Both the position numbers and the translations under genes were made by a program. The notes beneath the pieces are model-generated. The model was not told the DNA's origin. It was given only the letters and a program-made list of their open reading frames with translations, and ran no database searches. Positions 1 through 64,000 of a stretch of 64,000 nt of DNA are shown here, piece by piece. Positions within the stretch are counted from its first letter, which is position 1, and each line of letters opens with the position of its first letter. The stretch comes from Pseudooceanicola atlanticus (GTDB lineage Bacteria > Pseudomonadota > Alphaproteobacteria > Rhodobacterales > Rhodobacteraceae): the NCBI RefSeq assembly GCF_000768315.1, contig NZ_AQQX01000004.1:372001-436000 (forward strand), read 5' to 3'.

Positions 1-467
1 TTCAGCACGTAATAGCCGTTGCGCTTCTCCGCCTTCAGCTTCATCGACACGACGTCGGACCCGGCCGAAGGTTCGGACATGGCCAGCGCGCCCACATGCT
101 CGCCCGAGATGAGGCCAGGCAGGTATTTCTGCTTCTGTTCTTCGGAGCCGTTCAGCTTGATCTGGTTCACGCAGAGGTTCGAATGCGCCCCGTAGGACAA
201 CGACACGGAGGCAGAGGCGCGCGCGATTTCCTCGACCGCGATGACATGGGCCAGGTAGCTCATGCCCGACCCGCCATAGGCCTCGTCCACGGTGATGCCC
301 AGCAGGCCCAGATCGCCCATCTCTCTCCAGAGGGCGGGCGGGAATTCGTTGCTGCTGTCGATCTCGGCGGCCTGCGGCTTGATCCGTTCCTGCGCGAAAC
401 GGTGCACCATGTCGCGCAGCGCGTTCACGTCCTCGCCCAGATCGAACGTCATGGAAGCGTTGAACAT
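1..467 (-). CDS. ivd: isovaleryl-CoA dehydrogenase, N-terminal part (gene runs off the left edge)
   Basis: Flavin-dependent acyl-CoA dehydrogenase, probably the leucine-degradation enzyme converting isovaleryl-CoA to 3-methylcrotonyl-CoA. Only the first ~155 codons are in the window. The translation begins [19 protein letters not shown], then has the all-alpha N-terminal domain ([34 protein letters not shown]) and the start of the beta domain ([17 protein letters not shown]), which contacts FAD and substrate. The stretch [17 protein letters not shown] is what points to the isovaleryl-CoA subfamily rather than a generic fatty-acyl enzyme. The ATG at 467 is preceded by a GAGGAG ribosome site. 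A 14-bp inverted repeat lies 24 bp upstream of the start. The C-terminal catalytic Glu region is outside the window. Confidence 0.87.
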
Positions 468-490
468 GGCGGGCCTCCTCTCCCATTTAT

Positions 491-504
491 TGAACACTTG
501 TTCA
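491..504. promoter_or_regulatory. inverted repeat TGAACA-CT-TGTTCA, candidate operator of the ivd transcript
   Basis: Perfect 6-bp half-sites with a 2-bp centre lie 24 bp upstream of the leftward ivd start, in a short AT-rich stretch between divergent genes. The size and symmetry fit a dimeric regulator such as TetR or MerR types that control branched-chain amino acid catabolism in proteobacteria. Which regulator binds is an inference; none is encoded next to it in the window. Confidence 0.45.
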
Positions 505-606
505 TATACCAACCACAGGCCGCGAGTCGGGTCAAGCGGAAGGAACCACGGGCGGCGCGGCATCGTTGGTCTTCCAAATGGCAGCAGCCAGATAAAGGAG
601 ATCACC

Positions 607-1083
607 ATGAAAGATTTTGCGACCAAACTGACGGATACCTTCTGGGACCGGATCGGTGACGCGCGCGCCGGCATGCTGGACGTGTCGGGCCGGGCAATTC
701 CGATGTCCCCCTATGCCGACCGCGAGAACGGCGTGATCTGGTTCATCACCGCCGACGGGTCCGATGCGGCCCATACGGCGCGCGGTGCGGGCCGGGTCCG
801 CTACCTGATCGGCGATTCCGCCGCCAAGATCTATGCCGATATCGAAGGCAGCCTGACGGTCGCCGACAATCCCGACAAGCTGGACGAACTGTGGTCCCCC
901 GTGGCCAGCGCCTGGTTCGAGGATGGCCGCGAGGATGACGACGTTCGCCTGCTGGCCTTCCGTCCCGCCACGGCCGAGGTCTGGGCCACCGACGGCGCGG
1001 CCGGGTTCCTCTACGAGGTGACCAAGGCCAACCTGACGGACGACACGCCGGATGCCGGCGACCACGGCAAGATCACGTTCTAA
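607..1083 (+). CDS. pyridoxamine 5'-phosphate oxidase-like (general stress protein 26 type) FMN-binding protein
   Basis: A 158-aa single-domain protein of the PNPOx-like split-barrel superfamily. Members usually bind FMN or another flavin as dimers and are often called general stress proteins; the real substrate is generally unknown. The barrel strands are recognisable in [40 protein letters not shown] and the C-terminal [20 protein letters not shown], the last being the conserved W-x-x-G-like end of the family. An in-frame extension to 292 exists, but the ATG at 607 has an AAAGGAG site 5 bp upstream and starts where homology should begin. A terminator hairpin follows within 25 bp, so it is monocistronic. 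Confidence 0.82.
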
Positions 1084-1107
1084 GCGTCCGATCCCAAGCC
1101 AATGCAG

Positions 1108-1133
1108 AACGCCCCCAAGACCGGGGGCGTTTT
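1108..1133. terminator. rho-independent terminator, convergent genes
   Basis: Stem AACGCCCCC / GGGGGCGTT with a short AAGACC loop, followed by TTC on the plus strand. It sits between the stop of the PPOX-like gene (1083) and the stop of the leftward aminotransferase gene (1144), so it can serve both. Confidence 0.75.
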
Positions 1134-1143
1134 CGCTGTCAGG

Positions 1144-2352
1144 TCAGGCGGTTGCGCCGGCCTGCCAGACGGCGCTGACCTCGGCCCGGATGATCCGGGC
1201 CAGCAGCGCGCAATCCTCCAGCGAAAAGGTCAGCGGCAGGCGCATGTCGATGATCCCCCGCAGCACCCGGTCGGTCTGCGGCAGCCTGTCGGACGGCGCA
1301 TAACGCCAACTATCATAGCGCGAGGTAAAGCCCGACGGCTCCGCGCCGCCGAACCATTTCAGCTCCACCCCGCGGGCCTTGCAGCGGTCGATCACCTCGT
1401 TCACGGCCTTGTCCGTCCAGTCCAGCAGCAGCACCTGGATCGAGGACCCGACATAGCGTTCCTTCGCCGGGCGCTCGACGATGCGCAGGCCCGGCGTGTC
1501 GCGCAGACCGGCCTCCACCGTCCGATACCGTTCGTTCCACCGCTCGCATTGCTCGTACAGGCGGCGCAGTTGCGGACGCAGGATCGCGGCGCGTAGATTG
1601 TCCATCCGGCCCGAGACATTGGGCGTCACGTACTTCACCTTTTCGAACACCTCGGGCCCCGGAGCCGCCAGGTGACGATCATAAAGCATGTAGCTGCCCG
1701 ACAGGATGATGGCCCGCGCCATCAGCTCAGCATCGTCGGAAATCAGGAAGCCACCCTCGCCGGAATTGAGGTGCTTGTAGGTCTGGGTGGAATAGCAGGC
1801 CATGGCCCCATGCCGCCCCGACATGACGCCGTCCCAAGCGCCGCCCATCGTATGCGCGCAATCCTCGATCACGGCCACGCCACCGGCATCGCAGATCGCA
1901 ATCAGCCGGTCCATGTCGCAGATATGCCCGCGCATATGGCTCAGCAGAAGCACCTTGGAGCCACCCTGCCCCACCAGCGCCTCGAGATGATTAAGGTCGA
2001 TCAGCAGATCCTCGGTCACGCCCACATAGACCGGCACCGCGCCCAAAGACGCGATTGCACCGGGCACCGGGGCCAGCGTGAAGGCATTGGTCAGCACCTT
2101 GTCGCCCGGCGCCACGCCGATGGCGCGCAGGGCCGTGGCCATGGCCGATCCGCCCGACGCGGTGGCCAGCGCGTATTTCGCGCCCATGGCCGCGGCGAAT
2201 TCCTGTTCCAGCAACGCGACCTCGCCCGCCTCGTCCTCGGCCACGTTGTAGCGGTGCAGACGCCCGCTCTGCATGACCGCGACGGCCGCCGCGATCGCCT
2301 CGTCGGGGATCGGTTCCTGCTGGGTGAACGAGCCTTTGAACGTTTCGGTCAT
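1144..2352 (-). CDS. DegT/DnrJ/EryC1/StrS-family PLP-dependent aminotransferase or dehydratase
   Basis: A 402-aa fold-type I PLP enzyme of the sugar-aminotransferase family. Visible landmarks are the cofactor-binding SGGSAMATALRAIGV near residues 66-80, the pyridine-contacting Asp in VIEDCAHTMG (D164) and the Schiff-base lysine in TYKHLNSGEGG (K193), so it is probably an active aminotransferase. These enzymes usually make amino sugars or cyclitols for surface polysaccharides or antibiotics, but no other sugar-nucleotide gene is adjacent. Its start overlaps the stop of the upstream MFS gene as ATGA, so the two are translationally coupled. That pairing suggests that the exporter and the enzyme deal with the same small molecule; this is inference. 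Confidence 0.82.
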   Translation of the reverse strand: MTETFKGSFTQQEPIPDEAIAAAVAVMQSGRLHRYNVAEDEAGEVALLEQEFAAAMGAKYALATASGGSAMATALRAIGVAPGDKVLTNAFTLAPVPGAIASLGAVPVYVGVTEDLLIDLNHLEALVGQGGSKVLLLSHMRGHICDMDRLIAICDAGGVAVIEDCAHTMGGAWDGVMSGRHGAMACYSTQTYKHLNSGEGGFLISDDAELMARAIILSGSYMLYDRHLAAPGPEVFEKVKYVTPNVSGRMDNLRAAILRPQLRRLYEQCERWNERYRTVEAGLRDTPGLRIVERPAKERYVGSSIQVLLLDWTDKAVNEVIDRCKARGVELKWFGGAEPSGFTSRYDSWRYAPSDRLPQTDRVLRGIIDMRLPLTFSLEDCALLARIIRAEVSAVWQAGATA

Positions 2353-3680
2353 GGGGCCTCCTGCGGGCCAAGTGTCGAATGCGGTGCGGCCTGCGTCAAT
2401 CCACCTCCGTCGGTGCCCTCAACGGAACGCCGCAGGGCCAGATACACCACCAGCGCCAGCGCCAACAGCCCCGCCGCGATCACGAAGGGGGCACCGGGGC
2501 GCGGGGTCGCCGCCTCGGGCCGGACGAACCAGCCGAAAATCTGCGAGAAGAAGATCGTGCCGAACAGCATCGCCAGGTTGGACAGGCCGGAAATCCCGCC
2601 CTGCAATTCGCCCTGCGCGTCATCCGGGACTTCCTTGGTCATCACGGCGGTCAGGCAGGGATGCACCAACCCCTCGAAAGCGACGAAGACCAGCAGCGCC
2701 AGCACCATCGTCAATGTCGTCGCCAGCCCGAACCCGAGCGCCCCCAGCGACGCGATGGCCAGCCCGATCACGACGATCCGATGCTCGCCCAACCGGCGGA
2801 CCAGCGGCCCGGACAACAGCCCCTCGGTCGTGGCGGTCAGGATGCCGAAGGCAGCCAGCGTCACGCCGATCATCGCCTCGCTCCAGCCGAATTGCGCAAT
2901 GCCCCAGAACGCCCAGAGCGTCGGGTAGATGGCGCCCGCGAACAGGTAGAGCCCCAGCACACCGGTCAGCGGCAGCACCGTCGGATAGCCGCGGAACACC
3001 TTGAACATCCCGAACGGGTTGGCACGGCGCCAGTCAAAGCGGCGCCGGTTCTCCGGCGGAAGGGTCTCGGGCAGGACGAACCAGCCGAAGACGAGGTTCA
3101 GCGCCGACACGCCCGCCGCCGCCCAGAACGGCACGCGCGGCCCGAACTCGCCCAGCAACCCGCCGATGGCCGGCCCGATCACGAAGCCCAGTCCAAGCGC
3201 CGCCCCCACCATGCCGAAGGCGCGGGCGCGCCGCTCCGGCGTGGTTATGTCGGTGAGAAAGGCAAAGGCGATCACGTGGCTCGCCCCGCAAAGCCCCGCG
3301 ATGACCCGGCCCGCAAAGATCAGCACCAGAGTCGGCGCAAGAGCCGAAAAGACATAATCGACCGCCAGCCCGCCGATGGCCAGCAACAGCAGCGGGCGGC
3401 GGCCATAGGCGTCCGACAGGCTGCCCATGACCGGGCCGAACAGGAACTGCGCCAGCGCATAGGCCGCGAACATCCAGCCGCCGATCACCGTGGCCTGGCC
3501 CAGATCCGTGGCGCCCACATCGGCCAGCAAGGCGGGCACGACCGGCAGGATCAGCCCCAGCCCGATCATGTCCAGCAGCACGGTCACGAAGATGAACAGC
3601 ACGGCGGACCGCGGCGCCAGCGACACGGTCGCGGCAGCCTCGGTCAGCTCTTCTGTCAAAGGGGTCCGCGGCTCGGACAT
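2349..3680 (-). CDS. MFS transporter, TetA/TCR-like drug:proton antiporter
   Basis: 443 aa with about 12 hydrophobic segments and the MFS motif A in loop 2-3 (GSLSDAYGRRPLLLL), with the expected Asp and double Arg. Loop and helix sequences such as LDMIGLGLILPVVPALL and GLCGASHVIAFAFLTDIT resemble the tetracycline-resistance TCR subfamily, so drug:H+ antiport in the inner membrane is the best guess; the substrate cannot be told from sequence. It is the first gene of a leftward pair with the PLP enzyme. Roughly 95 bp separate its start from the stop of the phosphatase gene further right, so it may have its own promoter or read through from that gene. Confidence 0.85.
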   Translation of the reverse strand: MSEPRTPLTEELTEAAATVSLAPRSAVLFIFVTVLLDMIGLGLILPVVPALLADVGATDLGQATVIGGWMFAAYALAQFLFGPVMGSLSDAYGRRPLLLLAIGGLAVDYVFSALAPTLVLIFAGRVIAGLCGASHVIAFAFLTDITTPERRARAFGMVGAALGLGFVIGPAIGGLLGEFGPRVPFWAAAGVSALNLVFGWFVLPETLPPENRRRFDWRRANPFGMFKVFRGYPTVLPLTGVLGLYLFAGAIYPTLWAFWGIAQFGWSEAMIGVTLAAFGILTATTEGLLSGPLVRRLGEHRIVVIGLAIASLGALGFGLATTLTMVLALLVFVAFEGLVHPCLTAVMTKEVPDDAQGELQGGISGLSNLAMLFGTIFFSQIFGWFVRPEAATPRPGAPFVIAAGLLALALVVYLALRRSVEGTDGGGLTQAAPHSTLGPQEAP

Positions 3681-3775
3681 GGGAAGGAACCAAGGGTCAA
3701 CCAGTTGAATGCGACGCGGTTAAGCGCCGCGTTCATCGGGGTCAAGCAACGGTTTGATGAAAGGCTGACGACGCG

Positions 3776-4438
3776 TCAGGACCATAGCCCCGCGACCACA
3801 CCCGGCAGGTGGTCGAAATGCTCCAGCAGCACCTCCGGGTCCAGCGCGGCCATGTCCTCTCCGCTCGGGCCGAAGGTCACAAGGATCGAGGGCACCCCCG
3901 CGGCGCGCGCGGTGTTGCGGTCAGTGTCGCTGTCCCCCACGAGGCAGGCAATTGCCGGATCACCGCCCGCGCGGCGCACCGCCTCGCGCAGCGGTTCGGG
4001 ATCGGGTTTGCGCACCGGAAGCGTATCGGCTCCGATCAGCGCCGCGAAAGCGTCCAGCACATTGAGATCGCTCAGCAATTGCCGTGCCAGCGCCTCGGGT
4101 TTGTTGGTGCAGATTGCCACGTTGTGGCCTGATGTCTCCAGCGCCGCGACGGCCTCCATCGCGCCGGGATAAAGCCGCGTATGCACCGCGATTGCCCCCG
4201 AATAGGCCTCCAGCAGCAGGGGATATTGGCGGTCGATCTCGGCCTCGTCGCCCTCGCGCCCGATCCGCGCCATGCCCAGCCGCAGCATCGCCCGACCGCC
4301 GCGCAGCGCGGTGCCGGCATCGGCAGGCGTCAGCACCTGCCCCGCCCCCATGCCGACGAAACAGGCATTCGCCGCCGCCAGCAGATCGCCACTGGTATCC
4401 GCCAGCGTGCCGTCCAGATCGAAGACCACCGTGCCCAT
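3776..4438 (-). CDS. gph: phosphoglycolate phosphatase, HAD superfamily
   Basis: 220 aa. HAD motif I is FDLDGTLADTS at the very N-terminus (nucleophile and acid/base Asp), motif II is in AICTNK, and motif III/IV is the RKPDPEPL lysine and LVGDSDTDRNTARAAG. The cap domain between motifs I and II is the alpha-helical type of phosphoglycolate phosphatases, which remove 2-phosphoglycolate from DNA repair and photorespiration-like metabolism. The leftward frame stays open to 4603, but that extension is Cys/Trp-rich and would overlap glmU. ATGs at 4441 and 4438 follow GGGGCAGGA; the second gives better spacing. It is divergent from glmU across ~150 bp that must hold both promoters. Confidence 0.85.
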   Translation of the reverse strand: MGTVVFDLDGTLADTSGDLLAAANACFVGMGAGQVLTPADAGTALRGGRAMLRLGMARIGREGDEAEIDRQYPLLLEAYSGAIAVHTRLYPGAMEAVAALETSGHNVAICTNKPEALARQLLSDLNVLDAFAALIGADTLPVRKPDPEPLREAVRRAGGDPAIACLVGDSDTDRNTARAAGVPSILVTFGPSGEDMAALDPEVLLEHFDHLPGVVAGLWS

Positions 4439-4590
4439 CATTCCTGCCCCTTCATCGCGCGGAATTCCGCGCGGTCCTGTTACGGGCCGAAACCCAAGTT
4501 GATCCGAATTCGCGTCGCCCGCCCTTGCAAGCAAACCCCATCCGGATAAAACGAGCGAAAGCCAAAAACAATGCAGGGGCACCAGGCAAA

Positions 4591-5946
4591 ATGAGCACCG
4601 CACTGATCATTCTCGCCGCCGGACAGGGCACACGGATGAATTCCGACCTGCCCAAGGTGCTGCACAAGATCGCGGGCGCCCCGATGCTGGTCCATGCCAT
4701 CCGCTCGGGCGAGGTGCTGGAACCGTCCCGCCTTGTCGTCGTCACCGGCCATGGCGGCGAAGCCGTGGCCGCCGCCGCGACCGCCTATCAGCCGATGGCC
4801 GAAATCGCCGTGCAGAGCGAACAGAAGGGCACCGCCCACGCGGTCGCCCAGGCCCGCACCGCGCTGGACGGGTTTGATGGCGATGCGATCGTCCTTTATG
4901 GTGATACCCCCTTCATCCAGCCCGAGACGCTCGAAAAGATGCAGGCCGCGCGCCAGGCCCACGACATTGTCGTCCTGGGGTTCGAGGCCGCCGATCCCGG
5001 CCGTTACGGGCGACTTGTCATGGACGGGGAAAAGCTTGAACGCATTGTTGAGTTCAAGGACGCAACGGATGAGGAACGGCAGATAACGCTCTGCAATTCC
5101 GGCGTTGTCGCCGCCAGGGCCGATCTGCTGTTCGACCTGATCGACGGGGTGGGCAACGACAATGCCTCCGGCGAGTACTACCTGACCGACATCGTGGGGC
5201 TCGCCCGGTCGCGCGGCCTGTCCGCCGGCGCCGTCACCTGTGACGAGGCCGAAACGCTGGGCATCAATTCCCGCCCGGAACTGGCCCGGGCAGAGGCGAA
5301 ATTCCAGGACCGCGCCCGCGCCGAGGCGCTGGAGAACGGCGTCACCCTGGCCGCACCCGATACGGTCTTCTTCGCCTTCGACACGGTGATCGGCCGCGAT
5401 ACCGAGGTCGAACAGAACGTCGTTTTCGGCCCCGATGTGACCGTGGAATCCGGCGCCCATATCCGCGCCTTTTCGCATCTCGAGGGCTGCCATGTCAGCC
5501 GCGGCGCGACCGTCGGCCCCTACGCCCGCCTGCGCCCCGGCGCGGAACTGTCCGAGGACGTAAAGGTCGGAAACTTCGTGGAAATCAAGGCCGCCCGGCT
5601 GGATCGCGGCGCCAAGGTCAGCCACCTGTCCTATGTCGGCGATGCCGAGGTCGGCGAGGATGCGAACCTGGGCGCCGGCACAGTGACCTGCAATTACGAC
5701 GGCGTCATGAAGCACCAGACCCGGATCGGCGCCCGCGCCTTCATCGGCTCCTCGACCATGCTGGTCGCGCCGGTCTCGGTGGGCGACGACGCGATGACCG
5801 GATCGGGGTCGGTCATCACCGAAGACGTCGAACCGGGCGCGCTGGCCATCGGCCGGGCCCGCCAGGTGACCAAACCGGGCCTGGCCCGGCGCCTGTTCGA
5901 AATGCTCAAGCAGCAAAAGGCAAAACGCGACAAGGGGGCCCAGTAA
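4591..5946 (+). CDS. glmU: bifunctional N-acetylglucosamine-1-phosphate uridyltransferase / glucosamine-1-phosphate acetyltransferase
   Basis: 451 aa, full length for GlmU. The N-terminal uridyltransferase domain (residues ~1-230) begins with the nucleotide-binding LAAGQGTRMNSDLPKVLHK. The C-terminal half is a left-handed beta-helix with hexapeptide repeats ending in GAGTVTCNYDGVMKHQTRIG, the acetyl-CoA and active-site segment. It makes UDP-GlcNAc from GlcN-1-P for peptidoglycan and lipid A. The frame is open upstream to 4084 but MSTALIILAAGQG at 4591 is the canonical start. The stop is immediately followed by glmS, so they form one operon, giving consecutive enzymes of the same pathway. Confidence 0.97.
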   Translation: MSTALIILAAGQGTRMNSDLPKVLHKIAGAPMLVHAIRSGEVLEPSRLVVVTGHGGEAVAAAATAYQPMAEIAVQSEQKGTAHAVAQARTALDGFDGDAIVLYGDTPFIQPETLEKMQAARQAHDIVVLGFEAADPGRYGRLVMDGEKLERIVEFKDATDEERQITLCNSGVVAARADLLFDLIDGVGNDNASGEYYLTDIVGLARSRGLSAGAVTCDEAETLGINSRPELARAEAKFQDRARAEALENGVTLAAPDTVFFAFDTVIGRDTEVEQNVVFGPDVTVESGAHIRAFSHLEGCHVSRGATVGPYARLRPGAELSEDVKVGNFVEIKAARLDRGAKVSHLSYVGDAEVGEDANLGAGTVTCNYDGVMKHQTRIGARAFIGSSTMLVAPVSVGDDAMTGSGSVITEDVEPGALAIGRARQVTKPGLARRLFEMLKQQKAKRDKGAQ

Positions 5947-7767
5947 ATGTGTGGAATCATCGGGTATCTGGGCAGCCACGAAGCCGCCCCTTTCCTTGTC
6001 GAGGCGCTGAAACGGCTGGAATATCGCGGCTATGACAGCGCCGGGATCGCCACGATCAACAATGGCAAGCTGGAACGCCGCCGCGCCGTCGGCAAGCTGG
6101 TGAACCTGTCGGATCTGCTGGTCCACGACCCGCTGCGCGGCAAGTCCGGGATCGGCCATACCCGCTGGGCCACCCATGGCGAACCCTCGACCCGCAATGC
6201 CCACCCGCATCAGGCCGGCCCGGTCGCGGTGGTGCATAACGGGATCATCGAGAACTACCAGGATTTCCGCGCCGAATTGGCCGAACAGGGCATCGGCTTC
6301 GACACCGATACCGACACCGAAACCATCGCGCTGATGGTCCGCCACTACATGGACCAGGGCGACAGCCCCCGCGCTGCCGTCGCCCGCATCCTGACCCGGC
6401 TCGAAGGGGCCTATGGGCTGCTGTTCCTCTTCGACGGCGAAGAGGACCTGCTGATCGCCGCCCGCAAGGGTTCCCCCCTTGCCGTGGGGCATGGGGATGG
6501 CGAGAATTACGTGGGTTCCGACGCGATCGCCCTGGCGCCCCTGACCGACAGGATCACCTATCTGGAGGAGGGCGACATGGCCATTGTCACCCGCTCCAGC
6601 ATCGAGATCCGGGATGCGAATGGCGAACAGGTCCACCGCGAGATGCGCAAGATCCACATGGATGCGGCCCGCGTCGACAAGGCCGGGCACAAGCATTTCA
6701 TGGCCAAGGAAATCGCCGAACAGCCGCAGGTGATCGGCGATGCGATCAGCCATTATTTCGGCTCCGGCACGGATTTGCATCTGCCGGGTGACGGCATTGA
6801 TTTCAATGGCATTTCCCGCATGATCCTGGTGGCCTGCGGCACCGCCTACTATGCCTGCCTGACCGCCAAGTACTGGATCGAGAAACTGGCCGGCATCCCG
6901 GTCGAAGTCGATGTCGCCTCTGAATTCCGCTACCGCGAACCGCCCGTCGGCGAGGATGCGATCGCGCTCTTCGTCAGCCAGTCCGGAGAGACCGCCGACA
7001 CCCTGGCCGCCCTGCGTTACTGCGCCGGCAAGGCCCGAACGATCCTGTCGGTGGTCAATGTCCCCGAAAGCTCCATCGCGCGGGAAAGCGACCTGGCCCT
7101 TCCGATCCTCGCGGGCACCGAAATCGGCGTCGCCTCGACCAAGGCGTTCTCCTGCCAGTTGACCGTCCTGTTGATCGTCGCGCTCGAGGCCGCCCGCCAG
7201 CGCGGCCGCCTCGACGCCGACCGCCAGGCCGAGATCGTCACCGCGCTGCGCGGCCTGCCCGCCCGGCTGAACCTGGCGCTGGACACCGAGGCGATCACCG
7301 AACGCCTGTCCCAGGAACTGGCCGAGGCGCAGGACGTGCTGTTCCTGGGCCGGGGCCAGATGTATCCTCTGGCGCTCGAAGGGGCGCTGAAACTCAAGGA
7401 AATCAGCTACATCCACGCAGAGGCCTATGCCAGCGGCGAACTCAAGCACGGCCCGATCGCCCTGATCGACCAGAACGTGCCGGTGGTCGTGATGGCCCCG
7501 CGCGACCCGCTGTTCGACAAGACCGTGTCGAACATGCAGGAGGTCATGGCCCGTGGCGGCAAGGTGCTGCTGATCTCCGACAAGGCCGGGATCGAGGCGG
7601 CCGGAGACGGCATCTGGCGCTCCATCGAGATGCCCGTTGTCGAAGACCTGCTCTGCCCGATCCTCTACGCCATCCCGGCGCAATTGCTGGCCTATCACAC
7701 CGCCGTCGCCAAGGGCACGGATGTGGACCAGCCGCGCAACCTGGCGAAATCCGTGACGGTGGAATGA
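5947..7767 (+). CDS. glmS: glutamine--fructose-6-phosphate aminotransferase (isomerizing)
   Basis: 606 aa, the usual size. The mature N-terminal nucleophile Cys is residue 2 (MCGIIGYLG), followed by the glutaminase motifs (RWATHG, HNGIIENY). Two SIS sugar-isomerase domains follow (SQSGETADT and FLGRGQMYPLALEGALKLKE) and the C-terminus is DQPRNLAKSVTVE, which closes the synthase site. It converts fructose-6-P and glutamine to glucosamine-6-P, the entry step to amino sugars. The ATG directly abuts the glmU stop codon. No glmS-ribozyme-like leader is possible here because there is no intergenic space; control is probably at the glmU promoter. Confidence 0.97.
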   Translation: MCGIIGYLGSHEAAPFLVEALKRLEYRGYDSAGIATINNGKLERRRAVGKLVNLSDLLVHDPLRGKSGIGHTRWATHGEPSTRNAHPHQAGPVAVVHNGIIENYQDFRAELAEQGIGFDTDTDTETIALMVRHYMDQGDSPRAAVARILTRLEGAYGLLFLFDGEEDLLIAARKGSPLAVGHGDGENYVGSDAIALAPLTDRITYLEEGDMAIVTRSSIEIRDANGEQVHREMRKIHMDAARVDKAGHKHFMAKEIAEQPQVIGDAISHYFGSGTDLHLPGDGIDFNGISRMILVACGTAYYACLTAKYWIEKLAGIPVEVDVASEFRYREPPVGEDAIALFVSQSGETADTLAALRYCAGKARTILSVVNVPESSIARESDLALPILAGTEIGVASTKAFSCQLTVLLIVALEAARQRGRLDADRQAEIVTALRGLPARLNLALDTEAITERLSQELAEAQDVLFLGRGQMYPLALEGALKLKEISYIHAEAYASGELKHGPIALIDQNVPVVVMAPRDPLFDKTVSNMQEVMARGGKVLLISDKAGIEAAGDGIWRSIEMPVVEDLLCPILYAIPAQLLAYHTAVAKGTDVDQPRNLAKSVTVE

Positions 7768-8456
7768 CCGCCCCCGGCGATGCCGAGGCGGCCCTGACCG
7801 CCCTGCGCGCCCATGCCGAACCCGGCCGGGCCGAAGGTTCGGCCGCCTATCACAAGGTGCCGCGCCCGCATCTGGGCGTGCCCAACCCGGCCATCAACGA
7901 CCTGACCGCCGAATGGCGCCGCGCGCTGACCGTCGATGACCGCGTGGCCCTGGCCCGCGACCTCTGGGCCACCGATATCCACGAGGCCCGGATCGCCGCC
8001 GCCAAGCTGCTGACCCAGGCCCGCATCCGCCCCGATGACGGGGTCTGGCGGCTGATCTGTGACTGGGTGCCCGAATTCGACAGCTGGGCCATCGCCGATC
8101 ACGCCTGCATGGCCGGGCAGCGCCGCATCATGGCCGATCTCTCGCGTCTGGACGAGGTCGAGGGCTGGACCCGCTCCGATCACATGTGGACGCGACGCGC
8201 CGCGCTTGTCATCACGCTGGCCCTGACCAAGTCCAACCACCCGTCCGAGGCCGAGGCACAGGCCCGCGACCGCATCCTCGGCTGGGCCGCCGGCTATGTC
8301 ACGGACCCGGACTGGTTCATCCAGAAGGCCGTCGCCTGGTGGGTGCGCGACCTGTCCAAGCACGACGCGGCGCGCGCGAAGGCCTTCCTCGACGCTCATG
8401 GCGCCGCGATGAAACCCTTCGCCCGGCGCGAGGCGTCGAAATACCTCAGCGGCTGA
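7764..8456 (+). CDS. DNA alkylation repair protein, AlkD-like HEAT-repeat DNA glycosylase family
   Basis: 230 aa, overlapping the glmS stop as ATGA. It has the AlkD/DUF-type features: helical HEAT-like repeats, VPRPHLGVPNPAIND near the N-terminus, LWATDIHEARIAAAKLLTQ, WVPEFDSWAIADHAC and the C-terminal KAVAWWVRDLSKHD. In AlkD the homologous Trp/Asp residues line the lesion-binding cleft that excises N3- and N7-alkylpurines. Here the WD-containing segment (CDWVPEFDSW) keeps a candidate catalytic Asp. Its place in a cell-wall precursor operon is probably positional. The last 11 bp overlap the 3' end of the convergent lipoprotein gene. Confidence 0.85.
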   Translation: MTAPGDAEAALTALRAHAEPGRAEGSAAYHKVPRPHLGVPNPAINDLTAEWRRALTVDDRVALARDLWATDIHEARIAAAKLLTQARIRPDDGVWRLICDWVPEFDSWAIADHACMAGQRRIMADLSRLDEVEGWTRSDHMWTRRAALVITLALTKSNHPSEAEAQARDRILGWAAGYVTDPDWFIQKAVAWWVRDLSKHDAARAKAFLDAHGAAMKPFARREASKYLSG

Positions 8457-8910
8457 CGACCAGCTCCGGCAGGCCGGTCAGCGGCGCGCCCAGCTCCTGC
8501 ATCGCGGCCAGCGACACGCGCGACCCGGCGGTCGGCGGACCGTCCAGCGGAATCAGCTGCGCCTCTACGCTGCGGCCGGTTTCGGGATAGGTGATCGTCC
8601 CCGTCCCCGCCTGTCGCACCAGCGGCGTCTTGATCCACATTCCCGGTTCTGCCGCATTGCCCAGCGAGGCGACGGTCGTGCCCAGTCGTCCGCTGGCAGG
8701 CGGCGTCGCGGCGGCGGGCTGCGCCGCCTCGACCACGTCAGCCGGGGCATCCATCGCCGCGGCCTCTGTGCCCGGGCGGGCCTGCGGGCGCGTGCCGGCA
8801 AAGGGCCCGGCGGGGGCCGACGCATCGACCGCACCGGGCCGATCCGGCTTGGGCTGGACAAGACCGCAGGACGCGGCCAGCGGAACGAGAAGGAAGAGAG
8901 CGTATTTCAT
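8446..8910 (-). CDS. predicted lipoprotein of unknown function (154 aa)
   Basis: The frame is open to 8985, but the ATG at 8910 starts a clean lipoprotein signal: MKYALFLLVPLAASCGL with lipobox LAAS-C. The mature part has a low-complexity Pro/Ala stretch (residues ~25-75) and then a compact C-terminal domain (GTTVASLGNAAEPGMWIKTP, GRSVEAQLIPLDGPPTAGSRVSLAAMQELG). I recall Rhodobacterales proteins of this type carrying a doubtful 'D-galactarate dehydratase' label; nothing in the sequence supports that activity. The residue after Cys is Gly, so sorting to the outer membrane is possible. Confidence 0.72.
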   Translation of the reverse strand: MKYALFLLVPLAASCGLVQPKPDRPGAVDASAPAGPFAGTRPQARPGTEAAAMDAPADVVEAAQPAAATPPASGRLGTTVASLGNAAEPGMWIKTPLVRQAGTGTITYPETGRSVEAQLIPLDGPPTAGSRVSLAAMQELGAPLTGLPELVVSR

Positions 8911-9035
8911 GGCCCCGATCATGGAGCGCCCGCACGGCCAGCGCAATGGCCCGCACGCCCCTTGCGACCAAAGCCCATGGCACAACCCCGTGATCCCGCT
9001 TGCCCCGCCCGGCGCGCAGACCTAATGTCCCGACC

Positions 9036-10043
9036 ATGACAGCACCCCTCATCGACCCCTTCGCCCGTGCGATCACCTATCTTCGCGTCTCGGTCACCGA
9101 CCGATGCGATTTCCGCTGTGTCTATTGCATGGCGGAAAACATGACCTTCCTGCCCAAGAAGGAGCTTCTGACGCTCGAGGAACTGGATCGCCTGTGTTCC
9201 ACCTTCGTGGGCCTCGGCGTGCAGAAACTGCGGATCACCGGGGGGGAGCCGCTGGTGCGCCGCGACATCATGAAGTTCTTCCACTCCATGTCCCGCCACC
9301 TCGACAGCGGCCAGCTGAAGGAACTGACGCTGACGACCAACGGCTCGCAGCTGGAACGCTTCGCCAAGGACCTCTACGCCGCCGGGGTGCGTCGCGTGAA
9401 CGTGTCCCTCGACACGCTGGACGAGGAAAAATTCGCCCGCGTCACCCGCTGGGGCCGCCTGCCCCAGGTGATGCGCGGGCTGGACGCCGCCCAGGCCGCC
9501 GGGCTCAAGGTCAAGCTGAACGCCGTCGCCCTGAAGGAATTCAACGAGGACGAGCTGTTCACCCTCACCGAATTCTGCGCCGAACGCGGCATGGACATGA
9601 CCTGGATCGAGGTCATGCCGATGGGCGATCTCGGCAACGAGGACCGGATCGGGCAATATTGGTCCCTGCGCGACCTGCGCAGTGAACTGGCCAAGCAATA
9701 TACCCTGATCGACCTTGCCGAACGCACCGGCGGCCCCGCCCGCTACGTGCAATTGCAGGAAACCGGCCAGAAGATCGGCTTCATCACGCCGCTCACGCAT
9801 AATTTCTGCGAAAGCTGCAACCGCGTGCGGATCACCTGCACCGGAGAGATCTTCATGTGCCTCGGCCAGGAAGACGTGGCCGACCTGCGGATGCCGCTGC
9901 GCGCCCATCCCCATGACGACGCCCCGCTCGAGGCCGCGATCCGCGCCGCGATTGACCGCAAGCCGGAAGGGCATGATTTCGACTATTCCCGCCAGAAGGC
10001 CGATGGCCAGGTCTCGCGCCACATGAGCCATACGGGCGGCTGA
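9036..10043 (+). CDS. moaA: GTP 3',8-cyclase MoaA (molybdenum cofactor biosynthesis)
   Basis: 335 aa radical-SAM enzyme. The SAM [4Fe-4S] cluster motif is CDFRCVYC, and the C-terminal substrate cluster motif is [18 protein letters not shown] (C-x2-C-x13-C). The GTP-contacting [12 protein letters not shown] is also intact. It performs the first step of molybdopterin synthesis, and the window also holds a molybdenum hydroxylase (29.2 kb) that needs this cofactor. The start at 9036 gives the canonical N-terminus [19 protein letters not shown]; an upstream in-frame codon at 9000 is possible but adds Arg/Pro-rich sequence. The stop and the waaA start share one base (TGATG). Confidence 0.95.
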
Positions 10044-11323
10044 TGCGGCCCGAGGGGACCGTCTTCTACCAGTTCTATCGCGGTATCTCGGCCCTGGCCG
10101 CGCCGCTGATCTGGCGCCGGGTTTCGGCCAAGCTCGCCCGCGAAGGCGTGCCCGAAAATCGTCGCCGCGAACGCCTGGGCCACGCGACCGAAGACCGGCC
10201 CGATGGTCGCCTGATCTGGTTCCACGCCGCGTCTGTCGGGGAAAGCCTGTCGATCCTCACGCTGGCCGACCGGCTGATGACGCGGATGCCCGGCGCCCAG
10301 GCGCTGATCACCTCCGGCACGGCCAGCTCGGCTGAGATCCTGTCCAAGCGCATGCCCGAGGGCTGCCGCCACCAATTCGCCCCGCTCGACAACCGCGCCG
10401 CCCTGCGCCGGTTCCTCGATCATTGGCGCCCCGATGCGGGCATCTTTGTCGAAAGCGAGATATGGCCCCAGATGCTGGTCGAGGCGCAGTCGCGCGGGCT
10501 GAAGCTCGCCCTGGTCAATGCCCGCATGTCCCGCACCAGCCTGAAGAACTGGGCCCGCTTCGATCACACCGCGCGCTACCTGCTGTCGCTTTTTTCGCTG
10601 ATCCGCACCCAGGACCAGGCCACCTGCGACGGTTTGTTGGCGCTTGGCGCCGATCCCGCGACCACCGCGCTTGGCCCCAACCTGAAATCCACCGCCGCCC
10701 CCCTGCCCGTGGATCCCGACGCGCTGGTGGCGCTGGCCGATGCGCTGGACGGCCCGCTCTGGCTCGCCGCCTCGACCCATGAGGGCGAAGAGAAGCAGGT
10801 GCTCAAGGCGCATTTGGAGGCCCGCAAGACCCATCCCGACCTGCGCCTGATCCTCGCCCCCCGCCATGTCGAACGCGCCGAGGCCATCGCCGAGGAGATC
10901 CGCGCCCAGGGCCTCACCGTGGCCCGTCGCGGCGCGGGCGAAGCGCCGGGCGAGGCGGATGTCTACCTCGCCGATACCCTGGGCGAGATGGGGCTGTGGT
11001 TCTCCCTTGCCCCCGTGGTCTTTATCGGCGGCACTTTCGGCCCGGCCGGCGGCCACAACCCCTACGAGCCCGCGCAATTCGGCGTGCCCCTGCTCGCCGG
11101 CCCCCGCTACGCGAATTTCACCGACGTCTATGCCGAGTTCGAGGCCGCCGCCGCCCTCGATATCGTCAAGAAACCCAAGGAGCTCGGCCGCCAGGTCGCC
11201 GCCCTGCTGTCGAACCCGCTGGAGGCCGCCGAAAAAGGCTCCGCCGCCCGCGCCATCGTCTCGCGCCAATCCAGCGCGCTCGACGACCTGACCGAGTTGC
11301 TGCAGGCGAAGCTGTTCGGCTGA
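10043..11323 (+). CDS. waaA: 3-deoxy-D-manno-octulosonic acid transferase (Kdo transferase)
   Basis: 426 aa GT30 family enzyme that adds Kdo to lipid IVA at the cytoplasmic face of the inner membrane. The N-terminus is hydrophobic and amphipathic (YQFYRGISALAAPLIW) and would associate with the membrane. The FHAASVGE motif supplies the catalytic Glu, ESEIWPQML is the second conserved Glu motif, and GTFGPAGGHNPYEPAQFG is the CMP-Kdo-binding segment with the family's GGHN. It is translationally coupled to moaA (TGATG), an odd functional partner but a fixed arrangement in relatives as far as I recall. A large structured inverted repeat follows 92 bp after the stop. Confidence 0.93.
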   Translation: MRPEGTVFYQFYRGISALAAPLIWRRVSAKLAREGVPENRRRERLGHATEDRPDGRLIWFHAASVGESLSILTLADRLMTRMPGAQALITSGTASSAEILSKRMPEGCRHQFAPLDNRAALRRFLDHWRPDAGIFVESEIWPQMLVEAQSRGLKLALVNARMSRTSLKNWARFDHTARYLLSLFSLIRTQDQATCDGLLALGADPATTALGPNLKSTAAPLPVDPDALVALADALDGPLWLAASTHEGEEKQVLKAHLEARKTHPDLRLILAPRHVERAEAIAEEIRAQGLTVARRGAGEAPGEADVYLADTLGEMGLWFSLAPVVFIGGTFGPAGGHNPYEPAQFGVPLLAGPRYANFTDVYAEFEAAAALDIVKKPKELGRQVAALLSNPLEAAEKGSAARAIVSRQSSALDDLTELLQAKLFG

Positions 11324-11414
11324 GTGGGTCGACGGGTGTGATTGGAAGGGGTTAGCGACCGGCCGCCGCCCTATGGGCGCGCTCTCAGAACCCGCACGGA
11401 ATCAAGCCAAAGGC

Positions 11415-11498
11415 GCCGTGCGAGCGATCGTACATTGTCCGCCATTGGTCCGAGGACAATGGACGATGCCGCCCCCACCGGGGCGGCGCTCGCACGGC
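11415..11498. other. 84-nt three-way-junction inverted repeat, candidate structured RNA or cruciform
   Basis: In the 260-bp gap between waaA and the next glycosyltransferase three stems nest without spare bases. The outer stem is 11415-11426 with 11487-11498 (12 bp, GCCGTGCGAGCG). Stem II is 11427-11440 with 11454-11467 (ATCGT, one A/G mismatch, CATTGTCC; 13 pairs). Stem III is 11468-11475 with 11480-11487 (GCCGCCCC, 4-nt loop). An alternative partner for the outer 5' arm (CCGCACGG) lies at 11392-11399. There is no U-run after it, so it is not a simple terminator. Strand and function are unknown. Confidence 0.55.
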
Positions 11499-11583
11499 TT
11501 GTGGACGCAATAACTCACACCTGTTGACCGCCGTCCCAAACGCCCCCCTTCCCGCCCCGCCCGCGCCGGTGTAAGCCGAAGAC

Positions 11584-12645
11584 ATGACCGCTCCGGACCT
11601 CTCCCGCATCGACGTGATCGCGCCGAATTTCAAGCGTCGGCTCTCTGGCGTGACCTCCACCGTCGTGCGGCTCGTGCCGCTTCAGGCGCGCGAGATCGGC
11701 ATCGCCGCCGTCGCCCCCGAAATGCCGGATCAGGTTCCCACGATCCCGCCCGCGCGCCTCGTCACCATGTCGCGCAAGGGGCCCCACGGCGCCCGCGTTT
11801 TCCATGCCCGCCGCAATATCGAGATGATCGCCGGCCTCGCCCTGAAACACCTGTTGCGCAAAAAGCTGCGGCTGATGTTCACCTCCGCCTCGCAGCGGCA
11901 CCATACCGGGCTGACCAAGTGGCTGATCCGGCGGATGGAGGCGGTCGTCGCCACCTCTGCCCGCACCGCGACCTACCTCGAACGCGAGGCGACGGTGATC
12001 CATCATGGCATCGACACCGACCAGTTCTCGCACTCCGACGACCGCGCCGCCCTGCGCCGGTCGCTGGGCCTGCCGGAAAACGCAGCGATCGCAGGCTGTT
12101 ACGGGCGCATCCGCGCGCAGAAGGGGACGGATGTCTTCGTCGATGCGATGCTCGACCGGATGGATCGCGACCCCGCGCTGGTCGGCATCGTCATGGGCCG
12201 CGCGACCGAGAAACACCAGGGTTTCGAGGCTGACCTGAAGGCCCGGATCACGGCCCGTGGCCATGCCGACCGCCTGCTCTTCAAGCCCGAAGTGCCGGTC
12301 TGGCAGATGGCCGACTGGTACCGTGTGCTCGACCTCTACATCGCGCCGCAAAGGTGGGAGGGCTTCGGCCTCACCCCGCTCGAGGCGATGGCCTGCGGTG
12401 TCCCCGTCCTCGCCACCCGCGTCGGCGCCTTCGAGGAGCTGGTGGCCGACGGCACGACCGGCGCGCTGGTCCCGCCCGACGACATCCCCGCGATGACCAG
12501 GGCCGCCGACGCGCTCTTGTCCGATCCCGACGCCCTCACCCGCATGGGAGACGCCGCCCGCACCCATGTCCTGACCCATTTCCGGATCGAGGACGAGGCG
12601 AAGGCGTTGATCGAGATCTACCGGGCGCTGCTGGCCAAGGGCTGA
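11584..12645 (+). CDS. GT4-type glycosyltransferase, probably LPS-core (LpcC-like mannosyltransferase)
   Basis: 353 aa GT-B fold enzyme. The C-terminal Rossmann half has GCYGRIRAQKGTDVFVDAM and the donor-binding E-x7-E motif in WEGFGLTPLEAMACGVPVL. The N-terminal half has NFKRRLSGVTSTVVRLVPLQ and a TSASQRHHTG segment like rhizobial LpcC, which transfers mannose to the Kdo region of the core. The position after waaA agrees with a role in LPS core assembly. Donor and acceptor assignment is inference from resemblance. No strong Shine-Dalgarno precedes the ATG at 11584; the upstream sequence is pyrimidine-rich. Confidence 0.8.
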   Translation: MTAPDLSRIDVIAPNFKRRLSGVTSTVVRLVPLQAREIGIAAVAPEMPDQVPTIPPARLVTMSRKGPHGARVFHARRNIEMIAGLALKHLLRKKLRLMFTSASQRHHTGLTKWLIRRMEAVVATSARTATYLEREATVIHHGIDTDQFSHSDDRAALRRSLGLPENAAIAGCYGRIRAQKGTDVFVDAMLDRMDRDPALVGIVMGRATEKHQGFEADLKARITARGHADRLLFKPEVPVWQMADWYRVLDLYIAPQRWEGFGLTPLEAMACGVPVLATRVGAFEELVADGTTGALVPPDDIPAMTRAADALLSDPDALTRMGDAARTHVLTHFRIEDEAKALIEIYRALLAKG

Positions 12646-12770
12646 GCCCTGCCAGCACCGCGACGATGGCGTAGGTCAGGTCGGGGCCGGATCATCTCCC
12701 GCATCCCCCGTCCAAGACGCCAACCGCATGGGACAGCCCAGGGCCAGACCCGGCCCCGGACCAACACCTC

Positions 12771-13934
12771 TCAGGCCGCCGGCATCCGCTGTTCGACGAT
12801 CCCGGCCCACCAGGAACAGCCGGCGGGGATGGCCTCGTCGTTGAAATTGTATTCCGGCGTATGGACATTGGCGCTGTCGCCATTGCCGACGAGGATATAG
12901 GCGCCCGGCCGTTCCTCCAGCATGTAGGCGAAATCCTCGCCGCCCATCGTCACTTCGGCCACGTCGCAGGCGCCCGCGACCGATGACGCGACCGAAGCCG
13001 CGAATTCCGTCTGTTCCTCGCTGTTCACCATGGTCGGATAGCCGGGGATCCAGTTGATATCCGCCCGCGCGCCGAAGGCCTCGCAGGTCGAGGTCGCAAT
13101 GGCCTTCAACCGGGTTTCGGCCAGTTCACGGGTCTCTTTCGACATGGTGCGGATCGTGCCACGCACGGTCACGCTGTCGGGGATGACGTTGAACGCCTTG
13201 GACGAGCTTTCGATGGAACAGACCGATACCACGATCTGCTGGATCGGGTCGGCATTGCGCGACGCGATGCTTTGCAGCGCCGACACCATGGTCGAGGCGG
13301 TGACGATCGGATCGACCGTGCGGTTGGGCTGCGCAGCGTGCCCGCCCTGCCCGACCACGGTGATCTCGAACTGGTCGGTGGAGGCAAAGAACCCGCCGGG
13401 CCGGATCGCGAACTGGCCCGTGGGGATCCCCGGCCAGTTATGCATGCCATAGACCTCCTGGATGCCGAAGCGCTCCATCATGCCGTCGTCGCACATCTCC
13501 TTGCCGCCGCCGCCGCCTTCTTCGGCGGGCTGGAAGATCACCACGACCGTGCCGTCGAAATTGCGCGTCTCGCTCAGGTACTTGGCCGCGCCCAGCAGCA
13601 TGGCGGTATGGCCGTCATGGCCGCAGGCATGCATCGCCCCCGGCGTCTTGGAGGCATAATCCACCCCGGTCTTTTCCAGGATCGGCAGCGCATCCATGTC
13701 GGCGCGCAGCCCGATCACCTTGCCCGACCCGTTGGACTTGCCCTTGATCACGCCGACCACGCCGGTGCGCCCGAGGCCGGTGACGACCTCGTCACAGCCA
13801 AAGGCTTTCAGCTTTTCCTCGACAACGCTGGCGGTGCGCACGGTGTCGAACAGGATCTCGGGGTTTTCATGCAGGTCATGCCGCCATTCGGTGATCTCGG
13901 GCAGCATTTCGGAAAAGCGGTTCTTCACGGGCAT
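12771..13934 (-). CDS. M20 family amidohydrolase (hippurate hydrolase / N-acyl amino acid amidohydrolase), paralogue A
   Basis: 387 aa. Metal-ligand and catalytic motifs of the M20D amidohydrolases are intact: HACGHDGHTAMLLGAAKYL, FQPAEEGGGGG (catalytic Glu plus metal Glu), the dimerisation-domain GQGGHAAQPNRTVDP and the C-terminal MGGEDFAYMLEERPGAY with the last metal ligand region. Such enzymes split N-acyl, N-aroyl or N-acetyl amino acids to the free amino acid in the cytoplasm. It is the last of three leftward deacylase genes. Its upstream neighbour is clearly a tandem duplicate, as whole blocks are identical (SKTPGAMHACGHDGHTA). The spacing is 27 bp, so it is in the same transcript. Confidence 0.9.
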   Translation of the reverse strand: MPVKNRFSEMLPEITEWRHDLHENPEILFDTVRTASVVEEKLKAFGCDEVVTGLGRTGVVGVIKGKSNGSGKVIGLRADMDALPILEKTGVDYASKTPGAMHACGHDGHTAMLLGAAKYLSETRNFDGTVVVIFQPAEEGGGGGKEMCDDGMMERFGIQEVYGMHNWPGIPTGQFAIRPGGFFASTDQFEITVVGQGGHAAQPNRTVDPIVTASTMVSALQSIASRNADPIQQIVVSVCSIESSSKAFNVIPDSVTVRGTIRTMSKETRELAETRLKAIATSTCEAFGARADINWIPGYPTMVNSEEQTEFAASVASSVAGACDVAEVTMGGEDFAYMLEERPGAYILVGNGDSANVHTPEYNFNDEAIPAGCSWWAGIVEQRMPAA

Positions 13935-13961
13935 ATCGAGGGTCCTTCTTTAGGCCGTGGC

Positions 13962-15131
13962 TCAGGCCACCGGCATCCGTCGTTCCACCAGTTCCGCGAA
14001 CCAGGAACACCCGGCCGGAATGGCGTCATCGTTGAAATCGTATTCGGGGTGGTGGACCGCAGGGCGATCCACCCCGTTGCCCAGCATGATATAGGCGCCG
14101 GGGCGCGCCTCAAGCATATAGGCGAAATCCTCCGCCGCCAGGACCGGTGCGGCCTCGCGGTCGACGCGGCCCGACACGGCCTCGGCCATGTCGGCGGCAA
14201 AATCGGTCTGGTCGGGGCTGTTCATCGTCACCGGGTAGCCGCGGGCATAGTCGATCTCGGCCTCGGCGCCAAAGGCGGCGGCGGTGGCGGTGACAAGGCT
14301 GCGAATGCGCGCCTCCGCCATCTCCCGCAATTCGGGGTCGAGCGCGCGGACCGTACCGCGCAGCGCCACCGCGCCGGGGATGATGTTGTGCGCCTCTGTG
14401 TCGGATTTCACCGTACAGACCGACACGACCAGCGACTTGGTCGGATCGGCGTTTCGGCTGGCTACGCTTTGCAGCGCGACGATGACATGGGCCGCGGCAA
14501 CGACCGGGTCGACCGTGGTATGTGGCTGCGCGGCGTGACCGCCCACGCCCTTGATCTGGATGTTGAATTCATCGGCAGAGGCCAGCAGCGCCCCGGGCCG
14601 GATCGCAAACTCGCCCGCCGGAATGCCGGGCATGTTGTGCAGTCCATAGACCTCGTCGATGTTCCAGCGATCCATCAGCCCGTCCTCGACCATGGCCAGG
14701 CCGCCTGCCCCGCCTTCCTCTGCCGGCTGGAAGATCACGACGACCGTGCCGCCGAAATTGCGCGTCTCGCTCAGGTATTTCGCGGCGCCCAGCAGGATCG
14801 CGGTATGGCCATCATGGCCGCAGGCATGCATCGCCCCCGGCGTTTTCGAGGCATGCGGCAGCCCGGTCTGTTCCGTCATCGGCAGCGCGTCCATGTCGGC
14901 GCGCAGCCCGATCACCTTGCCCGATCCGCCCTCGCGCCCCTTGATGATGCCGACGACGCCGGTGCGTCCGATCCCCTCGACCACCTCGTCACAGCCGAAG
15001 TCGCGCAGCTTGTCGGCCACGATGCCCGCGGTGCGGTGCACCTCGTAGAGGATCTCGGGATGTTCGTGGAAATCGCGCCGCCAGGCTGTGATCTCGTCGT
15101 GCAATTCGGCAAAGCGGTTGCGGATCGGCAT
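13962..15131 (-). CDS. M20 family amidohydrolase, paralogue B
   Basis: 389 aa, colinear with paralogue A over the full length and with all active-site motifs (HACGHDGHTAILLGAAKYL, FQPAEEGGAGG, GVGGHAAQPHTTVDP, LAAEDFAYMLEARPGAY). Differences cluster in the lid/dimerisation segment (LHNMPGIPAGEFAIRPGALL versus the FFASTDQFEI region of A). That fits two enzymes with different acyl or side-chain preference rather than a recent redundant copy. The ATG at 15131 is 1 bp after the stop of the argE-like gene, so the three are one operon with the order argE-like, B, A. Confidence 0.9.
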   Translation of the reverse strand: MPIRNRFAELHDEITAWRRDFHEHPEILYEVHRTAGIVADKLRDFGCDEVVEGIGRTGVVGIIKGREGGSGKVIGLRADMDALPMTEQTGLPHASKTPGAMHACGHDGHTAILLGAAKYLSETRNFGGTVVVIFQPAEEGGAGGLAMVEDGLMDRWNIDEVYGLHNMPGIPAGEFAIRPGALLASADEFNIQIKGVGGHAAQPHTTVDPVVAAAHVIVALQSVASRNADPTKSLVVSVCTVKSDTEAHNIIPGAVALRGTVRALDPELREMAEARIRSLVTATAAAFGAEAEIDYARGYPVTMNSPDQTDFAADMAEAVSGRVDREAAPVLAAEDFAYMLEARPGAYIMLGNGVDRPAVHHPEYDFNDDAIPAGCSWFAELVERRMPVA

Positions 15132-15132
15132 G

Positions 15133-16302
15133 TCACGCCCCCTGTTTCAGATGGTCGATCAGCCGCTGCATGAAGCCGTGTCCGGCCTCGAACTGAGCGA
15201 CCTCGATGAATTCGTCGGGCTGGTGCGCCTGGTTGATGTCGCCCGGCCCGCAGACCACCGCGTCAAAGCCATGGGCCTGGAAATACCCGGCCTCCGTGCC
15301 ATAGCTGACGACGTGCTGGGCATTGTCGCCGGTCAATTGCCGCACCAGGGTTTCGGCCTTGCCGCCCGGTTCGGCCATCAGGCCGGGGCCCGCGAACCGT
15401 TCGGTCAGTTCGATGAAGCAGGACGGGTCGATCGCCTGCATGTCGGCCTCGATCTCGGCCACCTTGTCGCGGACGCGCTTTTCCCAGGCCGCCGCATCGT
15501 CGCCCGGCACCAGCCGGATCGAGAAGACGAAATGGCAATCCCGCGCGGTGATGTTGTGGGCGGTGCCGCCCTCGATCATGCCCACATGCAGGTTGGACCA
15601 GGGCGGATCGAAGACCGCGTTGATGTCCGACGGCGTAGCGGCGGCGCTTTCGGCGTTCACCTCGTTGGCCCACTGGATCAGCCGCGCGCCCTCCATGATC
15701 GCCGACACTCCGCGATGCGCCAGCGAGGAATGGATCTCGAAGCCGCGCACATGCACGTCCCAGGCCATGCCGCCCTTGTGGCCGGTCACTGCCTGCATCG
15801 TCGTCGGTTCACCGATGATCGCGGCCGAGGCGCGGGGGAACTTGTCGCCCGCATCCTTCAGCAGAGGGTCGGCACCGATCAGCCCGATCTCCTCGTCATA
15901 GGTCAGGGCCAGTTGCAGCGGGCGCGCGATGTCGCCGTGCTGCGCCTCGACCATGGCCCAGATGGCCAGCGCGTCGAAGCTCTTCATGTCGCAGCAGCCG
16001 CGCCCGTAATACTTGCCGTCCCGCTCGGTCACGGTGAAGGGATCGCTGGACCAGTCCTGCCCGTCCACCGGCACCACGTCCGTATGACCTGACAGGATCA
16101 CACCGCCCTCTTCCATCGGGCCCGCATGCGCCCACAGCCCCGCCTTCGGTTCGCTGTCGTGGAGGTGGCGATAGACCTGCACGCCGTGGCCCTCCAGGTA
16201 TTCCTGCACCCAGTCGATCAGCGGCAGGTTGCTGTCACGGGAAACGGTCGGAAAGCTCACCAGCTTTTCCATGATGTCGTAAGGGCTGAGACGAGAGGTC
16301 AT
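15133..16302 (-). CDS. argE: acetylornithine deacetylase (ArgE/M20A family)
   Basis: 389 aa di-zinc hydrolase. Ligand motifs are GHTDVVPVDGQDW (His and Asp), GCCDMKSFDAL (bridging Asp), TYDEEIGLIGA (catalytic and metal Glu) and GPGDINQAHQPDEFI near the C-terminus, which is the ArgE-type ending. The presumed reaction is N-acetylornithine to ornithine plus acetate, though ArgE homologues also act on other N-acetyl amino acids, and the neighbours favour a broader catabolic role. The frame is open to 16404, but MTSRLSPYDIMEKLVSFPTV at 16302 is the normal ArgE N-terminus. It is first in the leftward deacylase operon. Confidence 0.85.
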   Translation of the reverse strand: MTSRLSPYDIMEKLVSFPTVSRDSNLPLIDWVQEYLEGHGVQVYRHLHDSEPKAGLWAHAGPMEEGGVILSGHTDVVPVDGQDWSSDPFTVTERDGKYYGRGCCDMKSFDALAIWAMVEAQHGDIARPLQLALTYDEEIGLIGADPLLKDAGDKFPRASAAIIGEPTTMQAVTGHKGGMAWDVHVRGFEIHSSLAHRGVSAIMEGARLIQWANEVNAESAAATPSDINAVFDPPWSNLHVGMIEGGTAHNITARDCHFVFSIRLVPGDDAAAWEKRVRDKVAEIEADMQAIDPSCFIELTERFAGPGLMAEPGGKAETLVRQLTGDNAQHVVSYGTEAGYFQAHGFDAVVCGPGDINQAHQPDEFIEVAQFEAGHGFMQRLIDHLKQGA

Positions 16303-16532
16303 CCAGTGGGGTCTTTCTTGTGGTCCGGCTATGTGCGGGGCGCGCAGGGGATCGGCGCCGCGACGGCGCGCGGGGGCCTGATCCGGCTTGCCACACCGAA
16401 CCACTCCGCGCCGCCAAGTGCAAGCGGCGGCGACACCGCCATGGTTGCAAGCCCGGGCTTCCGGCCCGGCGACGCGAGGTCAGGTGGTGAGATTGCGGGC
16501 ACAGCGACGCGCATCCCGCACAGCGGCGCGGC

Positions 16533-18383
16533 TCAATACCCGCTGTCGGTGGTCAGCACGTAGTGATCCTCGCCCACCTTCTCGTAGACCGAGGGTTCGG
16601 GGCGGTAATCGAGGTCGTGGATCGGCGACGGGATCGGCTTGAAGTTCAGCTCGTGCTCCGATTTCCGCCGCGTCGGATCGGCGATCGGCACCGCCTGCAT
16701 CAACGCCTGCGTATAGGGATGGCGCGGGTCTTCGAACACCGCCTGGCGCGACCCGATCTCGACGATACGGCCCAGATACATCACGCCCACCCGGTGGCTG
16801 ACCCGTTCGACCACCGCCATGTCGTGGCTGATGAACAGGAACGACAGGCCCAGCTCGGCCTGCAATTCCAGCATCAGGTTCAGCACCTGCGCCTGCACCG
16901 ACACGTCCAGCGCCGACACCGCCTCGTCCGATACGATCAGCTTGGGGTTCAGCGCCAGGGCACGGGCAATCGCAATCCGCTGTCGCTGGCCGCCGGACAA
17001 TTCATGCGGATAACGGCGCATGAAATCGCGTGGCAATTCGACCCGGTCGAACAGCATCTCGACCCGGGCCTCCATCTCGGCCCCGCTATGGGTGCCGTAA
17101 TTGCGCATCGGTTCCGACACCTGGTCGCGCAGCATCATCTGCGGGTTGAGCGAGGCGAACGGATCCTGGAAGATCATCTGCATGTCCAGCCGGGCCTTGC
17201 GCAGGTCCCGCTGGTTCAGCGCGATGATGTCCTTGCCGTCCAGCCGCACCTCGCCCGATTGCGGCTCCACCAGACGCAGCAGGGACCGGCCCGCCGTCGA
17301 CTTGCCGCAGCCCGACTCGCCCACAAGGCTCAGCGTCTGGCCCTTGTTGATGCTGAACGACACGTCCTCGACCGCGTGCACATTCGCCACGGTCCGACGC
17401 AGGAAACCGCCCTTCACCGGGAAGCGCGTCACCAGGTTCTTCACGCTCAGCAGCACCTCGTCGCTGCCGGGCACGGGCTTCACATCGCCGCTGTCGACAC
17501 CCAGCAGGCGCATCGGTTCCGGCGCCGCCTTGCCGCGCATCTCGCCCAGCTTGGGCACCGCGGCCAGAAGCGCCTTGGTGTAATCATGCTGCGGATTGCT
17601 GAAAATTTCGGCAACCGGCCCTTCCTCGACCTTGTGACCACGGAACATCACGACGACCCGGTCGGCCATCTGCGCGACCACGGCCATGTCATGGGTGATG
17701 AACATCACCGCCGTCCCGGTTTCCCGTTTAAGGCGATCCATGAGGGCCAGGATCTCGGCCTGGATCGTCACGTCCAGTGCCGTTGTCGGCTCGTCCGCGA
17801 TCAGCAGCCGCGGCTTGCAGGCCAGCGCCATGGCGATCACCACGCGCTGGCGCATGCCGCCGGACAATTCATGCGGATATTGCGACATCCGGCGTTCGGG
17901 TTCGGGGATGCGCACCTCGCGCAGCAGCTCGATGGCGCGGGCATTGGCCTCGGCCTTGTCCATGTCCATGTGCAGTCGCAGACCCTCGCTCAGCTGCCGC
18001 CCGACGGTGAAGACCGGGTTCAGCGCCGTCATCGGCTCCTGGAAGATCATGCCGATCTCGTTGCCGCGAATCGTCCGCATAAGACTTTGATCCGCATCGG
18101 CAATATTCATCTCGCCGCCCTGTTTGCGATCGAACAGCAACCGCCCGCCGGCGATCTTGCCGCCGCCGAACTCCACCAGCCGCATCAGCGACAGGGACGA
18201 CACGGATTTGCCGGACCCCGATTCTCCGACGATGCAGACGGTCTCGCCCGGGTTCACCTCGAAGGAAACGTCCTGAACGCCAAAGACCTCTCCGTCCTTG
18301 GTCTGGAAGGAAACGCGCAGGTTTTCGATCCGGGCGATCGGGGACGGCTTGGTCGCCTCGGCGGTGTTGGGCTGGTCCAGCAT
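16533..18383 (-). CDS. peptide ABC transporter, fused double ATP-binding subunit (DppD-DppF type)
   Basis: 616 aa with two complete ABC domains in one chain, equivalent to DppD+DppF or GsiA. Domain 1 (residues ~15-270) has Walker A GESGSGKSVSS and signature LSGGMRQRVVIA. Domain 2 (~310-570) has Walker A GESGCGKSTAG and signature LSGGQRQRIAIA. Each ends in the oligopeptide/dipeptide C-terminal extension (HDYTKALLAAVP, HPYTQALMQAVP) that can carry a regulatory 4Fe-4S or zinc site. It powers the importer whose binding protein and permeases are transcribed divergently from 18651, an unusual split as these are normally one operon. A 230-bp gap separates it from argE on the same strand. Confidence 0.93.
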   Translation of the reverse strand: MLDQPNTAEATKPSPIARIENLRVSFQTKDGEVFGVQDVSFEVNPGETVCIVGESGSGKSVSSLSLMRLVEFGGGKIAGGRLLFDRKQGGEMNIADADQSLMRTIRGNEIGMIFQEPMTALNPVFTVGRQLSEGLRLHMDMDKAEANARAIELLREVRIPEPERRMSQYPHELSGGMRQRVVIAMALACKPRLLIADEPTTALDVTIQAEILALMDRLKRETGTAVMFITHDMAVVAQMADRVVVMFRGHKVEEGPVAEIFSNPQHDYTKALLAAVPKLGEMRGKAAPEPMRLLGVDSGDVKPVPGSDEVLLSVKNLVTRFPVKGGFLRRTVANVHAVEDVSFSINKGQTLSLVGESGCGKSTAGRSLLRLVEPQSGEVRLDGKDIIALNQRDLRKARLDMQMIFQDPFASLNPQMMLRDQVSEPMRNYGTHSGAEMEARVEMLFDRVELPRDFMRRYPHELSGGQRQRIAIARALALNPKLIVSDEAVSALDVSVQAQVLNLMLELQAELGLSFLFISHDMAVVERVSHRVGVMYLGRIVEIGSRQAVFEDPRHPYTQALMQAVPIADPTRRKSEHELNFKPIPSPIHDLDYRPEPSVYEKVGEDHYVLTTDSGY

Positions 18384-18521
18384 GGGGGATCCTGTCCTGA
18401 AAGGTGTCCCGACGCTAGCGACGGATTGCGCAAATTGTCAAACGGAGGTGTTCCTTTACCTAGGGTTCGTGCAGGACCGGGCTTGCAATTTATACGAATC
18501 CGCTTTTCGATACCCGGTATG

Positions 18522-18569
18522 CGTGGGGCCCCACGTGGTTTCCCTGTTCGGACGTCGCTCGGAACAGGG
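18522..18569. promoter_or_regulatory. palindrome CGTGGGGCCCCACG and leader hairpin in the divergent ABC promoter region
   Basis: The 267-bp gap between the divergent ATPase and binding-protein genes holds a perfect 14-bp palindrome at 18522-18535. Just after it lies an 8-bp stem CCCTGTTC / GAACAGGG (18542-18549 with 18562-18569). The palindrome is a candidate operator shared by both directions. The hairpin lies in the likely leader of the binding-protein mRNA, ~80 bp before its ATG, and could stabilise the abundant binding-protein message or act as an attenuator. No convincing -35/-10 pair could be fixed by eye. Confidence 0.4.
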
Positions 18570-18650
18570 TTAACTTTATGGATTGGCCTCATGGCTCAAC
18601 GCCGCGCCGCCGACAGAAGCGGTCCGGTCAGTCCAACAATGGAGTAAGTT

Positions 18651-20357
18651 ATGAAACTCAAGTCCCTGTTGCTCGGCGCCGTTGCCGCCACGGCACTGGC
18701 GCCCGCCGCCTTTGCCGAGCGCGGTGAGGACGGCCACGTCAACATCATCTATTGGCAGGCCCCGTCGATCCTGAACCCCTATCTCTCCAGCGGGACCAAG
18801 GATATCGAATCCTCGTCCATCGTGATCGAACCGCTTGGCCGCTTCGACCAGGACGGCAACATGGTCCCCTATCTCGCGACCGAGATCCCGACCGTGTCCA
18901 ACGGCGGCGTGTCCGAAGACCTGACGACCATCACCTGGAAGCTGAAAGAGGGCCTGCTGTGGTCCGACGGCACCCCGGTGACCTCGGCCGACGTGGCCTT
19001 CACCGCGGAATACTGCATGCATCCCGAAGGCGGCTGCGCGCAAGCCGCCAAGTTCGAGGGCGTGTCCTCGGTCGAGACGCCGGATGACCTGACCGTCGTG
19101 GTCAACTTCTCCGAGCCCAAGCCGAACCCCTATGGTCCCTTCATGGGCGGCCAGTCCCCGATCCTGCAGCAGGCGCAATTCGCCGACTGCCTCGGCGCCC
19201 GTGCCCCCGAATGCACCGAGGCCAACTTCGGCCCGATCGGCACCGGCCCCTTCGTCGTGGACGAATTCCGCCCCAACGACGTGATCTCGCTGTCGGCGAA
19301 CCCGAACTACCGCGACCCCGCGAAGCCCGCCTTCGCCACCATGACCTTCAAGGGCGGCGGCGACGCGGCCGCAGCCGGTCGTGCCGTGATGGAAACCGGT
19401 GAATTCGACTACGCCTGGAACCTCCAGCTCGCCCCCGAGGTGATCGAGGAAATGGCAGCCGGCGGTCAGGGCACCCCGGTTTCGGGCTTCGGCACCCTGG
19501 TCGAACGGATCGAGATGAACCTTACCGACCCGTCCCCCGACCTGCCGGAAGGCGAACGCGCCACCGCCGCGCATCCGCACCCGATCCTCACCGACATGAA
19601 GGTCCGCAAGGCCCTGTCCATGGCGATCGACCGTCCGCTGCTGGTGGAAATCGGCTACGGCCAGGCGGGTCGTCCGACCTGTAACCTGGTGCCCGCACCG
19701 GAAATCTACGCCTCCGACAACACCGAATGCCTGACCCAGGACATCGAAGGCGCCAAGGCGCTGCTGGAAGAGGCCGGCTGGACCGACACCGACGGTGACG
19801 GCATCCGCGACAAGGACGGCGAAAAGCTGTCGCTGCTGTTCCAGACCTCCACCAACGCCGTGCGCCAGGACTTCCAGGCCCTGATCAAGCAGTGGTGGAA
19901 CGAGATCGGCGTCGAAACCGAGCTGCGCAACATCTCCGGCTCGGTCTTCTTCGGTGGCGACCCGGGCTCCCCGGACACGTTCCAGAAGTTCTACGCGGAC
20001 GTGGAAATGTACGCCAACAACTTCGACGGCACCGACCCCGAATCCTACCTGGCACAGCGCACCTGCGACAAGTTCCCCCGCCCCGAAAGCCAGTGGCAGG
20101 GTGAGAACATCAACCGCTTCTGCGACGAGGAATTCGACGCCCTCGTGGCCGAACTGGGCCGCACCGGCGAGATCGAGCAGCGCGCCGAGATCGCGAAAAA
20201 GCTGAACGACATGGTGACCGCGGACAGCTACGTCGTCGTGCCGCTGGTCGACCGTGGCCGTGTCTCCGCACATTCCAACACCCTGGGCGGTGTGATCCTG
20301 AACACCTGGGATTCGGAACTGTGGAACGTCGCCGACTGGTATCGCATCGACGAATGA
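18651..20357 (+). CDS. peptide ABC transporter, periplasmic substrate-binding protein (SBP_bac_5)
   Basis: 568 aa. A Sec signal peptide (MKLKSLLLGAVAATALAPAAFA) is followed by a family-5 solute-binding protein: VNIIYWQAPSILNPYLSSG, TWKLKEGLLWSDGTPVTSADVAFTAEY, IGTGPFVVDEFRPND and VRKALSMAIDR are the standard landmarks. Several Cys residues (EYCMHPEGGCAQ, FADCLGARAPECTEANFG) occur in pairs and probably form periplasmic disulphides. The ligand is likely an oligopeptide or peptide-like compound. The adjoining M20 deacylases suggest N-acylated amino acids or peptides; this is inference. GGAG lies before the ATG. The gene has a terminator-like hairpin directly after the stop. Confidence 0.94.
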   Translation: MKLKSLLLGAVAATALAPAAFAERGEDGHVNIIYWQAPSILNPYLSSGTKDIESSSIVIEPLGRFDQDGNMVPYLATEIPTVSNGGVSEDLTTITWKLKEGLLWSDGTPVTSADVAFTAEYCMHPEGGCAQAAKFEGVSSVETPDDLTVVVNFSEPKPNPYGPFMGGQSPILQQAQFADCLGARAPECTEANFGPIGTGPFVVDEFRPNDVISLSANPNYRDPAKPAFATMTFKGGGDAAAAGRAVMETGEFDYAWNLQLAPEVIEEMAAGGQGTPVSGFGTLVERIEMNLTDPSPDLPEGERATAAHPHPILTDMKVRKALSMAIDRPLLVEIGYGQAGRPTCNLVPAPEIYASDNTECLTQDIEGAKALLEEAGWTDTDGDGIRDKDGEKLSLLFQTSTNAVRQDFQALIKQWWNEIGVETELRNISGSVFFGGDPGSPDTFQKFYADVEMYANNFDGTDPESYLAQRTCDKFPRPESQWQGENINRFCDEEFDALVAELGRTGEIEQRAEIAKKLNDMVTADSYVVVPLVDRGRVSAHSNTLGGVILNTWDSELWNVADWYRIDE

Positions 20358-20370
20358 CCTGACATGATTG

Positions 20371-20400
20371 CGCCCCTGCGCCTTGGCGCGGGGGCGTTTT
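20371..20400 (+). terminator. hairpin and U-run between binding-protein and permease genes
   Basis: CGCCCC-TGCGCC, TT loop, GGCGCG-GGGGCG, then TTTT, beginning 14 bp after the binding-protein stop. Since the permease genes follow on the same strand, it probably gives partial termination and 3' protection so that binding protein is made in excess over permease. Confidence 0.7.
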
Positions 20401-20540
20401 CATATCCTCAGCCTCCCCCACCCGCCCCCCGGACCGCACCGGCAAGCCATCGCCCACGATGCCTTTCCCGCGCAGCCCAAAACCGGACGCAAAGCCCAGA
20501 TGACCAGACCTCACGGTTCCCAACCGAAAGCTCTCCAGCC

Positions 20541-21548
20541 ATGCTGACCTTCACGATCCGCCGTCTGGTGCTTGCCGTCCCGACGCTCCTGTTCATCTCG
20601 CTGGTCATCTTCGGCCTGCTGCAACTGGCGCCGGGCGATCCCATGGCGCAGGTGCCGCTGACCGTCCCGCCCGAGGTGAAGGAGAAGATGCGCGAGGCGC
20701 TCGGCCTCGGCGATGCCTGGTACATCCAGTTCTGGAAATGGATCGTGCAGTTCTTCTGGGTCGAACCGCAGGTGCTGGTCGACTACGTCTTCGGCACCAG
20801 TTTCTCCGAAGACAAACTCCGCGTCCTGTCCTGGCAGACCCGTTCGCCGGTCATGGAAATCGTGATCCAGCGGATCCCACAGACGCTCTGGGTTGTCGGC
20901 ACGGCCTACGTGGTCGCGGTGCTGATCGCCCTGCCCATCGGCATCTACTCCGCCTACAAGCAATATTCCGTCTTCGACAATATCGGGACGTTCATTTCGA
21001 TGATCGGTTTCTCGGTCCCGCCCTTCTTCTCCGGCGTGCTGGTCATCGTGATCTTCTCGGTCATCCTGGGCTGGTTCCCGTCGATCTACGACACCACCCA
21101 CCAGGTCACCGACTGGGACAGCTTTGTGGTGCAGCTGCGCCAGATGATCATGCCGGTCATGGTACTGGCGCTTCAGGTCACGGCCCAGATCGCGCGGTTC
21201 ATGCGCGCCTCCACGCTCGACAACCTCAACCAGGATTACGTGCGCACGGCCCGCGCCAAGGGCCTGGGCGAACGCGTCGTCGTGCTGTCGCATGTTGTGC
21301 GCAACTCGATGATCCCCGTGGTCACGGTCATAGCGCTTGGCATCCCGCAGATATTCGGCGGCGCGATCATCACCGAACAGGTCTTCAAGGTGAACGGGAT
21401 CGGCCAGCTGCTGATCACCGCGATCCAGGCCAATGACCTGCCGATGGTGCAGACGCTGACCTTCATCTTCGCCGTGCTGATCGTGCTCTTCAATCTGATC
21501 GCCGACGTGCTTTACGGCATCCTAGACCCGCGGATCCGCTATGACTGA
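20541..21548 (+). CDS. peptide ABC transporter permease (DppB type)
   Basis: 335 aa integral membrane protein with the N-terminal MLTFTIRRLVLAVPTLLFISL helix typical of DppB/OppB, six predicted membrane spans and the EAA coupling loop (RTARAKGLGERVVVLSHVVRNSMIPV) that docks on the ATPase. The frame is open to 20364 through the terminator region, but 20541 is the family start. A periplasmic insertion (WKWIVQFFWVEPQVLVDYVF) after helix 1 is somewhat longer than in E. coli DppB. It overlaps the next permease by 8 bp. Confidence 0.93.
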   Translation: MLTFTIRRLVLAVPTLLFISLVIFGLLQLAPGDPMAQVPLTVPPEVKEKMREALGLGDAWYIQFWKWIVQFFWVEPQVLVDYVFGTSFSEDKLRVLSWQTRSPVMEIVIQRIPQTLWVVGTAYVVAVLIALPIGIYSAYKQYSVFDNIGTFISMIGFSVPPFFSGVLVIVIFSVILGWFPSIYDTTHQVTDWDSFVVQLRQMIMPVMVLALQVTAQIARFMRASTLDNLNQDYVRTARAKGLGERVVVLSHVVRNSMIPVVTVIALGIPQIFGGAIITEQVFKVNGIGQLLITAIQANDLPMVQTLTFIFAVLIVLFNLIADVLYGILDPRIRYD

Positions 21549-22512
21549 CAATTCGACACAGCAACCGCAGATCGAACCCGGCCCCGGAGAGGCGCAGGCC
21601 GCCGACATCCTTGTCGCGCCCATGCCCACCACCCCGCCGCGCAGCCAATGGGCCGAAGTCTGGAGCCAGTTCCGCCACCACAAGGGTGCCATGGTCGGCG
21701 CGGTCGTGTTCTTCCTCATCGTCGCCATTGTCTTCCTCGGCCCGTTCTTCTGGACGATCGAGGCGACCTATATCGACATCCGCGCCCGTAACCAGGGCCC
21801 GTCGCTCGCCCATCCCTTCGGTACGGATCAGCTGGGCCGGGACATGCTGGCCCGGATGATGGCCGGCGGTCAGGTCTCCATGTCCGTGGGGATCGTGGCC
21901 ATGCTGCTGGCGCTGTTCCTCGGGTCGTTCGTCGGCGTGCTGGCGGGCTATTTCAAGGCGCTGGACAACCTGCTGATGCGGACGACGGACCTGTTCCTCG
22001 CCCTGCCACTGCTGCCGCTGCTGCTGGTCATGGTGATGCTGTTCCGCGATCCGCTGTCCAAGGCCTTCGGGCCTGAAACCGGCATCTTCATCCTGATCGT
22101 CGTGGCCATCGGCCTGACCTCCTGGATGCCGACCGCGCGGATCGTGCGCGGCGACGTGCTGGCCCTGAAGGAACGCGAATTCGTCCTGGCCGCGCGTTCG
22201 ATCGGCACGACCAACGGGATGATGGTGATCCGCCACATCCTGCCCAACGTGATCTCGCCCATCGTGGTGTCTGCGACGCTGGGCATCGCCAACGCGATCA
22301 TCACCGAAAGCGCGCTGTCCTTCCTGGGCCTCGGCTTCCCGCCCGACTTCCCGACCTGGGGCCGGTTGCTGTTCGACGCGGTCGACTACATGCAGCAGAA
22401 CCCCGAACGGGTGATCCTGCCCGGCGTGGCGATCTCCCTGACCGTGCTGTCGGTGAACTACCTGGGCGACGGCCTGCGCGACGCGCTCGACCCGCGTATC
22501 CGCGGCCGCTGA
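21541..22512 (+). CDS. peptide ABC transporter permease (DppC type)
   Basis: 323 aa. A hydrophilic N-terminal tail (~45 residues) is followed by a first helix (GAMVGAVVFFLIVAIVFLGPF), the OppC/DppC-type periplasmic stretch with SLAHPFGTDQLGRDMLARM, five further helices, and the EAA loop (VLAARSIGTTNGMMVIRHIL). The C-terminus DGLRDALDPRIRG is the usual DppC ending. It partners DppB to form the channel. The overlapping start means translational coupling. No gene for a separate ATPase follows, consistent with use of the divergent fused ATPase. Confidence 0.93.
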   Translation: MTDNSTQQPQIEPGPGEAQAADILVAPMPTTPPRSQWAEVWSQFRHHKGAMVGAVVFFLIVAIVFLGPFFWTIEATYIDIRARNQGPSLAHPFGTDQLGRDMLARMMAGGQVSMSVGIVAMLLALFLGSFVGVLAGYFKALDNLLMRTTDLFLALPLLPLLLVMVMLFRDPLSKAFGPETGIFILIVVAIGLTSWMPTARIVRGDVLALKEREFVLAARSIGTTNGMMVIRHILPNVISPIVVSATLGIANAIITESALSFLGLGFPPDFPTWGRLLFDAVDYMQQNPERVILPGVAISLTVLSVNYLGDGLRDALDPRIRGR

Positions 22513-22580
22513 GGGCCCGCTCGGAACATTCGGCGCAGGCCCCCTGTTGACCCCCAGAGGATCCGAAAGGGGGCCACGCC

Positions 22581-23363
22581 ATGACCGACACGCTGAATTT
22601 CACCGAAACGCCTGCCAGGGACCGCGACCGCACGAAGGCGCGGCTCTACCGGATGGTGATGCCAGATCACCTCTGCCCTTTCGGGCTCAAGTCGAAATGG
22701 CTGCTGGAACACAAGGGCTACGAGGTCGAGGATCACCCCCTCACCACGCGCGAGGAAACCGACGCCTTCATGGACAAGCACGGGGTCGAAACCACGCCCC
22801 AGACCTTCATCGAAGGTCAGCGCATCGGTGGCTATGACGAGCTGCGGGCCTTCTTCGGACAGGCGCTGAAGGGCGAGGATGAAACCTCCTACCGTCCGGT
22901 CATCGCCATCTTCTCGGTCGCGTTCCTGATCGCCGCCGCGCTGATGCTGCGGGCGGGCAATATCGATCCGCTGTTCCTGCTGACCGGCTTCGTCGCGGTC
23001 GCGATGGTCCTGCTGGGCCTGCAGAAGCTGCAGGATGTCGAGGGCTTCTCGACCATGTTCCTCAACTACGACCTGCTGGCGCGGAAATGGGTGCCTTATG
23101 GCTACATCTACCCCTATGCCGAAACGCTGGCGGGGGTGCTGATGGTCGCGGGCCTGCTGCCCTGGCTGTCCGGCCCCCTGGCGCTCTTCATCGGGACGGT
23201 GGGCGCGGTGTCGGTCTTCAAGGCCGTCTACATCGACCGCAGGGAGTTGAAATGCGCCTGTGTCGGCGGCGGGTCGAACGTGCCGCTGGGCTTCGTGTCG
23301 CTGACCGAGAACCTCATGATGATGGGCATGGGCACCTGGACCATTCTTCAGGCGCTGCTCTGA
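22581..23363 (+). CDS. glutaredoxin domain fused to MauE/DoxX-like membrane domain
   Basis: 260 aa. Residues ~20-95 are a glutaredoxin/GST-N fold (LYRMVMPDHLCPFGLKSKW, then VETTPQTFIEGQRIGGYDEL with the cis-Pro TPQ and GG glutathione-binding motif). The active site is CPFG, so only one Cys (C32) of the usual CPYC remains and monothiol chemistry is expected. Residues ~105-260 are four hydrophobic helices of the MauE (methylamine utilisation) type, ending with a cytoplasmic or periplasmic CACVGGGSNVPLG pair of Cys. MauE-type proteins pass electrons to, or help mature, disulphide-containing periplasmic proteins. The fusion suggests glutathione-linked thiol transfer across the inner membrane; this is inference. 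Confidence 0.85.
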   Translation: MTDTLNFTETPARDRDRTKARLYRMVMPDHLCPFGLKSKWLLEHKGYEVEDHPLTTREETDAFMDKHGVETTPQTFIEGQRIGGYDELRAFFGQALKGEDETSYRPVIAIFSVAFLIAAALMLRAGNIDPLFLLTGFVAVAMVLLGLQKLQDVEGFSTMFLNYDLLARKWVPYGYIYPYAETLAGVLMVAGLLPWLSGPLALFIGTVGAVSVFKAVYIDRRELKCACVGGGSNVPLGFVSLTENLMMMGMGTWTILQALL

Positions 23364-23403
23364 CAGCCCTGACTGGCCACTGAACCGTCAGCGCCGAGAA
23401 AAG

Positions 23404-23453
23404 ACCGACGCAGTACCGACGTGATACCGACGCAATACCGACGTCCGTTCGGT
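23404..23453 (-). repeat. four-unit 11-bp repeat array, copy 1
   Basis: Read on the minus strand: ACCGAACGG, then four consecutive 11-mers ACGTCGGTATT, GCGTCGGTATC, ACGTCGGTACT and GCGTCGGTCTT. The core CGTCGGT recurs at exactly 11-bp steps, alternating A and G before it. It begins 6 bp beyond the pntB terminator in the direction of pntB transcription. A near-identical copy in the same relation to gatB lies at 39928-39981. Confidence 0.85.
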
Positions 23454-23458
23454 GCATT

Positions 23459-23486
23459 AAAAAAGGCGGCCCGGGGGCCGCCTTTT
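23459..23486 (-). terminator. terminator of pntAB (bidirectional)
   Basis: GGCGGCC / GGCCGCC stem with A-run on one side and T-run on the other (AAAAAA...TTTT), 23 bp after the pntB stop. It can also stop rightward transcription from the glutaredoxin-MauE gene. Confidence 0.85.
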
Positions 23487-23508
23487 CCATGTGTCGTGGT
23501 GGTCGCGA

Positions 23509-24942
23509 TCAGTCGATCTTGGGCAGCAGGTTGCCGATCGAGTCCTTCGCGTCCCCGTAATACATCCGGGTGTTGTCCTTGTAGAACAGCGGGTTCTCGA
23601 TCCCCGAATAGCCGGTGCCCTGCCCCCGCTTGGAGACGAAGACCTGCTTGGCTTTCCAGCATTCCAGAACCGGCATCCCCGCGATCGGAGAGTTCGGGTC
23701 TTCCTGCGCCGCCGGGTTCACGATGTCATTGGAACCAATGACAATTGCCACGTCGGTGTCGGGGAAATCGTCGTTGATTTCCTCCATTTCCAGCACGATG
23801 TCATAGGGCACCTTGGCCTCGGCCAGCAGCACGTTCATGTGCCCCGGCAGACGCCCGGCAACCGGGTGGATCGCAAAGCGCACTTCCTTGCCTGCCGCCC
23901 GCAGCTTGCGGGTCAGCTCGGCCACGTTCTGCTGGGCCTGGGCCACCGCCATGCCGTAGCCGGGGATGATGATGACGCTGTCGGCCTCCTTCAGGGCCTG
24001 CGCCACACCGTCCACGTCGATGGGCTTCTGTTCGCCTTCCACTTCCATCGCCGGACCCGCCGAGCCGCCGAAGCCGCCGAGGATCACGCTGATGAAGGAC
24101 CGGTTCATGGCCTTGCACATGATGTAGGACAAGATCGCACCGGAGGAGCCCACCAGCGCGCCGACCACGATCAGAAGGTCATTGCCCAGCGAGAAGCCGA
24201 TCGCCGCAGCCGCCCAGCCCGAATAGGAGTTGAGCATCGAGACAACCACCGGCATGTCCGCGCCGCCGATGCCCATGATCAGGTGATAGCCGATGAACAG
24301 CGCCATCACCGTCATCAGGGCCAGCGGGAAGAAGCCGCCGGTATTGGCGTACCAGAACAGGCAGATCACCGAAATGATCGCCGCAGCCGCGTTCAGCACG
24401 TGGCCACCGGGCAGCTTGGTCGCCGCGGAGGTCACCTTGCCGGCCAGCTTGCCATAGGCGATCACGGAGCCGGTGAAGGTCACCGCACCGATGAAGATGC
24501 CGAGGAACAGCTCGACCTTGAGGATGCCGATCTCGACCGCATCCTTCTTGGCCACCAGGGCAGCAAAGCCCTTGAGCGTTTCCTTGGCGGCCTCGTCCAT
24601 CGCCAGGACGCGGACCAGTTCGATATGGGCGTTGAAGCCCACGAAGACCGCCGCCAGGCCGACCAGCGAGTGCATCGCCGCGACCAGCTGGGGCATCTCG
24701 GTCATCTGGACGCGCTTGGCGACCACGAAACCGATGGCCCCGCCCGCAACGACCAGCAGGATCGACAGGATCCAGAGGCCGGAGCCCGGGCCGATCAGGG
24801 TGGCGAAGACCGCCAACGCCATGCCCACGATGCCGTACCAGACGGCCCGTTTCGCGCTTTCCTGCCCCGAGAGACCGCCGAGCGAGAGGATGAAGAGGAC
24901 AGCCGCGACCACGTAGGCCGCTGTCGTGAATCCGAAATCCAT
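23509..24942 (-). CDS. pntB: NAD(P) transhydrogenase subunit beta
   Basis: 477 aa. The N-terminal ~260 residues form about nine membrane helices (domain II). The C-terminal ~180 are the NADP(H)-binding domain III with the [10 protein letters not shown] fingerprint, [14 protein letters not shown] and [12 protein letters not shown]. With PntA it couples hydride transfer from NADH to NADP+ to proton entry, supplying NADPH. ATG with AAGGAG upstream; 13 bp after pntA stop, so co-transcribed. The size is close to E. coli PntB (462 aa). The transcript ends at the hairpin 23459-23486. Confidence 0.97.
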
Positions 24943-24955
24943 GTGTCCCTACTCC

Positions 24956-26530
24956 TTACGATTTCTGGAACATGGCGAGCATGCGCCGTGTCACGAGGAA
25001 GCCGCCGAAGATGTTGATCCCGGCCATGAAGACCGAAAGGGCGGCAAGGAGGATCACCAGCCACGAGCCCGAGCCGATCTGCATCAGCGCGCCCAGGATG
25101 ATGATCGACGAGATCGCGTTGGTCACGGCCATCAGCGGGGTGTGCAGCGAATGCGACACGTTCCAGATGACCTGGAAGCCCACGAAGACCGCCAGCACGA
25201 AGACGATGAAGTGCTGCATGAAGCTGGCCGGCGCGACAAGGCCCGCCGCCAGGATCAGGATCGCACCGACAGACAGCAGTGTCACCTGTGTCTTGGTCTC
25301 TTTCTTGAAGGCCGCGATTTCCTGTTCCCGCTTTTCTTCGGGGGTCAGTTCCGGGGCCTTTTCCTTCTTCGGCTGGGCCGCGATCGCCGCGACTTTCGGC
25401 GGCGGCGGCGGCCAGGTGATCTCTCCCTTGTGGGTCACGGTCGCGCCGCGGATCACGTCGTCTTCCATGTCGTGGTTGACCACGCCGTCCTTCTCGGGCG
25501 TCAGGTCCGTCATCATGTGACGGATGTTCGTCGCGTAGAGCGAGGAGGACTGGGTCGCCATCCGGCTGGGGAAGTCGGTGTAGCCGATGATGGTCACGCC
25601 GTTATCGGTCACGACCTTCTCGTCGGGCACGGTGCCCTCGGCATTGCCGCCACGTTCCGCTGCTAGGTCGACGATGACCGATCCGGGCTTCATCGACTTG
25701 ATCATATCCTCGAGCCACAGCTTGGGTGCCTCGCGGTTCGGGATCAGGGCGGTGGTGATGACGATGTCCATCTCGGGCGCAAGTTCCCGGAACTTGGCCA
25801 GCTGCGCCTCGCGGAATTCCGGCGAGGACACGGAGGCATAGCCGCCCGAAGCGGAGCCGTCCTGCTGTTCTTCCTCGAAATCCAGGTAGACGAATTCGGC
25901 GCCCATGGATTCGACCTGTTCCGCCACTTCGGGGCGCACGTCGAAGGCATAGGTCATCGCACCGAGGCTGGTGGACGTCCCGATGGCGGCCAGACCGGCC
26001 ACACCGGCGCCCACGACCAGGACCTTGGCCGGGGGCACCTTGCCCGCGGCGGTCACCTGGCCGGTGAAGAACCGGCCGAAATTGTTGCCGGCCTCGATCA
26101 CCGCGCGGTAGCCCGCGATATTGGCCATCGACGACAGCGCGTCCATCTTCTGGGCCCGGGAGATCCGCGGCACCATTTCCATCGCGATGACGGTGGCACC
26201 CTTGGACTTGGCCAGTTCCATGCCTTCTTCGTTCCCGGCCGGGTTGAAGAAGGAAATCAGCGTCTTGTCCGCGGTCAGGCGCTTCAGCTCGGTCTCTGTA
26301 GGCTGGCGCACCTTGGCGATGATGTCGACCTCTTTCCAGAGCGCGGCGGCGGTCTTGATGACCGTCACGCCTGCCTCTTCATAGGCCGCGTCGGAGAACC
26401 CGGCGAGCGATCCCGCCCCGGTTTCGACGTAACATTCATGGCCGAGCTTTTGGAGTTGCAGCGCCGAATCCGGCGTCATGGCAACCCTGGCCTCCCCTTC
26501 GAACACTTCTTTGGGCGTTCCGATTTTCAC
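24956..26530 (-). CDS. pntA: NAD(P) transhydrogenase subunit alpha
   Basis: 524 aa single-chain alpha subunit (not split into alpha-1/alpha-2 as in Rhodospirillum). The N-terminal NAD-binding domain I resembles alanine dehydrogenase: MKIGTPKEVFEGEARVAMTP, KVLVVGAGVAGLAAIGTS, and the mobile-loop region YTDFPSRMATQSSSLYATN. A charged, Pro-rich linker (PPPPPKVAAIAAQPKKEKAPE) precedes four C-terminal membrane helices. The start codon is GTG at 26530 with GGGGGA about 8 bp upstream. Two perfect palindromes lie 40-90 bp upstream of the start. Confidence 0.96.
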   Translation of the reverse strand: MKIGTPKEVFEGEARVAMTPDSALQLQKLGHECYVETGAGSLAGFSDAAYEEAGVTVIKTAAALWKEVDIIAKVRQPTETELKRLTADKTLISFFNPAGNEEGMELAKSKGATVIAMEMVPRISRAQKMDALSSMANIAGYRAVIEAGNNFGRFFTGQVTAAGKVPPAKVLVVGAGVAGLAAIGTSTSLGAMTYAFDVRPEVAEQVESMGAEFVYLDFEEEQQDGSASGGYASVSSPEFREAQLAKFRELAPEMDIVITTALIPNREAPKLWLEDMIKSMKPGSVIVDLAAERGGNAEGTVPDEKVVTDNGVTIIGYTDFPSRMATQSSSLYATNIRHMMTDLTPEKDGVVNHDMEDDVIRGATVTHKGEITWPPPPPKVAAIAAQPKKEKAPELTPEEKREQEIAAFKKETKTQVTLLSVGAILILAAGLVAPASFMQHFIVFVLAVFVGFQVIWNVSHSLHTPLMAVTNAISSIIILGALMQIGSGSWLVILLAALSVFMAGINIFGGFLVTRRMLAMFQKS

Positions 26531-26570
26531 CTGTGTCGTCCCCCTTTATGAACAACTTGGTCAGTCTGAT

Positions 26571-26620
26571 GTCGGAATTTTCCGACAGTTTGTATTCCGT
26601 TGTGCGCAATATTATTGCGC
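26571..26620. promoter_or_regulatory. two palindromes upstream of pntA
   Basis: GTCGGAA-TT-TTCCGAC (26571-26586) and GCGCAATA-T-TATTGCGC (26604-26620), both perfect, lie in the 127-bp AT-richer gap between the upstream membrane-protein gene and the pntA GTG. They are well placed as operators for pntAB. The second could alternatively be a weak hairpin ending the upstream gene, but it has no U-run. Confidence 0.5.
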
Positions 26621-26657
26621 GGCATCATTGCCGATTTGCCCTTTCTGCGGCGCAGAG

Positions 26658-27116
26658 TCAAACCCATCGACGTGTCTTTTGGCAGTAGCGTGCGAATTCG
26701 GCACGGAATTTTCTGCGCAGCCCGTCCTCCTCGGGAATGATGAAACGCGTTTCGATCACCCAGATGAAAATCGGGATCAGGATCAAGGATAGCACGGCGT
26801 CCCAGTAAAGCACGAAACCGGTCAGGATCAGCGCGTCGCCGACATAGATCGGGTTGCGCGACCGGCTGAAGATGCCGGTTGTGACCAGGTGGTCCGCCTC
26901 CTGATGCGGAATGACCGTCGTGCGTTGACGGCGCATCTCGTAGATGGCCAGCGCCAGAAGCAGCAGCCCCGCCCCGACCAGCAGGCCGCCCAGGAAATCC
27001 ATCCAGACCCCGCCCAGGCCAAGGCCCAAAGTCAGGAACCGTGACTGGCACCAGGCCAGGACCAACGCCCCCACCAGCCAGACCGGCGGCATATCCAGCC
27101 ATTTCCACGCAGGCAT
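26658..27116 (-). CDS. isoprenylcysteine carboxyl methyltransferase-like membrane protein
   Basis: 152 aa with three or four hydrophobic helices and the ICMT/PEMT core: TTVIPHQEADHLVTTGIFSR then RNPIYVGDALILTGF, and C-terminal E-E-x-x-L-x-x-F (IIPEEDGLRRKFRAEFARYC). This core binds SAM. Bacterial members methylate small lipophilic or isoprenoid-type substrates that are mostly unidentified. ATGs at 27122 and 27116 are possible; the GGGGA site gives good spacing only to 27116. It is on the same strand as pntAB, 127 bp before it. Confidence 0.8.
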   Translation of the reverse strand: MPAWKWLDMPPVWLVGALVLAWCQSRFLTLGLGLGGVWMDFLGGLLVGAGLLLLALAIYEMRRQRTTVIPHQEADHLVTTGIFSRSRNPIYVGDALILTGFVLYWDAVLSLILIPIFIWVIETRFIIPEEDGLRRKFRAEFARYCQKTRRWV

Positions 27117-27275
27117 TATCATTCCCCTGGACGACACCCGGCAGAGCCTATGGTGCCGGGGCCGGACGCTCAACCGGAAACCTGCGGTTTTGCCTGACGA
27201 GCGACAGGGTTGCGCTTTGACGGGCGCTCTCTATGGTCGGGCCGAAATCAAATCCGCAATGAGGGAGGAGCGGCC

Positions 27276-28028
27276 ATGGATCTCAAGGGCAAACACGCGA
27301 TCGTCACGGGTGGCGGCACCGGGATCGGCCTGGCCGTGGCCAAGGCCCTTGTCGCCGAGGGCGTCGAGGTCACCATCACCGGCCGCCGCCTGGAAGTGCT
27401 CAAGGAAGTGGCAGAACCGGGGATGCACCCGATGGTCATGGACGTGACCGACGAACAGCAGATCATCGACGCGACCCAGGCTGCCGTGGATGCCCGCGGC
27501 CCCATTCAGATCTGCGTGGCCAATGCCGGGATCGCCGAAGGCCGCAAGCTGCACAAGACCTCGTCCGAGTTCTGGCGCAAGATCATGGCCACCAACCTGG
27601 ATGGCTGTTTCTACACGGTGCGTGAAAGCCTGAAATCCATGACCGACACGGATTACGGCCGGGTCATCGCGATCTCCTCCATCGCGGGGCTGCGCGGATC
27701 GGCGGGCGCCGGGGCCTATGCGGCCTCCAAGCACGGCGTGATCGGCATGATCCGCTCCTTCGCCGAGGACTTCCTTGGCAAGCCCTACACGTTCAACTCC
27801 ATCTGCCCGGGCTATGTCGACACCCCCATCGTCACCCGCAACACCGACGCGATCTCTCAGCGTGCCGGGGTCAGCGAGGCCGAGGCGCGGGACATGATGG
27901 TCAGCCTGAACCGCCACAAGAAACTGATCCTGCCCGAGGAAATCGCCGCCACCGCGCTGTGGCTGTGCAATCCGGCCTGCGAAAGCGTCAACGGATCGGA
28001 AATCGCCATCGGCGGCGGCCAGATCTGA
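27276..28028 (+). CDS. short-chain dehydrogenase/reductase (SDR)
   Basis: 250 aa classical SDR: cofactor motif TGGGTGIG near the N-terminus, VANAG (NNAG equivalent), catalytic Ser in ISSIAGL and YAASK for Tyr/Lys, and the C-terminal NGSEIAIGGGQI. An Arg-containing GRRLEVL after beta-2 suggests NADP(H) preference. The ATG at 27276 follows GGGAGGAG; a longer frame to 27210 lacks such a site. Convergent with the TetR gene. The product class is probably a beta-hydroxyacyl or alcohol dehydrogenase; the substrate is not evident. Confidence 0.88.
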   Translation: MDLKGKHAIVTGGGTGIGLAVAKALVAEGVEVTITGRRLEVLKEVAEPGMHPMVMDVTDEQQIIDATQAAVDARGPIQICVANAGIAEGRKLHKTSSEFWRKIMATNLDGCFYTVRESLKSMTDTDYGRVIAISSIAGLRGSAGAGAYAASKHGVIGMIRSFAEDFLGKPYTFNSICPGYVDTPIVTRNTDAISQRAGVSEAEARDMMVSLNRHKKLILPEEIAATALWLCNPACESVNGSEIAIGGGQI

Positions 28029-28050
28029 CCCTGCAGCGTTGCGCGGCCTG

Positions 28051-28641
28051 TCAGGGTTTCAGGCTGCGCGCCATCAGACCCGCGAAGACGCCGACACGGT
28101 CCAGGTAATCCTGGAAACTGCGGGCGATGGTCTTCTGACCGAACTGGCCCGCGATAATCGCCTCGGCCACGGCTGCGGCATTGGCGTCGGGCAGCACGAC
28201 CCGGCCCGCCGCGGCCTCTCCGTCGAGCCATTCGGTCCAGATCGCGGCGATCTTTGCATTGCCTTCTTCGGCCAGGCGCGCGGCCTCGCCCGATTTGATG
28301 GCCAGCATCTCCTCGCCATGTGGTGAGTCCAGCAGCATCTTGGCCAATGGCCCGACCCGCGCACAGCATCCCGCCATCACGGCCTCCTGCACCGGGCGGC
28401 CGGGGCGCAGCGCCTCGCGCAATTCCGCGGCCTCCATGTCGAAGAAGGCGACAACCCCGTGGGCGAGGATGTCATCCTTGTTGCGGAAATACTGGTAGAG
28501 CGCCGCACGCGACATGCCCGCCCCCCGCGCAATATCTTCCATCGAGGCGCGCTTGACCCCGTACATCGAGAAAACCTCGATCGCGGCGCTCAGGATACGA
28601 CCCTGCTTTTCGTCAATGTTTGGAAAGATTTGCGCGTTCAT
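28051..28641 (-). CDS. TetR/AcrR family transcriptional regulator
   Basis: 196 aa. The N-terminal TetR HTH is complete (GRILSAAIEVFSMYGVKRAS, IARGAGMSRAALYQYFRNKD), followed by an all-helical ligand domain. The leftward frame stays open to 28971, but that passes through the divergent promoter and the iorA-like gene, so MNAQIFPNIDEKQ at 28641 is the start. It is divergent from the molybdenum hydroxylase genes, and the 91-bp gap contains repeated TGACA/TGTCA half-sites, so it is most likely their local repressor, released by the substrate or a metabolite. Confidence 0.9.
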   Translation of the reverse strand: MNAQIFPNIDEKQGRILSAAIEVFSMYGVKRASMEDIARGAGMSRAALYQYFRNKDDILAHGVVAFFDMEAAELREALRPGRPVQEAVMAGCCARVGPLAKMLLDSPHGEEMLAIKSGEAARLAEEGNAKIAAIWTEWLDGEAAAGRVVLPDANAAAVAEAIIAGQFGQKTIARSFQDYLDRVGVFAGLMARSLKP

Positions 28642-28651
28642 GAAGACGATC

Positions 28652-28709
28652 TGACAGAATTCGCAAAATTTGTCAATTGACACACTGACAATTTGGCTTG
28701 ATTTTGTCA
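28652..28709. promoter_or_regulatory. divergent promoter with TGACA/TGTCA operator array for tetR and iorAB
   Basis: The palindrome TGTCAATTGACA (28671-28682) is two back-to-back TTGACA -35 boxes, one per strand. The rightward one has GATTTT as a -10 after 17 bp (28700-28705). Additional half-sites TGACA (28652), TGACA (28686) and TTGTCAG (28704) give the inverted pair CTGACAA...TTGTCAG around the rightward -10. A TetR dimer here would block both directions. Confidence 0.6.
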
Positions 28710-28732
28710 GCATGTTAACGGGAGGCGATTCC

Positions 28733-29194
28733 ATGGCCAATCTGACGATCAATGGTGAAACCCGGTATGTCGATCTGCCGGACGAGGTGCCCCTGCTCTG
28801 GGCCTTGCGGGACGGGCTGAACATGACCGGCACGAAATTCGGCTGCGGGGTCGCCGCCTGCGGCGCCTGCACCGTGCAGATCGACGGAGAGGCCGTGCGG
28901 TCCTGCCAGGTCGCCGTCGGCGATGTCTGGGGCGAGGTCACGACGATCGAAGGGATCGGCACGCCGGACAACCTGTCCGTGCTTCAGGCAGCGTGGGTCG
29001 ACCACCAGGTCGCGCAATGCGGCTACTGCCAGTCGGGCCAGATCATGCAGGCCGCCGCGCTGCTGGCCGAGAACCCCTCCCCCAGCGATGCCGAAATCGA
29101 CGATGCCATGTCCGGCAACCTGTGCCGCTGTGGCACCTATCCCCGCATTCGCGCCGCCATCCATGACGCCGCATCCAAGATGCAGGAGGCCTGA
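28733..29194 (+). CDS. iorA: isoquinoline 1-oxidoreductase-type small subunit, two [2Fe-2S] clusters
   Basis: 153 aa. The plant-type ferredoxin domain has [16 protein letters not shown] and the Cys of RSCQ. The C-terminal helical domain has [16 protein letters not shown] and [14 protein letters not shown], giving the eight Cys for two clusters. It carries electrons between the molybdenum site of the large subunit and an outside acceptor. The longer frame from 28670 runs through the promoter; ATG 28733 has GGGAGG. It is 3 bp before the large-subunit gene. No FAD-subunit gene follows, as expected for the IorAB type, which passes electrons to a cytochrome or similar. Confidence 0.9.
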
Positions 29195-29197
29195 TCC

Positions 29198-31441
29198 ATG
29201 TCCCGTATCGGTAAGATCGCCCGCCGGACCTTCCTCATCGGGTCAGCCGCCATTGTCGGCGGCGTGGCCTTCGGGGTCTATGCCGCCCGCAAACCCGCGC
29301 CCAACCCGCTGCGCCCCGAAGAGGGCGAGGTGGCGCTGAACCCCTATGTCCTGATCGACGCCGACGGCGTGACGATCATCGTGCCCAAGGCCGAGATGGG
29401 ACAGGGCGTGCAGACCACATGGGCCACGCTGGCCGCAGAAGAGCTGGATATCGCTCCCGCCGATCTGCGCATCGAACACGGGCCTCCGGGCAAGGCCTAT
29501 TACAACCGCGGCATGGGCGGTCAGATCCTGCCGGTGCCGGAATACAAGCTGTCGGGCTGGCAGGAGGCGCTTGGCGAACAGCTGAGCGTGGCCGGCAAGC
29601 TGTTCAACATGCAGGTGACCGGCGGCTCGACCTCGACCGTCGACGGTTATGAAAAGATGCGCCATGCCGGGGCCTCTGCCCGCGAAACGCTGAAAGAGGC
29701 CGCGGCACAGCAACTGGGCGTGGCCCGGTCCACGCTGAAGACCGAAGGCGGCGCTGTAGTCGCCCCGGACGGCACGCGCCTGCCCTACCCCGAGCTGGCC
29801 CTGGCCGCGGCCGAGATCGACCCGATTGTCGCCGACCTGCGCCCGCGTGGCGATTGGCGCCTGCTGGGCCGCAGCCAGCCGCGCCACGACCAGGCGCCCA
29901 AGGCCACCGGCACGGCCGAGTTTTCCATCGACGTGCGCTTGGAGGGGATGAAATTCGCGGCCCTCAAGCGCAATCCCTATCAGGGCGGCGCGATGAACGG
30001 TTTCGATCCCGCAGACGCGCTGGCCATCCCCGGCGTCGAACAGGTCGTCGACCTGGGCGATGGTGTCGCCGTCGTGGCCAACAATTCCTGGTCCGCGATG
30101 CAGGGCGCCGAAGCGGTGGTATTCGACTGGGGCGCGGGCAATTATCCCGCCACCACGGACGCGATCTATGCCCGGTTCGAAGAAGCGCTGAAGGGCGATG
30201 CCAATTCGACCCTGCTGGATCAGGGCGACGCCGACACCCTGCCGCAGGGCGCGCAGGAGGTCAGCGCCGATTACCAGGTCCCCTACCTGTCGCATGCCCA
30301 GATGGAGCCCCTGTCGGCCACCGCGATCCATCACGGCGACCGGATGGAATTATGGTCGGGCAACCAGATCCCCATTCATTGCCGTGCCGCCGCGGCAGAG
30401 GAAGCCGGCCTGGATGAAATCGCGATCACCCTGCACACGACCCTGATGGGTGGTGGCTTCGGGCGGCGTGGCTTCACCGACTTCACCCGCTATGCCGCGC
30501 GCCTGGCCACGAAGATGCAGGGCACACCCGTGCAATTGCTGTGGTCGCGCGAAGAGGACATGACCCACGGCTATTACCGCCCCGGCGCCATCGCGAAGTT
30601 CCGCGGCGCGGTGCAGGACGGCAAGGCGGTGCTGGTCGACGGTCGGATCGCCGGGCAATCCGCCACGGCCAGCTTCATGAAGATCCTGCTGGGTATCGCG
30701 CCGGCAGGCCCCGACAAGATCCATGTCGAAGGCGCCTTCGACCAGCCTTACGCCATTCCCAATGCGCGCATTCGCGGTTACCTGGCCAAGTTCGACCTAC
30801 CGGTCGGTCCCTGGCGGTCCGTTGGCGCGTCGATCAACGGGTTCATCTTCGACAGTTTCATCGACGAGATGGCCCATGCAGCGGGCGCCGACCCGCTGGA
30901 TTTCCGCCTGCAGATGATGCGCGAGGAAGACCCGCGCTCTGCCGGGGTGCTGGAAGCGGTGCGCGATATTTCCGGCTGGACGGGCAAGACGCCTGAGGGT
31001 GTCGGACGCGGTGTCGGCTTCTGCTATTCCTTCGGCACGCCGGTGGCCGAGGTGATCGAGGTTCACCAGACCGAGGACGGCATCAAGCTGGCCAAGGCCT
31101 GGATCGCCGTTGATCCCGGCCTCGCCATCGACCCTGCCAATATCGAGGCGCAGATGTTCGGCGGCATGATGTTCGGCCTGTCGGCGGCGATGCACCAGCA
31201 GATCACCTTTGCGGATGGCGCGGCGGAACAGATGAACTTCTACGATTTCGACGCGGTGCGGATGAACACCGCGCCCGAGGTCGTGGAGGTCAAGATCATC
31301 GAAAGCGGCCACCGCGTCTCGGGTGTCGGCGAACCCGGCACCCCGCCGGCCGCCTCGGCGCTGGCCAATGCGCTGTTCGATCTGACCGGGCAACGCGCCC
31401 GCCGCCTGCCACTGGCAGACCAGTTCGACTTCGTGGTCTGA
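29198..31441 (+). CDS. iorB: molybdenum hydroxylase large subunit (isoquinoline 1-oxidoreductase / aldehyde dehydrogenase type)
   Basis: 747 aa. A twin-arginine signal (ARRTFLIGSAAIVGGVAFG) sends the folded cofactor-loaded complex to the periplasm. Molybdopterin-dinucleotide contacts are visible in PKAEMGQGVQTTWATLAAEE, LMGGGFGRRGFTDF and GPWRSVGASINGF. The invariant catalytic Glu region is GVGEPGTPPAASALANALF at the C-terminus. It hydroxylates an N-heteroaromatic or oxidises an aldehyde; substrate unknown. AGGAGG precedes the ATG. It needs MoaA-made cofactor plus a MobA/XdhC-type maturation factor not found in this window. Confidence 0.9.
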   Translation: MSRIGKIARRTFLIGSAAIVGGVAFGVYAARKPAPNPLRPEEGEVALNPYVLIDADGVTIIVPKAEMGQGVQTTWATLAAEELDIAPADLRIEHGPPGKAYYNRGMGGQILPVPEYKLSGWQEALGEQLSVAGKLFNMQVTGGSTSTVDGYEKMRHAGASARETLKEAAAQQLGVARSTLKTEGGAVVAPDGTRLPYPELALAAAEIDPIVADLRPRGDWRLLGRSQPRHDQAPKATGTAEFSIDVRLEGMKFAALKRNPYQGGAMNGFDPADALAIPGVEQVVDLGDGVAVVANNSWSAMQGAEAVVFDWGAGNYPATTDAIYARFEEALKGDANSTLLDQGDADTLPQGAQEVSADYQVPYLSHAQMEPLSATAIHHGDRMELWSGNQIPIHCRAAAAEEAGLDEIAITLHTTLMGGGFGRRGFTDFTRYAARLATKMQGTPVQLLWSREEDMTHGYYRPGAIAKFRGAVQDGKAVLVDGRIAGQSATASFMKILLGIAPAGPDKIHVEGAFDQPYAIPNARIRGYLAKFDLPVGPWRSVGASINGFIFDSFIDEMAHAAGADPLDFRLQMMREEDPRSAGVLEAVRDISGWTGKTPEGVGRGVGFCYSFGTPVAEVIEVHQTEDGIKLAKAWIAVDPGLAIDPANIEAQMFGGMMFGLSAAMHQQITFADGAAEQMNFYDFDAVRMNTAPEVVEVKIIESGHRVSGVGEPGTPPAASALANALFDLTGQRARRLPLADQFDFVV

Positions 31442-31458
31442 CAGGCCACCGAAACGCG

Positions 31459-31486
31459 AAAGGGCCCCGATCTCGGGGCCCTTTTT
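31459..31486. terminator. bidirectional terminator between iorB and the amidotransferase gene
   Basis: Stem AAAGGGCCCCGA / CGGGGCCCTTTTT with a three-base TCT loop, between the stop codons of two convergent genes (31441 and 31506). Confidence 0.88.
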
Positions 31487-31505
31487 CGTGCGGTTGCGAC
31501 AGGTC

Positions 31506-32285
31506 TCAGGCCGTCCGGGCCAGCGGCACCGGTTGACGCCGGTCCATCCAGGCCCGCGCCGCATCGCCGAAGGCCGAGAATAGCGGCCGCGACACCGGGT
31601 CCTCTGCCGCGTTGTATTCCGGGTGCCATTGCACACTGAGCGTAAATCCGGGCGCATCCTTGATATAGGCCGCCTCTGCCGTGCCGTCCGGTGCGGTGCC
31701 GTCGATGATGAACCGCTCGCCTGCGCGGATCACGGCCTGACCGTGCAGCGTGTTCGTCATGACCTTGCGCGTGCCGTAGAGCCGATGGAACGGGCCGCCT
31801 TCGGAAAAGGTCACCTTGTGACGAAGGGCAAACTTCTCTTCGATCGTGCCCTCGGGCGGCATGCGGTGGTTCATCTTGCCCGGCAGATCGCGGATTTCCG
31901 GATGCAGGGCTGACCCCATGGCGACCGCGACCTCCTGGAACCCGCGGCAGATACCGAAGACCGGCTGGCCACGTTCCACGCAGGCCCGGACCAGCGGCAG
32001 GGTGATCGCATCGCGGGCGCGGTCGAACGTGCCGTGCGCTTCGGTCTCGTCCTCTCCGTATTCCTCGGGGTGAACGTTGGGACGCCCGCCGGTCAGCACG
32101 AAACCATCGAAGGTTTCCAGCAACTCGTCGACCGACACGAAACGTGGATCGGCCGGGATCAGCAGGGGCAGGCCATCAGTCACCTCTGCCACGGCGGCCG
32201 AGTTCATCACGCCGCCCGCATGGGTGCGATAGCTGTCATTGATGACGTGAAGATTGGATATGATGCCGATACGCGGTCTGGCCAT
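31506..32285 (-). CDS. gamma-glutamyl-gamma-aminobutyrate hydrolase family (PuuD-like class I glutamine amidotransferase)
   Basis: 259 aa. The nucleophile elbow is VFGICRGFQEVAVAMG with Cys, and the catalytic His/Glu pair is VQWHPEYN, so the class I triad is intact. There is no synthase domain, typical of the peptidase C26 hydrolases that act on gamma-glutamyl-GABA in putrescine use. N-terminal RPRIGIISNLHVIND and LTGGRPNVHPEEYGE match PuuD-like enzymes. The start at 32285 has AGGAC upstream. It stands alone; no other Puu genes are nearby, so the exact gamma-glutamyl substrate is uncertain. Confidence 0.85.
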   Translation of the reverse strand: MARPRIGIISNLHVINDSYRTHAGGVMNSAAVAEVTDGLPLLIPADPRFVSVDELLETFDGFVLTGGRPNVHPEEYGEDETEAHGTFDRARDAITLPLVRACVERGQPVFGICRGFQEVAVAMGSALHPEIRDLPGKMNHRMPPEGTIEEKFALRHKVTFSEGGPFHRLYGTRKVMTNTLHGQAVIRAGERFIIDGTAPDGTAEAAYIKDAPGFTLSVQWHPEYNAAEDPVSRPLFSAFGDAARAWMDRRQPVPLARTA

Positions 32286-32422
32286 GATCGTCCTGTCTGC
32301 TGTTTGTCAGGAAGATAAGACCAAACCAGCTGTCTGCATAGGTCCGTGGCTGTGCGCAGGTGCAGGGTCACCCCGCACAGCCTGTCAAATGTGCAGAAGC
32401 CCACGCAAAGCGGGCGTCGCCC

Positions 32423-32620
32423 TTATTCCATCGCTTCCACGGCGCCGGTGCGGCCGTCGATCTGCACTTCGGCGCCCGAGGGATCGTCCCCGCGCACGAA
32501 GGCGGTGAAGGTGATGGCTGCGCCCATCAGCCCCCCGAAGACGAGGGCGGCTAGAATCCCCCAGATCGGGGCGCGATGGCTGGCTGCCTGGCGTTCGACA
32601 TTGGTTGTCGGTGCGGACAT
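32423..32620 (-). CDS. small single-span membrane protein (65 aa), unknown function
   Basis: The start at 32620 has an ideal AAGGAG site 8 bp upstream. The protein has a polar N-terminus (MSAPTTNVERQAASHR), one membrane helix (APIWGILAALVFGGLMGAAI) and a short acidic tail (RGDDPSGAEVQIDG...VEAME). No family is recognised. Its frame is preferred over the overlapping opposite frames because of the RBS and the membrane-helix composition. It is read leftward toward the PuuD-like gene, 137 bp away, so co-transcription is possible. Confidence 0.65.
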   Translation of the reverse strand: MSAPTTNVERQAASHRAPIWGILAALVFGGLMGAAITFTAFVRGDDPSGAEVQIDGRTGAVEAME

Positions 32621-32806
32621 GGCTTTCTCCTTCAATTGCTCTTTGAAGGTAAACGTCCGACGGCCCGCATCGGTTCACTTCAAGTTTTCGTAAGGTCAGA
32701 CGTTTGAGAAATCCGCCCCGCACCCTGAGCGGCCTGCACGACCGCATGACAAGGCCGTGCGCGCCCCGCGCCTCCCCCTTGCATCCCCCGCGCGCGGCTG
32801 GAACAA

Positions 32807-32826
32807 GTCATGTAACCCGACATGAC
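32807..32826 (+). promoter_or_regulatory. inverted repeat GTCATGT-N6-ACATGAC in the pepN leader
   Basis: Perfect 7-bp arms just 1 bp before the AGGAG ribosome site of pepN (32828-32832). In RNA this would form a hairpin abutting the Shine-Dalgarno and could tune initiation; in DNA it could be an operator. No other copy was noticed in the window. Confidence 0.4.
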
Positions 32827-32839
32827 AGGAGCTCAGGCG

Positions 32840-35401
32840 ATGAAAGATACCGACACCGGTGGCCCGACCATCTATCTCAAGGATTACCAACCCTTCGGTT
32901 TCGTGGTCCGGGACGTGTCGCTGCGCTTCGTGCTGCACCCAACGGCCACGCGCGTGCACAGCCGCATCACCTTTGCCCCGAACCCTGACGCGACCGCCCC
33001 GCGCGACTTCTTCCTCGATGGCGAGGACCTGAAGCTGATCGAGGCCCGGATCGACGGCACCCCCGTCACCCCCGAGGTGACCGCCGAGGGCCTGCGCTGC
33101 GACGTCCCCGAGGGAGAGTTCGTCTGGGAAACCGAGGTCGAGATCGCCCCGGACGAAAACACCGCGCTTGAAGGGCTCTACATGTCCAACGGCATGTATT
33201 CGACCCAGTGCGAGGCGCAGGGCTTCCGCAAGATCACCTATTACCCCGACCGCCCCGACGTCATGTCCGTCTTCACCGTGCGGATCGAGTCGGACCTGCC
33301 GGTGTTGCTGTCGAACGGCAACAAGGTGGCAACCGGCGAAGGCTTTGCCGAATGGCACGATCCCTGGCCCAAACCGGCCTACCTGTTCGCGCTGGTCGCG
33401 GGCGAGTTGCTGAACCTGCCGGGCAGCTTCACCACCCGGTCGGGCAAGGAGGTCGAGCTGAACGTCTGGGTCCGCAAGGGCGACGAGGACAAGTGCGACT
33501 TTGCCATGGAGGCGCTGAAGAAGTCGATGAAATGGGACGAGGATGTCTACGGCCGGGAATACGACCTCGACATCTTCAACATCGTTGCCGTCGACGATTT
33601 CAACATGGGCGCGATGGAGAACAAGGGGCTGAACATCTTCAACTCCTCCGCCGTTCTGGCCAGCCCGGAAACCGCGACCGATGGCAATTTCGAACGGATC
33701 GAGGCGATCATCGCCCATGAATATTTCCACAACTGGACCGGCAACCGCATCACCTGCCGCGACTGGTTCCAGCTGTGCCTGAAGGAAGGGCTGACCGTGT
33801 TCCGCGACAGCCAGTTCACCGCCGACATGCGCTCGGCCCCGGTGAAACGGATCGGCGATGCGCTGGACCTGCGCGGGCGCCAGTTCCGCGAGGATGGCGG
33901 CCCGCTGGCGCACCCCGTGAGGCCCGAAAGCTTCAAGGAGATCAATAACTTCTACACTGCCACCGTCTATGAAAAGGGCGCGGAGGTGATCGGCATGCTC
34001 AAGCGTCTCGTCGGGGACGAGGCCTATGCCAAGGCGCTGGACCTCTATTTCGACCGCCATGACGGGCAGGCCTGCACGATCGAGGACTGGCTGAAGGTGT
34101 TCGAGGATGCGACCGGCCGCGACCTGTCGCAATTCAAGCTGTGGTATTCCCAGGCCGGCACGCCCAAGGTCACCATGTCCGAGGATTGGGATGGCGCGAC
34201 CTATACGGTCACGCTGAAACAGCAGGTGCCGCCCACACCCGGCCAACCGGAAAAGGCACCACAGGTGATCCCCTTTGCGCTTGGCCTGCTGGACCCGTCC
34301 GGCAAGGAGGTGCAGCCCACCACCCTGCTGGAACTGACGGAGGCAGAGCAGAGCTTTACCTTCAAGGGCCTCAAGAATCGCCCGATCCCCTCGCCCTTGC
34401 GCGGCTTCTCGGCCCCGGTCATCCTGGACCGCGAGACCACAAACGAGGAACGCGCCTTCCTGCTGGCCCATGACACCGATCCCTTCGCCCGGTGGGAAGC
34501 GGGGCGGCAACTGGCCAAATCCGCGCTGATCGCCATGATCGACGGCGGCCAGGCCCCCGACGCCGCCTATCTGGACGCGCTGCGGCAGCTGGTGAAGGAT
34601 GAAACGCTCGACCCGGCCTTCCGCGCACTGACCATGGCCCTGCCATCCGAAGACGACCTGGCCCAGACCTTTGCAGATATGGGCCGCACCCCGGACCCGC
34701 AGGCGATCTGGGACGGCCGCGAGGCGATGCGGGGTGCCGTCGCAGAGGTGCTGAAGGACGATCTGACCCTGCTCTACGCCGCCAACACGGTGACAGAGCC
34801 GTTCCGCCCGGATGCCGAACAGGGCGGCAAGCGCAGCTTTGCCAACGTGATCCTGTCGCTGATGACCCGGCAGGACAACGGCGACGCCGCCCGCGCCCAA
34901 TACGCCGCCGCCGACAACATGACCCAGCAACTGGGCGCGCTGTCGGCCCTGCTGGCCAATGACCTGGGCTCGCTCGAACTCGGGGCCTTTGCCGATCAGT
35001 GGCAGGGCGAACGGCTGGTGATGGACAAGTGGTTCGCCATCCAGGTTTCGCATGCCCGCCCCGACCAGGCGGCGCAGGTGGCGTCGGACCTGACGGAACG
35101 CCCGGATTTCACCATGAAGAACCCCAACCGCTTCCGCGCGGTGATGGGGGCCCTGGCGATGAACCAGGCCGGGTTCCACCATGCGTCGGGCGCGGGGTAC
35201 AAGCTGCTGGCGGACTGGCTGATCAAGCTCGACCCGCTGAACCCGCAGACCACGGCGCGGATGTGTTCGGCCTTCCAGACCTGGCGGCGCTACGACGCGG
35301 ACCGGCAAGGCATGATCCGCGAGGAGCTTGAGCGCATCGCCGCCCTGCCCGGCCTGTCCCGTGACACCAGCGAAATGGTCGGCCGCATCCTGGAGGCCTG
35401 A
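32840..35401 (+). CDS. pepN: aminopeptidase N (M1 family)
   Basis: 853 aa cytoplasmic zinc metallopeptidase of the bacterial PepN type. The exopeptidase motif is GAMENKGLNIFNS, zinc ligands are HEYFHNWTGNRITC followed by the downstream Glu in CLKEGLTVF, and the transition-state Tyr region is INNFYTATVYEKGAEVI. The long helical C-terminal domain is present to the end, so the gene is intact. Two ATGs are possible (32822, 32840); the AGGAG spacing of 7-8 bp favours 32840. It degrades short peptides and would use products of the peptide importer, though it is a housekeeping enzyme. An 8-bp gap leads to the SNase-fold gene. Confidence 0.96.
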   Translation: MKDTDTGGPTIYLKDYQPFGFVVRDVSLRFVLHPTATRVHSRITFAPNPDATAPRDFFLDGEDLKLIEARIDGTPVTPEVTAEGLRCDVPEGEFVWETEVEIAPDENTALEGLYMSNGMYSTQCEAQGFRKITYYPDRPDVMSVFTVRIESDLPVLLSNGNKVATGEGFAEWHDPWPKPAYLFALVAGELLNLPGSFTTRSGKEVELNVWVRKGDEDKCDFAMEALKKSMKWDEDVYGREYDLDIFNIVAVDDFNMGAMENKGLNIFNSSAVLASPETATDGNFERIEAIIAHEYFHNWTGNRITCRDWFQLCLKEGLTVFRDSQFTADMRSAPVKRIGDALDLRGRQFREDGGPLAHPVRPESFKEINNFYTATVYEKGAEVIGMLKRLVGDEAYAKALDLYFDRHDGQACTIEDWLKVFEDATGRDLSQFKLWYSQAGTPKVTMSEDWDGATYTVTLKQQVPPTPGQPEKAPQVIPFALGLLDPSGKEVQPTTLLELTEAEQSFTFKGLKNRPIPSPLRGFSAPVILDRETTNEERAFLLAHDTDPFARWEAGRQLAKSALIAMIDGGQAPDAAYLDALRQLVKDETLDPAFRALTMALPSEDDLAQTFADMGRTPDPQAIWDGREAMRGAVAEVLKDDLTLLYAANTVTEPFRPDAEQGGKRSFANVILSLMTRQDNGDAARAQYAAADNMTQQLGALSALLANDLGSLELGAFADQWQGERLVMDKWFAIQVSHARPDQAAQVASDLTERPDFTMKNPNRFRAVMGALAMNQAGFHHASGAGYKLLADWLIKLDPLNPQTTARMCSAFQTWRRYDADRQGMIREELERIAALPGLSRDTSEMVGRILEA

Positions 35402-35409
35402 CCGCCGCG

Positions 35410-35943
35410 ATGGCCCACAACGTCACCCGCTTCTACCGCGGGGCCCGGCGCCATCCCAAATGGGACATGGGTACGCCGCCGGGCCGCCGCCCGCCCCGCC
35501 GTGGCGGCAGCGCGCGGCTGGTCAAGTGGCTGATCTTCGGTGCGGTTTTCGTCCTCGCGGGACTACCGGCCGTGGACGCGGTCAACGGTGCGATCAAGAC
35601 CGAAGGCACCTGCAAGGTCGTCCGCGTGATCGACGGCGACACGGTTGACCTGTGGTGTGGCGGGGCCGAGCTGGACCGTGCCCGCCTGACCGGCTTCGAC
35701 ACGGCCGAGATCTTTTCGCCGCAATGCCTGTCTGAACGGGTGACCGGGCTGCGCGGGCTCTGGGCACTGAAGGTCGAGCTGCTGACGGCCAGCACGATCC
35801 GGGTCAGCGGCGACCGGCGCGACCGCTATGACCGCCGCCTTGTCGCGCTGCGGGTGGACGGCACCCCGTTGGCCACCCGCATGATCGACCGGGGCGTCGC
35901 ACGGGCCTATTCCGGCGGACGCCGCGCGCCGTGGTGCAGCTAA
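35410..35943 (+). CDS. membrane-anchored staphylococcal-nuclease (SNase)-fold protein
   Basis: 177 aa. A basic N-terminus (residues 1-35, Arg/Pro/Gly rich) precedes one hydrophobic segment (LIFGAVFVLAGLPAV), then an SNase/TNase domain: CKVVRVIDGDTVDLWC (Ca-binding Asp), LTGFDTAEIF, and DRYDRRLVALRVDG with catalytic-type Arg. The last residues are shortened compared with secreted thermonucleases. The topology suggests an inner-membrane anchor with the nuclease in the periplasm. Two Cys flank the first strand and may form a disulphide. Likely co-transcribed with pepN. Confidence 0.82.
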   Translation: MAHNVTRFYRGARRHPKWDMGTPPGRRPPRRGGSARLVKWLIFGAVFVLAGLPAVDAVNGAIKTEGTCKVVRVIDGDTVDLWCGGAELDRARLTGFDTAEIFSPQCLSERVTGLRGLWALKVELLTASTIRVSGDRRDRYDRRLVALRVDGTPLATRMIDRGVARAYSGGRRAPWCS

Positions 35944-36012
35944 ACCCTCGGCAGGTTTGCGCCTGCGGCCAAGGGGTGGTCTAGTCCCGATATTGGACAA
36001 GAGGAATCGCCC

Positions 36013-36759
36013 ATGAACCGCACGCTTCTGATCACCGGCGCCAGTTCCGGCATCGGCGCAGCCTGTGCCATACGCGGAGCGGCGTCCGGCACCCATCTGC
36101 TGCTGCATTACGGTGCCAACAGGGAGGGCGTGGAAGAGGTGGCCGATACAGCCCGCATCGCCGGGGCCGAGGTCACGCTGATCCAGGCGGATGTGGGTAA
36201 ATCCGACGACATCACCCGCCTGGGCCGCGAGTCGGCCGAGGCCAGCGATCCGTCTCTGCCGCTGCACCTGATCAATAATGCCGGGGTCGTCGACCAGACC
36301 GCGACCATCGCCGACATGACGCCCGACCGGCTGCACCGGATGTTCGGCATCAACACAATCGGCGCCATCCTCGTCGCCCGGGAGGCCGTGGCCCTGATGC
36401 GGCGCGGACAGGGCGGCGGTGGCATCGTCAACGTCTCGTCCACCGCGGCGCGGAAGGGGATGGGTGGTCAATATATCGACTACGCAGCGTCGAAGGGGGC
36501 CATCGATACCTTCACCATCGGCCTTGCGGATGAGCTCGCCCCCGAGGGCATCCGCGTCAACGGCGTGCGCCCCGGCCTGATCGAAACCGATATCCACGCG
36601 AAGGGGGGCGAACCCGACCGCCTGTCGAAGATCGGGGGCACGCCTCCGCTGGGCCGGCCCGGCACGGCGCAGGAAGTCGCCGATGCGATCCTCTGGCTGC
36701 TGTCGGACGGGGCCAGCTACGTGACGCGGACCATCGTGGACGTCGCAGGGGGCCGCTGA
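36013..36759 (+). CDS. short-chain dehydrogenase/reductase (SDR), FabG-like
   Basis: 248 aa classical SDR: TGASSGIG, NNAGVV, VSSTAARKG and YAASKGA for Tyr/Lys, then GVRPGLIETDIH. The gene stands alone; the best resemblance is to glucose-1-dehydrogenase/3-oxoacyl-ACP reductase-like SDRs, without a recognisable substrate. GAGGAAT precedes the ATG. After it comes a 283-bp AT-richer spacer. Confidence 0.86.
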   Translation: MNRTLLITGASSGIGAACAIRGAASGTHLLLHYGANREGVEEVADTARIAGAEVTLIQADVGKSDDITRLGRESAEASDPSLPLHLINNAGVVDQTATIADMTPDRLHRMFGINTIGAILVAREAVALMRRGQGGGGIVNVSSTAARKGMGGQYIDYAASKGAIDTFTIGLADELAPEGIRVNGVRPGLIETDIHAKGGEPDRLSKIGGTPPLGRPGTAQEVADAILWLLSDGASYVTRTIVDVAGGR

Positions 36760-37042
36760 GGTGGAAATCCGCGTCAATTTGGGCGGAAATCCACTCATCC
36801 AAACAGGGGGTTCTGCCCAATTTTGATGATCCTGCCTTATTACTGAATTTTCGCAAGGCTATGAAATCATTCGGGTAATTCTAAAACCCGAAAAATTCAT
36901 CTTAAAGTTTGGTAATACTTCGGTCCAGATTGCGCCGAAGTGACGGCCATGGTCATGGGGATAACTCTTATTCTCCCCGACCCCGCCTTTTTTCGGCCCG
37001 AAAGGGCGGCGACAACCGCGTCAGATAACGTTGGAGTTCCTG
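36760..37042. promoter_or_regulatory. AT-rich intergenic region with several hairpins
   Basis: This 283-bp spacer is visibly richer in A/T than its surroundings. It contains a repeated GGAAATCC (36764 and ~36784 areas), a hairpin TTCGGGT / ACCCGAA (36870-36892), a hairpin ACTTCGG / CCGAAGT (36917-36941), and a GC stem near 36975-37015 with a T-run. It likely holds the promoter and leader of the following gene and the terminator of the SDR gene. No ORF with an RBS was seen. Confidence 0.4.
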
Positions 37043-38236
37043 ATGCCCGGTTTCGCAGATATCACCGCCAAACTCGCCAAGCGTAGCCAGGCGCAGGTGG
37101 CCCGGGACAAATCCACATCCGCCGAAACGCCGATCCGGCTGGAGCTTTCCGCCCTGCCCGTCCGCGACGAAACCAAGCATGACCGGGGCCGTAACGTATT
37201 CTTTTCGCGGGGACAATTCCTGGCCCGCCAGGACCGCTGGGATGTGCTGGGCCGGCTCATTGCCGAAACCGACCGCAACCGGCTGACCACACCGTCGGGT
37301 GTCTCCATGGCGTCGCTTCTGGCCGATGGTGCCCGCGCCGATGCGGTCAGCCAGGCCCGCACCGCCATCGCCGATGGCGGCCAGTCGACCCCCGCCGGGA
37401 TCACCGCGCTGGAAGAACTGATCGAGGATCACGCCGAGACATGGGGCGTCGCCCTGGTCGTCGCCCGTGCGCAGATCGAATGCGCCTGGGCCTGGCAGGG
37501 ACAGGTCGACCCCTATGCCTTGCCCCACAAGCCCAAGCCCGATTTCCACGATTGCTTTGCCCGCGCCTTCGAACTGATCGACTATGCCGGTGACCGCGCG
37601 CCCAAGAGCGCCGAGATCGCGGCCTCCCGCTGCGACCTGCTGGCTGCCGACCCGATGGCCGAGGCCCGCGTGGACCTGTTCCATGCCCGCGCGATGGAGG
37701 CCGACCCGGAAAACCCCGGTCGCCTGCGCGCCTACGGTGTCCACCTGCTGCCGCGCTGGTTCGGCACCCATACCCGCCTCGCCGCCACGGCGGAGGACAT
37801 GGCCGTCAACGATGCCTGCGACTGGGGCAACCGCGCCTATACCTGGATGTGGTTCGATGCCCTGCGGCTCGACCCCGGCTCGGCCGCGGTGATGGAAGCC
37901 GACCGCTTCATTGCCGGCATGCATGAAATCCTCGAGATCAACCCGGCGCCGCACATGGCCAACCTGATGGCCGCCTATGCCGCCGGCATGTCCGCCGCCA
38001 CCGCGCCCGACGACCTGTCGGCCGAGGCCCGCAAGGTTCGCGCCCGCATCCATGCCGCGCTGCCGGAACTGCTGGACGCCTACCTGACCGAACTGCACCC
38101 CCAGGTCTGGGCCCGTGCCCATGCCCTGCCCGGCTCTGCCCATGTCGGTCCGCTCAGCCATGGCCGCATCGCCGCCGCCGCCGCCCAGGCCCGCCAGGCG
38201 ATCGACAACGCGATGAGCGATCGCGACGAGGCCTGA
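37043..38236 (+). CDS. conserved hypothetical helical-repeat protein (397 aa)
   Basis: Soluble, almost wholly alpha-helical, with no signal peptide or membrane segment. The start is ATG 37043 with TTGGAG upstream; the frame could open with TTG at 37031. The N-terminus resembles a leader for a catalytic or binding segment (RDETKHDRGRNVFFSRGQFLARQDRWDVLGRLIAETD). The remainder has alternating Ala-rich helices with Trp/Tyr (GVALVVARAQIECAWAWQG, DFHDCFARAFELIDY, MEADPENPGRLRAYGVHLLPRWFG, AYTWMWFDALRLDPG) reminiscent of TPR/Sel1-like arrays, suggesting a protein-protein scaffold. I do not recognise a family. It is followed 98 bp later by gatB. Confidence 0.7.
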   Translation: MPGFADITAKLAKRSQAQVARDKSTSAETPIRLELSALPVRDETKHDRGRNVFFSRGQFLARQDRWDVLGRLIAETDRNRLTTPSGVSMASLLADGARADAVSQARTAIADGGQSTPAGITALEELIEDHAETWGVALVVARAQIECAWAWQGQVDPYALPHKPKPDFHDCFARAFELIDYAGDRAPKSAEIAASRCDLLAADPMAEARVDLFHARAMEADPENPGRLRAYGVHLLPRWFGTHTRLAATAEDMAVNDACDWGNRAYTWMWFDALRLDPGSAAVMEADRFIAGMHEILEINPAPHMANLMAAYAAGMSAATAPDDLSAEARKVRARIHAALPELLDAYLTELHPQVWARAHALPGSAHVGPLSHGRIAAAAAQARQAIDNAMSDRDEA

Positions 38237-38334
38237 GCCCCGCGCGACCGCCTTTCCTGCAACGACGTCCGGGGCCTCTTGCCCCCCTGCGCCGCCTCGC
38301 CTAGAACGCCGGGGTGACAGACGCGGAGACGGCC

Positions 38335-39846
38335 ATGCTCGACCTCACTTACGAGACCCCCAAGCCCAAGGTGATCGCCGGGGCGAAACATGACTGGGAA
38401 CTGGTCATCGGGATGGAAATCCATGCCCAGGTGTCCTCCAAGGCCAAGCTGTTTTCCGGCGCCTCGACCGAGTTCGGCGCCGAACCGAATTCCCACGTTG
38501 CCTTCGTGGACGCGGCCATGCCCGGCATGCTGCCCGTCATCAACGAATTCTGCGTGGCGCAGGCGGTGCGCACCGGGCTGGGCCTGAAGGCGCAGATCAA
38601 CCTGTGGTCCGCCTTCGACCGCAAGAACTATTTCTACCCCGACCTGCCGCAGGGCTACCAGATTTCCCAGCTTTATCATCCGATTGTGGGTGAAGGCGAA
38701 GTGCTGGTCGAAATGGACGAAGGCATCGCCCGCCTGGTCCGCATCGAACGCATCCACCTCGAGCAGGATGCCGGCAAGTCGATCCACGACATGGACCCGA
38801 ACATGTCCTTCGTCGACCTCAACAGGACCGGTGTCGCGCTGATGGAGATCGTCTCCCGCCCCGACATCCGCGGGCCCGAGGAAGCGGCGGCCTATGTGAC
38901 CAAGCTGCGCCAGATCCTGCGCTACCTGGGCACCTGCGACGGCAACATGCAGAACGGCAACCTGCGGGCGGACGTGAACGTGTCGGTCTGCCGTCCCGGC
39001 CAATACGAGAAGTACCAGGAAACACAGGACTTTTCCCACCTGGGCACGCGCTGCGAGATCAAGAACATGAATTCCATGCGCTTCATCCAGGCCGCGATCG
39101 ACTACGAAGCGCGCCGCCAGATCGGCATTCTCGAAGCGGGCGGAGAAATCGTCCAGGAAACAAGGCTTTACGACCCGGACAAGAACGAAACCCGATCCAT
39201 GCGCTCGAAGGAAGAAGCGCATGACTACCGCTATTTTCCCGATCCCGACCTGCTTCCGCTGGAGATCGAACAGGGCTGGGTCGACGATATCGCCGCCTCA
39301 CTCCCGGAACTGCCGGACGAGAAAAAGGCACGCTTCATCAAGGAGTTGGGCCTGTCGGATTACGACGCATCGGTGCTGACCGCCGAGGTCGCGAACGCTG
39401 ATTTCTTTGAGAAAACCGCCGCGGGGCGGGACGGGAAGCTGGCGGCGAACTGGGTCATCAACGAATTGTTCGGCCGGCTGAAAAAGGACGAGAAGGACAT
39501 CACCGAAAGCCCCGTCTCTCCGGACCAGCTGGGTGGTATCATCGCCTTGATTTCAAAGGGAGATATCAGCGGCAAGATCGCCAAGGACCTGTTCGAGATC
39601 GTCTATGTCGAAGGCGGTGACCCGGCGGTGATCGTCGAGGAACGCGGGATGAAGCAGGTGACCGATACCGGCGCGATCGAGGCGGCGGTGGACGAAGTGA
39701 TCGCTGCGAACCCTGCCCAGGTCGAAAAAGCCAAGCAAAATCCGAAGCTTGCGGGCTGGTTCGTGGGCCAGGTCATGAAGGCGACCGGCGGCAAGGCCAA
39801 CCCCAAGGCGGTGAACGAGATCGTTGCGGCCAAGCTGGGTTTGTAA
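38335..39846 (+). CDS. gatB: aspartyl/glutamyl-tRNA amidotransferase subunit B
   Basis: 503 aa. Characteristic GatB blocks: [82 protein letters not shown] and [13 protein letters not shown], followed by the helical/YqeY-like tRNA-binding tail. With GatA and GatC it converts Glu-tRNA(Gln)/Asp-tRNA(Asn) to the amidated forms. GatA and GatC are not in the window. A GTG start at 38314 is possible; ATG 38335 has GGAG and the usual N-terminus. A strong terminator and an 11-bp repeat array follow. Confidence 0.97.
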
Positions 39847-39868
39847 CCTGATATCAGAGACTTGAGAT

Positions 39869-39896
39869 AAAGGGCGCCCCATCGGAGGCGCCCTTT
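39869..39896 (+). terminator. gatB terminator
   Basis: AAAGGGCGCC, 8-nt loop, GGCGCCCTTTTT, 23 bp after the gatB stop. Stem and U-run are both strong. Confidence 0.9.
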
Positions 39897-39927
39897 TTCG
39901 TGCCCGCCGCAAGACTGCGCAACACCC

Positions 39928-39981
39928 ACCGAACGGGACGTCGGTATTGCGTCGGTATCACGTCGGTAGTGCGTCGGTGCG
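39928..39981 (+). repeat. four-unit 11-bp repeat array, copy 2
   Basis: ACCGAACGGG then ACGTCGGTATT, GCGTCGGTATC, ACGTCGGTAGT and GCGTCGGTGCG. It matches copy 1 (23404-23453, other strand) except for one extra G after the ACCGAACGG box and changes at the end of units 3 and 4. It starts 32 bp after the gatB terminator, in the same polarity relative to the preceding gene as copy 1. Confidence 0.85.
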
Positions 39982-40217
39982 GGTTCAGCCCTTCGGCGGC
40001 CTCGGCCTGATGCTCCCCAACCAGAAGCTGGCCCGTCTTTTCGCGGACCGGCAACGGAACCGGTGCCAGCCGCCAGGGCGCGGCGTCACCGGAACCGCCT
40101 TGGAAGAGGTCAGTCGCCTGCGCGACCGCTTCCTCGACCACATCACCCATAACGCCTCTCTTTACCCCAAAGTCAGATCAATCTACCAACGGGTCAACTA
40201 AGCCGGAGGCGCCGAGA
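39982..40217. other. spacer without a supported gene
   Basis: Together with the terminator and repeat array this completes a 371-bp stretch between gatB and the first thioesterase. Two short frames cross it: rightward 39947-40201 (no RBS) and leftward 40150-39854 (AGAGAGG before ATG, but it would read through the repeat array and into the gatB terminator). Neither has recognisable content. A leftward TTGACC with TTGATCT-like spacing at 40195-40170 may be a promoter. Confidence 0.3.
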
Positions 40218-40730
40218 ATGACCGCAGACCCCTATCGCAAACCCATGGCCGGAGAGATCGTCGACGGGCGGTTCCTGGGCGAGGAGATGGAGATCAAACC
40301 GGAGTGGATCGACTTCAACGGCCATCTCAACATGGCCTATTACGGGGTGCTGTTCGATGTGGGCTGCAATCACGGGTTCCGGGCCCTGGGCTTCGGCGAT
40401 GCCTACCGGCGCGACCATGGCTTTACCACGATGACCGCGGATTTTCGCATCCGCTACCTGAGGGAGCTGCACCTGGGCGACCGGGTCAGGTGTTCGTTCC
40501 GCGTGGTGAAAGTGGGCAGCAAGGCGTTTCATTATTGCCAGGAATTGATCCATTCCGACGGCTGGGTGTCGGCCACGGCGGAAACGGTGAACCTGCATGT
40601 GGATATGAAGGCCCGCAGGGTTGCACCCTATACGGAGGCCCGTAGGGTAGCGCTGCACCAAATGGCCGAAGAACACAGCAAGTGGCCGGTCCCCGACTGG
40701 GTGGGGCTGCCGCTGGGAGTACGAAATTGA
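40218..40730 (+). CDS. acyl-CoA thioesterase, 4HBT hotdog fold, paralogue 1
   Basis: 170 aa single hotdog domain. The active-site loop is WIDFNGHLNMAYYGVLFD (the D/N-G-H motif of 4-hydroxybenzoyl-CoA thioesterase-like enzymes), then TTMTADFRIRYLRELHLGD for the central helix-strand turn. GGAGG precedes the ATG at 40218. It probably hydrolyses carnitine- or CoA-linked short substrates; relatives are sometimes found next to betaine/carnitine genes, which are not present here. Its last 4 bp overlap the next, clearly duplicated gene. Confidence 0.86.
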   Translation: MTADPYRKPMAGEIVDGRFLGEEMEIKPEWIDFNGHLNMAYYGVLFDVGCNHGFRALGFGDAYRRDHGFTTMTADFRIRYLRELHLGDRVRCSFRVVKVGSKAFHYCQELIHSDGWVSATAETVNLHVDMKARRVAPYTEARRVALHQMAEEHSKWPVPDWVGLPLGVRN

Positions 40731-41197
40731 GCGAGATTTTCCTGTCCCCCGAAATGGACATCAAACCCGAATGGATCGACCAGAACGGGCATCTGAACAT
40801 GGCCTATTACGGCGTGCTGTTCGATACCGGCGTGGACGAGGCCTGCAAGGAACTGGGGCTGGGCTGGGAATACACTGCGCAGGGCACACACACGACCTAT
40901 TCGGCGGAGTTCCGGATCCGGTATCGGCAGGAGCTGCACCTGGGCCACAAGGTCCGCGCGTCGTTCCGGCTGCTGGATGTGGGGCCCAAGGCGATCCATT
41001 TCTGCCAGGAGCTGATCCATTCCGACGGCTGGGTCGCGGCGACGGGGGAGGGAATCTCTCTGCATATCGACCAGTCGGGGCCGCGGGTCGCGCCGTATCC
41101 GGACGATATCAAGGCCAAGCTGGATGCGATGCTGGCGAAACATGCCCAAATTCCGGTCCCCGACTGGGTCGGCGCGCCGATGCAGATCAGAAAGTGA
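40727..41197 (+). CDS. acyl-CoA thioesterase, 4HBT hotdog fold, paralogue 2 (TTG start)
   Basis: 156 aa, a tandem duplicate of the preceding gene: identical or near-identical blocks include HLNMAYYGVLFD, QELIHSDGWV and PVPDWVG. The best start is TTG at 40727, which overlaps the previous stop (TTGA) and has GGGAG 7 bp upstream; the next ATG (40754) would cut off MSEIFLSPE. The coupling and co-conserved C-termini suggest that the two subunits may form a heteromer. Differences are in the substrate-facing helix (FDVGCNHGFRALGFG versus FDTGVDEACKELGLG). Confidence 0.85.
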   Translation: MSEIFLSPEMDIKPEWIDQNGHLNMAYYGVLFDTGVDEACKELGLGWEYTAQGTHTTYSAEFRIRYRQELHLGHKVRASFRLLDVGPKAIHFCQELIHSDGWVAATGEGISLHIDQSGPRVAPYPDDIKAKLDAMLAKHAQIPVPDWVGAPMQIRK

Positions 41198-41376
41198 CCT
41201 AAGGTCAGGATTCGCTGACTTAGCCCCCATCCGACCTGTGGTATCCTGTCGGCATTTGAAGGGCATGGGCGACTTGTCCCCCGTGCAGGAATTGCCTGAA
41301 CCGGCCCCTCATTTCCGGGGCCATACCTCTGATCTGACGATTGGCCGGGGGACCGGCCTGCCACTGGATTGTCGCG

Positions 41377-41727
41377 ATGACGGAAGAGATGACCCTCCTC
41401 CTGCGATGGACCGGCTTTGTCGGGGTGATTTTGTACCTCGCCGCCTATTTCGGCGTGCAGACCGGGCGGATGAGCCCGGCGGGCTGGGTCTATCCCTGGA
41501 TCAATATCGCCGCGGCGAGCCTTGTTCTGCTGAGCATGGCCGCGGACTGGAACCCGGCCTCGGCCGTGATGAACGGGGTCTGGATCGCCATAGGGCTGGG
41601 TCACGTATCGCTGCGGGTGGTGCAACGGAGAAGGTGGGCGGCATGGCGGCCACGGGACCGCGCCATGGCGCTGGCCCCGGAGGTCGTGGCGATGGACCCG
41701 CCGGTCGAGGACATCGCGCCGCGCTAG
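41377..41727 (+). CDS. CBU_0592-type small membrane protein
   Basis: About 116 aa with three hydrophobic helices. The pattern ILYLAAYFGVQTGRMSP, then WVYPWINIAAASLVLLSM and WNPASAVMNGVWIAIG, matches the CBU_0592 domain (Y-x-x-AY-x-x-Q-x-G, N-x-x-G/A, W-x-x-I), a family without known function. ATGs at 41377 and 41389 are both possible; neither has a strong ribosome site. It lies 179 bp after the thioesterase pair. A hairpin GGCCGG-GGGA-CCGGCC sits at 41343-41358 in the leader. Confidence 0.72.
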   Translation: MTEEMTLLLRWTGFVGVILYLAAYFGVQTGRMSPAGWVYPWINIAAASLVLLSMAADWNPASAVMNGVWIAIGLGHVSLRVVQRRRWAAWRPRDRAMALAPEVVAMDPPVEDIAPR

Positions 41728-41887
41728 GCCCGAGGGCTCGGCCCAAGCCGCGGGAATGCGCGGATTTTCCCCTGAATTGACAAGTTTTGGTTCGTTTTCG
41801 GCCTCGAATTGTGGCTAGGTTAGAAACAATCGAGACTGGCCGGTCTGATAAGGTCTGAAGGCACGGCGCGGCAAGAACGGGTATGAG

Positions 41888-42595
41888 ATGAGCAGCTACG
41901 AGTACAAGGTCGTCACGGCGCCCAGCAAGGGACGCAGGGGGCGTGGGGTGAAGGGGCCGGACGGGCGCTTTGCCTTTTCCCTGGAATTGCTGATGAACGA
42001 AATGGCCGCCGAGGGCTGGGAATACCAGCGCGCCGAGACCCTGCCATCCGAGGAACGCAGCGGGCTGAGTTCGACCCAGACCGTATATCGCAACGTCCTG
42101 ATTTTCCGCCGCAAACGCGCGGGCGACATGAGCGCCTACGACCCCCGCCTGATTGAAGGGCCCGAGGCCGGGACGATCCTTCTGCCCCCCGCCGCCCCGG
42201 ACGAGGATAGCCAGGGCGAGAGCGACGAGAGCCTGGCCGGCATGCTGCGCCGCCGGGCGAGCCGGTTGATGACCGGCAGCGCACGCGACGATGCCCATGC
42301 CTACGAGGACGAGGACGGGCTGGCCGCGGGCGACAGCAATGCGGCGGCCAGCCTGGCCGACCGGTTTGCCCGTATCGACGAAGAGGAAACCGTGGCCGCC
42401 GAGGCGGACACGCCGGCGCCTGATGCGCAGGCGGACCAGGGTGATGCCCGTGCAGAAGCCGACGGCGCGGCAGCCGATGCACAGGACGCTGCCACGGACG
42501 CGGAAGACCCGCAGGGTGACGAGGTCAGCAAACAGCCGGGACGCGGGCCGGTTGCGGGCAATGGGCCGCTGTCGCACCGGGCGGCCGCCGAATAA
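41888..42595 (+). CDS. DUF4177-type domain protein with long acidic disordered tail
   Basis: 235 aa. Residues ~1-80 form the small DUF4177 alpha/beta domain (SYEYKVVTAPSKGRRGRGVK, LLMNEMAAEGWEYQRAETLP, YRNVLIFRRKR). The rest is low-complexity, rich in Asp, Glu, Ala and Gly (GDSNAAASLADRFARIDEEE; ADTPAPDAQADQGD) and certainly disordered. This tail is much longer than in most DUF4177 proteins of ~60-80 aa. Cytoplasmic, no signal. Function unknown; the acidic tail might bind basic partners. ATG 41888; a terminator follows. Confidence 0.75.
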   Translation: MSSYEYKVVTAPSKGRRGRGVKGPDGRFAFSLELLMNEMAAEGWEYQRAETLPSEERSGLSSTQTVYRNVLIFRRKRAGDMSAYDPRLIEGPEAGTILLPPAAPDEDSQGESDESLAGMLRRRASRLMTGSARDDAHAYEDEDGLAAGDSNAAASLADRFARIDEEETVAAEADTPAPDAQADQGDARAEADGAAADAQDAATDAEDPQGDEVSKQPGRGPVAGNGPLSHRAAAE

Positions 42596-42613
42596 GACAC
42601 ACTCACGGCGACG

Positions 42614-42641
42614 AAAACCGGGCCTCGCGGGGCCCGGTTTT
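42614..42641 (+). terminator. rho-independent terminator
   Basis: AAAACCGGGCC, TCGCG loop, GGCCCGGTTTT; 18 bp after the DUF4177-gene stop and convergent toward bolA. Confidence 0.88.
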
Positions 42642-42692
42642 GCTTTGCTTGCGGGGATGTGCGGCCCGGATGGTCGCGACCGCCGCTGAGGA

Positions 42693-42950
42693 TCAGGCCG
42701 ACAATTCCAGCGCCAGGGCGTGGATGCGACCGATCAACGCGGGACCAAGCGCGGCATGCACGGCGCGGTGACGCTGGATGCGGGATTGTCCGTCCAGCGC
42801 CGCGGCCTTCATGCGCACGCGAAAATGGCTTTCCCCGCCCTCCTGGAACCCGGCATGGCCGCGATGTTCCTCGCTTTCATCGAGCACTTCGAGCTGCTCT
42901 GGCGCGAAGCTTTGCTCAAGACGTTCGCGTATCTCTGCCGACACTGACAT
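42693..42950 (-). CDS. bolA: BolA family protein
   Basis: 85 aa. Class II KH-like BolA fold with the conserved HFRVRMKAAALDGQSRIQRHRAVHAAL block (helix-turn with the R-H-R motif) and the EEHRGHAG segment carrying the His that binds a [2Fe-2S] cluster together with a monothiol glutaredoxin. Role: iron-sulphur trafficking and iron-responsive regulation. Divergent from the DnaJ-domain gene across 74 bp. Confidence 0.92.
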   Translation of the reverse strand: MSVSAEIRERLEQSFAPEQLEVLDESEEHRGHAGFQEGGESHFRVRMKAAALDGQSRIQRHRAVHAALGPALIGRIHALALELSA

Positions 42951-43024
42951 TTTTTCTGACCTCGCCTCTTCAATCTGCGGAAAGTCAGTCTAAACTGCAT
43001 CGCCTGACTCGGAAAGGACAACGC

Positions 43025-43654
43025 ATGGCCAAGAGCGACCCCTTCGGATTCGACATGTCGGTTTCTTCCGCGAAGAAGAAGACCAATCGCGGTCGTCGCG
43101 GCATGTCAGGCGCCTCTGAGACCTCGACCAAGGTCTGTGAACATCCCGGCTGCGAAGAGCCGGGCAAGTACCGCGCGCCCAAGGCGCCGGACGTTCTGGA
43201 CGATTACTACTGGTTCTGCCAGCAGCACGTCCGCGAATATAACCTGAAATGGAACTTCTTCGACGGCACGACCGAAGCCGAGATGAATGCCCAGATGACC
43301 AAGGACAAGGTCTGGGAACGCGACACCAAGCCCCTGGGCGACCCGGAAGCGCGGGCCTGGGCCCGGCTGGGCATCGACGACCCGCACCAGGTGCTGGGCC
43401 AGAACGCGACCCGGAACCCCGGCAAGAACGCGGATGGCCAGACCACGAAACGCCTGCCCTCGACCGAGCGGCGCGCGGTCGAGATCCTGGAAGCCAAGGA
43501 CCACTGGTCAAAGGCCGAGGTCCGCAAGGCCTACAAGGCGCTGATCAAGGTGCTGCACCCGGACATGAATGGTGGCGACCGCAGCCAGGAAGAACAGCTT
43601 CAGCTGGTGGTCTGGGCCTGGGACCAGATCAAGGACAGCCGCAACTTCAAGTGA
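43025..43654 (+). CDS. DnaJ (J-domain) protein, Rhodobacterales type
   Basis: 209 aa. The J-domain is at the C-terminus (AVEILEAKDHWSKAEVRKAY, KVLHPDMNGGDRS with the HPD tripeptide that stimulates DnaK). The N-terminal part has a zinc-like CEHPGCEEPGKYRAP...YYWFCQQH pattern and an aromatic segment EYNLKWNFFDG. This is a group-specific co-chaperone architecture, unlike DnaJ proper, which has an N-terminal J-domain. GGAAAGGA lies before the ATG at 43025. It belongs to the conserved bolA/dnaJ/cobS neighbourhood of this order. Confidence 0.88.
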   Translation: MAKSDPFGFDMSVSSAKKKTNRGRRGMSGASETSTKVCEHPGCEEPGKYRAPKAPDVLDDYYWFCQQHVREYNLKWNFFDGTTEAEMNAQMTKDKVWERDTKPLGDPEARAWARLGIDDPHQVLGQNATRNPGKNADGQTTKRLPSTERRAVEILEAKDHWSKAEVRKAYKALIKVLHPDMNGGDRSQEEQLQLVVWAWDQIKDSRNFK

Positions 43655-43760
43655 GGGTGGCGGGGCCGGCACCGGCCCCTGTCCCTTGGGCGGCGCGGCC
43701 GGCGACGGCCCCTGCCCTCCGCCCCGGCGATCTGACAGGGCCCTCAACAGGACAAGAAAA

Positions 43761-43790
43761 AAGGCGCGGCAGGAAATTCTGCCGCGCCTT
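43761..43790. terminator. strong bidirectional terminator
   Basis: AAAAAAGGCGCGGCAG, GAAATT loop, CTGCCGCGCCTT then CAGTTTTT. It lies between the DnaJ-domain gene and the leftward 53-codon gene and can serve both. Confidence 0.9.
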
Positions 43791-43811
43791 CAGTTTTTCT
43801 GCACTATGCTC

Positions 43812-43973
43812 TCAGCGTCGATTATCGTCGAACATCAGGTCCTTGGACGTCAGGAAGATAATCTCTTCCTTCGCCTCGGATGCAGCCTGCCCCTCCAGAA
43901 CGCTACCACCGGCGGAGACGAGCCCCGCCGCAACGATGGTAAGAAGGAGGGAGGTTCTGCGAGAGCAGATCAT
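43812..43973 (-). CDS. small secreted peptide (53 aa), unknown function
   Basis: Read leftward from ATG 43973 with GAGAGA just upstream. The protein starts MICSRRTSLLLTIVAAGL, continues VSAGGSVLEGQAASEAKE and ends EIIFLTSKDLMFDDNRR. Residues ~5-30 are a typical Sec signal peptide with possible cleavage after GQA or AGG; the mature part would be only ~23 residues, acidic then basic at the end. Arg-Arg at 5-6 is not a full Tat motif. A terminator follows 22 bp after the stop. The gene lies in an AT-richer gap between DnaJ and the anti-sigma genes. No family recognised. Confidence 0.6.
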   Translation of the reverse strand: MICSRRTSLLLTIVAAGLVSAGGSVLEGQAASEAKEEIIFLTSKDLMFDDNRR

Positions 43974-44166
43974 TTCTCTCAACAATGGACTAACCTATTC
44001 ATTTCATGCGCCATGGTGACGCTATCAATGTACTTACTCAATGTGACGGTTGTGTCAAACCAACCGCAGCATCTTTATGCTGCAAGTGCAGCAGGAATTT
44101 GAAAAAAAGTATAACTTCTCGGCATATGCCCCGCAGCATCCGCGGATTTCCGCCCATTTTCGAACA

Positions 44167-44880
44167 TCAGATACTTTCGACGGGACCGACCGCAAGGACA
44201 TCGCCGGTGGGCGCCCCGGTCGGGGAACCGCCCTCGGGTTCGTCGGAAATGGCCAGCACCGCGTTCGGCAGGCGGGCCGCCAGATCGGCGGGCAGCACGA
44301 CGCTTTCACGCTCGCTGCCATTGGGCCAGACGAGGACGGAGACGGGCGCCTGCCCCTCTGCGATCAGCCAGAATTCCAGCGAACGGCCGGGCGCCGCGGC
44401 GCCTGAGCGCTGAAGAACCTCGAGCGCGCCGGTATCCACATCATAGGCGGCGGCAAAGACGACGCTTTCATCCTCGGCCGCGATTCGGGCCTGGAATTCG
44501 GGCGCCGCGGGGGTCATGACCCCGGAATTCAAAACCACCCAGGCCAGGCCGGCAGCGACGAGACCGCCGGCGGCATAACCGAAGAGACCGCGCAGCGACT
44601 TGGGCCGGCGCAGCAGCGACAGGAAGCCGGTACCGCCGTCCTGTTCCGCCAACTTGGCCTCGATCCCGGCCCAGACGGCGGCGGGAGGGACGACCTCGGG
44701 CCAGTCGTCGGTCATGGCCACGAAATCCTCGGCCCAGGCGGCGACGGCGGCGCGGAAGGCCGGGTCGCCATTCAGACGCGCCTCGGCCTCGCGCCGGTCG
44801 GCGGCGGGCAGAAGACCCAGGACGTATTCGGCCGCGATGATGCGGTCGTCGTCGTCGCTGATGTCGGAGGCGTCGGTCAT
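44167..44880 (-). CDS. anti-sigma factor, RskA/ChrR-like membrane protein
   Basis: About 237 aa. The N-terminal cytoplasmic anti-sigma domain (DDRIIAAEYVLGLLPAADRREAEARL, then WAEDFVAMTDDWPEVVPP) is followed by one membrane helix (LFGYAAGGLVAAGLAWVVLN) and a periplasmic RskA-type C-terminal domain (VFAAAYDVDTGALEVLQRSG, RSLEFWLIAEGQAPVSVLVW, AISDEPEGGSPTGAPTGDVLA). It would hold the adjacent ECF sigma factor at the membrane until an envelope signal causes its release or proteolysis. The chosen ATG (44880) overlaps the sigma stop; ATG at 44892 is the alternative. Confidence 0.86.
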   Translation of the reverse strand: MTDASDISDDDDRIIAAEYVLGLLPAADRREAEARLNGDPAFRAAVAAWAEDFVAMTDDWPEVVPPAAVWAGIEAKLAEQDGGTGFLSLLRRPKSLRGLFGYAAGGLVAAGLAWVVLNSGVMTPAAPEFQARIAAEDESVVFAAAYDVDTGALEVLQRSGAAAPGRSLEFWLIAEGQAPVSVLVWPNGSERESVVLPADLAARLPNAVLAISDEPEGGSPTGAPTGDVLAVGPVESI

Positions 44881-45419
44881 TCGCTCAGGCATTCCTTCAA
44901 TTTCAACAGGCTGCGGCGCAGCCAGGTTCGCATCGTGTTGAGCGGCACGTCAAAGCGCGACGCGAGCTCGGCATAAGTTTCGCCTTCGATATAGGCGCGG
45001 CGGACCGCTTCGGCCCGGTCGAGCGGCAGGCGTTCGAAACAGGTCAGGATACGGGCCCTGTCGGAGGAGGCCATGGCCAGCGCCTCGGGTCCGGGCGCGG
45101 CATCCGGCAATTCATGGGCTTCGTCAAGCCCTGCCCCGCTGGCCCGGCGGGCGCGTAGACGGTCGATGGCGTGGTTCCGGGCGATGGTGATCAGCCAGGT
45201 CATCGGGGAATAGCCCCCGGCCCTGTAGCGATCCGCATTGCGCCACACCTTGATGTAGATTTCCTGCAAGGCCTCTTCTGCTTCGGCTTCTGACTTCAAG
45301 ATACGCAGCACGACACCGAAGAGTTTCGCGGAGGTGTGACCATATAATTGCGCAAAGGCCGCGCGGTCCTTTCGCGCGGCGCCATCAATCAGCGTCTCGA
45401 TTTCCTCCCGGGTGCTCAT
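44877..45419 (-). CDS. ECF-family RNA polymerase sigma factor
   Basis: 180 aa. Region 2 is AFAQLYGHTSAKLFGVVLRI through EALQEIYIKVWRNADRYR, with NHAIDRLRARR at its end. Region 4 is FERLPLDRAEAVRRAYIEGE through FDVPLNTMRTWLRRSLLKLK, the HTH for the -35 element. AAGGAG precedes the ATG. It overlaps its anti-sigma gene by 4 bp (ATGA), the normal stoichiometric arrangement. It is divergent from cobS across 135 bp. The regulon is unknown; it may autoregulate from that gap. Confidence 0.92.
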   Translation of the reverse strand: MSTREEIETLIDGAARKDRAAFAQLYGHTSAKLFGVVLRILKSEAEAEEALQEIYIKVWRNADRYRAGGYSPMTWLITIARNHAIDRLRARRASGAGLDEAHELPDAAPGPEALAMASSDRARILTCFERLPLDRAEAVRRAYIEGETYAELASRFDVPLNTMRTWLRRSLLKLKECLSE

Positions 45420-45554
45420 CTTTCTCCTTCGGCCGGTCTGGGTTGAGGCATGCCGCCGCGAACCCGAATTTTGCCCTTTCCCTCAAATCCCGCTTCGATA
45501 TGTTGCGGGTTGGGCCGGGAACGAGACCGGCAGAGGTGAAAGGACAGATCGACC

Positions 45555-46538
45555 ATGGCCGAGGGTATGACCGATATCAACGCTAAACCGACAGAAGATA
45601 TCTCCGTCCGGGAGGTGTTCGGCATTGATACGGACATGACGGTGAAGGGCTTCGAAGAACCGTCGGACCGCGTTCCGGAGCGGGATTCGACCTACAAGTT
45701 CGACCCCGACACGACGCTGGCGATCCTTGCAGGGTTCAGCCACAACCGCCGCGTGATGGTGCAGGGCTATCACGGCACGGGCAAATCGACCCATATCGAA
45801 CAGGTCGCCGCGCGGCTGAACTGGCCCTGTGTGCGGGTGAACCTCGACAGCCACATTTCCCGGATCGACCTGATCGGTAAAGACGCGATCAAGCTGCGCG
45901 ACGGCAAGCAGGTGACCGAATTCCACGAGGGGATTCTGCCCTGGGCGCTGCGCAACCCGACCGCGATCGTGTTCGACGAATATGATGCCGGCCGCGCCGA
46001 CGTGATGTTCGTGATCCAGCGCGTTCTGGAACATGACGGCAAGCTGACGCTGCTGGACCAGAACGAGGTCATCACCCCGAACAAGTATTTCCGCCTGTTC
46101 GCGACGTCGAACACGGTGGGCCTGGGCGACACGACCGGCCTTTATCACGGCACCCAGCAGATCAACCAGGCGCAGATGGACCGCTGGTCGCTTGTCGCCA
46201 CGCTGAACTACCTGAGCCACGACGCCGAGGCGGCGATCGTTCTGGCCAAGGCGCCGCATTACAACACCGAGGCCGGCCGCAAGACCGTGAACCAGATGGT
46301 GGTGCTGGCGGACCTGACCCGGACCGCCTTCATGAACGGCGACCTGTCCACGGTGATGTCGCCGCGGACGGTGATCACCTGGGCCCAGAACGCCGAGATT
46401 TTCCGCAATATCGGCTACGCGTTCCGCCTGACCTTCCTGAACAAGTGCGACGAGCTGGAGCGCCAGACCGTGGCCGAGTTCTACCAGCGCTGCTTTGGCG
46501 AGGAACTGCCGGAAAGCGCGGCCTCTGCGGCCAGCTGA
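45555..46538 (+). CDS. cobS: cobaltochelatase subunit CobS (AAA+ ATPase)
   Basis: 327 aa. Walker [19 protein letters not shown], Walker [11 protein letters not shown], sensor-1 [15 protein letters not shown], and the C-terminal arm ending [14 protein letters not shown]. With CobT (48139) it forms the hexameric AAA+ motor that drives cobalt insertion by CobN into hydrogenobyrinic acid a,c-diamide in aerobic B12 synthesis. CobN is not in the window. The presence of aerobic cobalamin synthesis fits a marine alphaproteobacterium. GGACAGATC lies before the ATG. Confidence 0.97.
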
Positions 46539-46564
46539 TCCGCTCTTCCTTACGGGACATGAAG

Positions 46565-46592
46565 AAACGGGCGCCTTTCGGGGCGCCCGTTT
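46565..46592 (+). terminator. cobS terminator
   Basis: AAACGGGCGCC, TTTCGGG loop, GCGCCCGTTT, 26 bp after the cobS stop. Its presence shows that cobS and cobT are separate transcripts here. Confidence 0.82.
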
Positions 46593-46657
46593 CCGTTTCG
46601 GCTGACTTGTGAGAGTCGGTCCGGCCCTTTCGGGCCGGGATATTGGGCTGGGGCGCC

Positions 46658-47266
46658 TTATGCGGCTTCCTGTGCCGCATCCGCATCGCGGGCGGCCATG
46701 GTGGCATTGGCCCACCAGACGAGGTCGTCCAGCGCCGCGGTGGCGGAGGGCGCGATATGGTCCGCGATCTCCGAGATCGGCTTGTCTGCGCCCATCGGGT
46801 GCACGGTCATGAAGTCGCCGCCGCCGATATGCACGGCATTGCGGGTCGGGACCATCTGCAGTTCGACACCGATCAGACGCAGCTGTTCGACAGCGCGGGC
46901 CGCGCCGACGCCACCATAGCCGATGGCGGTGAAGGGTTTGCGAACCCATTCCTTGTACGCCTGGTCCAGCGCGTTCTTCAGCGCCGCGGTCAGGCCGTGG
47001 TTGTATTCGGCCACGGTGAAGATGAAGCCGTCAAACTCGGCGATCTTTTCCTGCCATGCCACGGCCTTGGGATCCGAGGAGGGCATCCACATGTTCGACG
47101 CGGCTTCGTTGAAGAGCGGCAGGTCGAAATCTTTCAAGTCGACCAGCTCGACATCCATGTCGGTGCGGGCCTGGGCCTGTTCCAGCATCCACTGGGCGGG
47201 TTTCTCGGCGAACCGTGCGTCACGGGTGGAGCCGATGATGAGGGCGATACGGGGTTTGCGGGACAT
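46658..47266 (-). CDS. NAD(P)H-dependent FMN reductase (flavodoxin-like)
   Basis: 202 aa. The flavodoxin-fold FMN-binding loop is IIGSTRDARFAEKPAQW near the N-terminus, and the second is TVAEYNHGLTAALKNALDQ, the signature of FMN_red family quinone/flavin reductases (e.g. ChrR, ArsH-like). Cytoplasmic. The role may be quinone detoxification or flavin supply. It is convergent to cobS and divergent from the secreted-protein gene. Reduced flavin is useful in B12 chemistry (CobR, cob(II)yrinate reductase), so a cobalamin link cannot be excluded, but it lacks CobR features. Confidence 0.85.
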   Translation of the reverse strand: MSRKPRIALIIGSTRDARFAEKPAQWMLEQAQARTDMDVELVDLKDFDLPLFNEAASNMWMPSSDPKAVAWQEKIAEFDGFIFTVAEYNHGLTAALKNALDQAYKEWVRKPFTAIGYGGVGAARAVEQLRLIGVELQMVPTRNAVHIGGGDFMTVHPMGADKPISEIADHIAPSATAALDDLVWWANATMAARDADAAQEAA

Positions 47267-47501
47267 CTGATGTCTCCCTGTTTGCGTGTGTTACGACACC
47301 CATATTGCTCTCTTCGCATGCGCAGAAAACGCCGTTGGCCGCACAGGATCTGTGCGGGGCTGCACCCTCCTGCCCGAGGGTCAGCTTGGCGGGCCGGCTG
47401 CGCCATTCGCACCCCAAAAGCAAGGAAAACCACCTCATTCGCGCAAGGTTTTGAGAATATTTTTCATGCATGCTCAAGAAATGTGCGCTACGCTTCGACA
47501 T

Positions 47502-47903
47502 ATGGAACTGGTGCGATCCCTTGCGATCATCGCGTGCCTGGCCCTTGCGGGCAAAGGCAGCGCCGCGCCGGAGGATCAGAGCCTTGGACACGCCCTGTCC
47601 GATCCGGTCGTGATCTTTGCCGGATGCGCCGGCCGGTTTTCCGCCGAATTGGAACATCGCTGGCTGATGAGCCGCGATCCCGGTCGCGCCCGGCATCGCC
47701 GCCAGGCCATGGTGGACCTGCTGGACGCCGTGCGACCCTCCGACCGCGGGCCCGAGATCCTGGCCCGGCGGCTCGAGGCGAAACATGCGCAGGCGCAATT
47801 GCTGCAACGGGCGGAATTCAGCACCGACCCGGCAGAGGCCCGGATGGCGCGGCAAAGGGCCCGCCGCGCGGTTGCGGGGTGCGAGGCGCTGCTTCTGAGC
47901 TGA
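47502..47903 (+). CDS. small secreted protein (133 aa) of unknown function
   Basis: ATG 47502 begins [19 protein letters not shown], a Sec signal peptide with likely cleavage after GSA. The mature ~110 residues are helical and Arg/Ala rich ([41 protein letters not shown]) with two Cys ([10 protein letters not shown] and AGCEALLLS) likely to form one disulphide. The frame is open from 47286 but upstream sequence is not signal-like. No family recognised. It sits between the FMN reductase and cobT genes; possibly group-specific to Rhodobacterales. Confidence 0.65.
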
Positions 47904-48138
47904 CGCGACTTTTGCCTGCCCCTGTGGCAGGATGGCGGGGATCGCCCCACCCCGGACCCCGCGCCATGAACCCTGCCCAGAACCGCCCCGACCCAGCCCC
48001 GCCTCCGCGATGAGCGGCCTCGGTTTGCCCCTGCCCGGACGTCCCGCGCCCGACGCGCCACAGGACGCACAAGACAAGACCCGCCCTGCGACGCGCGAAC
48101 CGCTTGCCGAGCGCCGCGCGGGATGCTTTACCTCTGCT

Positions 48139-50013
48139 ATGAGCAAGTCCAGCGACAACCCCGCCGATCCGTTCAAGAAGGCCCTGGCCGAGGCCACCAA
48201 GGTCATGGCCGACGACCCGGAATTGAATGTCAGCTACACGGTCGACCCGTCGGGCAAGACCGCGGATTCGATGCGCCTGCCGCAGGTCAGCCGCCGCATG
48301 ACCAAGGAAGAGGTGCTGATGGCGCGCGGCACGGCCGATGCGCTGGCCCTGCATCACCGTTATCACGATGCGGGCACCCATACGAAATACGCCCCCCAGG
48401 GGCAGATGGCGCGCGACCTCTACGAGGCGATGGAAACCGCCCGTTGCGAGGCCATGGGCGCCCGCGACATGCCCGGCACCGCCACCAATATCGACGCCAA
48501 GATCGGCGCCGAGGCCAAGCGCGCGGGCTATGCCGGGATCACCCAGGCCGCGGATGCGCCGCTGCCGGTCGCCGCGGGCTACCTGATCCGCCACCTCGCC
48601 ACGGGCCGCGAGATGCCCGAAGGCGCCGACAACGTCATGGATCTGTGGCGCGGCTTCATCGAACAGCAGGCCGGCGGTACGCTGGAAAACCTGCAGGAAA
48701 AGCTGTCCAACCAGTCCGAATTCGCCAAGTTCGCCCGCCGGATCATCGAGGATCTGGGCTATGGCGACCAGCTGGGCGAAGACCCCGACAGTGTCGATGA
48801 CGAGGATCAGGACGCCGCCGAGGATGGCGAAGAGGAACAGGACGAGCCCGACAGCACCGGCCAGTCCGAGGAAGAAGACGAGGCCGAGGCCAGCCCCGAA
48901 CAATCGCAGGACGAACAGCAGGACCCGTCCGAGGCCACCGTCTCCATGGACGACATGGCCGAGGAAGAAATGGGCGAAGAGGCCGAAATGCCCGAGGGCG
49001 AGGCCCCGCTGGAGCCGCCGCCGCCCCCGCCCGTGTCGGATGCGGATCCCAACTACCTGATCTATGCCTCGGATTTCGATGAAGAGGTCGCCGCAGAGGA
49101 CCTGGCCGACCCGGTCGAGCTGGAACGCCTGCGCGCCTATCTCGACCAGCAGCTGGAACCGCTGAAGGGCGCCGTTGGCCGCCTGGCCAACAAGTTGCAG
49201 CGCCGCCTTCAGGCACAGCAGAACCGGTCCTGGGAATTCGACAAGGAAGAAGGCGTGCTGGATGCCGGCCGCCTGGCCCGTGTCGTGGCCAACCCGACCA
49301 CGCCGCTCAGCTTCAAGGTCGAGAAGGACATGGAGTTCCGCGACACCGTGGTGACGCTGCTTCTGGACAATTCAGGCTCGATGCGGGGCCGCCCGATCTC
49401 GATCGCGGCGATCTGCGCCGATGTTCTGGCACGCACGCTGGAACGCTGCTCGGTCAAGGTGGAAATCCTGGGCTTCACCACGCGCGCCTGGAAAGGCGGG
49501 CAAAGCCGTGAACGCTGGCTGAACGATGGCCGCCCGCAGCAGCCCGGCCGCCTGAACGACCTGCGCCACATCGTCTACAAGGGGGCCGACGCACCCTGGA
49601 GACGTTCGCGCGAGAATCTCGGCCTGATGATGAAGGAAGGGCTTCTGAAGGAAAACATCGACGGCGAGGCGCTGGAATGGGCGCATCGGCGGATGGTGAA
49701 CCGCCGCGAGGCGCGCAAGATCCTGATGGTCATCTCGGACGGGGCCCCGGTGGACGATTCGACACTCAGCGTGAACCCGGCGAATTACCTGGAAAAACAC
49801 CTGCGCGACGTGATCGCCATGGTGGAAAAGCGCAAGGCGGTGGAATTGCTGGCCATCGGTATCGGCCATGACGTGACCCGCTACTATGACCGCGCGGTGA
49901 CGATCACCGATGTGGATCAGCTGGCCGGCGCGATGACCGAACAACTGGCCGCGCTGTTCGACAGCGATCCGCGCGCCCGGGCGCGCATGGTCGGGATCAA
50001 GAAGGCCTCCTAG
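48139..50013 (+). CDS. cobT: cobaltochelatase subunit CobT
   Basis: 624 aa. The N-terminal domain ([20 protein letters not shown] to ~210) is followed by a very acidic region (~215-320; runs such as [16 protein letters not shown]) and a C-terminal von Willebrand A domain with a MIDAS motif [15 protein letters not shown], which docks CobS to CobN. The frame opens at 47932, but the canonical start with [14 protein letters not shown] is ATG 48139; the extra N-terminal ~70 codons are Pro-rich and without an RBS. It is preceded by a 235-bp spacer. Immediately after its stop lies a composite dispersed repeat. Confidence 0.95.
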
Positions 50014-50014
50014 G

Positions 50015-50065
50015 CTTCATCTTGCCGGAAATACTCCGGGAGGTCCGGAGGGCAGCGCCCTCCGG
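50015..50065 (+). repeat. composite intergenic repeat, copy A (26-mer plus GC hairpin)
   Basis: The conserved part (50015-50040) reads CTTCATCTTGCCGGAAATAC then TCCGGG. It is followed by the hairpin CCGGAGGGC-AGC-GCCCTCCGG (50045-50065). It begins 2 bp after the cobT stop. The same unit is at 53978-54047. I believe it is abundant downstream of genes in Rhodobacterales genomes. Confidence 0.8.
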
Positions 50066-50090
50066 GGGTGCCACCCGGACCGCCGCCCGA

Positions 50091-50285
50091 TCAGGTGCGC
50101 GGCACGGCCACGCGCCAGAGGCGGGTCAGCTGCGCCCAGAGCGTCATCACCGCCTCTTTCCGTCTGGCGCGGGCGACCATGCGGCGGTGCGTCAGCATCG
50201 CCTGGGCCTCGCGTTCGTTTTCCGTCGGCGGCGCCAGGAACGGGCCGCGGTGGTGCATCATGGCTGTGTCGAACTGGGGCAACAT
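50091..50285 (-). CDS. small basic protein (64 aa), unknown function
   Basis: Read leftward from ATG 50285 with AAAGGA 8 bp upstream, a good initiation site. The sequence is MLPQFDTAMMHHRGPFLAPP followed by TENEREAQAMLTHRR, RMVARARRKEAVM and TLWAQLTRLWRVAVPRT. It is basic, with a possible amphipathic helix and no signal peptide. No family recognised. It is convergent to cobT and divergent from the wHTH-hydrolase gene, with a 151-bp shared promoter gap that contains a near-repeat AGCTTTCCC (twice). Confidence 0.5.
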   Translation of the reverse strand: MLPQFDTAMMHHRGPFLAPPTENEREAQAMLTHRRMVARARRKEAVMTLWAQLTRLWRVAVPRT

Positions 50286-50436
50286 GGCTTTGTCCTTTCG
50301 GTGTCTGCCCTGATCCTGCCCGGCCCTGCCCCGCCTTGCTTGAAGGTCACGCAGAGCTTTCCCTTAGCTTTCCCCTAGAAACCCCCAAGATCTCTGCGCG
50401 CTTGCCCGTCACCCCAATTCGGGGCCATATCCGGTC

Positions 50437-51624
50437 ATGATCTATCGCTTCGACAGCTGCCTTCTGGACACCGACCGACACGTGCTGATGCGCGCGGGCG
50501 ATGCTGTGCCGGTGGAGCCGCAGGTCTTCGACCTGCTTCTGCTGCTGCTCAGCCATCCCGACCGGCTGGTGACCCGCGACGAAATCGTGGAGGCCGTCTG
50601 GCAGGGGCGGATCGTCTCCGAATCCGCCATTTCCGCCCGTATCGCCTCGGCCCGCAAGGCCGTGGGCGATGACGGCAAGGCGCAGCGCGTGATCCGCACC
50701 GTGGCGCGGCGCGGCCTGCAGATGGCCGTTCCCGTGGAGGTCGAGGCCTCGGACACAGGAGACGCAGCGCCAAAGCCCGCCACGCCCCCGCAGGCCCCGC
50801 GCATCCGCTATGCCCGCACTTCGCGCGACCGGCCCATTGCCTGGGCGGTGAATGGCGATGGCCCGCCGCTGGTCTGCGCCAACATGATCGGCACCGATCT
50901 GGAACAGGATTGGGCGCTGCACGCCAATCGCGCCATGTGGGAAATCCTAGGCGAACGGCATTCCGTGCTGCGCTACGACCCGGCCGGCACCGGCCAGTCC
51001 GGCGAGGACGGGCCCGAGCTGGATTTCGACCGCCAGGCCGAGGACCTGCACGCGGTGGTCGAGGCCGCGGGTCTGAACCGCTTCGTGCTCTACGCGGAAT
51101 CCGGATCGGTCCTGACGGCGGTGCATTTCGCCGCCCGCTATCCCGACATGGTGCGCAAATTCGTGATCGTCGGCGGCTATGCGGAGGGCTGGAACCACCG
51201 CCGGACCGGCGCGTCGGGCACCCCCGCCATGATGGAGATGATCCGCGAAAGCTGGAGCAATCCGACCGGCGCCTTTGCCTCCAGCTTCATGCTGGCCTAC
51301 CTGCCCGAGGGGCCGCTCGACGTGGTGCATGACCTGGCCAACAGCATGCGCAACGCGATCGACCGCGAAAACGAACTGGCCCTGCGCGAATTGCAGCACC
51401 GAACCTCTCTGCTGCCGCTGCTGCCGCAGATCACATGCCCGACCCTGATCCTGCATGGCCGCCGCGACGCCGTGCATCCGGTCAGCGAAGCGCGCAAGCT
51501 CGCCGCGGGCATCGCGGGCGCGGAACTGATGACCTTCGACACCGCCAACCACCTGCCGGTGCCGGGCCATCCGCTCTGGTCCGATTACGTGACGGCGATC
51601 CTCGACTTCCTGGGGCGCGACTGA
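50437..51624 (+). CDS. winged-HTH (OmpR/CadC type) DNA-binding domain fused to an alpha/beta hydrolase
   Basis: 395 aa. Residues 1-~100 are a Trans_reg_C winged helix (IYRFDSCLLDTDRHVLMRAG, VTRDEIVEAVWQGRIVSES, VIRTVARRGLQM). Residues ~125-395 are an alpha/beta hydrolase with oxyanion/strand blocks (GPPLVCANMIG, RYDPAGTGQSGE), nucleophile elbow YAESGSV (S222, small residues Ala/Ser in place of Gly), acid D344 (LHGRRDAVHP) and H372 (DTANHLPVPG), so the triad looks intact. No membrane span. It is a one-component protein that could sense or hydrolyse an ester/lactone signal and control transcription. A second fusion of this kind is at 57399. Confidence 0.82.
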   Translation: MIYRFDSCLLDTDRHVLMRAGDAVPVEPQVFDLLLLLLSHPDRLVTRDEIVEAVWQGRIVSESAISARIASARKAVGDDGKAQRVIRTVARRGLQMAVPVEVEASDTGDAAPKPATPPQAPRIRYARTSRDRPIAWAVNGDGPPLVCANMIGTDLEQDWALHANRAMWEILGERHSVLRYDPAGTGQSGEDGPELDFDRQAEDLHAVVEAAGLNRFVLYAESGSVLTAVHFAARYPDMVRKFVIVGGYAEGWNHRRTGASGTPAMMEMIRESWSNPTGAFASSFMLAYLPEGPLDVVHDLANSMRNAIDRENELALRELQHRTSLLPLLPQITCPTLILHGRRDAVHPVSEARKLAAGIAGAELMTFDTANHLPVPGHPLWSDYVTAILDFLGRD

Positions 51625-51688
51625 CAGCATCTGGCATCCCGCGCCCGTTCCGGTAAGAAGGGGGGGCACCCTGATCCCGGAGGTCCGC

Positions 51689-53479
51689 ATGTTCCAGTCA
51701 TTCGACAGCCCTACGTCACCCGATCAGGGCCCGCCGCGCCTGGCCGCCCTGCGCAAGCACATGAAGGACATCGGCATCGACGCCTTCCTCGTGCCGCGAG
51801 CGGACCGGTTCCAGGGCGAATATGTCTCGGACCATGACAACCGTCTGGCCTGGCTGACCGGCTTCACCGGCTCTGCCGGGGTCTGCGCCGTGACGCAGGA
51901 CGCGGCGGTCGTGATGGTCGACGGGCGCTACAAGGTGCAGGTGAAGGCGCAGGTCGCAAAGGACTTCACCCCGGTGAACTGGCCCGAAACCACGCTGACC
52001 GACTGGCTGTCGGACACGCTGTCGACCGGCGCGGTGGTGGGCATCGACCCCTGGCTGCACACGATCGAGGAAGTGGGCAAGATGACCCTCGCCCTGCCCG
52101 GTCTCAAGTTCCGGGCCATCGCCAACCCGATCGACGCGGTCTGGGCCGACCAGCCCGACCCGCCCATGGGCCAGATCATCGCCCACCCGCTTGAATTTGC
52201 CGGCGAATCCCATGCCGACAAACGCGCCCGCCTGGCTCGTGACCTGGCCGAGCGGGGTGATGGCGCCGCGATCCTGACACTGCCGGATTCGGTGGCCTGG
52301 CTGTTCAATATCCGCGGCTCCGACATTCCGCGAAACCCGATCCCCCATGCCTTTGCCCTGCTGCGCGCCGATGCCAGCGCCGTGCTGCTGACCGAGCCCG
52401 GGAAATGCACGGGCCTAGACGATCACCTAGGCCCGGATGTCACCGTCGCCGCGCCCGACCAGCTCGAGGCGCTGATCCGCGACACCCAGGGGCCGATCCG
52501 GGTGGACCAGGCCAGCGCTCCGCGCGCCCTGGCCGACATGTTTGCCAAGGCGGGCGTGGAATATCGCCATGGCCCCGACCCCGCGCGCCTGCCCAAGGCC
52601 TGCAAGAATGCCGGCGAGTTGCAGGGCATGCGCGACGCGCATCTGCGCGATGCGGTGGCGATGTGCAACTTCCTGGCCTGGTTCGACACGACCGAACAAC
52701 GTGTGTTGACCGAGGTCGACCTGGTCACGACGCTGGAAGGGTTCCGCAGCGAAACCAACATGCTGCGCGAGATCTCCTTCGACACGATCGCGGGCGCGGG
52801 CCCCAATGGCGCCCTGCCGCATTACCGGGTCACCACCGAAACCAACCGCGAGCTCGCGGACGGAGAGCTGATCGTGGTGGATTCGGGCGGGCAATATCCC
52901 GACGGCACCACCGACATCACCCGCACCCTCGTCGTCGGCGACGCGGGGGCCGAGGAAAAGCGCGCCTTCACCCTGGTGCTGAAGGGCATGATCGCCATGT
53001 CCCGCGCCCGGTTCCCCCGCGGCGTGGCGGGCGCGCATCTGGACAGCCTGGCGCGCTATCCGCTGTGGCTGGCGGGGCTGGATTACGACCATGGCACCGG
53101 CCATGGCGTGGGCGCCTACCTTTGCGTGCATGAAGGCCCGCAGCGTCTGGCACGGACGGGCGACGTGCCGCTGCAGGAGGGCATGATCCTGTCGAACGAG
53201 CCCGGCTATTACCGCGAGGGCGCCTTCGGCATCCGGATCGAGAACCTGATCGTCGTGCAGCAGGCCCCCGCGATCGAGGGCGGAGACGACCGCGACATGC
53301 TGGATTTCGAGACGCTCACCTGGGTGCCCATCGAAAAGCGCCTGATCGACCTCGACCTGCTGGACCGGGACGAACGGGACTGGCTGAACGCCTATCATGC
53401 GGAATGCCGCGACAAAATCGGCTCTCTGCTTTCGGGGCAAACCGCGGTATGGTTTCATGCTGCAACTGAAAAACTCTGA
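51689..53479 (+). CDS. aminopeptidase P family (M24) Xaa-Pro peptidase, three-domain form
   Basis: 596 aa, with two creatinase-like N-terminal domains (residues ~15-150 and ~165-315) and a C-terminal M24 domain. Metal ligands: DSGGQYPDGTTDITRT (two Asp), HGTGHGVGAYLCVHE (His), NEPGYYREGAFGIRIEN (Glu) and the final Glu in DFETLTWVPI. The family removes N-terminal residues before proline. This three-domain type is cytosolic and dimeric. GGAGG precedes the ATG. It follows the fusion regulator at 65 bp in the same direction and may be co-transcribed. Confidence 0.93.
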   Translation: MFQSFDSPTSPDQGPPRLAALRKHMKDIGIDAFLVPRADRFQGEYVSDHDNRLAWLTGFTGSAGVCAVTQDAAVVMVDGRYKVQVKAQVAKDFTPVNWPETTLTDWLSDTLSTGAVVGIDPWLHTIEEVGKMTLALPGLKFRAIANPIDAVWADQPDPPMGQIIAHPLEFAGESHADKRARLARDLAERGDGAAILTLPDSVAWLFNIRGSDIPRNPIPHAFALLRADASAVLLTEPGKCTGLDDHLGPDVTVAAPDQLEALIRDTQGPIRVDQASAPRALADMFAKAGVEYRHGPDPARLPKACKNAGELQGMRDAHLRDAVAMCNFLAWFDTTEQRVLTEVDLVTTLEGFRSETNMLREISFDTIAGAGPNGALPHYRVTTETNRELADGELIVVDSGGQYPDGTTDITRTLVVGDAGAEEKRAFTLVLKGMIAMSRARFPRGVAGAHLDSLARYPLWLAGLDYDHGTGHGVGAYLCVHEGPQRLARTGDVPLQEGMILSNEPGYYREGAFGIRIENLIVVQQAPAIEGGDDRDMLDFETLTWVPIEKRLIDLDLLDRDERDWLNAYHAECRDKIGSLLSGQTAVWFHAATEKL

Positions 53480-53554
53480 CAGAAACGATACATCTTCACC
53501 CGGTTGTCACATGCGCCGGGCATGGCAAGATAAGCCTCTTGGGGAGGGCAAGAC

Positions 53555-53896
53555 ATGACTGATATCACGATCCAACCGGCCGAAGGCACGTGGACCGTCC
53601 GTTCCGGCGGCGCCGTCCTGGGGGAAAGCCGCAAGGCGCTGATGCTGACCGAGGGCGATTATCCGGCGGTCATCTATTTCCCGCGCGACGATATCGCGAT
53701 GGCGTTCCTCGACCAGACCGACCACACCACCCATTGCCCGAAAAAGGGCGACGCGACCTATTTCTCCATCGTGACGAAAAGCACGACCCATGAGAACGCC
53801 GCCTGGTCCTACGAAACCCCGCTGGAAGGGATGGAACAGATCGCCGGCCACCTGGCCTTCTACGCCACCGATTTCGTGACCGTCGAACGCGTCTGA
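53555..53896 (+). CDS. DUF427 domain protein
   Basis: 113 aa. The whole protein is one DUF427 domain: TIQPAEGTWTVRSGGAVLGE, YPAVIYFPRDDI, then the hallmark TTHCPKKGDATYFSI and NAAWSYETPLEGMEQIAGHLAFY. Small beta-rich fold, cytoplasmic, function unknown; conserved Cys-Pro-x-K-G and Trp suggest a binding site. GGGGAGGG precedes ATG 53555. A terminator follows. Confidence 0.9.
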   Translation: MTDITIQPAEGTWTVRSGGAVLGESRKALMLTEGDYPAVIYFPRDDIAMAFLDQTDHTTHCPKKGDATYFSIVTKSTTHENAAWSYETPLEGMEQIAGHLAFYATDFVTVERV

Positions 53897-53916
53897 CGCC
53901 CGACTGTTCCGCGCCA

Positions 53917-53943
53917 GGACCCCGCCCCTCGTGGCGGGGTCTT
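53917..53943 (+). terminator. rho-independent terminator after the DUF427 gene
   Basis: GACCCCGCC, CCTCGT loop, GGCGGGGTC then TTGCGTTT, 21 bp after the stop. Confidence 0.8.
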
Positions 53944-53977
53944 GCGTTTCATGGGGGCCTCTCGTGCCACCCACCTG

Positions 53978-54047
53978 CTTCATCTTGCCGAAAATACTCC
54001 GGGGTGGCCGTCAAAGCGCAGCTTTGATGGCAGGGGCAGCGCCCCTG
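53978..54047 (+). repeat. composite intergenic repeat, copy B (26-mer plus two hairpins)
   Basis: CTTCATCTTGCCGAAAATAC then TCCGGG (53978-54003), one mismatch to copy A. It is followed by TCAAAGC-GCA-GCTTTGA (54011-54027) and CAGGGGC-AGC-GCCCCTG (54031-54047). The AGC loop and GC arms match the hairpin type of copy A. It lies 35 bp after the DUF427 terminator and just before the end of the convergent ClC gene. Confidence 0.8.
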
Positions 54048-54093
54048 TCCGTCCCCTCCTCCCACGTCGGCCCCTACCAGCGGGGCGCAACCA

Positions 54094-55782
54094 TCAGCTG
54101 TGTTCTTCCGCCGCCGTGGCCGCCAGCGCCCGGTTATAGGCCCTGAGCGCATCGACATGGTAAAGCGCGCCCAGCAGTTCCGGCGGCTGGTCCGCACCCT
54201 GCAATTGCACCACCGGCAGGAACACCGCGCCGGTCCGGTCGAAGGCCGGCAGGGCGCTTTCCAGCGTCGCCTGCGCGTCGAGGTAATCGCCGGCGTCGAT
54301 CATTTCCCAGCAGGTTTCCTCGGGGGCGGCCCGCTCCGCATCGCGGCGGCGCATGGCGCTGGCCACGCGCACAAGGCCCAGCAGGTAGGCCTGCGGCCCG
54401 GCGGCCAGGTGCACCCCGCGCCGTTCGATCTGCGTCAGGAAGAAGCTGCGATCCACCAGCCGGGTCCCGATGGCAGTCGAGATCGACACGGTCACCATCA
54501 CCGCCAGCGCCGTGGCCCAGTCGCCCGTCAGTTCGAACACGATCAGCGTGGTCGAGATCGGCGCGCCCAGCACCGCCGCCGCGACGCCGCCCATCCCCGC
54601 CAGCGCATAGAGCGACGACGACCCCGACACGTCCGGAAAGATCGAGGTCGCGATCAGCCCGAAGGCCAGCCCCGTCAGCGCCCCGACCATGAGAGAGGGG
54701 GAGAAAACCCCGCCCCCCATCCGTCCGCCGATGGTAATCGACACAGCCACGGTCTTGATCACGGCAAAGACGATTGCGTCCCACAACCCGATCCGTCCGG
54801 TCAGGGCCAGCGATGTCGTCTCGTAGCCGACGCCGATGATATGCGGGAACCAGATCGCGATCATGCCCAGCAGGGCCCCGGCAATGGCGGGCCGGATGAA
54901 ACGCGGCAGGCCGATGCGGCCCTGGATATGGGTCGCCACGTCCTCGGCCGCGAAGATCGACCGCATCAGCATCCCCGCCACCACGCCGCAGACCGCGCCC
55001 AGCAGCAGGAAGGCCGGCAATTCCTCGTAGAACTGGAACATGGAGGCATCGGGCAGCGTGAATTCCGTCACCCCGCCGAATTCCAGCCGGTTGATCACCG
55101 TCCCCGCGACCGATGCGATGACGATGGGCGCGAAGGCGTGGATGGCGAAGTGGCGCAACACGACCTCGAGCGCGAAGAGAGCCCCGGCAATCGGCGCGTT
55201 GAACGAGGCCGACACCGCCGCCGCCACCGCGCAGCCCAGCAGGTCGCGCCCGGTCACGCCATCCGCCTTGAGCCAGTGCAGCACGCGGGACGAGATCACC
55301 GCGGCCAGGTGGACCACCGGCCCCTCCCGCCCCGAGGACCCGCCGGTGGACAGCGTGATCAGCGATGCGGCAGCCGAGGCCAGGCCGGCCCGCCCCTCGA
55401 CCCGGCCATCATTGAGCGCGGCGCCCTGGATCACGTCGGCCACCGAACGCACCCGCCCATCAGGCGTGAAGACATGCAAAATCGCCCCCACCACCAGCCC
55501 GCCCAGGATCGGGATCGTCAGCACCCAGTACCAAGGCAGCGTGCCCGCCCAGCTGTGCAGGTGGGTGATGTCGTCGGTGCGGTAGAGAAAGGCCTGAAGC
55601 CATTCGATGCCCTTGCGGAAGAACAGCGCCGCCGCCCCGCTGGCGATCCCGACAGCCAGGGCGATGAACCAGAACTGGATCTGGTTGGGCCCCCTTGTCA
55701 GGACGACATGCCAGCCCCCCCGCAGATGGGCCCAGGCGCGGTCAGCGGCCTCGGACAACGAGGATCGGCTGTTCTGCGACAT
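54094..55782 (-). CDS. ClC family chloride/proton antiporter with C-terminal cytoplasmic domain
   Basis: 562 aa. About 10-12 membrane helices with the ClC selectivity motifs STGGSSGREGPVVH (includes the gating Glu, so an exchanger rather than a channel), ASFNAPIAGALFALEVVL, and GGRMGGGVFSPSLMVGA. The C-terminal ~130 residues (after RSFFLTQIERRG) are a soluble part resembling a degenerate CBS pair (MIDAGDYLDAQATLESALPAFD ... VDALRAYNRAL). Role: chloride or other anion exchange, acid or osmotic balance. Convergent with the DUF427 gene. The Ser of the GSGIP motif is replaced in loop G(G)SSG context, so anion preference may differ. Confidence 0.9.
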   Translation of the reverse strand: MSQNSRSSLSEAADRAWAHLRGGWHVVLTRGPNQIQFWFIALAVGIASGAAALFFRKGIEWLQAFLYRTDDITHLHSWAGTLPWYWVLTIPILGGLVVGAILHVFTPDGRVRSVADVIQGAALNDGRVEGRAGLASAAASLITLSTGGSSGREGPVVHLAAVISSRVLHWLKADGVTGRDLLGCAVAAAVSASFNAPIAGALFALEVVLRHFAIHAFAPIVIASVAGTVINRLEFGGVTEFTLPDASMFQFYEELPAFLLLGAVCGVVAGMLMRSIFAAEDVATHIQGRIGLPRFIRPAIAGALLGMIAIWFPHIIGVGYETTSLALTGRIGLWDAIVFAVIKTVAVSITIGGRMGGGVFSPSLMVGALTGLAFGLIATSIFPDVSGSSSLYALAGMGGVAAAVLGAPISTTLIVFELTGDWATALAVMVTVSISTAIGTRLVDRSFFLTQIERRGVHLAAGPQAYLLGLVRVASAMRRRDAERAAPEETCWEMIDAGDYLDAQATLESALPAFDRTGAVFLPVVQLQGADQPPELLGALYHVDALRAYNRALAATAAEEHS

Positions 55783-55898
55783 GACGCGGGGCGGGTCCCT
55801 TTCTTGTGCATTCGGGCAGGCCTGGCAGCACTCCGATGCCCTTTCCAGTTCCCTGCACCTGTCTTAGAAGGGGCAAGCCCTACGAGGAGAGATGGAAC

Positions 55899-57278
55899 AT
55901 GGCATTTGAGACGGCTTGGGCCGAGCTTTCGGAAGTCTTAGGCGATCGCGTGACGCGCTCCAAGCCCGAAAGGGACGCGCATGGCGCCTCAGAGACCTAT
56001 TTCCCTGTCGCTGCCCCCGACGCGGTCGCCTATCCCGAAACCACCGAAGAGGTCGCGGCGCTGGTGCGCATCTGCGCGGCCCATGGCGTGCCGGTGATCG
56101 GCTACGGCGCGGGCACCTCGCTCGAAGGGCAGTCGCAGGCGTTTTCCGGCGGCGTCACCGTCGATTTCGCCCGCATGAACAAGGTGCTGGAGGTCAGCCA
56201 GGGCGACATGCATGCCCGCGTGCAGCCCGGCCTGACCCGCGAGGTCCTGAACGAGGAACTGCGCGCCACGGGCCTGTTCTTCCCGGTCGATCCGGGCGCC
56301 AATGCCACGATCGGCGGCATGGCCTCGACCCGTGCCAGCGGCACGACGGCGGTGCGCTATGGCACGATGCGCGACAATGTCATGGCGCTGGAGGTCGTGA
56401 TGGCCGATGGCCGGATCATCCGCACCGGGTCGCTGGCGCGCAAATCTTCGGCCGGATACGACCTGACGGGGCTATTCGTCGGCTCCGAAGGGACGCTGGG
56501 CCTGATCACCGAACTGACGCTGAAACTGCATGGCCAGCCGGAGGCGATCACCTCGGCCGTCTGTGCCTTCGACACGATCGGGGACGCGGTGCGCGCGGTG
56601 ACCGACACGATCCAGATGGGCATCCCCATGGCGCGGATCGAGTTCGTCGATGCGGCCACGGTACAGGTTTTCAACGAGTATGCCGGCGCCGGCATGGTCG
56701 AGGCTCCGCATCTGCTGGTCGAATTCCACGGCTCGGAAAGCGCCGTGGCCGAGGATGCCGGGACCTTTGGCGAGATCGTAGGCGATCACGGCGGGCACGG
56801 GTTCAAATGGGCGGCCGATGCGGAGGAACGCAAGGCGCTGTGGACGCTGCGGCACAATGCCTATTGGGCCATCGTCAATGCTCGCGCGGATACCCGCGCC
56901 GTAGTGACGGATATCTGCGTGCCGATCTCGCGCCTGGCCGAAGCCGTCGAGGCGACCCAGGCCGACCTGGAAGAGCACAACATTCGCGGCCCGATCCTGG
57001 GCCATGTGGGCGACGGCAATTTCCATTCGATCCTGCTGTTCGACCCCGCCGATCCGGCAGAGCTGGAGCGCGTCAAGGCAGCGTCGGACCGGATGGTGCA
57101 GCGCGCGCTCGAAATGGGCGGTACGGCCACGGGCGAGCATGGAATCGGTGTCGGCAAGAAGGCCTTCATGGAACGCGAGCACGGTGAGGGCTGGCAGGTG
57201 ATGGGCCAGTTGAAGGCCGCGCTGGACCCCGACAACGTCTTCAATCCCGGAAAATTGGTTCCAGATACATCTACTTGA
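55899..57278 (+). CDS. FAD-linked oxidase, D-lactate dehydrogenase (cytochrome) / GlcD type
   Basis: 459 aa. The PCMH FAD domain has VPVIGYGAGTSLEGQSQAFS, PGANATIGGMASTRASGTTA and GLFVGSEGTLGLITELTLKL. The C-terminal FAD-oxidase domain has HVGDGNFHSILLFD (catalytic His region) and GEHGIGVGKKAFME. It oxidises D-2-hydroxy acids (D-lactate or glycolate-like) passing electrons to the respiratory chain; no iron-sulphur partner subunit (GlcE/F) is adjacent, favouring the single-subunit DLD type. The frame opens at 55806, but ATG 55899 with GAGGAGAG is the start. Confidence 0.9.
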   Translation: MAFETAWAELSEVLGDRVTRSKPERDAHGASETYFPVAAPDAVAYPETTEEVAALVRICAAHGVPVIGYGAGTSLEGQSQAFSGGVTVDFARMNKVLEVSQGDMHARVQPGLTREVLNEELRATGLFFPVDPGANATIGGMASTRASGTTAVRYGTMRDNVMALEVVMADGRIIRTGSLARKSSAGYDLTGLFVGSEGTLGLITELTLKLHGQPEAITSAVCAFDTIGDAVRAVTDTIQMGIPMARIEFVDAATVQVFNEYAGAGMVEAPHLLVEFHGSESAVAEDAGTFGEIVGDHGGHGFKWAADAEERKALWTLRHNAYWAIVNARADTRAVVTDICVPISRLAEAVEATQADLEEHNIRGPILGHVGDGNFHSILLFDPADPAELERVKAASDRMVQRALEMGGTATGEHGIGVGKKAFMEREHGEGWQVMGQLKAALDPDNVFNPGKLVPDTST

Positions 57279-57398
57279 TGCGCAACGGCGTCAGCCTGGA
57301 TGGCAAAAATGTTTCCAAAGAGTTAGGCGGGGCGTAAGCTGACCCAAGGTTCTGCCAGGTCACAAGCCCAGCCAAGTCCTTTGAAGTCTTTTGCCGCC

Positions 57399-59249
57399 AT
57401 GCCGCTTACATCGCTCATTTCCAATGCCTCTGACAGGTCCGACAGCGTCACTGCGCGGGATATGGAATTGCGGGCCGAGCTTCTGGGCAAGCTCTACGGC
57501 GCGGCGCTGGAGCCCGAGCGTCTGGACGATGTGCTGGAGGATTGGGACGCGCTGGTCGTTCCGCAATGGCACCTGCCCTCGCGGTCGCGCCGGGCCATGC
57601 TGGAGGGCAGCGGGTTGCTGCCGCATATGCAGCAGCTGAACCGGATGCTGAACCACGTCCGCCGCGCGGCACCGCTGAGCGCCGAAGAGGCCGAGTTGAA
57701 GCAGTTCCGCCGCTCGGCCGCCTTCACGATCAATGGCGCGCTCAAGATCTCTGCGGCGAACGAGGCCGCGGTCGAGATGCTGGGCGTGGGCGCGCGGCAG
57801 GGTCTGCACGATCTGACCCTGCGCGCCGATGACCGTGCCGTGCTGGCCCGCGTGGCCGACGGCATGCTGAACAAGCGACCCGGCGCGACGGAACAATCGC
57901 GGCTGGTGCGCGCCCGGCGGGTGCCTGACGATCACCTGATCCTGTTGCAGATGCGCCTGGTCACCCCCGAGAAACAGCCGAAATTCGTCCTGGTCGTCAC
58001 GACCGAGATGTACTGGCCGGAAGGGTCCGAAGCGACCCTGCGCGACGCCTTCGGCCTGACCCAGGCCGAAACCGAGGTGCTGATGGCCCTGACCCAGAGC
58101 CGCACGCTGAGCGACATCGCCGCAGCGCGGGGCCGGTCGGTCGACACGATCCGCACCCAGATCAAGGCGATCCAGACCAAGACGGAGGCGCGGGGCCAGA
58201 ACGAACTGGTCAAGCTGGCGATGACGACGATGGATTTCGCCCCCAGCGATCCCGACCGGATCGGCCCGGCAAGCGATGCGCCGGCGGCAGCGCCCCGTGT
58301 TTCGCGTGGTGGGCAGGAATTGCTGCCCCTGCCCTATCGCAGCCTGACGCGCCCCGACGGGCGGCGGGTGGACTACCTGGAATTCGGCGCGACCGATGGC
58401 CGGCCCGTGATGTATCTCAGCTCGAACCTCGGGCTGTGCCGCTGGCCCGCGGATGCCGAACGGATGGCGATGCAGATGGGTCTGCGGGTCATCGCGCCGA
58501 TCCGTCCCGGATTCGGCGGCTCCACCCCGCTGCGGCGCGGGCAGGATCGCGTGGGCGCGGTGGCGGCTGACATGATCGCCCTGCTGGACCATCTGCGTAT
58601 CGCCTCGGTGCCCCTGCTGGTGCTGGATGAGGACATGATCTTTGCCGCGCGGTTGCATCATATCGCACCCCGTCGGGTGACCGCCGTGCTGGGCTGTAGC
58701 GCGCTGCTGCCGCTGACCCGGCCCGAACAATACGAACGGATGGGCCGCTGGCACCGCTTCATCCTGGGCACGGCACGTTATACGCCGCAGGTGCTGCCCT
58801 TCATGATCACCACCGGCTTTGCCATGGCCCGCCGCATGGGCAAGGCGGAATTCGTGCAACTGGTCTATGCGGGCAGCAAGGCGGATTGCGACGCCACCAT
58901 CACCCCCCGCATCCAGGAAGCGCTGGACAGCGGATCGGATATCGTCCTGCGCGAGGGGTTCGACGCGGCCAAGGCCTATGCGGCCGAGGTCACGGCCATG
59001 CATCGCAACGACTGGAACGACGAACTGGCGGAAATGTCCGCCAACGTGCCCATGATCAACCTGATCGGCACCGAAGATCAGGCGATTCCCCCCGCCACTC
59101 TGGCCGAGTTCCGGGAGGCCCATCCGGGCATCAAATTCGAATCCGTGGCAGATGCGGGATCTTTCCTGTTTTTCCAGAAATGGCCGCTGGCCCTGGAGCA
59201 TCTGGAGGCGCTAATGCGCGTCGAAAATGCTCCGACCGCCAGCGAATAA
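57399..59249 (+). CDS. LuxR-type HTH regulator with C-terminal catalytically altered alpha/beta-hydrolase domain
   Basis: 616 aa. Residues 1-200: PAS-like sensor (LLGKLYGAALEPERLDDVLE, FTINGALKISAANEAAVEML). Residues ~215-277: LuxR/GerE HTH (LTQAETEVLMALTQSRTLSD, RSVDTIRTQIKAIQTKT). Residues ~325-610: alpha/beta-hydrolase fold (GRPVMYLSSNLG, VIAPIRPGFGGST). The nucleophile elbow reads VLDEDMI (D412 where Ser is expected, no flanking Gly). The acid strand INLIGTEDQAIPP is retained, but the His position reads ADAGSFLF (S588). So the fold is kept and the triad lost: a likely ligand sensor. The start at 57399 is chosen over TTG 57381; the RBS is weak. Confidence 0.8.
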   Translation: MPLTSLISNASDRSDSVTARDMELRAELLGKLYGAALEPERLDDVLEDWDALVVPQWHLPSRSRRAMLEGSGLLPHMQQLNRMLNHVRRAAPLSAEEAELKQFRRSAAFTINGALKISAANEAAVEMLGVGARQGLHDLTLRADDRAVLARVADGMLNKRPGATEQSRLVRARRVPDDHLILLQMRLVTPEKQPKFVLVVTTEMYWPEGSEATLRDAFGLTQAETEVLMALTQSRTLSDIAAARGRSVDTIRTQIKAIQTKTEARGQNELVKLAMTTMDFAPSDPDRIGPASDAPAAAPRVSRGGQELLPLPYRSLTRPDGRRVDYLEFGATDGRPVMYLSSNLGLCRWPADAERMAMQMGLRVIAPIRPGFGGSTPLRRGQDRVGAVAADMIALLDHLRIASVPLLVLDEDMIFAARLHHIAPRRVTAVLGCSALLPLTRPEQYERMGRWHRFILGTARYTPQVLPFMITTGFAMARRMGKAEFVQLVYAGSKADCDATITPRIQEALDSGSDIVLREGFDAAKAYAAEVTAMHRNDWNDELAEMSANVPMINLIGTEDQAIPPATLAEFREAHPGIKFESVADAGSFLFFQKWPLALEHLEALMRVENAPTASE

Positions 59250-59349
59250 CCGCCAGAACCACCCCATACCCGCCGCTTATCACCCGATTGGGGTATGACG
59301 AATTACTGAGATTTCATTAATTTCGAATCCGTAAGCGGTACCTTGTTTG

Positions 59350-59386
59350 GCCTCGATCCGGTCCTCCGGGTCGGGGCTATTTTTTG
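59350..59386 (+). terminator. terminator 101 bp after the LuxR-hydrolase stop
   Basis: A 12-bp stem GCCTCGATCCGG / CCGGGTCGGGGC with TCCT loop (two G-U pairs), then TATTTTTTG. The 223-bp gap 59250-59472 also has a CATACCC / GGGTATG hairpin (59265-59297) right after the stop. The distance leaves room for a long 3' UTR or a short independent RNA ending here. Confidence 0.8.
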
Positions 59387-59472
59387 TTTGCCACGGGCAG
59401 ACGACAGGTGCGTGACGGGGACGGCCGCTGGTAAGACCGCTGCCCGCTCAACCACCGAAATCAGTGAGAAAC

Positions 59473-61119
59473 TCAGCCCAGCAGCGACAGGGCCGCCGCG
59501 CGCGCCTCTGCGGTGATGCGGTCGCCGGACAGCATCCGCGCGATTTCATCGACCCGTTCGTCGCTGTCGAGCGACGTGACGGTCGACAGAGTCGCTTCCC
59601 CCTCGACCCGCTTGGCAACGCGCCAGTGATGCGCCCCGAGTGCCGCGACCTGCGGGCTATGCGTCACCACCAAGACCTGTCCGGTGCTGGCCAACGCGGC
59701 CAGACGCCGCCCGACCGCGTCGGCGGTGGCCCCGCCCACGCCGCGGTCGATCTCGTCGAAGATCATGGTGACGCCGGGCGTGTCGCCGGTCAGGCAGACC
59801 TTCAGCGCCAGCAGGAAGCGCGACAATTCCCCGCCCGAGGCGATGCGGTTCAGCGCGCCTGCCGGTGCGCCGGGATTGGTGGCGACGGTAAAGGTTGCCT
59901 CGTCCGAGCCATCCGGCCCGGGATCGCCGGCGGTCAGGGCGGTACGAAACTCCGCCCGCTCCATCTTGAGCGGGGCGAGTTCCGCCATCACGGCCGCATC
60001 GAGCCGCGCCGCGGCCTCGGCCCGCGCCTCCGACAGGGTTTCGGCGGCTTCGGCATAGGCGGTGGCGGCCTGTTTCGCGGATTTCTCAAGCGACGCGATA
60101 TCGTCCGCGCCCTGATCCAGCCGGTTCAGGCGGTCGCGCAGCAGGTCCGCGAAATCGGCCAAATCGTCGGGGGCCACGGAATGCTTGCGGGCGAGGCCAC
60201 GGATCGCGAAGAGCCGCTCCTCCGTCGCCTCAAGCTCCAGCGGGTCGAAATCCAGCGCTTCGAGGCAGCGCTGCACCCCGTCGGCGGCTTCGCCCAGTTC
60301 GGCCATGGCACGGCCCAGGGCGGCGACCGGATCGTCCAGCTGATCGCCGGTATGTTCGGCAGCACCGTCCAGCCAGCGAAGCGCGTCGGACATCGCCCCC
60401 TCTGCCCCGTCGGAGCCGAGTGCTGCATGGGCGCGAGCCACGTCCTCGCGCACCTTTTCGGCGGATTGCATCATGCGGCGGCGGGCGTCGAGGTCGGCTT
60501 CCTCCCCCGGTTCGGGAGCCAGCTTGTCCAGCTCTCCGACGGCGTGGCGCAGGAATTCCTCTTCGGCCTGGACCTCTTCCAGCGCGGCGCGGGCGGCCTC
60601 GAGCGCCTTGGTCGCCTCCTGCCGCTTGCGCCAGGCCAGGCGCACGGCATCGGTCAGGTCAGGGCGGTTCATGTAGGCATCCAGCAACGCGCGATGGCCC
60701 CGTGGGTTCAGCAGCCCGCGATCGTCATGCTGGCCGTGCAGTTCCACCAACGTGTCCGACAACCGCCGCAGCACCTCGCCCGAGGACCGGCGATCGTTGA
60801 CCCAGGCGGTCTTGCGCCCGTCGAGCCCGTTGACCCGGCGCAGGATCAGTTCGGGCCCGTTGGGGATCCCGGCCTCTTCCAGAACGGCATGTGCGGGGTG
60901 ATCGTCGGGCAGGTCGAACCAGGCGGTGACCTCGCCCTGCTCCGCGCCCTGACGGACCAGGTCGGCGCGGCCACGCCAGCCCAGCACGAAGCCCAGCGAA
61001 TCCAGCAGGATCGACTTGCCCGCCCCGGTTTCGCCTGTCAGCACGTTCAGACCTGGCTGGAACTCAAGCTCCAGCCGGTCGATGATGAGCATGTCCCGGA
61101 TATCCAGCCCGCGCAGCAT
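59473..61119 (-). CDS. recN: DNA repair protein RecN (SMC-like ATPase)
   Basis: 548 aa. Walker A TGETGAGKSILLDSLGFVLG, a long coiled-coil middle (rich in Glu/Ala/Leu, residues ~165-370), ABC-type signature ASGGELSRFLLALKV and Walker B TMIFDEIDRGVGG. It holds DNA ends in double-strand-break repair. Start ATG 61119 (MLRGLDIRDMLIIDRLELEF is canonical). Read leftward, 35 bp after bamD, so in the same transcript as bamD. No clear SOS box was identified upstream. Confidence 0.95.
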   Translation of the reverse strand: MLRGLDIRDMLIIDRLELEFQPGLNVLTGETGAGKSILLDSLGFVLGWRGRADLVRQGAEQGEVTAWFDLPDDHPAHAVLEEAGIPNGPELILRRVNGLDGRKTAWVNDRRSSGEVLRRLSDTLVELHGQHDDRGLLNPRGHRALLDAYMNRPDLTDAVRLAWRKRQEATKALEAARAALEEVQAEEEFLRHAVGELDKLAPEPGEEADLDARRRMMQSAEKVREDVARAHAALGSDGAEGAMSDALRWLDGAAEHTGDQLDDPVAALGRAMAELGEAADGVQRCLEALDFDPLELEATEERLFAIRGLARKHSVAPDDLADFADLLRDRLNRLDQGADDIASLEKSAKQAATAYAEAAETLSEARAEAAARLDAAVMAELAPLKMERAEFRTALTAGDPGPDGSDEATFTVATNPGAPAGALNRIASGGELSRFLLALKVCLTGDTPGVTMIFDEIDRGVGGATADAVGRRLAALASTGQVLVVTHSPQVAALGAHHWRVAKRVEGEATLSTVTSLDSDERVDEIARMLSGDRITAEARAAALSLLG

Positions 61120-61154
61120 CCAACTATCCTGTCATGTCCCCCGAAGGGTCGGGG

Positions 61155-62012
61155 TCACAGCCACTTGCCGTTGATCATCTGACGGTAGATCTTGGACAGC
61201 CAGTTATCCCCGAACATCTTCATCTCAAGCCCCTGGCCGGTCAGCAGGTTATAGCTGTCCTCGTACCATTCGGTGGACTGGAAGTTGTAGCCAAGGATCG
61301 CGCCGGCGGTCTGCGCCTCGTCCGTCAGGCCGAGGCTGACATAGGATTCCACCAGACGGTGCAGCGCCTCTGCGGTATGGGTCGTGGTCTGGAAATCCTC
61401 GACCACGACGCGGAACCGGTTGATCGCCGCCGTGTAATGCTTGCGCTTCAGGTAGTAGCGCCCGATCTCCATTTCCTTCGACGCCAGGTGGTCGAAGGCG
61501 AGGTCGAATTTCAGGATCGAGGACCGCGCGTAATCGCTTTCGGGATAGCGTTCGATCACCGTGCGCAGCGATTGCAGCGCCTGGAAGGTCAGGCCCTGGT
61601 CGCGGCCGACCTCGTCGATCTGGTCATAATACGAGAGCGCCAGCAGGTATTGCGCATAGGCGGCATCGTCATCTGTCGGGTAGAAGTCGATGTAACGCTG
61701 CGCGGCCGAGCGGCTGTTCTCGTAATCCTTGTCGTTGTGATAGGCGAAGGCCTGCATGATCAGCGCGCGCTTGGCCCATTCGGAATAGGGGTAGAGGCGT
61801 TCGACCTCGCCGAAATATTCGGCGGCGCGCTCGTATTTGCGGCGATTCATCTCGAATTCAGCGCGGCCGTAGATCTGTTCCGCGGTGAAGGACTCGATCG
61901 GTTCGCCGCCCATGCCCAGACCGTCGGTTGATTGTCCGCCGCAGGCTGCCAGCGCCAGACACAATACAACCGGCATCGCCAGCCGTCTGGCCCGACCTGC
62001 GCCGCCTGACAT
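61155..62012 (-). CDS. bamD: outer-membrane protein assembly factor BamD
   Basis: 285 aa lipoprotein: signal AMPVVLCLALAACGG with lipobox LALAAC, then TPR repeats (AEQIYGRAEFEMNRRKYERA, AAEYFGEVERLYPYSEWAKR, DYENSRSAAQRYIDFYPTDD, EIGRYYLKRKHYTAAINRFR) typical of BamD/ComL. It is the essential TPR partner of BamA for outer-membrane protein insertion. The frame allows a GTG start at 62063; ATG 62012 gives a shorter n-region, and ATG 61976 is also conceivable. It lies between lpxC and recN, as in many alphaproteobacteria. Confidence 0.94.
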   Translation of the reverse strand: MSGGAGRARRLAMPVVLCLALAACGGQSTDGLGMGGEPIESFTAEQIYGRAEFEMNRRKYERAAEYFGEVERLYPYSEWAKRALIMQAFAYHNDKDYENSRSAAQRYIDFYPTDDDAAYAQYLLALSYYDQIDEVGRDQGLTFQALQSLRTVIERYPESDYARSSILKFDLAFDHLASKEMEIGRYYLKRKHYTAAINRFRVVVEDFQTTTHTAEALHRLVESYVSLGLTDEAQTAGAILGYNFQSTEWYEDSYNLLTGQGLEMKMFGDNWLSKIYRQMINGKWL

Positions 62013-62191
62013 TGTTGACTTCACCACTTGCCGTGCCCCGTTCGTCTTATTGGACTTTCCCACTGCGACCAGCCGGTCATAAACCCTGTCGGCCCCGGAG
62101 GTCCACTAGGGTCTATCACAGAAATTCCGGGGGGCAAATTGAGTTTCACCCCGATTTCGGCGGTGCTTCGCAAAGGCTTGGACCGGGCCGA

Positions 62192-63115
62192 TCAGGCGAC
62201 GGCGGGGATCTCTGCCGCGCAGACGCCGGCCCCCGGCAGACGCGACGCCATCGGGATATCGCAATCCACGATGCGGAAGTTCTGCGGGTCCGAGAAGAGT
62301 TCACGCAGGAGCGTGTTGGTCAGGCTGTGCCCGGCCCGCGTGCCGGTATAGAGGCCCAGAACCGGGCCACCCGCCAGCGCAAGATCGCCAAGCGCATCCA
62401 GCATCTTGTGGCGCACGGGTTCGTCCGTGCGACGCAGGCCGCCGGGGCTGACAACTTCGTCGCCTTCGAATACGACCGCGTTTTCGCCGGGGATGCCGCC
62501 CAGAGCCAGGCCCTGCTGCTGCATCGCATCCACATCCGCCTGGCGGCAGAAGGTGCGGCTGTCGCACAATTCGCGCACAAAGGTGCCGTTCTCCATCGTC
62601 AGGTGCTTTTGCTGCACACCGATGGCGGCGTCTTCGAAATCGATGGTGAAGGCAATCTCCATCACGCGGTTCGGTTCCAGACGGGCCCTGGCGGCGCCGT
62701 TGCTGACCTCGACCGGGCGCAGCACCTCGATCGCGCGGATCGGCGCGGCCTGGATCATCAGCCCGGCCTTGAGGAATTCTTCGACGAAGGGGCGCGCGGA
62801 GCCATCGAGGATCGGAACCTCGGGGCCGTCGATGTCGATCATCGCATTGTGAATGCCGCAACCGGCCAGCGCCGCCATAAGGTGTTCGATGGTCGAGACA
62901 TAGGCCCCGGCCGCGTTTTCGATCTTGGTGCAAAGCGGGGACCGGTTCACCTTGTCCCAGCGGGCCTGGACCATCTGGTCGCCCAGCAGGATATCGGTGC
63001 GGCGGAACCAGATGCCGTGATCGGCCGCGGCAGGGCGCACGACGAGCCGTGCCGGTTGCCCCGAATGGAGCCCGACGCCCGAGAAGTGGACCGGTGCCTT
63101 GATCGTCTTTTGCAC
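62192..63115 (-). CDS. lpxC: UDP-3-O-acyl-N-acetylglucosamine deacetylase
   Basis: 307 aa. Zinc ligands STIEHLMAAL (His) and RHKMLDALGDLALAG (His, Asp), catalytic IPILDGSARPF region (PEVPILDGS) and GHSLTN near the C-terminus match LpxC. It catalyses the committed step of lipid A synthesis. The start is GTG at 63115 with GAGG 6 bp upstream (MQKTIKAPVHFSGVGLHSG). It is on the same strand as ftsZ, 261 bp downstream. A possible own promoter lies in that gap. Confidence 0.96.
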   Translation of the reverse strand: MQKTIKAPVHFSGVGLHSGQPARLVVRPAAADHGIWFRRTDILLGDQMVQARWDKVNRSPLCTKIENAAGAYVSTIEHLMAALAGCGIHNAMIDIDGPEVPILDGSARPFVEEFLKAGLMIQAAPIRAIEVLRPVEVSNGAARARLEPNRVMEIAFTIDFEDAAIGVQQKHLTMENGTFVRELCDSRTFCRQADVDAMQQQGLALGGIPGENAVVFEGDEVVSPGGLRRTDEPVRHKMLDALGDLALAGGPVLGLYTGTRAGHSLTNTLLRELFSDPQNFRIVDCDIPMASRLPGAGVCAAEIPAVA

Positions 63116-63316
63116 GTTAACCTCGCATCCCCTGCGCTTTGCTGGTCCTTGCCTTCATCCCCGAAGGCGGACCGCGCCTCTTGGTGTCCAATAGGTAAAT
63201 ACCCGCGGGCGAAGGCTCAACTCACTCTTTGCAACGGAGTGAAACATCCTTGCAATAAAGACGCGGGAGATCGCCTATGGGTTCCGCCCTCTGACCCAAG
63301 CCATTGATCTTAAATG

Positions 63317-63340
63317 AAAACGACCGCCCGAAGGCGGCCG
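63317..63340 (-). terminator. ftsZ terminator with UUCG tetraloop
   Basis: On the minus strand CGGCCGCC-TTCG-GGCGGTCG then TTTTC, 37 bp after the ftsZ stop. The C(UUCG)G loop is exceptionally stable. Confidence 0.85.
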
Positions 63341-63376
63341 CTTGAAGTCAAATGTGACGTCGTGTCAATCCGGCGA

Positions 63377-64000
63377 TCAGTTCGCCTGACGGCGCAGGAA
63401 TGCCGGGATTTCGATGCGTTCCTGATCCGGATCCTCGGAGTGATCGGGCGCCGCCTGGGCCGATTGGCCGCGGAAAGAGGGCTGCTGACGGATCGGCTGC
63501 GGGGCCGGCGTCGGCGCCTGTTTCGGCTCACCAGACATGCGGTTGATCAGCGAGTTGATCCCGAAGCGCGGCTTTTCGGCGGCCGGTTCTTGGGACTTCG
63601 GTGCCTTGTTTACGGCTGCCTGAAGGCGGGCCAGGGTTTCGGCCGACGGCTCGCCCGTGCGGGGCGAACGGGGGGCGACGAAATCCTCGGCCGCGTGGTC
63701 CGCGGCTGCGGTGGAATGCGGCTGGCGCGGCGGAACCATCTGGGCCGCTTCCGGGCGGTAGGCCGGGGCGGGCAGATCGTCTTCGTCATCGGCGAAGAGG
63801 TGATCCTCTTCATATTCGGACGAGGCGGTTTCGGCGTCGAAATCGGTGAAGAGCGACGGCTCTTCGATTTCCGGCTCGGGCTCTGCCACGGCGGCGACGA
63901 CTGGTTCTGCAACCGGCTCGGGCTCGGCGGGCGCTTCGGCCTCGACCGCCTGGGTCAGCGGCTCTGCCAGGCGGCGACGCGGGGTCGGGATGTCATGCGG
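63377..64000 (-). CDS. ftsZ: cell division protein FtsZ, C-terminal linker and tail (gene runs off the right edge)
   Basis: The visible 207 codons are the disordered C-terminal linker, acidic and Pro/Ala rich (EPEIEEPSLFTDFDAETASS, QAPTPAPQPIRQQP), with the terminal conserved peptide EIPAFLRRQAN, which binds FtsA/ZipA-type membrane anchors. It also has NRMSG in PRFGINSLINRMSG, the internal conserved motif of alphaproteobacterial FtsZ linkers. The GTPase core is beyond the window. Alphaproteobacterial FtsZ has long linkers, so the length is normal. Reading frame continues to the last base of the window. Confidence 0.93.
   Translation of the reverse strand, partial: PHDIPTPRRRLAEPLTQAVEAEAPAEPEPVAEPVVAAVAEPEPEIEEPSLFTDFDAETASSEYEEDHLFADDEDDLPAPAYRPEAAQMVPPRQPHSTAAADHAAEDFVAPRSPRTGEPSAETLARLQAAVNKAPKSQEPAAEKPRFGINSLINRMSGEPKQAPTPAPQPIRQQPSFRGQSAQAAPDHSEDPDQERIEIPAFLRRQAN

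Follow-up and report, generated by a model that had tools for sequence, protein, structure and literature searches.

The window analysed here, a 64,000-nucleotide stretch of a Pseudooceanicola atlanticus contig, carries a gene for a protein in which a PAS fold, a LuxR/GerE helix-turn-helix (HTH) and an alpha/beta-hydrolase domain follow one another in a single chain (Table 1). An earlier note on the same DNA had read this arrangement from the letters, as a PAS-like domain, a central HTH and a C-terminal hydrolase, and it was recovered in full. A TTG codon 18 bases upstream of the ATG is a possible alternative start. Across window positions 54094-63154 the gene lies downstream of what we take, from sequence recognition rather than a family search, to be a ClC-like channel and a FAD-dependent oxidase, and is followed by presumed recN, bamD and lpxC genes on the other strand.

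Table 1. Features of the regulator gene and its product, in window coordinates.
Feature	Position	Strand	Basis
Whole gene, 616 aa, ATG start	57399..59249	+	Open reading frame and full-length relatives
N-terminal helical region, aa 19-104	57453..57710	+	Predicted structure and alignment
PAS fold, aa 105-205	57711..58013	+	Foldseek of N-terminal model; PAS_4 in 10/77 members
LuxR/GerE helix-turn-helix, aa 214-279	58038..58235	+	Pfam, alignment
Linker, aa 280-312	58236..58334	+	pLDDT <50 at 283-296; longer in some relatives
Alpha/beta-hydrolase domain, aa 313-607	58335..59219	+	Predicted structure, fold/profile comparison
Nucleophile elbow, aa 408-412; slot Asp410 at 58626-58628; Asp412 near-invariant	58620..58634	+	
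Cap region, aa 437-545	58707..59033	+	Limits drawn from predicted helices
Acid residue Asp560, kept	59076..59078	+	Alignment
Ser588 at the catalytic-His position (Gln in most relatives)	59160..59162	+	Alignment
Terminator-like stem-loop with T run, 3' of gene	59348..59379	+	Pattern match only

The domains were followed through an alignment of 77 sequences (A2), made up of the window protein and 76 of the 80 related loci described below; L106 was left out for a stop or ambiguous letter, and L069, L073 and L086 as incomplete. Tyr33, Ala36, Pro39, Trp49 and His76 of the N-terminal helical region are invariant in all 77. The predicted structure points to a PAS fold for residues 105-205: among the matches listed, those that Foldseek ranks highest for the N-terminal model are PAS domains, with FG214 in first place and a first E of 1.9e-6. 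The best E of an N-terminal sequence profile against the PDB was only 0.23. The GerE domain was matched in 75 of the 77 members at E <=0.01; the window protein's own match falls under the Pfam cut-off. Structure prediction returned the alpha/beta-hydrolase fold, with a ten-residue mean pLDDT of at least 89 across residues 311-610. Between HTH and hydrolase domain, two relatives (L016 and L018) have Pro/Ala-rich linkers about 100 residues longer than that of the window protein. In another (L017, G010:C20:164916-166963) the N-terminal/HTH and hydrolase parts lie in different frames about 220 bases apart, the gene being either broken or naturally split within the linker.

Distribution and genomic setting

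Relatives were collected by two routes. A peptide-pattern scan of genome contigs from 84,980 species with two HTH peptides returned 228 relatives, and the best 80 of them were retained; presence of the HTH in these 80 is by construction, because the scan queried HTH peptides. A whole-protein search of 60 genomes (the window's own included), which is free of that bias, found 14 relatives, L002-L015, that match most of the protein, several of them the same genes as loci of the scan. The HTH aligns in all 14, and no homologue without it of the kind that would have counted against the earlier reading came to light there; relatives without an HTH match appear only as distant hydrolases. Going by record titles, we take 77 of the 80 loci to belong to Rhodobacterales, the exceptions being L096 (Tianweitania), L106 and L123 ('Alphaproteobacteria bacterium'). 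The L106 record (CP059262.1) is titled Exiguobacterium profundum and holds a copy of a gene that is otherwise nearly confined to Rhodobacterales; the title is probably mistaken. Within the genus the gene was not found in all species, with no match in G001, G004 and G012 and weak or distant matches in G014 and G021.

With neighbours again named by sequence recognition, the gene adjoins recN in 37 of the 80 loci, and 35 of these 37 also show bamD, as the window does; some of the 80 contigs are too short for the neighbours to be told, and the remaining loci have different neighbours. Placement at the recN site argues for old vertical inheritance, without pointing to a functional partner. The FAD-dependent oxidase stands upstream in 27 of the 37 recN-adjoining loci, 3 of the other 10 having little or no upstream sequence; it was rejected as an obligate partner. 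No shared motif emerged from 14 upstream sequences, where the aligner reversed most rows, leaving an alignment of little weight, and the palindromes differed from row to row.

Nucleophile elbow, catalytic triad and conservation

The position of the nucleophile slot was fixed at residue 410, since three observations agree: in five profile alignments to PDB hydrolases, read by eye, Ser or Asp nucleophiles stand opposite column 410; the same column is Ser or Asp in all 31 aligned relatives that lack an HTH match; and the predicted strand stops at 409, with a helix starting at 410. The earlier note had placed the nucleophile at Asp412, which was wrong in detail, this residue being nucleophile+2 and thereby ruled out as the nucleophile. 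Over 81 aligned sequences (the 80 loci of the HTH-peptide scan plus the window), column 410 holds Gly in 56, Ser in 10, Asp in 8 (Asp410 of the window protein among them), Ala in 4, and His, Leu and Gln once each, so that Ser or Asp still occupies the slot in 18. Column 412 is Asp in 80 and Glu in one; the slot residue thus drifts while Asp412 stays. In a 106-sequence tree with weak deep nodes, the only core-clade sequences with Asp410 are in the window's part, and a single group of records titled Roseovarius takes in all ten with Ser410. The acid of an active hydrolase is retained as Asp560 (Asp in 77 of the 81). At the catalytic-His position, column 588, there are 71 Gln, 5 Ser, 2 Ala, one Ile, one Asp and one gap, and His in 0 of 81.

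The earlier note's assignment of Ser588 to the catalytic-His position is borne out by the alignment, and no alternative register with an intact Ser-Asp-His triad was found. Conserved loss of Ser and His in homologues, which the note had proposed as a check, holds throughout for His (with the one gap) and for the slot in the majority that have Gly, with Ser and Asp kept in the minority counted above. At the level of sequence, the hydrolase domain has lost its catalytic triad, with His absent and the nucleophile usually so; because the loss is seen across the 81 aligned sequences, it is a property of the family and not a mutation of a single genome. An enzyme with altered chemistry, in which Asp410 acts as nucleophile in the window subclade and another residue replaces His, would fit the Asp410 of the window protein and seven relatives (8/77), and distant fusions with Asp in the slot plus His are found in Ruegeria sp. 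TM1040 (L131), L142 and Tistrella (L135). However, most members carry Gly in the slot and the others one of Ser, Ala, Gln, His and Leu, no member has the catalytic His, and Asp412 stands where a small residue is usual; a sensor-enzyme of this kind is very improbable.

Conservation is uneven along the chain. The mean majority fraction over the 77 sequences is 0.70 in both HTH and cap, 0.60 and 0.59 in the hydrolase core, 0.51 in the N-terminal helices and 0.46 in the PAS domain; the cap is thus conserved as strongly as the HTH, with Arg447, Met448, Trp451 and Phe454 invariant, and of the folded parts PAS is conserved least. Since the cap is kept as strictly as the DNA-binding part despite the lost triad, the hydrolase domain is in use for something. 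This bears on the possibility that this domain is a relic in the course of decay, with PAS and HTH alone doing the work of the protein, which would agree with the lost triad, the patchy occurrence in the genus and the two frames of L017. Such decay sits badly with a cap conserved like the HTH among sequences sharing 33-57% identity with the window protein, and with the high pLDDT over 311-610, and we regard it as improbable.

Ligand binding is the simplest use of a conserved dead hydrolase domain, and a protein interface the next, as the conservation of the cap could instead stem from a protein partner. The dead domain would then be an interaction or dimerisation module without a ligand, with PAS as the sensor. 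The invariant cap residues, the presence of the PAS fold and the poorly ordered linker are in keeping with such a module, but a pure interface would not obviously need the polar residues kept at the former active site (Asp412, Asp560 and, in most members, Gln588), and low conservation speaks against PAS as the sensor; this explanation is rather unlikely.

Fusions of HTH and hydrolase domains as a class

Fusions of an HTH to a hydrolase are present in the Alphaproteobacteria, the class of Rhodobacterales, and in a family outside it. Matches spanning both parts were found in at least 12 of 241 genomes of the class (profile A4, E <=1e-15) and at least 19 of 249 genomes of the phylum (E <=1e-30), 11 of the 19 lying in the one outside family; profile A4 includes distant relatives, the counts are taken from match spans, and they are lower bounds because at most five candidates were scored per genome. 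In that family (f154, genomes of 2-3 Mb) fusions occur in at least 11 of the genomes searched, those of L170-L174 and L176 among them. L173 and L174 have an intact GHSAG with His, and one genome (G320) has two fusions.

For a comparison of catalytic residues, a protein was called intact if it had Ser, Asp or Cys at 410 and His at 588, the acid not being required. Among the 25 distinct fusions that fall outside the core clade, the nucleophile, His or both are missing from 17, and both are kept by 8, namely Ruegeria sp. TM1040 (L131), L142, Tistrella (L135), L021, L036, L145, L173 and L174; catalysis is thus compatible with the fusion design. The Tistrella protein was counted as intact with Ser at its acid position, L149 (a gap at the slot) as lost, and L172 has lost the slot and kept the His. 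All 11 core members included miss the nucleophile, His or both. In contrast to the 8/25 of the fusions, 11/11 relatives without an HTH match, collected by a search of the same kind, keep both residues (Fisher p 1.5e-4, shared ancestry ignored), and with 20 hand-picked hydrolase-only rows of the class search added the figure becomes 31/31. Near-identical controls stand within the set (L151/L154; L183/L184/L189), and the controls L181 and L182 sit in long frames of 538 and 826 codons. Near-identical L138, L139, L140 and L175 were removed, as was L024, a duplicate control; L032 and L033, both kin of L031, stand outside the fusion set, and fusions of the phylum search entered only where given loci.

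In the hydrolase tree, whose deep nodes are weak, fusions and relatives lacking an HTH match are intermingled, which suggests that HTH and hydrolase were joined several times. If loss is irreversible, ten losses are counted whichever of the 11 controls roots the tree, again with weak deep nodes. These sequences are not independent, and the link between catalytic decay and fusion to an HTH is a strong pattern that falls short of a clean test; enzyme activity seems to have been lost repeatedly among related regulator-enzyme fusions. Of the fusions that keep both residues, L131 (5524-7161) and L142 pair Asp in the slot with His, an arrangement familiar from dehalogenases and epoxide hydrolases. 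The fusion gene of Ruegeria sp. TM1040 has an AraC regulator beside it, and a VWA protein is encoded two genes away.

Possible ligands, mode of action and meaning

The protein shares the GerE HTH with LuxR/GerE regulators, both quorum-sensing LuxR and LuxR solos. It differs from them in that its HTH is central and its other modules are a PAS and a hydrolase fold; the 77 members match 14 Pfam families (E <=0.01), and the autoinducer-binding domain expected of a quorum-sensing LuxR is not one of them. Further parallels are found in pseudo-hydrolase receptors, which are already known. The gibberellin receptor GID1 of plants is likewise a hydrolase fold without working catalysis that serves as a receptor; it differs in acting via partner proteins and is not known to have a DNA-binding domain. 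D14/KAI2 and RsbQ also employ an alpha/beta-hydrolase in signalling, with the triad intact there and the His absent here, and in mycobacterial Rv1900c/LipJ the hydrolase is fused to a signalling output as here, the output being a cyclase and not an HTH. PAS and HTH are joined in one protein in the haem PAS one-component switch FG214, which in the available part of its description is an HTH-PAS protein without a hydrolase, its haem held by His156 and His175 of the PAS domain (PMC13060918). In residues 105-205 of the window's family, no column has His, Cys and Tyr together in at least 30% of the 77 sequences and none has frequent His. A haem PAS is not supported by this core, and haem of the FG214 kind is unlikely because the conserved His is missing.

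An acyl-homoserine lactone (AHL) made by the cell itself is also unlikely as the general ligand, because LuxI is not enriched with the gene: among 60 genomes, matches above 40 bits (a threshold of our choosing) occur in 5 of 18 carriers, defined by a core-family match at E <1e-50, vs 14 of 42 non-carriers, and within the window's own family in 5 of 18 vs 11 of 18. AHL from neighbours might serve as ligand, and the earlier note's proposal of an ester, lactone or acyl-type ligand is a conjecture. The window's own genome has one LuxI match, on another contig (G000:C23:69930-70136), covering 67 of 183 positions at 25.4 bits (cut-off 24). Of the 22 genomes searched in the genus, 17, the window's own among them, give weak LuxI-like matches that lie inside model positions 15-113; our guess is that they resemble another acyltransferase. 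Hydrolase family-model matches include the enol-lactonase PcaD (E 7.9e-12, far below the model's cut-off), which is fold kinship and gives no ligand.

Fold and domain order as predicted, the missing His and usual loss of the nucleophile, and a conserved cap and acid are what sequence and prediction show. We propose, at about even confidence, a one-component regulator in which the pseudo-hydrolase binds a small ligand and, together with PAS, sets the activity of the HTH. The GerE HTH would bind DNA, as its family membership implies. Most likely the C-terminal hydrolase fold would serve as a receptor, holding a small molecule and leaving it intact: although the triad is lost, the cap is kept, as are residues surrounding the former active site. 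This enzyme-like tail, its shape retained, probably lets the regulator sense that molecule. Binding would alter the packing or dimerisation of hydrolase domain, PAS and HTH, and thereby binding to DNA, and PAS might be a second input or a dimer interface. Control by shielding or dimerisation would be favoured over a rigid helix, as is suggested by the poorly predicted linker at 283-296 and its extra length in L016 and L018.

One-component regulators and PAS-HTH proteins are each already known. No description of an HTH-alpha/beta-hydrolase regulator was found in a search of open-access literature in which terms with a slash were unsearchable and some phrasing likely missed the usual spelling, and nothing was found there on repeated catalytic decay in HTH-fused hydrolases; the architecture is not described in the available portions of PMC13060918, PMC2447327, PMC3466318, PMC13136126 and PMC7159879. 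As a broader and tentative idea, which we consider possible but somewhat unlikely, HTH-fused alpha/beta-hydrolases might make up a so far unrecognised group of bacterial receptors. They would have evolved from enzymes on several occasions and given up catalysis time and again in favour of ligand sensing, whilst those with the triad still in place may break down their own inducer and thereby reset themselves. As part of the same idea, the window subclade, with Asp410 and no His, could even trap an electrophilic ligand covalently, in the manner of the engineered HaloTag. If the receptor reading is true, bacterial gene regulation would gain a hormone-receptor-like type of sensor, and fusions of the same kind of HTH to hydrolases ranging from intact to dead would be a natural series for studying the change from enzyme to receptor. 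Among Rhodobacterales, an order with many marine members and poorly known regulatory signals, relatives of the window protein are common.
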